Shown here one piece after another: positions 1 through 22,514 of a stretch of 22,514 bases of DNA. The stretch is taken from positions 1 through 22,514 of the IMG/VR virus record IMGVR_UViG_3300012147_000093; one strand, written 5' to 3'. The notes beneath the pieces are model-generated. The model searched no databases. It had not been told where the DNA came from and was given only the letters and a program-made list of their open reading frames with translations. Positions within the stretch are counted from its first letter, which is position 1. Each line of letters starts with the position of its first letter. The position numbers and the translations under genes were made by a program. This DNA is from a virus.

Positions 1-379
1 TAATATTTTTATTATCAACAACTAATTCAATTGGGTAATCATCAGATGGGTCTAATTTAACATTTTTAAAATATGTTTTATCATTGGTTTTGTAAACCTC
101 ATAAATATCATCACCTAGTTCATCTACACCAATATGTTTAGTGGTTAAATCATCACTGGCCCCTAGGACCCTAAACGTCCTCCATCTAAGGTCTATTACG
201 TCCTGGGTTATTTCACCCCTGGTAAGGGCATCCATTAAAGTACCCTGATTATGTCTTTGAAAGTTACCACTTGTATTATTTAATTCTACCGCTGTTTGGT
301 TTAACATATCCTTTTCCACACTAGCTGTGGCTAATGAGATTGCGGATATTTGTCTTTTAACCCACTTCTTTATATTCAT
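1..379 (-). CDS. Unknown phage protein, C-terminus outside window
   Basis: The frame is open from an ATG at 379 to the left edge, giving at least 126 residues that start MNIKKWVKRQISAISLATAS. I do not recognise the family. The visible part is a basic amphipathic N-terminus followed by a charged region containing 'LTRGEITQDVIDLRWRTFRV' (about residues 54-73), with no membrane segment or catalytic motif that I can name. Its ATG overlaps the TAA of the upstream methyltransferase frame as TAATG, so the two are translationally coupled in one minus-strand operon. The continuous frame and normal codon use make it a real gene. Its role is unknown; a virion or head-associated protein is only a guess from phage context. 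Confidence 0.75.
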   Translation of the reverse strand, partial: MNIKKWVKRQISAISLATASVEKDMLNQTAVELNNTSGNFQRHNQGTLMDALTRGEITQDVIDLRWRTFRVLGASDDLTTKHIGVDELGDDIYEVYKTNDKTYFKNVKLDPSDDYPIELVVDNKNI

Positions 380-855
380 TATGATAATATTATAAAACTT
401 TTTTCTAACCCACCAAAAGGTTTCATTTTTTTATTTAACTTTTTAGATAATTCATTCGCTAATTTAAGCTCGGATGGTCTATTTGTGTCATCGATTAAGA
501 TTGGGACATTGGTATTGAATAAATCTAAATTATGTAGGAACCCAATTCGACCAATGATACCAGTTGGCCCGTCCACAAGGATAAAGTCATAATCCATATT
601 TTTTATTGATTCTAACTTATCTTTTGAATACCACCTATATGATTTATAGTCAATTATTTCAGCATGAATATAATTACTATCTTTAGCTAACCCAACGTAT
701 TCAATATTGTGCTATATCGAGATTACTTTGTATCTATTACATAATTTAACTGTTGTTTCACCACTACCTAACTCTAGTATAACTTTTCCCTCAGGTATAT
801 TTTGTATTATCCAATCATAAAACGTATCTATAACTACCTTATTACCTTTATCCAT
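379..855 (-). pseudogene. SAM-dependent methyltransferase interrupted by in-frame TAG
   Basis: Read through one TAG at 712-714, the frame from ATG 855 encodes about 158 residues. These look like a small class I SAM-dependent methyltransferase: motif I 'VILELGSGETTVKL' (about residues 25-38) and motif IV-like 'DYDFILVDGPTG' (about 82-93). The TAG replaces codon 48, at the end of the second strand ('KVISI*HNIEYVG'). Related methyltransferases usually have an acidic residue there that binds the SAM ribose, so GAG or CAG to TAG is one base away. The downstream part can restart at ATG 597, but that piece lacks the SAM-binding motif. It sits next to three glycosyltransferases, so methylation of a sugar or capping of a glycan is a possible role (inference). 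It is a nonsense mutant unless TAG is suppressed. Confidence 0.7.
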
Positions 856-858
856 ATT

Positions 859-1602
859 TTATTTATCTAATCTCACAATTTTATTATTATTAAACCTATC
901 ACCCCACGTTATTAATTCAGTGTCAAAGTCTGATTTAGTGTGAATTGCTTTACCAACCCTTTTTTTCCACCTTTCATGTAACATAGGGCTAACCCCACGC
1001 CATCTGTGGTTAATGTAATAATCACATGTCTTGTCCCATTCTTCAACACTTATGGCCTTACCATAATGCTTAACGTAACCGCCTATAGCCATTTTTTTTC
1101 CATGACCACTAGGGACTCTCTGATGAAAATTAATTGAATTATTAACCTTGAATAGCATAGGTATATCTCTATATTCTGGACCCATGAATTTCCTTTCTAA
1201 GTAGTCTTTATCAACATCTTCGTTGGTAATATAAAAATCAAATAATCTAAAAAAATAAGTCTCAACTTCTTTATCTAAATTAACTAGTGAAAAATCAACA
1301 TATTCATCGGCATCAAAATAATAAACCCAATTAGCACCTAATTTAACGGCCTCATTATATGGTAATTGTCTCAGACGACCTTCGGCCCTATTTCTAGCAA
1401 TTGGATTTGATTCCCAAACCTTATTTTTTATCACCTTTAAAACTTTAGGGTGAGCTTCACATAATTCAACTGTTTTATCTGTTGAGGCATCATCACACAC
1501 AACTATGCCGTCAACTAATTCACCAACGTGGTTTAACGTATTAACTATTATTTCTTCTTCATTTCTAACCCTGGTAATACCAATAATTTTAATATCTTTC
1601 AT
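859..1602 (-). CDS. Family 2-like glycosyltransferase (GT-A fold)
   Basis: A 247-residue protein. The start region 'IIGITRVRNEEEII' (about residues 5-18), the nucleotide-binding 'VVCDDASTDKTVELC' (about 34-48) and the metal-binding DxD-type 'YYFDADEYVDF' (about 94-104) are classic GT-A features of family 2 enzymes, which transfer a sugar from an NDP-sugar. A later 'HQRVPSGHG' and a C-terminal 'YINHRWRG' may shape the acceptor site. It begins 2 bp after the end of the next gene upstream and ends 3 bp before the methyltransferase ATG, so all belong to one operon. No membrane segment is visible, so it is probably a cytoplasmic enzyme. In a phage, such enzymes may glycosylate virion proteins or DNA bases or alter host surface glycans; the sequence does not say which. 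Confidence 0.85.
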   Translation of the reverse strand: MKDIKIIGITRVRNEEEIIVNTLNHVGELVDGIVVCDDASTDKTVELCEAHPKVLKVIKNKVWESNPIARNRAEGRLRQLPYNEAVKLGANWVYYFDADEYVDFSLVNLDKEVETYFFRLFDFYITNEDVDKDYLERKFMGPEYRDIPMLFKVNNSINFHQRVPSGHGKKMAIGGYVKHYGKAISVEEWDKTCDYYINHRWRGVSPMLHERWKKRVGKAIHTKSDFDTELITWGDRFNNNKIVRLDK

Positions 1603-1604
1603 AA

Positions 1605-2495
1605 TTATTTGACTAAATTTAAGTATTTATCTACCTGGGTGATTATATTTAAATTACTTAAAGCATATTCTCTAGAAAAATCACCATTACTTGGGTCGTA
1701 TTTAAGAATTTCTTCCTCAATCATTTTATCATTAAAAACTACATTAGAATATCTACCACTACAATTATTTAAAATAATTTGGTCAATATTTTTATCAGTT
1801 ATCAGACCATCACCTAAGGGTGGTTTATTAATATATGGTCTCTTATCTAACACCAAAACATTTCTACCACAGGCCATTGATTCATAAGCACCCCTACCTA
1901 ACGATATCACCATATCAGCTGAGTTAATAACATCTTCTACATTAAAAATTGGGTTTTTGAATTTATTTAAACATATTAATTTAATGGCCAATCTATTACA
2001 TATTTTAGTTAATATTTGATTTAAATAATCCGATTGAGCTAGTGATAAGATTGTTTTAACTTCATTATTTATTTTATTAATTGGAGAGAATCTATCACAA
2101 TCAATACCATTATGAATTATTGTTGAATTGTAATTTAATTTAGTTAAATGATTTTTTACTTCTTGACTTATACTAACATATGCATCTAAACCTGGTCTAG
2201 GTTGTTCCAATGGGGGGAAAATACCATGACAAGTCTGTATTTTAAACCCATTATTTTTAATTATGTGTGGTATTGTTGACGTGTGTGATGCAATTATAAC
2301 ATCATATTCCTTATCTACCTTAGTTAATACTTTTATACCCTCTTTTATTAAATATTTAGCAACTAGCCCATTATTTTGACTAAACGCTTCAACTTCAATA
2401 TCACTTCGTTTATTTAATTCCTTGATTAGTGCATATGCGTAGGTTTCACTCCCCCCTAAATTACCTAACGTATTATTTGTTACTAATATTTTCAT
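1605..2495 (-). CDS. GT-B glycosyltransferase, family 4-like
   Basis: A 296-residue protein. The N-terminus 'MKILVTNNTLGNLGGSETYA' carries the glycine-rich GGSE loop of family 4 glycosyltransferases. The middle has 'IIHNGIDCDRFSP' (about residues 125-137), the hinge signature before the nucleotide-binding domain. The C-terminal domain has 'GRGAYESMACGRNVLVLD' (about 200-217), equivalent to the E-x(7)-E nucleotide-sugar motif, with the usual second Glu position changed. It is shorter than most family members (350-400 residues), mainly in the second Rossmann half. Its ATG overlaps the TGA of the upstream GT gene as ATGA, indicating coupled translation. It probably works with its two GT neighbours on one glycan (inference). 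Confidence 0.82.
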   Translation of the reverse strand: MKILVTNNTLGNLGGSETYAYALIKELNKRSDIEVEAFSQNNGLVAKYLIKEGIKVLTKVDKEYDVIIASHTSTIPHIIKNNGFKIQTCHGIFPPLEQPRPGLDAYVSISQEVKNHLTKLNYNSTIIHNGIDCDRFSPINKINNEVKTILSLAQSDYLNQILTKICNRLAIKLICLNKFKNPIFNVEDVINSADMVISLGRGAYESMACGRNVLVLDKRPYINKPPLGDGLITDKNIDQIILNNCSGRYSNVVFNDKMIEEEILKYDPSNGDFSREYALSNLNIITQVDKYLNLVK

Positions 2496-4003
2496 TGTCT
2501 CGTTTTTTTAATATATTTGTGTAATTTCATTTGATAATGTTTATCAACAAATGGTTTAAGCCTTTCATTATAATCCTTTATCAATCTAGCCTTGGCCTCA
2601 TTTGTTTTACCCCTAGAAACACTTTCATAATGATAACAAACGGCATTACCCACAAACAGATTCTTTTTATTTAATAAAAGACATTGTAGATTTAATTCAA
2701 CATCTTCAAAACATTCAATATAATTTTCATTGAAGCCTCCGATAATGTTGAATAATTCTTTATTAATCATTAGGAACGCTGCGGTATTACCTATAACTTC
2801 GGATAACTCATGATACCTATAATTGGTTTGTAACCCAATATGGGTTAATTCCAACCCGTTCCTTTCATTAATGTAACTTAGAATACCAGCATGCTGTATC
2901 CTATTATTTTCGAAGTGTAACCTGGCCCCTAAAGTACCGACATTATTTTTATTTTGTTGATACACCTTAACCAAGTTTGAAATAGCATCATTAATTAAAA
3001 CAATATCGTTATTACAGAATAATAATAATTCAGAATCACTACTTAAATGATTTTTAACAACGTCATTATTTATCTTCGCAAAATTATAATAATTATATTG
3101 GATTAAATTAATTTTTCTTTCACCAGAATAACTCTCGATAAAATTAGCTATAATATCCAATTCTTCTGGTGTTGAACCAGTATCGGCAATGTTAACTACA
3201 AAGTTAACATAGTCAGTATGTTTATAAATCGAATTAACACAATCGATTAGCATATCGACATTACCCTTTGTAGGGATTATAATGTCGATTTTATTTTCGT
3301 GTTTTATGTTAATTTTTTTATCGTTATAAAATATTTCACCCTTAAGTTCGGTAGGTAATTTATGTAACCATTTTTCAACAAATAATTTTCTATTTTCCTC
3401 CCAAGCCTCATTAGTTTCACCAATTGATTTATGTGTAACCCTAACATCGAATATAACGCCCACCTTGCAACCATTTACATGATTACCGAAGGTAAAATCT
3501 ACATCATAAAAATGAAAACCTCTAACGTCAGTATTAAAATCATATTTTAATCTATCCTTTCTAACGGCAAAAAATAAACCATCGACAACTAATGCCTGTA
3601 GTATTCTATTACCAAAACTACTTGAATACTTAGTAGTCCAACTTTTACCCTCGTGTTCGTGATTTACAACCCCTAATAAGAGGTTTAATTGGTCCCACCA
3701 TCTACCACTATCGGTTAAACCAGTTGTGCCAGCTAAACCAAGTATACCGTAGTCGGAAGTATCAAAATGTTTTAACAGTTTTTTACCCCAATCCTTTGAT
3801 TCAAGTGTTATATCATCGTGTAGGAAAACTATATTATTATATTTGGCGACCTCTAACCCCTTACTATATATTTCAGATAATGAAAACTCACCATTATTTT
3901 CATAACCAATAAATTCTAATTCTTTACCTATCCCAGAAGTTTTTCTAATGTGTTTCTCGAATTTATTTAAGTTGTGTTGTGAAGAACATATAACTGTTAT
4001 CAT
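2492..4003 (-). CDS. Two-domain glycosyltransferase (StrF-like domain + family 2)
   Basis: A 503-residue protein with two GT-A-like halves. The N-terminal half (about residues 1-225) has 'NIVFLHDDITLESKDW' and 'YGILGLAGTTGLTDSG', typical of StrF-like/Glyco_tranf_2_5 domains. The second half opens with 'KIDIIIPTKGNVDMLIDCV' (about 238-256), then 'LLFCNNDIVLI' as the DxD region (about 328-338), 'IQHAGI', and 'GGFNENYIECFEDVELNL' (about 415-432), a classic family 2 acceptor/catalytic region. A sigma70-like promoter lies just upstream. A truncated homologue of its N-terminus (5089-5274) lies behind an intervening endonuclease gene and ends just before the residues matching this protein's 'DDI'. 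The 5' part of this gene may therefore have arrived with the endonuclease (inference). Confidence 0.88.
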   Translation of the reverse strand: MITVICSSQHNLNKFEKHIRKTSGIGKELEFIGYENNGEFSLSEIYSKGLEVAKYNNIVFLHDDITLESKDWGKKLLKHFDTSDYGILGLAGTTGLTDSGRWWDQLNLLLGVVNHEHEGKSWTTKYSSSFGNRILQALVVDGLFFAVRKDRLKYDFNTDVRGFHFYDVDFTFGNHVNGCKVGVIFDVRVTHKSIGETNEAWEENRKLFVEKWLHKLPTELKGEIFYNDKKINIKHENKIDIIIPTKGNVDMLIDCVNSIYKHTDYVNFVVNIADTGSTPEELDIIANFIESYSGERKINLIQYNYYNFAKINNDVVKNHLSSDSELLLFCNNDIVLINDAISNLVKVYQQNKNNVGTLGARLHFENNRIQHAGILSYINERNGLELTHIGLQTNYRYHELSEVIGNTAAFLMINKELFNIIGGFNENYIECFEDVELNLQCLLLNKKNLFVGNAVCYHYESVSRGKTNEAKARLIKDYNERLKPFVDKHYQMKLHKYIKKTRQ

Positions 4004-5091
4004 TTATTTATATTTTTATTAAGTATAATACTTTTCTTAATGAAAATCAAGTATAATTTAAACTTTTTATGGTTTTTAATATATTTATATATGACAAAAT
4101 GAAACAATATGAAATGGTTAAAAGATGAGATAGATATATTATTTAATAATTATACTGAAAAGGGTGTTGATTATTGTGCAAACCAATTAAATAAAAAAAG
4201 GCGTAGTGTAATTTATAAGGCGAATAGCTTAGGTTTAAAAACTAAAATAATAATTAAAAAAGAGTCTAGTAAAAAAAATAAAGTAAATTATAACTTATTT
4301 AGTGATGACATGACAAAGGAATCTGTTTATATATTGGGTCTACTTTGGGCCGATGGTCATATTAGGTGCGAATCTAAATCTACTATAATTAATTGTGTAA
4401 TGGATGATTTATTTAATGTTTTAGGTGTTTTTAAAACTACTGGGGATTGGAATATTAGTAACCCAATAAATAAAGATACGGAGTCTAAAAAATATAAAAC
4501 TCAATTACGAATTTCAACTACGACATGGGGGTTATATAATATTTTAGAGGGTTATGATTATTTAAATAAAAGCATTAGTTCACCAGATAAATTATTAGAT
4601 GAAATACCAAACGATTTAAAAAATTATTTTTTTAGAGGTTATTTAGATGGTGATGGTTGTATAAAATTAGGTAAAAAATATGGTGTTGACGTTGTATTTA
4701 CTGGTACAATCAACCAGTCGTGGGATTTTATGGTTAATTTATGTAATCAGTTAAATATTTCGTATTCTATAGATAGACGAAATATCACTTTAGGGGGGTA
4801 TTCACATTTTAGAGTTAATAAAAAATTAGATGTTAAAGTTTTATGTGATTATATTTATACTAATTATAGTAAAGATGGGATTGGGTTCACTAGAAAATAT
4901 GAGAAATATATGGATGTTTTATCATATATTAAAAATAAATCTAAATTATTTTGGTCTACTGGGGATACAAATTTTTTAATTAAAAATTATAGAGCTATAG
5001 GTGGCCCAAAATGTGCAATTAAATTAAATAGAAATATTATATCAATCCATAATAAAGTTAGACAATTAAAAAAACATAATAAAATTGTTTA
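4004..5091. mobile_element. Putative homing element 1 (LAGLIDADG gene plus flanks)
   Basis: This segment separates a truncated GT 5' copy (5089-5274) from a full GT gene of the same family (2492-4003). It contains a LAGLIDADG endonuclease gene and a promoter reading into the GT gene. Boundaries are inferred: one end is the stop of the truncated copy, where homology to the GT breaks off at the conserved VFxHDD motif. The other end lies somewhere within the 5' part (roughly the first 61 codons) of the GT gene, outside the given coordinates. No intron exon-joining structure is seen, because the downstream gene has its own ATG and complete N-terminus. Confidence 0.45.
4022..4050 (-). promoter_or_regulatory. 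Sigma70-like promoter for the GT operon
   Basis: On the minus strand, TTGATT (4045-4050) is separated by 17 bp from TATACT (4022-4027), about 18 bp before the GT ATG at 4003. The spacing is ideal and each hexamer has one or two mismatches to consensus. The surroundings are very AT-rich, so a chance match is possible. It lies between the endonuclease gene and the GT gene, so it would belong to the inserted segment. Confidence 0.5.
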
Positions 5092-5092
5092 A
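4109..5092 (+). CDS. LAGLIDADG homing endonuclease with HTH at both ends
   Basis: A 327-residue protein on the opposite strand to its neighbours. Two LAGLIDADG motifs are visible: 'VYILGLLWADGHIR' (about residues 73-86) and 'FFRGYLDGDGCIKL' (about 175-188). It should therefore be a monomeric two-motif DNA endonuclease; the catalytic acidic residues in WADG and DGDG are kept. A Myb/SANT-like DNA-binding module is found at the N-terminus (tryptophan at 3, 'YCANQLNKKRRSVIYKANSL', about 22-41). A second, similar module is at the C-terminus ('GPKCAIKLNRNIISIHNKV', about 300-318, after 'LFWSTGDTNFLIKNY'). Its TAA overlaps the TAA of the truncated GT copy, so the two genes converge. I chose ATG 4109 because an earlier ATG at 4091 is closed by TGA. 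Confidence 0.9.
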   Translation: MKWLKDEIDILFNNYTEKGVDYCANQLNKKRRSVIYKANSLGLKTKIIIKKESSKKNKVNYNLFSDDMTKESVYILGLLWADGHIRCESKSTIINCVMDDLFNVLGVFKTTGDWNISNPINKDTESKKYKTQLRISTTTWGLYNILEGYDYLNKSISSPDKLLDEIPNDLKNYFFRGYLDGDGCIKLGKKYGVDVVFTGTINQSWDFMVNLCNQLNISYSIDRRNITLGGYSHFRVNKKLDVKVLCDYIYTNYSKDGIGFTRKYEKYMDVLSYIKNKSKLFWSTGDTNFLIKNYRAIGGPKCAIKLNRNIISIHNKVRQLKKHNKIV

Positions 5093-5274
5093 TGACAAAA
5101 TACAACGGTATCATATTTGGAATCCCTAAGACCTCTTTCATAGCATTCACTTAGTGAAACCCCATCATTTATTATTTCTATTATCTCAATGGTCTTACTT
5201 AAACCAGATGTTTTTCTTAAGTGGTCAATATAAGTGGATTGACTTTCTCTTGTACAGAATACTACACTTATCAT
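5089..5274 (-). pseudogene. Truncated 5' copy of a glycosyltransferase gene
   Basis: A 61-residue frame aligning with the N-terminus of the GT at 2492-4003. It has MISVVFC against MITVICS, 'HLRKTSGLSKTIEIIE' against 'HIRKTSGIGKELEFIG', 'VSLSECYERGL' against 'FSLSEIYSKGL', and finally VVFCH against IVFLH. The homology runs to the stop, which falls immediately before the family's DD metal-site residues, so the fragment cannot be catalytic. Identity is low enough that it is not a recent copy of the downstream 5' end. Its TAA overlaps the stop of the convergent endonuclease gene. It begins 5 bp after the GMP reductase stop, so it keeps the operon position of the original gene. I read it as the stranded 5' end of a GT gene cut by a homing event; a relic of a deleted tandem paralogue is the alternative. 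Confidence 0.72.
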
Positions 5275-5279
5275 AATTT

Positions 5280-7442
5280 TTATTTATTAAAACGCCTAAA
5301 AGCGTTATCTGATATTATTATTATTTCGGATTTTAATCTAAATTCATCTAAATTTCTAGCACCAGAATAACTCATTGCCGAACGTAAGTAGTGAATAAAA
5401 TTATCTACCCAACCTTCCAGCGTATATTCCACTTTTTGAAATCTAATAACACCTTCGGATGTCTTTAATTCAGGATTACCCCATTTTTTTTGGACTTCTT
5501 TTGTTGACATACCCCTGAATTTTTTATAAACACACATACCTATCTTGTGGGCTTTTTCGGCACCATATTGTGTTATTGGTATCTTTCTCCATAAAAAGTT
5601 CTCACCACATGATTCTAACGTTTTATTCAATATACTACCCAACATCACATAATCGGCACCAAGAGCTATAGCCTTTATTATATCCGAGTATGACTTCATG
5701 CCACCATCGGCAACAATTTTGGCTGGATTATCCAATTTACTTGATTCCGCATAGCATTCGGCAATTAAAGATGCCATTGGATATCCGACACCAGTTTGTT
5801 GGGTTGTCAAACAACCAGAATTGTGTACAATACAGTTGTCCAAAATAAATGAATGTGTGTCACACTCTACTTCAATATCAAAAACTTCAACGTAATCATT
5901 TATTACATTATTTTTAACTATTTTATTAATTATAAAATTATCACACTTAGTTTTTCGCCTACCCCCCTCTAACATTAATCGACTAGTAAATAATGGTTGT
6001 GAATTTTTAACTAACTTAGATGAATTATTTACCCTAATATTAGAATTTGGTAACTCACCCGTTAATTTAAAATTAATTATATTAAATAATTCTACTAATT
6101 TTATGGATGTATTATGAAATGATTTTCTTTTATCATTTCCATAATTACCATCACTATCAATTAACCCATAATAAATTCCTTCTAAATATTCCACGTTATT
6201 AACTAATAATTTTTCTGGTAAATGTTTATCTTCTTTTTTACCAAACTCATTAATAAAGTGGGCTAATGGTTTATTATATAAATGAACTTTAACCATATTG
6301 ACAGTTGTCTCCACCTTAGCATCTAAATTAAAAATTTCTTTTATATGATAACATAATTTATTAACTATCTCAATTTCATCTATCCCAAATGACCAATGTA
6401 TTGAACCGCTAGTTGATTTTTTATTACCGTTAACCCCTTCACTTATATTAACTCTAATTCGACAATTACCATCCCCCAAATATGTTCCAAATATATATCC
6501 TAAACCATATGATGGTTCAATTATAGTTTTATAATTATTACAATATTTTTTATTAATTGAATAGTCAATTAAATCAAATTTAAATGTTGATTCAAAATTA
6601 AATTTAATATTTTTGGGGAATAATGGGGTTAAATTATCATTATAATCACCAATAAAACCCCAAGAAATATCATTAATAGATTTTTTATATCCTTTATGAT
6701 TTTTCTTATTTTTATCATACTTACCGACATAATACTCATGTTTTGGAGTTACTATTGTAGGTTTAGGTGACATACTAGTTTTAACTGAAATCACTTCTTT
6801 AAAACCATTATTAATTACACGTTTAACCTTAACGGGTATCCCATACATATTAATAACCTCGTCTCCGATATTAATATCTTCAATATTTTTATAAAAACCA
6901 TTACTCATTAATACTCTACTACCAACACCAAAACAACCATTACCGATTCCGACCCTAATTAAATCAGCACCAGCTTCTGATAATCTGGCGTATGTTTTCG
7001 CATTTGCAATATTCCCCACCATTAATACCATTTTATCACCCCAAACAAGTTTGGCCAATTCAACGGCAGAAACCATGTCACCAATATGTCCATTTGCCGT
7101 GTCGATTAATACGTGTTTAATTTCAATATCAATATCTTTGTGAATTGTTATTATACTATCCAAGAATTTATTTGAAAAATCACTTAATGAATATGATTCA
7201 AAATTATCAAATTCACTTTCCTCACCCCTGGGTAGACACACATTGAAACCATTATAATTAAATAGGTCCTCATTGGTGGAGTCTATTACAGTATCCATTG
7301 GTGCCGTAAATAGTGGTAATCTTTGATAACTATCTAATATATTAATCTCGTTTCTACTATTAATATCCGTAATTTCATTTGGAGATATTAAGATATCTTT
7401 AAAATCTAATTTATTCTTACTATTTAATATATTATCACGCAT
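5280..7442 (-). CDS. guaC: GMP reductase/IMP dehydrogenase family enzyme with intein
   Basis: A 720-residue precursor; removing residues 170-541 leaves a 348-residue enzyme, close to the usual GMP reductase length and without CBS domains. Family marks are '[19 protein letters not shown]' (about residues 12-30), 'TAPMDTV' (46-52), '[10 protein letters not shown]' (111-120) and 'RVGIGNG' joined to '[14 protein letters not shown]' with the catalytic Cys. Further marks are '[20 protein letters not shown]', '[11 protein letters not shown]' (mobile flap) and '[16 protein letters not shown]' near the C-terminus. The TGVGYP and C-terminal motifs favour GMP reductase (GMP + NADPH to IMP + NH3) over IMP dehydrogenase. 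Next to a dUTPase and an HD protein, it fits a phage purine/pyrimidine remodelling cluster. Without splicing the catalytic loop is interrupted and the enzyme should be inactive. Confidence 0.88.
5820..6935 (-). mobile_element. Intein (372 aa) in the GMP reductase catalytic loop
   Basis: It occupies precursor residues 170-541. Cys1 starts '[14 protein letters not shown]' (block A). Block B '[11 protein letters not shown]' keeps the TxxH motif. Two LAGLIDADG motifs are present, '[13 protein letters not shown]' and '[15 protein letters not shown]'. Block F/G reads '[18 protein letters not shown]' followed by CIVHN, with Ser as the +1 residue. All splicing residues are present, so it should be active. 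The insertion site is GIGNG/SGC, two residues before the catalytic Cys, a strongly conserved site as usual for inteins. The endonuclease domain keeps acidic residues at both motif ends. Confidence 0.93.
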
Positions 7443-7460
7443 ATTATAATATTTAACCTA

Positions 7461-7772
7461 TTATTTAATCCCCGTTGAACCGAGGCCACCTGAACCCCTT
7501 TCAGTGTTATTATCCAAAGAATCTACTTTATTGAACTTGGTTATTGTTTTACCCATGACACTATTAATAACACCTTGGGCAATTCTATCCCCAATTTCAA
7601 TTTTAAATACATTTTTACCATGGTTAATTAAAATAACCTTAACCTCACCACGATAATCACAGTTATGAACACACATTTTATTAGCAAAAAAATTATGATT
7701 CTTTTCCACCGTCATATGGTACACTGGTTCACTATCAACTTCCTTTATATTTTTTATTTTTATATATTTCAT
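7461..7772 (-). CDS. dut: dUTPase C-terminal half with split intein C-part
   Basis: From ATG 7772, 103 residues. The first 37 are an intein C-terminal piece: 'YHMTVEKNHNFFANKM' then CVHN, with Cys as +1. The remaining 66 complete a trimeric dUTPase: CDYRGEV (second half of motif 3), 'IEIGDRIAQGVI' (motif 4) and 'TERGSGGLGSTG' (motif 5, the flexible nucleotide-covering tail). A TTG at 7778 would add two residues. Active enzyme (dUTP to dUMP + PPi) requires trans-splicing with the product of 8639-9304. The start of this gene overlaps the end of the intervening endonuclease gene (restored frame) by about 38 bp. Block F has His where Asp is usual in 'VYD', a possible weakness. Confidence 0.88.
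   Translation of the reverse strand: MKYIKIKNIKEVDSEPVYHMTVEKNHNFFANKMCVHNCDYRGEVKVILINHGKNVFKIEIGDRIAQGVINSVMGKTITKFNKVDSLDNNTERGSGGLGSTGIK
7662..7772 (-). mobile_element. Split intein C-terminal fragment (dUTPase)
   Basis: 37 codons from ATG 7772 to the terminal Asn at 7662-7664, ending CVHN with Cys as the +1 extein residue. Blocks F and G are recognisable and the length is typical of naturally split intein C-fragments (about 35-40 residues). Its partner is the N-fragment at 8642-8938. The endonuclease that would mobilise it is encoded separately between the two halves. Confidence 0.88.
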
Positions 7773-8602
7773 CCTCAATTTTTAATTTTAATTTATTAAA
7801 AAAATGGTCATCATTAACCCAATCAAACTCCCAGACAACTATAACTCTATAACCACAACTTATAATATTAGTAAGTTTAGATTTATCATAATACCATATA
7901 TCTTCTGCTGTTTTTTTAATTTGTTTATGATAATAATCACCATTATAAATAATCGGATTACAATGCCAATAATCACCGTTACATTCAATAATTATATTAT
8001 TTTTTTTTTAAATGAATATCACCAAAATATTTAAAATTAGAACCTTTAATTAATATTTCATCATCACACTCATATTTACTATCTAAAAAATTATAAACTG
8101 ATTTAAAAAATCGACTTTTGCGTTTTAATACACCTTTAGTACTACATTTCTCTGAACAATAAACTCTTTTTTCATGTTTAGGTGATATAAATTCATTTTC
8201 ACACGAGGGACAAATTAAAGTTTCTCGTCTTAAATCGTCATGACACTGTACTGAACAAAATTTAGAATTTCCTCTGTATTTGTAAACTTTATAATTAACA
8301 CCACAATTATCACATTTTTTATCAAACCTATTATCTGTTTGGTTAGATTGAAACTTAATTTCTGGGTTATCATTTCGATAACCCCAATAACATTCTTTAG
8401 AACAATATACTTTATTTGACGAACTAATTTTTGTAAACCTCATATTACAATGTAAACAATTAAGACTAACCCGTTTTCTTTGTGGATTTAAATTAGTTTT
8501 TTGACTAATTTTTCTACAATTCAATGAACAATATTTTGCACTATTATACCTACATTTAGGTACATTAAAGTCACTTTTACATATTAAACAAAATTTTTTC
8601 AT
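7735..8602 (-). pseudogene. Vsr-like homing endonuclease, frame broken at poly-A
   Basis: The first frame (ATG 8602 to TAA 7997) gives 201 residues. These hold four treble-clef-like zinc units: pairs such as CLIC/CSLNC, CLHC/CSKEC, CDNC/CSVQC and CPSC/CSEKC. It stops after a run of ten A (8000-8009). Deleting one A restores a continuous frame to TGA at 7735, adding 'NNIIIECNGDYWHCNPI' and 'KTAEDIWYYDKSKL' and ending near 'VVWEFDW'. ECNGDYWHCNP is the signature seen also in the endonuclease at 12777-13665 and typical of the Vsr/EDxHD-type phage homing endonucleases (I-Bth0305I group). As written, the catalytic core is lost. The gene lies between the halves of the split-intein dUTPase, whose site it presumably cuts (inference). 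Confidence 0.8.
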
Positions 8603-8657
8603 ATTAACTTCACTTTTTAATCTATTAATAAATAGTGATTATTTTAGTGAAGTTAAT
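8603..8657 (-). promoter_or_regulatory. Stem-loop abutting endonuclease start codon
   Basis: A perfect 12-bp inverted repeat: attaacttcact (8603-8614) and agtgaagttaat (8646-8657), with a 31-bp loop. In the minus-strand RNA, the 5' arm is the last codons of the dUTPase N-half (coding for LTSL) and the 3' arm directly touches the endonuclease ATG at 8602-8600. The loop contains the stop codon of the N-half. Ribosomes finishing the N-half would open the stem, and otherwise it would hide the endonuclease start. Hairpins that restrict endonuclease translation are known for T4 intron endonucleases; here it is inferred. Confidence 0.5.
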
Positions 8658-9304
8658 TTTAAAATTTTATCGTTTTCTGTTAAATTAATTGCCATTTTCC
8701 ATCCATTATTTGTCATAACTTCTTTACTTTTGGGTATTTTTATCACAGCCCCATCTTCAAGTTCTATTTCTAATAATTCCAAACCATTAACTATCCAAAC
8801 ATCCGAAACTACATCATTTTCAATTGAATTAGTCTCATCGTTAAATGACTTAATTATCACTTTATTCTTAGATTCAAAAATATCCTCAACTAATATATCA
8901 CCACCTGGTATAGATATTTTAGTACCCTTAACTACACAATCGATTGTTCCAGGGGAATTTAAAACGGTGATACCATAGTTAAATGATAAACCACTTCTAG
9001 GTCTTACTTGTAACTCTAAATTTGGTGGTAGTTCAAAATATAACCCAGTTGCCACTACCTCAAATTCACCTGGATATATACTAATCATTTGATTTGACCT
9101 AAAATCAAACCCAGCAGCACCTTCGGTGGCAAATGCTGGGTCTTCATTATTTGATTTATTAACAAATTTAATTGGAAATTTAAACATATCCTGATTGTAT
9201 TGTGTATCTACTTTTGAATATTCTTTTTCAAAATCTTCTAGGGAGAAACTATCCTTTGCATCAAATGCTTTGAATAATTTACCACGTACATCATCTAAGT
9301 CCAT
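8639..9304 (-). CDS. dut: dUTPase N-terminal half with split intein N-part
   Basis: A 221-residue protein. Residues 1-42 are a charged extension not found in the usual dUTPase core. Residues 43-122 carry motif 1 'EGAAGFDFRS' (61-70), motif 2 'QVRPRSGLSF' (99-108) and the first half of motif 3, 'GITVLNSPGTID' (111-122). Residues 123-221 are an intein N-fragment starting CVVKGTKI. Ligation to the C-half gives GTID-CDYRGE, matching the normal GTID(S/C)DYRGE of dUTPases, total 188 residues. Motif 3 contains the catalytic Asp and the uracil-binding hairpin, so the break is at the most conserved point. It starts 4 bp after the stop of the HD-domain gene, so it is part of the same operon. Confidence 0.9.
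   Translation of the reverse strand: MDLDDVRGKLFKAFDAKDSFSLEDFEKEYSKVDTQYNQDMFKFPIKFVNKSNNEDPAFATEGAAGFDFRSNQMISIYPGEFEVVATGLYFELPPNLELQVRPRSGLSFNYGITVLNSPGTIDCVVKGTKISIPGGDILVEDIFESKNKVIIKSFNDETNSIENDVVSDVWIVNGLELLEIELEDGAVIKIPKSKEVMTNNGWKMAINLTENDKILKLTSLK
8642..8938 (-). mobile_element. Split intein N-terminal fragment (dUTPase), block B altered
   Basis: 99 residues from Cys123 to the gene's end. Block A 'CVVKGTKISIPGGDI' is typical. In block B, the expected TxxH before 'MTNNGWKMA' reads PKSK ('VIKIPKSKEVMTNNGW'), so both the conserved Thr and His are absent. The two other inteins in this window keep TPKH and TPNH at this place. The fragment ends after block B, the usual break point of natural split inteins. 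Confidence 0.85.
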
Positions 9305-9308
9305 AAAA

Positions 9309-9869
9309 TTAGTTTTTTTGAGCTAAGATAGCGGCTAAGTTTGCAGTCTTAAGTAATCCAGCCAATCTTTTGGCTTTACACATATTTTCTACACCACCGA
9401 AATCGGTACCACTGTTATGAATAGCGTAAACTTCATCTTCCGTTAGGTTGATTCCAGCTTTAAGGGCATAATATACTGAACGCTCACCAGTGTTAAGACT
9501 TAATAGCTCTTCGTTGAACTTAAATCTCTCACCTCTATTTTTAACAAACCATTCGTTGTCTTGTTTAACGAACATTTTAGCCTTACCTATTTGATGCATA
9601 AGGGATACCCTAATAATGGATTCAATATCCAATTGTTTGTCCTCTGGCATTATATTATTAATGTCGATTGCAAACTTGGTCACATTTAATATGTGTTGGA
9701 TTAGCCCACCATCGTATGCGTTATATAGGTTATCCGAAGTGGTGCACGGTGCTGAAATTAACTCTGCCCCTAATAATTCTAATAAATCGTCATTAATTAC
9801 GCCATATTTAAGACCTGTTTCATTAAATTTTTTAGCGTTCTTTAACATTTTTTCATTTGTAATACTCAT
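9309..9869 (-). CDS. HD-domain phosphohydrolase-like protein with HQ for HD
   Basis: A 186-residue protein. The helical arrangement matches HD-domain hydrolases: 'DGGLIQHILNVTKFAIDI' (about residues 53-70) supplies the first His, 'IIRVSLMHQIGKAKMF' (about 84-99) lies where the HD pair is expected, and 'LTEDEVYAIHNSG' (about 141-153) supplies a further His. In active members the central motif is HD (often LLHDIGK); here it is HQ, which should weaken or remove divalent metal binding. It may be a binding or regulatory derivative, or a nucleotidase with changed metal needs. Its place immediately before the dUTPase gene suggests a link to nucleotide metabolism (inference). 18 bp separate it from the next gene upstream. 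Confidence 0.68.
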   Translation of the reverse strand: MSITNEKMLKNAKKFNETGLKYGVINDDLLELLGAELISAPCTTSDNLYNAYDGGLIQHILNVTKFAIDINNIMPEDKQLDIESIIRVSLMHQIGKAKMFVKQDNEWFVKNRGERFKFNEELLSLNTGERSVYYALKAGINLTEDEVYAIHNSGTDFGGVENMCKAKRLAGLLKTANLAAILAQKN

Positions 9870-9887
9870 AATTGTTTTTTTTAATAG

Positions 9888-10313
9888 TTATTTTTTATCT
9901 TCACTTGTTTTTTTATCTTCACTTGTTTTTTTAACCTCACCTTCGTTTTGAGTTAACTTATTTAATTTAATTAAAGATGCAACCTCATTTTCATTAATGA
10001 TTACCCTTCTTTTTCCACCCTCTTTTTCCACTATCGAGTTGTGTAACTTATTTTCTCCGATAATATCTTTAAGTTCCATAGCAACTTCGTTATTAACTAT
10101 GGGTTTAATTGTTTCACTCCTTTTTATAGCATCATCATCATATGATTTTAGTTTTTCCATAATTTTCTTTGCACGGGTAAAATTATCATCTAACGTAGTC
10201 ACAACTTCACCATCGGTTAATGTTTCCTTGGTAGAAGTAGTCGTTTCCGTATCATCGCTAAGATAATCAGCGATGAAGTCAAAAACTTTTTTTAATTTAT
10301 CATTTTGTTTCAT
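9888..10313 (-). CDS. Unknown charged phage protein with C-terminal KKTSED repeat
   Basis: A 141-residue protein that I do not recognise. It is rich in Lys, Glu, Asp and Thr, with an N-terminal helix 'DKLKKVFDFIADYL' and a central stretch 'FTRAKKIMEKLKSYDDDA' likely to be helical. It lacks Cys and has no membrane segment. The C-terminus is two copies of KKTSED plus a final KK. A 25-bp sequence inside its coding region (9966-9990) recurs at the end of the upstream GT gene. It lies between a GT gene and the HD/dUTPase genes and reads as an operon member. No function is assigned. Confidence 0.7.
   Translation of the reverse strand: MKQNDKLKKVFDFIADYLSDDTETTTSTKETLTDGEVVTTLDDNFTRAKKIMEKLKSYDDDAIKRSETIKPIVNNEVAMELKDIIGENKLHNSIVEKEGGKRRVIINENEVASLIKLNKLTQNEGEVKKTSEDKKTSEDKK
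9891..9932 (-). repeat. 18-bp tandem repeat coding KKTSED
   Basis: Two in-frame 18-bp units (minus strand AAA AAA ACA AGT GAA GAT) followed by AAA AAA, at the very end of the unknown gene. Each unit keeps the frame, so copy number could vary without breaking the protein. Confidence 0.85.
9966..9990. repeat. 25-bp direct repeat, copy 1
   Basis: This 25-bp sequence (starts tttaattaaagatgc) is identical to 10332-10356. This copy is inside the unknown gene, coding for NEVASLIK, so it is probably the source copy. Confidence 0.85.
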
Positions 10314-10331
10314 ATTACAAATATATTGTTT

Positions 10332-10356
10332 TTTAATTAAAGATGCAACCTCATTT
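10332..10356. repeat. 25-bp direct repeat, copy 2, over GT stop codon
   Basis: Identical to 9966-9990. It covers the last codon and the TGA stop of the GT gene and the spacer before the unknown gene. The repeat provides the stop codon, so the GT 3' end may have been rewritten by a short template switch or duplication (inference). Confidence 0.8.
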
Positions 10357-12525
10357 AGACTTAATTAGACTTAAATATAAATCACGTCTTTTTTTGGTTA
10401 TTGCATCGATGCTATAAACATCTTTAATATCGTTATTTAATTTTTCACTTAGTTCAGTTATTATTTCTGGGTTTGTTACTAAACGCTTTATATTGCGATA
10501 CCAATCTTTATGATTTTTTCTAGTCTCGACCAATAGTGCATTTCCGTTAACATTAACAACCATATCAGAGCCACCTTTTTTAGGTTTATCATAATAATTT
10601 ATCAAATCTATTTTATATGGGCCAAAATCTTGTGCGATTATCGCTTTTTTGTGAAAGCCAGCTTCAATAACTTTAAGTTGGGACTTAACTTGGTTGAATA
10701 AATTTTCTTCGAGCGGTGCCAGAGATACATCAAAAAGATTGTAATTAGTAGCATAACTACTGATTGGTTTAGTCCATACCCGTCTGTACGCTTCTTTTTC
10801 GATTCCATCAAATTCTTCTTCTGTAAATTTTAATAAATGTTCTTTATATTCTGGGCTAACTATCGCATAGTTATTGGTGAAAATCTTTTCATAATTATAC
10901 CAAACACTTTCTGTTGGTTTAATGGGTCTTGTACTTCTTTCACCAGTTTTTTCATTTAATGTGGTCATGGTTCCCCTTAGGTCAAAACCACAAAGAACAA
11001 ATTGTACCTTATCCAATAAACCATCTGATTTTATCTTACCGACAACACCTTGAAGAATTTCTAAATCCTTTAAATGACTATTACCAATCCACATAGCTTT
11101 TCCATTACGTCTAATATATATAATATGATTCTCAACTTCGACACAATAAACATTACCTTTATATGGTCTAGTATATTGCTCGTCAACTTTAATCAATGGT
11201 GTTGATTTGTTATGTTTACTAATATTCGGGTCTTTACCAAAATTAATAACTAATGAATCATATTGATTGGTGATTACCCTACCTTTTATTTGTGATGTTC
11301 TTTGACCTCTATTTGTTATGGTTGCTGTAACACCAATTTTTAAGGCTAATTCTTGTAAATTATTAGCTAATTCTTTTGAAGAAGTAAAAGCTCTCATTCT
11401 TTCATATTTATTTTTCTCAATATGACCATCACCAATTATAAACCATTTTAAAAATAATTTTAACTGTCTTGAGGATAAATTAAGAATTTCTTCGGGTATG
11501 AATTTTTCTGGTGCATTACCAAATTGTGATAAATATTCCCATAATTGTTTATCAAATACTCTAATTTGTTTTTTATCTTTAGTGTATGTTGGTTTAAAGC
11601 CCATATCGGTTAGTAAATTAAACATATGGTCTAAAGAACCATTATCTTTAAATTGTGCAACACCTACCTGGTGTAGTCCTTTAGATTTAGAAGTCCAACC
11701 TTCGGCTAACCAAAAACCAAAAAACTCCAACCAAGAATCCATTTTAAATTCTTTTTCATAACCATATTTATCAAACATCTGATTAATACGTCTTGAGTTT
11801 TTAGAAATAATGTAATCAATTTCAGAAGATTCAGAAGTTTCTAATTCGAAATTTAAACTAGGTAATGTAAAAATTTCATTTTCCTCACCAACCCAAATAG
11901 CATCTCGTTTAACATGAAAATTTTTACCATGTATTTTTTGTGATTGGATTAATTTTAAATCTAATTTTTTATGTGTTAAATTTTTTACTTCAGAAGCGTA
12001 CATATTATGATTAGGTGTTACCTCAAATTCAATTAACCCATTTTTACCACAATTTAATTCACCATGAAATGGTGTACAAATGTAACCTTTTGGTTTATGA
12101 TATTCCAGTTCATTAGTTTTTGGATTAAGGGTGGCCACATCTTCAGTTCGGTCTAATTTATCAAATCGTTTCCAACCTTTATTTGTTAATATTTCAGTAT
12201 CTGGTGTTACACACGAACCACCAAGCCATCCAATTCTAATTCTATCGGATTCTTGTGGGTTTGGTACGAACTGACTTTCACTTGGGTCGATTGCGTTGGG
12301 TAAAACATGTACGTTTTTATTATACTTTGATATTTCCTTAGCGAATACGGGGGTTGTTGTAATAACGTTTTCGGATAATTTAATATTATTTAATATCATT
12401 TTATCTATACCAGAATTTTTAATCATGGAATAAGCTGGGTGATGTTTCCCTGGTGACCAATAATCATCTAAATCCATTATGGTGATAACATCTAGGGCTT
12501 TAATTCGTTTAAGTGTTGTTTCCAT
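10351..12525 (-). CDS. GT-B glycosyltransferase with intein (main open frame)
   Basis: A 724-residue open frame from ATG 12525; residues 105-482 are an intein, leaving about 346 extein residues. Extein features are 'ITIMDLDDYWSPGKHHPAYS' (about 14-33), 'NVHVLPNAIDPSESQFVP' (about 71-88), 'RIRIGWLGGS' joined after splicing to 'SHLKDLEIL', and 'APLEENLFNQVKSQLKVIEA' (the acidic nucleotide-sugar region). Together these resemble phage and bacterial glycosyltransferases of the family 1/4 type. The same frame continues upstream past this ATG to 12771 with good homology, broken only by a TAA at 12685-12687. ATG 12525 is therefore probably not the native start; it lacks the first Rossmann strands. 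Unless the stop is bypassed, the enzyme is N-terminally truncated. It ends in TGA inside a 25-bp repeat. Confidence 0.83.
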   Translation of the reverse strand: METTLKRIKALDVITIMDLDDYWSPGKHHPAYSMIKNSGIDKMILNNIKLSENVITTTPVFAKEISKYNKNVHVLPNAIDPSESQFVPNPQESDRIRIGWLGGSCVTPDTEILTNKGWKRFDKLDRTEDVATLNPKTNELEYHKPKGYICTPFHGELNCGKNGLIEFEVTPNHNMYASEVKNLTHKKLDLKLIQSQKIHGKNFHVKRDAIWVGEENEIFTLPSLNFELETSESSEIDYIISKNSRRINQMFDKYGYEKEFKMDSWLEFFGFWLAEGWTSKSKGLHQVGVAQFKDNGSLDHMFNLLTDMGFKPTYTKDKKQIRVFDKQLWEYLSQFGNAPEKFIPEEILNLSSRQLKLFLKWFIIGDGHIEKNKYERMRAFTSSKELANNLQELALKIGVTATITNRGQRTSQIKGRVITNQYDSLVINFGKDPNISKHNKSTPLIKVDEQYTRPYKGNVYCVEVENHIIYIRRNGKAMWIGNSHLKDLEILQGVVGKIKSDGLLDKVQFVLCGFDLRGTMTTLNEKTGERSTRPIKPTESVWYNYEKIFTNNYAIVSPEYKEHLLKFTEEEFDGIEKEAYRRVWTKPISSYATNYNLFDVSLAPLEENLFNQVKSQLKVIEAGFHKKAIIAQDFGPYKIDLINYYDKPKKGGSDMVVNVNGNALLVETRKNHKDWYRNIKRLVTNPEIITELSEKLNNDIKDVYSIDAITKKRRDLYLSLIKSK
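11080..12213 (-). mobile_element. Intein (378 aa) in the glycosyltransferase
   Basis: It occupies residues 105-482 of the open frame. Block A is 'CVTPDTEILTNKGWKRF', block B 'EFEVTPNHNMYA' keeps TxxH, and two LAGLIDADG motifs follow: 'LEFFGFWLAEGW' and 'LKLFLKWFIIGDGHIE'. The end reads 'VYCVEVENHIIYIRRNGKA' then MWIGN, with Ser as +1. The penultimate residue is Gly rather than His, as in a known subgroup of phage inteins with the RRNGK motif. The insertion point is GWLGGS/SHL, a conserved nucleotide-sugar-binding loop. It is probably able to splice. The second motif ends in GDG, so nuclease activity is plausible. Confidence 0.92.
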
Positions 12526-12771
12526 TTCCTCAAATGGTCCAAGTGCCCTATGAAAATGAATTATATCATATTTCTTAATGAATGTATCATCTTTTAGATT
12601 TGGGGAATAATCGATATCTACGTGAAATTCATCGGGATAGTTTGTCTCTAGTGAAATATGTGGTTTTGTACTTCTATAGTAGCCTTAACCTACCCCAGTA
12701 CGGTCACTAGGTACTACAAGTACTCTAATTTTACGACCGACTGGGGCATTATTGTTTTTTAATTTTGTCAT
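12526..12771 (-). pseudogene. 5' part of the glycosyltransferase, stopped by TAA at codon 29
   Basis: From ATG 12771 the frame reads 28 codons, including 'VLVVPSDRTGVG', then TAA (12685-12687). It then continues in the same frame as 'GYYRSTKPHISLE' and 'YDIIHFHRALGPF' into the main open frame. GT-B relatives have GxGYYR with one Gly before YY, so six bases containing the stop appear inserted between GGT and TACTAT. The stop sits at the codon where the truncated second copy (13732-13794) also loses homology. The gene starts 6 bp after the endonuclease stop, so both would be on one transcript. Confidence 0.75.
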
Positions 12772-12776
12772 TATAT

Positions 12777-13665
12777 TTAATTATTGTATTTATTTATTAA
12801 ATCGTTTATTATATTTTTATTTTTTTTATAATCGTTTTCCCATATAACCTCACAAGTATAACCATTTTTAATTGCTAAGTCAAGTTTATTAGTATCATAT
12901 TCCCACATTTCTTTAGCTGTCTTATTTTTTTTCTTATGTAAATAATTTTCATCATATTTAATTGGATTACAGTGCCAATAATCACCATTATATTCAATTA
13001 GTAAATTAAATTTTGGAACATAAATATCAAATATTTTTGACCCTATTCTAAAATTGGGTACAACCCTAATCCCAATGTTTTTTAATATTCCTATAATTTC
13101 ATCCTCAGCCTTAGACCTGTTATATCCGCTAATTTCCCCATTAGCTATTCGTTCCTTCATTAAATTACTTAATTTAACCCTAACATCTTCCATTGAACCA
13201 CTAGCCCAACGTTTTTTAGCTAAATTACTGACAATATCTCGATATTTTTTAGTTGACATATGGTCACTAGTTTTAATCCCCATTTTAGATTTAGATATTT
13301 TATCTATTGACTTTTTACTATGACTTTTATTATAAAAAGGGTTGCCGTTACCATGTTGTGATTTTAAACTACAAGATTTACATATTTTTTTTCTTTTTAA
13401 ATTGCGTTTTAAATAATATTTTTTTGAAGCGAATATTGGTATATCTTCAGAACATTCTTGACATTTCCAAGTTGTGTAGAAATGCGTTCCATTAAAACCA
13501 TAATTATCATATTCTTTTATATTTTTTTTTCTTAATTAAATTTTTATCATTTAATGTTTTTAAAACTTGTCGTTTAGTAATACCATTTAACTTTTTAATT
13601 ATAGTTGTAGAACCGAAACCACTTAAATATAAGTCTATTACTTGTTGTTTTTTAATTTCATCCAT
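12777..13665 (-). pseudogene. Vsr-like homing endonuclease, frame broken at poly-A
   Basis: ATG 13665 opens a 52-residue frame with a helix-turn-helix-like start ('QQVIDLYLSGFGSTTIIKKL', 'KRQVLKTLNDKNL') that ends at TGA 13507, after a run of nine A (13522-13530). With eight A the frame would continue without a stop to TAA 12777. This adds a zinc-type stretch (CQEC and CKSC), 'GNGNPFYNKSHSKKSIDKIS' (NUMOD3-like) and the nuclease core 'RSKAEDEIIGIL', 'FDIYVPKFNLLIEYNGDYWH' and 'KTAKEMWEYDTNKLDLAI'. An internal ATG at 13283 gives a 168-residue piece holding only the core. It is the same family as the gene at 7735-8602. As written it lacks the DNA-binding N-terminus in frame. Confidence 0.82.
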
Positions 13666-13683
13666 AGTTTTATATATAAAAGA

Positions 13684-13712
13684 AATATAGTAATTAAAAC
13701 GATAAAAGTCAA
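13684..13712 (-). promoter_or_regulatory. Sigma70-like promoter for the Vsr-like gene
   Basis: Minus strand TTGACT (13707-13712), a 17-bp spacer, and TATATT (13684-13689), about 18 bp before ATG 13665. The -35 box lies inside the downstream arm of the terminator hairpin at 13701-13733, so termination of the upstream unit and start of the next share bases. Confidence 0.5.
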
Positions 13713-13733
13713 CCCTTATGGTTGACTTTTATC
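13701..13733 (-). terminator. Strong hairpin at end of truncated GT copy
   Basis: A perfect 14-bp stem, gataaaagtcaacc (13701-13714) and ggttgacttttatc (13720-13733), with a 5-base loop. On the minus strand the stem is followed by GTTTTAATT, a modest U tract. It overlaps the TGA of the truncated GT copy and would end transcription from the promoter at 13828-13856. Confidence 0.72.
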
Positions 13734-13794
13734 AATAACCCACACCAGTGCGGTCACTAGGTACTACAAGAATTTTTACTTTTTCGTTTTTCAT
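13732..13794 (-). pseudogene. Truncated 5' copy of the intein-containing glycosyltransferase
   Basis: Twenty codons from ATG 13794: a short variable start, then 'ILVVPSDRTGVGY', then TGA. Over 'LVVPSDRTGVG' it matches the GT start at 12771 residue for residue. At DNA level it differs only at silent third positions (CGC/CGT, GGT/GGG, GTG/GTA). Homology stops at GGTTAT, where the terminator hairpin begins. It keeps a good promoter (13828-13856) and follows the terminator of the next operon, so this is the likely native position of the GT gene start. The peptide cannot be a working enzyme. Confidence 0.78.
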
Positions 13795-13827
13795 TTTTAG
13801 TATTTAACTTTTTATTATATTAAGTTA

Positions 13828-13856
13828 ATTATACTTCTTTAAAATGAGAATGTAAA
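13828..13856 (-). promoter_or_regulatory. Near-consensus sigma70-like promoter
   Basis: Minus strand TTTACA (13851-13856), a 17-bp spacer and TATAAT (13828-13833). That is 11 of 12 consensus bases at ideal spacing, 33 bp before the ATG of the truncated GT copy and just after a terminator. It is the best promoter match in the window. Confidence 0.62.
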
Positions 13857-13860
13857 TAAT

Positions 13861-13884
13861 AAGGGTCCAAAAAATGGACCCTTT
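13861..13884 (-). terminator. Intrinsic terminator after the 13909-16357 operon
   Basis: A 9-bp stem, aagggtcca (13861-13869) and tggaccctt (13875-13883), with a five-A loop, 25 bp after the stop at 13909. On the minus strand the stem is GC-containing and followed by ATTATTTA. Flanking T and A residues on both sides would let it work in both directions. Confidence 0.75.
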
Positions 13885-13908
13885 AATTGTATTTAATGAA
13901 AATTTTAA

Positions 13909-14520
13909 TTATTGTTTAGGTTTGGTCTTAATTTTACCTTCCCTGATTAATGTATTTATTGTTTTTTTGATTGTCGCTTCGGTTAAATTTTTAGCATAAT
14001 CAACAGTAAGATATTCAACAACTACATCTTTTATAATTCCCCTTAATATAGCTTCACTAACGGTAAACGTGTCATTATCGTTTTTAACGACCCCACCAAC
14101 ATTTGATTGCTGCTTATTTTGAATTAATTGGGGTGCTTGTCTTTGTTCTACCAAGTCCGAAACATCGTCTAAATTAAATGTGTGATTAATGGTTGCCTGT
14201 GGAATTTGGTTTTCCAACATTGCCCTTTTAACCGCTTCTGGTAATTTTGAATTTCTAATTGTTTCCTCACTTATCGGTCCAGATTGTCTTGTTGGGTCAC
14301 CCATTGAATGGTTATTACCCTGACCTTGTGAGTTCATCATATCGGCCTCGGATAAATACTCAACATTTTTTGTTGGGCCATACCCGTCTCTTTCTGGGGC
14401 TTTTTGACTGTTACCTTGGTTACTAACTTGATTGCTTGGCGATGTTTTATTTATTATAGCTTTAGCATTACCTAAAATACCCTTTAACCTACTTAAATCT
14501 ACTGGTGCTGGTGTATCCAT
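13909..14520 (-). CDS. Unknown, probably virion-associated protein (203 aa)
   Basis: Not recognised. A 203-residue protein with a long low-complexity, Gln/Asn/Ser-rich middle (about residues 25-145) including 'DGYGPTKNVEYLSEADMM'. The C-terminal part (about 150-200) looks folded and helical: 'FTVSEAILRGIIKDVVVEYL' and 'LTEATIKKTINTLIREGKI'. It is the last gene of a five-gene minus-strand operon ending at a terminator. The GYGPTK motif recurs in the product of 14948-15286, hinting that both bind the same partner. The position opposite the tail-fibre operon suggests a structural or assembly role (inference). Confidence 0.75.
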   Translation of the reverse strand: MDTPAPVDLSRLKGILGNAKAIINKTSPSNQVSNQGNSQKAPERDGYGPTKNVEYLSEADMMNSQGQGNNHSMGDPTRQSGPISEETIRNSKLPEAVKRAMLENQIPQATINHTFNLDDVSDLVEQRQAPQLIQNKQQSNVGGVVKNDNDTFTVSEAILRGIIKDVVVEYLTVDYAKNLTEATIKKTINTLIREGKIKTKPKQ

Positions 14521-14531
14521 ATTTTTTAATT

Positions 14532-14936
14532 TTATATTTTTTTATTATCAAAAGTCACATGATTTGATAGAGAACCACCTAACATAGATTTATCGGAAGG
14601 GCCAACATATTTTGGAATTCCCTCACCACCGCTAACTTGGTCAACAGGTTTGTAGAATTTAAATTTGGTCAATTCGATTTTGGTTATTCTATCGACTAAG
14701 AATATTTTCCATGTGCTATTTACGGTTTTGGTTCCACCAAAAGCCTGATAAGCCCTAATAGCTTCATTACCAGCTTTTGTTTTGCCGAGACCATAAATAA
14801 AAACATAGCGTTCTTCCAAGTTACCACTTGCATCACGATATGTAATCCTAGCACTAACTTTATCGTTAATGGCTTGGATTATTTTATCCTTAGTTCCCTC
14901 TAATATAAGACTTTCAAATATATTGTAAAGTTTCAT
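14532..14936 (-). CDS. WYL-like domain small protein
   Basis: A 134-residue protein. Residues about 18-95 follow the pattern of WYL-type domains: 'IIQAINDKVSARITYRDASG' (19-38), 'ERYVFIYGLGKTKAGNEAIR' (42-61), AYQAFG, then 'TWKIFLVDRITKIEL' (76-90). WYL domains bind ligands or nucleic acid ends in bacterial regulators. Stand-alone phage versions are known but of unclear function. No helix-turn-helix is attached here. The C-terminal 40 residues are Gly/Ser-rich. It starts 11 bp after the upstream stop within the operon. The assignment is by pattern only, without a search. Confidence 0.6.
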   Translation of the reverse strand: MKLYNIFESLILEGTKDKIIQAINDKVSARITYRDASGNLEERYVFIYGLGKTKAGNEAIRAYQAFGGTKTVNSTWKIFLVDRITKIELTKFKFYKPVDQVSGGEGIPKYVGPSDKSMLGGSLSNHVTFDNKKI

Positions 14937-14947
14937 TTAATTTTTTT

Positions 14948-15286
14948 TTATCCGAAAGATACTTGACCTATATTACCAGACATATCTGGTTGTGTATAAT
15001 ATTTAGTTGGTCCATATCCCCATTTTGATGAGTTATTCGCAAATGCCGCAAGTCTACCAGACCCACCGTATACTGGGTTACCGTTTATGTCGATATCACC
15101 GCCACCATTATATGTATCCATAAAGACACCAGTACCCTTACCGTATACGGGCGTACTTGAATCCGATAATGCTCTAGTGTGCGTTGCTGAATAATTATTG
15201 GCACTCGCCTCATTATTGTAATTATTGATTGCGATTAACGCTTCTCTTCTAACTAACGCTGCTTCTTCTAATTTATTACTAGCCAT
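14948..15286 (-). CDS. Unknown Gly/Asn/Tyr-rich small protein
   Basis: A 112-residue protein that I do not recognise. A short N-terminal helix ('NKLEEAALVRREALIAINNY') is followed by a Gly/Asn/Ser/Tyr-rich region with 'STPVYGKGTGVFMDTYNGGG' and 'GYGPTKYYTQPDMSGNIG'. The composition is that of a flexible virion component rather than an enzyme. It lies in the minus-strand operon 4 bp after the preceding gene and shares GYGPTK with the last gene of that operon. Confidence 0.7.
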   Translation of the reverse strand: MASNKLEEAALVRREALIAINNYNNEASANNYSATHTRALSDSSTPVYGKGTGVFMDTYNGGGDIDINGNPVYGGSGRLAAFANNSSKWGYGPTKYYTQPDMSGNIGQVSFG

Positions 15287-15290
15287 AATT

Positions 15291-15755
15291 TTATATTTTT
15301 TGTTTATTATTATTCATGTACTCTATTAGATATTTCATTTCATCTATTTCAGATTGAATGGATTCATAATATTGTACCCTGTTATTTTCAATTTGGTCTA
15401 CCGTTTTACCACCAGCTACGTGTTTATTGTCACCAGTAGTCTTAAAATTGGGTAATCCACCAATTTTATCTGGATTGGTATTGTCCACATCTTTTTCATG
15501 TGTCTTTTTATAAGTATTCTCCCTACCAGTTTTCATCTGGGTTCTTTTCACCCCATCAATGGTTTTTCTTGTTTGTTCGTATTTTTTAGTTACCCAATCC
15601 AATGCATCTTGCTCTTCGGGGGTTAATTCACCCTTACCCTCTAATCTAGACTTAACGGTTGTTAAATTGTTACCAGTTATTTTATCACCTAGATATTTTC
15701 TAGCTGAATCGCTGTTCACAACGTAACTTTTATTTATTAAATCCGTATTTGGCAT
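15291..15755 (-). CDS. Unknown charged protein (154 aa)
   Basis: Not recognised. Lys, Glu, Asp, Asn and Thr rich and without hydrophobic segments. The N-terminal half has 'LTPEEQDALDWVTKKYEQTR' and the C-terminus a likely helix 'YYESIQSEIDEMKYLIEYM', which could form a coiled coil. The ATG overlaps the TAA of the upstream gene (TAATG), indicating coupled translation. The centre 'TNPDKIGGLPNFKTTGDNKH' is probably disordered. A structural or scaffold role is only a contextual guess. Confidence 0.7.
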   Translation of the reverse strand: MPNTDLINKSYVVNSDSARKYLGDKITGNNLTTVKSRLEGKGELTPEEQDALDWVTKKYEQTRKTIDGVKRTQMKTGRENTYKKTHEKDVDNTNPDKIGGLPNFKTTGDNKHVAGGKTVDQIENNRVQYYESIQSEIDEMKYLIEYMNNNKQKI

Positions 15756-16357
15756 TACTTAATTTTATTTTTAATCATATTCTTATAATCGTTGGGAATT
15801 TCAGAAATATTTAAATTACTGACAACGTGATTTAATATTATACCAATTTGTTCACCACTAAGACCGTTATTATTTACCGAATTTATAAATTCCTTAGTTT
15901 TACTTGAAACCACGGAATTTTCTAAATCGTCCATATCTGGTACATTATTTCTATTTACGTCAGAATAATTTCTTTTATTAACCAATCCAGATGGGTCATT
16001 TCTTTTAGCTATTAATTCTTTAACTAATTTTTTAACTTTATCCTTGTATGTTTCGCTCAATTCCTCATCTTCCTCTAATCTATAATTAGTTCCACTACCA
16101 TATGGCATACCCATATTTGTTTGTCCAAACCAATTGTGTTTATTTTTTGTTTTTGCGGCAAAATCATCCGTAGTTTGTGGAATACCTTGTTTAAAATCAG
16201 ATTGGTCATCGAATGCTTTTTGAGTATCCGTGGTAACTTGTGTGTGCGCTATATTCGGTTTATCCCCACCGAACTCACCATTAGGGTCGAATAACTCGCC
16301 CATAGGTTCGTCTTTTAATGCGTATTTTTCCTTAAAGTCTTTTTTAGAAAATTTCAT
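15755..16357 (-). CDS. Unknown, probably virion-associated protein (200 aa)
   Basis: Not recognised. First gene of the minus-strand operon. It starts MKFSKKDFKEKYALKDEPMG, has a polar Asp/Gln/Thr-rich middle with 'MPYGSGTNYRLEEDEELSE', and a helical C-terminus ('EQIGIILNHVVSNLNISEI'). A stretch reading 'DVNRNNVPDMDDLENS' resembles a Ca-binding EF-hand/dockerin-like loop (Asp, Asn, Asn, Asp spacing), which may be chance. It is transcribed away from the tail-fibre operon from a 63-bp shared intergenic region. Confidence 0.7.
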   Translation of the reverse strand: MKFSKKDFKEKYALKDEPMGELFDPNGEFGGDKPNIAHTQVTTDTQKAFDDQSDFKQGIPQTTDDFAAKTKNKHNWFGQTNMGMPYGSGTNYRLEEDEELSETYKDKVKKLVKELIAKRNDPSGLVNKRNYSDVNRNNVPDMDDLENSVVSSKTKEFINSVNNNGLSGEQIGIILNHVVSNLNISEIPNDYKNMIKNKIK

Positions 16358-16372
16358 AAATATACTTTTTAT

Positions 16373-16404
16373 TATAAATATAATGAAATCTGTGAATATT
16401 TATA
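16373..16404. promoter_or_regulatory. Divergent TATAAATA late-promoter-like boxes
   Basis: TATAAATA is present on the plus strand at 16373-16380, 40 bp before the ATG at 16421, and on the minus strand at 16397-16404, 39 bp before the ATG at 16357. This octamer is the T4 late promoter core. In DNA this AT-rich, copies occur by chance (one is at 4005-4012, touching an ATG), so only the symmetric placement argues for function. Confidence 0.35.
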
Positions 16405-16420
16405 ATAAAATACATAAACT

Positions 16421-18757
16421 ATGGCTTTTAGAACAAAAATAGACTATTCCAATAATAGACAAATAAAACAAAGAGAACAAACTTTTACAACTCTTTCAGG
16501 TTCATCCACCTTTGGTGTACCTTTTAGTTCGCTAACTACTGGTCCAGATTTAAATACCGTTACCATTATTGATGATTTATCTGGTTTAACTGGTACAACT
16601 TTCTCTGGTAACGAAACAACGACTATTTTTAATTTTGCTGATTCTAGAATGAATTTAGCGGTTAATTCACTTAGTGCCGTAACCCCATCTAATTTTAATA
16701 TACAACAAAATACTGGTGATGTACTTACCGTTGAAAATACAACATTATTAGATGGTAATTTAATAAATTTATCATATAGTGGTGTTAGTTTTACATTGGA
16801 TGTTGAAACATTCGTTGATTTAGGTGGTGTATATACTGGTACTGTCGAGCATTCTGAATTTTATATTATTAGTGCCGATACGCTGGGCTATAAAGAAAGA
16901 ACAATCTGGGTGGATAACCCAGAAATTACAAGAACCGATAGACTTATAGTAAGTAGAGGTGCGCAAGCTGGTTATATATTAACATCGAATGATGAAGGTA
17001 TGGGTAGTTGGGTTGAACCGACTAGTGGTACAGGACTTACAGAAGTGATAAGTACATGTCAAAGCAATCTTACCAATAATACAGATGTTTATGCTATTAT
17101 AGACACATCATCTGGACCATATAATAATGACGGTGATAATAGGATTTTATTACAGAACTCATTAAGTGAGTGGTTTAATAATTTTAAGATAAGTAATCCA
17201 GATTATACTGGTAAATTATATATAGGTTATAGTAATTCAACCGAAGAATTTAGTGAAGGTTACGTAAATTGGTTGACCTTAATAAGGAGTCAAGATACAT
17301 CAAATAGAACTACTTTTATAAATAGTTTCGTTCAATCTGGTAGTGGTACTACTTCTACTAGCCAAATATTATCTTGGGTTACCGATAATACACCTCCAAA
17401 TTGGGATAATTCAAATTGGATATCACCACAGGAGGTATTTTTAATTTCATTCGTTAATGAATCAAACTCGGATTACCATGGAGGAAGTACACCTTATTTA
17501 TCAGGTGAGCCATATAGTCTTTATAATACACATTTTTCAAACTTTAAAGCTGATTACGCTCAAATGAATTTTTTCAGTGGAATAATATACCCACTTTTTG
17601 ATACGACAACCTCATCACCTACTCAGTTAAGTTTTTTAATACATGCATATGCCGTATTAAAGGCACCTAGTGATATAGATTTAGCTGAGTTTGAAATATT
17701 GACAGGCCCTAATTATGATAGTAGTTTTGACACTTTAGGTACAACTAACCCCTATTCTGACTATTTAGGTGAAAATATAGGTTTAACTCAATATAATTGG
17801 GGTGGGGTATTAAATAAAAGAACTGATTCTCTTGGCATATTAACATTTACACCCGATGAATTTGAGAATGATATAAACAACATACTTGAATCATCTGGTT
17901 CTGAATTAAATACCGCAGATTTAATAGATAGTTATACCAATGATGTATTAACACTTAGAGGCTTGAAGTCATCAACGATAGATTTCAATGTAGATGCTTT
18001 TGGTTGTTTGGGTATGGAGGTTAATGGTTTTAGTTCTTCTGGTACCACATTTAATAATATGGTATATCTTCCAGATTTAACAATTACCAACCTTACTAGT
18101 GTATCTGATTTACAAACCAATATAAATGGTAAATTAATAAATGGTATATCTGACATTAATTTTAAAACTAATATTAATAACTTAGAATCAGCACTTGATA
18201 AGATAAAAAAATTAAGGGGTGTATCTTTTAATTGGACACCAGAATCTGAAATGGGTGAAGGTATTAATTTTGGCCTTATTGCTCAGGAGGTTGAAGAGGT
18301 TATTCCTGAAATGGTTAAACCTATATGTAAAGGTAGTGAACATTTAACATTAGATTATAAGTCAATAGTACCGTGGTTAATAGAAGCAATTAAAGAATTA
18401 TCACAAACAAATAGTTCGGTATTTAAAAACACTGAAATAAATACACAAACAATTGCATCGGAAGATAATGATATAGTTTTAAATTTTAACGGTAATCATG
18501 ATAGTGCACTTAACGGTGGTCTTGTCGTTAATAGTGGAGTCAATGATAAAGTTAATTCACAATTTATAATTAATTCGGAAGGTGATTGGATTACTAATAC
18601 TTATATAAAACCACATGGTATTGTTATACCAGATTTTACACCAAAATCAAGTTATGATATTACAGGTAAAATTGGTGAAATTACTAGGGATGATGATTAT
18701 TTTTATATTAAGGGTAATGATGGTCAATGGAAAAGAAGTAAACTAGAAACATTTTAA
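16421..18757 (+). CDS. Tail fibre/spike with S74 intramolecular chaperone domain
   Basis: A 778-residue protein. Most of it is beta-rich with repeated Thr/Ser/Gly/Asn segments, as in tail fibres. At about 577-666 lies a peptidase S74 (intramolecular chaperone) domain: 'SDINFKTNINNLESALDKIK', 'LRGVSFNWTPE', 'INFGLIAQEVEEVIPEMVKP' and 'LTLDYKSIVPWLIEAIKEL'. The catalytic Ser577 and Lys582 are spaced as in self-cleaving family members (S-D-x-x-x-K). Unusually, about 110 more residues follow, ending 'DDDYFYIKGNDGQWKRSKLE'. If cleavage occurs at Ser577, the released part is about 200 residues. This is the first gene of the plus-strand tail operon, with the next ATG 2 bp after its stop. Confidence 0.88.
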   Translation: MAFRTKIDYSNNRQIKQREQTFTTLSGSSTFGVPFSSLTTGPDLNTVTIIDDLSGLTGTTFSGNETTTIFNFADSRMNLAVNSLSAVTPSNFNIQQNTGDVLTVENTTLLDGNLINLSYSGVSFTLDVETFVDLGGVYTGTVEHSEFYIISADTLGYKERTIWVDNPEITRTDRLIVSRGAQAGYILTSNDEGMGSWVEPTSGTGLTEVISTCQSNLTNNTDVYAIIDTSSGPYNNDGDNRILLQNSLSEWFNNFKISNPDYTGKLYIGYSNSTEEFSEGYVNWLTLIRSQDTSNRTTFINSFVQSGSGTTSTSQILSWVTDNTPPNWDNSNWISPQEVFLISFVNESNSDYHGGSTPYLSGEPYSLYNTHFSNFKADYAQMNFFSGIIYPLFDTTTSSPTQLSFLIHAYAVLKAPSDIDLAEFEILTGPNYDSSFDTLGTTNPYSDYLGENIGLTQYNWGGVLNKRTDSLGILTFTPDEFENDINNILESSGSELNTADLIDSYTNDVLTLRGLKSSTIDFNVDAFGCLGMEVNGFSSSGTTFNNMVYLPDLTITNLTSVSDLQTNINGKLINGISDINFKTNINNLESALDKIKKLRGVSFNWTPESEMGEGINFGLIAQEVEEVIPEMVKPICKGSEHLTLDYKSIVPWLIEAIKELSQTNSSVFKNTEINTQTIASEDNDIVLNFNGNHDSALNGGLVVNSGVNDKVNSQFIINSEGDWITNTYIKPHGIVIPDFTPKSSYDITGKIGEITRDDDYFYIKGNDGQWKRSKLETF

Positions 18758-18759
18758 TA

Positions 18760-20505
18760 ATGGGTAATATAAAAAATTATAATTTTAATAAAATAGATGC
18801 GTTTTTAAGTAATAGTGAATATTATGATTTTTACTTAGCTCAAGATGGAATATGTGATTATATACCAGCAAGAGGTATATTAGGTAATGCGTGTTTAACT
18901 TTACATTTTGATTTTAAAAATTCAGATATATACACGTCTGGTGGAACCTATGGTAATACCGTAAAAAGTTTAGTTACTTGGGAGAATGCAGTAAATGATG
19001 GTTTTACATTTGAAACATTTGGTTTAACTGGAATAGATAATGGTTTAATTACATTTAACAAATTAAGTGCTGATACATCCAATAATGAATTAACTTCAAC
19101 CTTAACTGGTAGTACAGTAATTATTCCAAGTGGTGATACAAGATTTACATTTAACACCGTGACTGGTATGACTGGAAATTATGTATACCCAAAATACATT
19201 AATAACGACACCACGTCAGTTGGTGACCATTCCACATTTTGTGGTGGGTTTTATCAAGGTTATTTTAAATTGGACGGTTATAATTACGAGGTATTACCAA
19301 CTAGGTCAAATAAAGGTTGGGTGGCTGAATTCTGGTTGAATAAAAGCGAATTAATGTGTAGTGGTTTTACTGGTACAACATTAAACGACACCCACCCAGA
19401 TAATAAAGGATTTTTCTTTTATATGGGAACCAGGGCTGAAAACAAGTTTTGGAATTTTTTTGAAGGAAATAACACAGGCTGCACAACAGAATGTATTTCC
19501 GATAGTGGGTGTGCCGATTCGGTCACTAAATTCTGTACGGTAACTAAGGAAACCGAAATATCAATAAGTGGTGATAGTGGATATCCAGTAACATTACACC
19601 CACCAACTTACAGGGTTGAAACGGTTGATAACCCATTTTTAATTTATGGTAGAGCCACTAAAAATGATGGTAAATGTGGTAAATGTGGACATGATAATAA
19701 CCCATTTGGTAAAGAAACTGTTTGCACTTATAGTGGTGGTGGTATTACATTTACAAGTGATACACAAACATCTGATTATGAAACAAACCCATTCTTAATT
19801 TATGGTAGGGCCACCAAAAATAGAAATAGCGGTGGAAAGTGTGGTGGTTGTGGTTTTGAAGATGATTTTGGTAAGGATACCATTTGCACATATACTGGTG
19901 GAACGGATAAGGATTATACGCTAGACGTTGATTTGGATGTAATCGATAATGCTATCGGATTTAGAATTAGAGATGATGGGTCAATAGGTTATAGATTGTT
20001 AACTATAACTGGCTTTTGTTCCGATGACAAATATATCACTGGTGTAACAATGGAAGAGGGATATTCGATTAGTGGGGTAGTTACGGAGGACACTTGGGAA
20101 CACATAGTTATAAGGTTTATAACCTCAGAGGAATATAATGAGTGTGAATTAAAAATTAAGGGTCCTCGTTTAGGTAGATTAATGTTTTACATTGGTGGTA
20201 ATTTAAAATATGTCGTAGATGATTTTGATGAAATAATATTTAGAAGACTTAACGAGTATAAGGATAAACAATTAGGTGTACCATTTAATTATAGTTTAGG
20301 TGGTGGTTCACAAGGTTTATTGGAGACGATGACGTTCGATGGTCAAGACTCAGAAGACTTAGGTTTAAATATAGAAAAATATTTCGCTGGAACATTTATT
20401 GGCTCAATTTCACAATTTAAATTTTATAATTGTGATTTAAACTGGTGTGATATTAAAAATAACTATAAATCCGAGTTTTATAGATATTTATTATTAAATA
20501 AATAA
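18760..20505 (+). CDS. Tail protein, lectin-like with Cys-rich tandem repeat
   Basis: A 581-residue protein. Segments 'GWVAEFWLNKSE' (about 186-197) and 'EDTWEHIVIRF' (about 442-452) look like strands of a LamG/concanavalin-like domain. Between them is an insert with a tandem duplication: 'NPFLIYGRATKN' at about 290 and again at about 343. Each is followed by a CGKCG or CGGCG pair and then by 'FGKETVCTYSGG' or 'FGKDTICTYTGG'. Before it lies another Cys group ('GCTTECISDSGCADSVTKFC'). The many Cys could bind metal or form disulphides in the virion. It probably sits on or near the fibre and may bind glycans (inference). It follows the S74 fibre gene by 2 bp. Confidence 0.82.
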   Translation: MGNIKNYNFNKIDAFLSNSEYYDFYLAQDGICDYIPARGILGNACLTLHFDFKNSDIYTSGGTYGNTVKSLVTWENAVNDGFTFETFGLTGIDNGLITFNKLSADTSNNELTSTLTGSTVIIPSGDTRFTFNTVTGMTGNYVYPKYINNDTTSVGDHSTFCGGFYQGYFKLDGYNYEVLPTRSNKGWVAEFWLNKSELMCSGFTGTTLNDTHPDNKGFFFYMGTRAENKFWNFFEGNNTGCTTECISDSGCADSVTKFCTVTKETEISISGDSGYPVTLHPPTYRVETVDNPFLIYGRATKNDGKCGKCGHDNNPFGKETVCTYSGGGITFTSDTQTSDYETNPFLIYGRATKNRNSGGKCGGCGFEDDFGKDTICTYTGGTDKDYTLDVDLDVIDNAIGFRIRDDGSIGYRLLTITGFCSDDKYITGVTMEEGYSISGVVTEDTWEHIVIRFITSEEYNECELKIKGPRLGRLMFYIGGNLKYVVDDFDEIIFRRLNEYKDKQLGVPFNYSLGGGSQGLLETMTFDGQDSEDLGLNIEKYFAGTFIGSISQFKFYNCDLNWCDIKNNYKSEFYRYLLLNK

Positions 20506-20550
20506 ATATTTTTAAAATAAATTAACTATTTATTTAAAAACATTTATTAA

Positions 20551-20580
20551 TAATAAAATATAATTTAATAAAATATAATT
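20551..20580 (+). repeat. Two tandem 15-bp copies just before a tail gene
   Basis: taataaaatataatt occurs twice back to back (20551-20565, 20566-20580), ending 1 bp before ATG 20582. Each copy has a TATAAT hexamer. It could be a doubled -10 element or a spacer; the gap between genes (20506-20581) holds nothing else clear. Confidence 0.75.
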
Positions 20581-20581
20581 A

Positions 20582-21214
20582 ATGGCTAACGATAAATTAA
20601 TTTTAAGGACTTTAAATAGCCCTTGGCTTACACCAACACCTGATTTCACAAAGGGTACGGTATTAACACATGTGGAATTAGATAATAACTTCATATATTT
20701 AAGGGGTGAAGTTATTTATAGTGGAAGCGTTACTAGTGGTATGACTATATTACATAAAATAAATGGTGATGTAATATCATACGATAATGGGCAGAATAAT
20801 TTAGTTATTAATAGAGAGTATCAAATACAAAGTGGTGATACAGTTGCTTATATTGTTAATAATACTCAACCTAGTATCACTTTAGATGATAAAACAAATT
20901 GTATAATTACAATTTTTGAAGGTGAGTTGGAGAGCACTTATATTTTTACCAGGGGTAAAGGTAATTGGGGATTTTTAGGTGGTGGAGATGAAGTTTTAGA
21001 TTCTGATTTCATATTATTAAAAAGAGGGGTTTATCACGATAATTTTTCTACAACAATTTATATAGATTCAAATCAATTAGATAATTGTATTACTTGCACT
21101 GGTACCAGTGTTGAAGAAAAAATTGTAGAATATATTAATACGAAATTACCACCATATACTAAATCACAGAATGATTCTGACATATGGATAGAATTTACCG
21201 ATATAAACGCTTAA
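20582..21214 (+). CDS. Small tail fibre/adaptor-like protein (210 aa)
   Basis: A 210-residue protein. The N-terminus 'LNSPWLTPTPDFTKGTVLTH' (about residues 11-30) followed by VELDNNFIYL is a pattern seen at the start of phage tail-fibre proteins and is probably a virion attachment module. The rest is beta-rich ('INGDVISYDNGQNN', 'CIITIFEGELES') and ends with a short helix 'SVEEKIVEYINTKLPP'. It lies between the lectin-like protein and the long fibre gene, 33 bp before the latter. Probably a fibre tip or connector; no enzymatic motif is visible. Confidence 0.72.
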   Translation: MANDKLILRTLNSPWLTPTPDFTKGTVLTHVELDNNFIYLRGEVIYSGSVTSGMTILHKINGDVISYDNGQNNLVINREYQIQSGDTVAYIVNNTQPSITLDDKTNCIITIFEGELESTYIFTRGKGNWGFLGGGDEVLDSDFILLKRGVYHDNFSTTIYIDSNQLDNCITCTGTSVEEKIVEYINTKLPPYTKSQNDSDIWIEFTDINA

Positions 21215-21247
21215 AGGTATTAAGTTTATAAATATTTTAAAAATATA

Positions 21248-22514
21248 ATGAAAAAAAGACAATTTAGATTAGTAAACTTAGTTAAGGGTGAAATAAATAA
21301 TATAAACACATCAAATTTACATGAAGTTTTAGGGTTTCCATATGGTCAAACATCTGGTAGTTGTATTAATGATTTTTATGTGTCGAATATTCATGCTTGT
21401 TCACCATTGACCATATTTGGTCAAGTTCAAAATGAATCATCATTAGCTATTGGTGAAAAATCATTTGCATTTGGTGATAATAATATATCTAGTGGTTTCG
21501 CATCAAATAGTGAAGGTTCTGGTACAACTGCAAGTGGTCTTGCATCACATGCTGGGGGTGTTGGTAGTGTGGCAGGTTCATATGGTGAAACTTCACTGGG
21601 GTCATTTAATACAACATATACACCTAGTGGAATAACTTCGTTTGAAATTTCGGATAGGATTTTCAATGTGGGAAATGGTTTAGATATTAATAATAGAAGT
21701 GATGCATTCCAGATAATTAAATCTGGTGAAGTAATTGCACCTAGCCTTACCGAAGATATAATAAATTCTGGAGATTCTAGAGTATTAATAACCAAAGAGT
21801 GGTATAATACAGATATTGATGGTAGATTATTAAATTATTTATCACTTACTGGTGGTACCGTAACTGGTGATATCGTAGCTGATACTTTCATAACAGATGG
21901 TGGAACATCTTCACAATTTGTTAAGGGTGATGGTACTTTGGATAGTATAGTATATTTAAAAACTTCATCCTTTACCGCTCACACCTCAAATACCGATATA
22001 CATTTTGAACAGAGTGAAATTTCTATAACTGAATCACAGATATCCGATTTCGGTAATTACCAGCCAATAAGTGAAAAGGGTAATCCGAACGGATATGCGG
22101 AACTTGATAGTTTTGGATTCGTACCGTCTAGTCAGTTACCTGGTTTTGTGGATGATGTGCTAGAATATGATAATCTATCTTCGTTTCCAGTTACAGGTGA
22201 AAGTGGTAAGATATATATAGCTAAAAATACAAATATTACCTATAGATGGAGCGGTACGGTATATGTAAAGATAGGGTCTGATTTAGCACTTGGCGAAACC
22301 AGTTCGACCGCATATAGAGGTGATAGAGGTAAAATAGCCTATGACCACACATTTTTGACTGATAATCCACATAACGTAACCAAAGAACAAGTAGGTTTAG
22401 ATAATGTAGATAATACAAGTGATTTAGATAAACCCGTTAGTACGGCAACGCAAGATGCTTTGGATTTAAAAGTAGATAAAGTTGTCGGAAGTTCGCTAGT
22501 CGAGGATACTGAAA
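21248..22514 (+). CDS. Long tail fibre with YadA-like head, C-terminus outside window
   Basis: The frame is open from ATG 21248 to the right edge, at least 422 residues. An N-terminal module ends around residue 58. Then come degenerate YadA/Hep_Hag-type head repeats ('SSLAIGEKSFAFGDNNISSG', 'FASNSEGSGTTASGLASHAG', about 66-110), which form trimeric beta-rolls. Later, 'ALGETSSTAYRGDRGKIAYD' (about 347-366) and 'NPHNVTKEQVGLDNVDNTSD' (about 375-394) are motifs very common in phage tail fibres. The protein is therefore a trimeric receptor-binding fibre (inference from these families). A TATAAATA box lies 13 bp before the ATG, too close to be a convincing promoter. Confidence 0.87.
   Translation, partial: MKKRQFRLVNLVKGEINNINTSNLHEVLGFPYGQTSGSCINDFYVSNIHACSPLTIFGQVQNESSLAIGEKSFAFGDNNISSGFASNSEGSGTTASGLASHAGGVGSVAGSYGETSLGSFNTTYTPSGITSFEISDRIFNVGNGLDINNRSDAFQIIKSGEVIAPSLTEDIINSGDSRVLITKEWYNTDIDGRLLNYLSLTGGTVTGDIVADTFITDGGTSSQFVKGDGTLDSIVYLKTSSFTAHTSNTDIHFEQSEISITESQISDFGNYQPISEKGNPNGYAELDSFGFVPSSQLPGFVDDVLEYDNLSSFPVTGESGKIYIAKNTNITYRWSGTVYVKIGSDLALGETSSTAYRGDRGKIAYDHTFLTDNPHNVTKEQVGLDNVDNTSDLDKPVSTATQDALDLKVDKVVGSSLVEDTE

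Follow-up and report, generated by a model that had tools for sequence, protein, structure and literature searches.

The locus analyzed here raises the question of how a viral glycosyltransferase (GT) gene can be read when the 5' end that accompanies a homing endonuclease gene (HEG) runs into a stop codon. The window, meaning the whole stretch of 22,514 nucleotides that was analyzed, comprised positions 1 to 22,514 of the IMG/VR virus record IMGVR_UViG_3300012147_000093, and the locus was on its minus strand. The following features were identified, from the sequence unless another basis is given:

13735 to 13794, minus strand: original 5' end of the GT gene, left as a relic, MKNEKVKILVVPSDRTGVGY; TGA comes next (13734-13732)
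13701 to 13733, minus strand: terminator-like hairpin lying at the cassette's left end, GATAAAAGTCAACC...GGTTGACTTTTATC
12777 to 13665, minus strand: HEG of the Vsr/NUMOD3 type (sequence and domain matches)
12688 to 12771, minus strand: recoded replacement GT 5' end, MTKLKNNNAPVGRKIRVLVVPSDRTGVG, with an N-terminal extension included and the ATG at 12771
12691 to 12748, minus strand: mRNA hairpin adjoining the take-off codon (MFE -31.3 kcal/mol, z = -5.3; covariation)
12688 to 12690, minus strand: take-off codon GGT (Gly)
12685 to 12687, minus strand: in-frame stop TAA, codon 29, which is the entire coding gap of 3 nt
12682 to 12684, minus strand: landing codon GGC (Gly), with TAC TAT AGA (YYR) after it
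10351 to 12681, minus strand: GT body, GT-B/GT4-like, split by a LAGLIDADG intein (translation and domain matches)
about 11080 to 12213, minus strand: the intein within the GT body, CVTPDTEI ... MWIGN (translation; LAGLIDADG_3 match)

The order of GT 5' relic, terminator, Vsr-like HEG, and second GT 5' end that had been proposed in a preliminary description was borne out by the sequence, as were the silent differences between the two GT 5' copies (CGC/CGT, GGT/GGG, GTG/GTA). The relic begins with the ATG at 13794, and its last codons before the TGA are GGT TAT. The HEG product included an HTH-like N terminus, zinc-finger Cys pairs, NUMOD3, and a Vsr/MTES_1575-like nuclease (EYNGDYWHCNP); the gene was frame-shifted in the window at an A9 run (13530-13522), and it was full length in relatives. 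The second GT 5' end had also been described as reading into the body, so that the element would restore the GT gene. Neither statement holds, as the junction reads GTA GGT [TAA] GGC TAC and the replacement 5' end terminates at this stop, leaving no open gene. Besides the intein of the GT body, the window also encoded a split-intein dUTPase.

A sequencing or assembly error was ruled out by two further IMG/VR contigs of the same virus, in which both the stop and the HEG frameshift are identical (L041, 10.7 kb at 100% identity; L040, 6.6 kb with a single mismatch). The stop design, composed of a take-off codon (Gly or Ser), a stop, a gap, a matching codon, and the conserved body, recurred in 32 distinct GT contexts of phages, and the arrangement is therefore more than chance. 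The stop codon, which may be TAA, TGA, or TAG, was immediately 3' of the take-off codon in all 32 contexts. The gaps measured 2, 3, 4, 5, 6, and 10 nt, with all three frames represented; a gap of 3 nt occurred in 23 contexts and a gap of 6 nt in one, both of which are in frame. Because all three stops are in use and the frame is not kept across several of the gaps, an alternative genetic code was rejected. The landing codon encoded the take-off residue in 31 of the 32 contexts, the sole mismatch being L113 (AGT to GGC), where the tRNA-Ser anticodon would yet be able to pair at GGC via a G.U first pair. Six contexts paired GGY with GGA, and a single tRNA reads both only under relaxed wobble. 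In the collection of isolated phages, the nearest GT of the same family was just 35% identical, and a scan of bacterial genomes for the HEG returned only two distant matches.

Among the relatives, 106 distinct uninterrupted genes continued from a start like that at 13794 into the GT body without a break, as in L009 (MKKLKVLVVPSDRTGVSYFRS). No second 5' end was found in these genes, and no pair of full tandem GT genes was found among the relatives. Relics cut at the identical point were also present upstream of the HEG in L085, L087, and L090, while most other copies had no relic. Because of these empty relatives and relics, the comparison with yeast WHO elements made in the preliminary description holds as an analogy: an endonuclease, a diverged replacement gene end (here the HEG and the recoded end), and a relic of the old end are common to both. 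The analogy does not extend to the end that is replaced, which is the 3' end of FBA1 in WHO elements (PMC7282813) and the 5' end in the GT genes. Additionally, the WHO nuclease is HO/intein-derived with a zinc finger, whereas the GT cassette encodes NUMOD3 and an MTES_1575 nuclease, and WHO elements restore an open frame without recoding, whereas the GT cassette keeps its stop codon.

An N-terminal extension of approximately 9 residues was present in all 32 stop contexts. In each of them, the extension and the recoded codons folded into a strong hairpin that reaches the take-off codon, with the last paired base 1-4 nt ahead of the end of that codon. The MFE was -29.1±2.0 kcal/mol in the 32 stop contexts and -8.3±2.9 kcal/mol in 105 uninterrupted relatives, with no overlap. 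RNAalifold predicted no structure on a plain MAFFT alignment because the 5' arms sit in three registers, and the hairpin arms were therefore anchored by pairing for the covariation count. With this anchoring, 85.8% of the cells were paired, compared to 30-45% when the arms were slid, and the covariation score was 0.28 against 0.15 in shuffles (0 of 500), where the register was taken from per-sequence folds and hence leans towards structure. According to the predicted folds, the silent changes in the replacement 5' end serve a strong RNA hairpin.

We consider it likely that the locus carries a WHO-like homing cassette that replaces the 5' end of its target and includes a programmed stop-hop similar to that of T4 gene 60, in which the hop, the cleavage site, and the cleavage resistance are putative. 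The endonuclease presumably cuts the conserved GT 5' region at the codons for DRTGV-G/S-Y-F-R-S, and repair would bring in the HEG, the recoded GT 5' end, and an insertion of 2-10 nt at the site. This insertion should shield the gene from re-cutting, and as a candidate for the presumed resistance it is as good as the silent changes. The same insertion would introduce the stop codon and in many cases also shift the frame, a problem for which the recoded 5' end would supply a remedy, namely the hairpin directly upstream of the Gly/Ser codon. Once the Gly/Ser codon occupies the P site and the stop codon has entered the A site, the peptidyl-tRNA would release the mRNA, and the hairpin would re-form behind the ribosome, drawing the mRNA back. 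The tRNA would then re-pair with the matching codon just past the stop, and translation would resume to give a product that is native at the junction. Ribosomes probably cross the stop by such a hop and land on the matching codon a few bases further on.

Alternatively, the hairpin may stimulate readthrough of the stop at gaps of 3 nt and +1 or -1 frameshifting at the stop for other gap lengths, with the insertion of one or more extra residues. Structured mRNA can stimulate both processes, and the 23 contexts with a gap of 3 nt and the one with a gap of 6 nt remain in frame, so that plain readthrough would be possible at 3 nt. However, a single mechanism would have to cover gaps of 2, 3, 4, 5, 6, and 10 nt in three frames, and readthrough leaves unexplained both the codon duplication flanking the stop and the Ser ahead of the stop in L113, where the native sequence is VSKFRS. 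Known stimulators are also usually 3' of the site, but no structure difference from uninterrupted genes was observed in the 0-60 nt 3' of the stop (p=0.48). Readthrough or frameshifting is thus an unlikely explanation of the stop contexts.

The GT bodies behind the stop were under purifying selection equal to that of uninterrupted bodies, with a median omega downstream of the stop of 0.20 in stop-stop pairs and 0.21 in uninterrupted pairs. In the clade of L070, L073, L076, and L100, all of which have an out-of-frame 10-nt gap, omega was 0.025-0.055. Such values are not those of pseudogenes left by HEG insertion and imprecise repair, a very improbable explanation that would fit the frame-shifted HEG of the window and the early position of the stop, but not the retention of a covarying hairpin or the persistence of the stop after loss or decay of the HEG (L010 and L192). 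Similarly improbable is a regulatory leader peptide followed by reinitiation at an internal codon of the body. The short ORF, hairpin, and stop do form an attenuator-like combination, but an in-frame start is not conserved, the first downstream ATG coming after anything from 9 to at least 200 codons, and the short ORF is the conserved GT N terminus (KVLVVPSDRTGVG), which is in frame in uninterrupted genes. Joining of the GT parts by a self-splicing intron or a split intein is the least credible, as HEGs of the same family do reside in such elements and some follow split-intein junctions in the loci examined, but the cassette is almost wholly HEG with a gap of just 2-10 nt, no Rfam match was found in the window, L090, L093, L099, or L113, no intein sequence is at the junction, and the upstream exon relic is absent in most copies.

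On the GT-body tree, 27 state changes were counted for 32 stop rows, of which 22 were forced by starred branches, a scatter of the stop state as for a mobile element. For example, L009, which is empty, and L010, which has the stop and hairpin but has lost the HEG, share 92% identity over 7 kb. Further close stop and empty relatives included L196/L192 and L212/L106.

The design was also found in an independent second GT gene, represented by one lineage of two near-identical contigs (L319 and L322), which reads CGA TAA CGA and has a hairpin of -28.9 kcal/mol. Its relatives read MAKKKILLLSDDLRLTSG, with neither hairpin nor stop. Beyond the GT family, L319 was the only case among 838 candidates from a signature scan of 4.5 Mb on both strands, and wider signature scans (6.2 and 2.6 Mb) revealed no further gene. 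Two other candidates were rejected: L508 is a repetitive gene that is open in another frame, and the split GT gene of a Microcystis phage (L566) represents another kind of lesion. The cassettes likely form an undescribed mobile class, here named the hop cassette, which would home among phage GT genes with a portable signal (hairpin, stop, and matched codons) at which the ribosome hops 5-13 nt. Short programmed stop-hops would thereby have their first large family in nature, with members in at least two GT genes.

The earlier statement that no phage example had been described overlooked the translational bypass of T4 mobA and gene 60, which is the closest precedent (PMC2988022). The 5' stem-loop 'motor' of T4 gene 60 and synthetic stop-hops serve as models for the stop-hop reading (PMC5009743). 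Features common to T4 gene 60 and the GT cassettes are a stop directly 3' of the take-off codon, matched codons (31 of 32 here), and an upstream 5' stem-loop. In contrast, the gap is 50 nt in T4 gene 60 and 2-10 nt in the GT cassettes, the endonuclease is the HNH MobA in T4 and a Vsr/NUMOD3 HEG here, and hopping in T4 gene 60 additionally depends on a nascent-peptide signal and on a take-off stem-loop that holds the take-off codon and the stop. When the GT contexts were folded for a stem-loop of the latter kind, the region from -9 to +41 was more stable than in the controls but variable, and the region from 0 to +60 did not differ. Unlike that of T4 gene 60, the GT hairpin is imported with the replaced 5' end, in many lineages and two genes. 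The synthetic stop-hops also have a stop between matched codons and a hop of about 6 nt (PMC5009743), but they are laboratory constructs, whereas the GT cases are natural, conserved, and tied to a hairpin and a HEG. The mitochondrial byps of Magnusiomyces capitatus are independent of mRNA context (PMC5009743) and occur without a HEG or hairpin cassette. They resemble the GT insertions as short, mobile-looking bypassed inserts with a landing codon match that is sometimes imperfect. Split inteins and Vsr-like HEGs in fractured genes were reportedly described by Dassa in 2009. Those HEGs are of the same broad type, but the GT junction has no intein, and its repair would be translational instead of by protein splicing. 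Literature searches found no description of a GT hop-cassette system.

Knowledge of efficient bypassing comes largely from T4 gene 60, and counterparts of shorter distance have long been presumed, according to a 2016 review (PMC5009743). If the stop-hop reading is true, the GT cassettes form a natural and widespread family that uses a mechanism familiar mostly from a single T4 gene. With 32 natural variants in gaps, codons, stops, and hairpins, and with a second gene, the role of the 5' hairpin as a 'motor' is therefore directly testable. Genes of this design get truncated by gene callers. For the biology of homing, the cassettes suggest that an element might enter conserved coding sequence with neither an intron nor an intein, by replacing the gene end and leaving the repair to the ribosome.

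The preliminary description proposed a WHO-type homing element in which an endonuclease is accompanied by a recoded 5' end that restores a phage glycosyltransferase (GT) gene. The layout it gave was seen on the minus strand:

13794-13735, minus: GT 5' relic encoding MKNEKVKILVVPSDRTGVGY, then TGA
Between relic and endonuclease gene, minus: terminator-like hairpin
13665-12777, minus: endonuclease gene, frame broken at an A9 run
From 12771, minus: second GT 5' end

The second 5' end had been described as leading on into the gene body, and a stop had been overlooked: the copy reads ...GAC CGT ACT GGG GTA GGT TAA GGC TAC TAT AGA, where TAA follows GVG and another Gly codon restarts the body. Because two further contigs of the same virus were identical to the window at the GT stop and the endonuclease frame break, neither is an assembly error.

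As anticipated for relatives, most of the 80 loci recovered by a GT-body search carried one continuous gene (M..KIKVLVVPSDRTGVG-YFRS), while a stop was present in six loci besides the window. An endonuclease search added about 20 lineages in which the endonuclease was accompanied by a recoded 5' end, a stop and a body; after further scans, the set comprised 32 distinct contexts with a stop and 106 distinct contexts with a continuous gene. All three stop codons were used, and the gap between the take-off codon (the last before the stop) and the landing codon (the start of the resumed frame) spanned 2-10 nt, with all three frames represented. Both codons specified the same residue in 31 of the 32 contexts, the exception being L113 (AGT to GGC).

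Take-off codon, gap and landing codon in the window and in related phage loci (L numbers)
Window: GGT, TAA, GGC
L010: AGC, TGAAA, AGT
L031: GGC, TGAA, GGT
L070: GGC, TGAATTTAAA, GGA
L085: AGT, TG, AGC
L091: AGC, TGACTA, AGC
L096: GGC, TGA, GGT
L285: GGT, TA, GGT

The median omega of the body was 0.20 among stop-stop pairs and 0.21 among continuous pairs, and it was 0.025-0.055 (dS 0.13-0.63) in the clade of L070, L073, L076, and L100, whose members all have an out-of-frame 10-nt gap. The body behind the stop therefore behaves as translated and needed, including in L070 and L076, where the homing endonuclease gene (HEG) is truncated or decayed.

Counted from ATG, the take-off codon ended at 78-84 nt in stop-bearing genes versus mostly 51-57 nt in continuous ones. 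The roughly nine extra residues supply one arm (5') of a hairpin, and the recoded DRTGV stretch supplies the other (3'); the last paired base lies 1-4 nt ahead of the take-off codon end. The minimum free energy of the 75 nt preceding the stop was -29.1±2.0 kcal/mol (n=32) versus -8.3±2.9 in continuous genes (n=105), with disjoint ranges (extremes -23.1 and -16.4), and a strong 5' hairpin was found in none of the continuous GT genes. Folded one at a time, the window, L090, L099, and L319 each scored better than all 200 shuffles. The arms varied (5'/3' CCCCAG/CTGGGG, CCCCTG/CAGGGG, CTCCGG/CCGGAG); with arms anchored by predicted pairing, a reason for caution with these figures, 85.8% of cells were paired versus 30-45% when slid, and two-sided changes numbered 30 versus 10.6 in shuffles. 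Stability from -9 to +41 around the take-off site was above controls, but variable. In the L093-L110 class, GGGG of the 3' arm could instead pair with an ACCCCC that occurs naturally downstream; the resulting loop would enclose the take-off codon and stop and perhaps resemble the T4 take-off stem-loop.

In T4 gene 60, a stop directly follows the take-off codon, which matches the landing codon, and the proposed role of a 5' stem-loop is to pull the mRNA by zipping up behind the ribosome; synthetic constructs can hop with matched codons on either side of a stop, termed "stop-hop" (PMC5009743). The GT genes have the anatomy of a natural stop-hop preceded by a strong hairpin, and the ribosome would probably hop over the stop. 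Readthrough of the stop would require another mechanism wherever the gap is out of frame and would not account for the duplicated codon. No start codon is conserved, which makes reinitiation within the GT gene unlikely; an intron is also unlikely. The position of the gap suggests that it may shield the GT gene from the endonuclease, as proposed for T4.

A scan for the signature, in which a stop and a same-residue codon are combined with an open frame and a strong hairpin, picked up the GT family and one further clean case, L319/L322, a different GT4-like gene reading MSEQVRKDSEGHVRKKKILLLSDDLR-TAA-CGA... with a hairpin of -28.9 kcal/mol. Its relatives read MAKKKILLLSDDL-RLTSG, without stop or hairpin. 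The five differences between L319 and L322 in 330 nt all fall at third codon positions, and neither has an HEG directly upstream. A further 60 stretches of host phage genomes, 20 kb each, yielded no third gene with the signature.

The endonuclease (about 300 residues) combines an HTH-like N terminus, Cys pairs, NUMOD3 (E 3e-6), and an MTES_1575/Vsr-like nuclease whose match (E 5e-5) is below the curated cut-off. The EYNGDYWHCNP stretch is invariant, and I-TevI is a further match to the profile, in its NUMOD region. The same HEG type was found at split-intein junctions and, in L112, L117, L119, and L121-L123, directly upstream of GT genes whose 5' end is open in the ordinary way, with neither hairpin nor stop, possibly a forerunner or reverted form. 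Stretches of 133 bp in two endonuclease ORF regions of the window (7873-8005 and 12882-13014) share 75% identity, which suggests that one phage carries related HEGs at two sites.

In a tree built from 142 GT bodies, omitting the first 12 residues, the 32 stop rows required 27 state changes, close to random labels (29), and 22 were forced by strongly supported branches. L009 (continuous) and L010 (stop) share 92% identity across 7 kb and have different GT 5' ends. The 78-nt recoded 5' end is identical in L106 and L110, while the identity between the two bodies is mostly 62-85% and each groups with a different continuous sister. In the window, L085, L087, and L090, a relic of the old 5' end is found upstream of the HEG, and all four relics end within a few codons of one common point.

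Other features of the window are:

5274-5089, minus: GT-A 5' fragment (MISVVFCTRES...YDTVVFCH*), ending at the FLHDD site
4109-5092, plus: LAGLIDADG endonuclease, between this fragment and the full GT
4003-2492, minus: full GT with diverged 5' end
9304-8639, 8602-7997, 7778-7461, minus: apparent dUTPase halves and intervening ORF
7442-5280, minus: IMP dehydrogenase gene with internal Hint/homing-endonuclease intein

The first three form a second relic-like arrangement, the full GT sharing 42% identity with the fragment over 62 residues; a stop-hop was absent from this locus (5274-2492). The dUTPase seems to be split by a split intein as a "fractured gene", its halves separated by a Cys-rich ORF, possibly an endonuclease. 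Additionally, a GT4-like gene of Microcystis phage Mel-JY01 (L566, 2501-3992) is annotated in two pieces, with the frame lost near residue 165 and an unrelated stretch at the break.

We conclude that the element is probably a WHO-like homing cassette that replaces the 5' end of its target and brings a gene 60-like recoding signal. It lacks the WHO nuclease, WHO target end, and restored frame of WHO elements, as well as the 50-nt gap of T4 gene 60, and thus formally belongs to neither family; there is a fair case for regarding the GT cassette as a new class.
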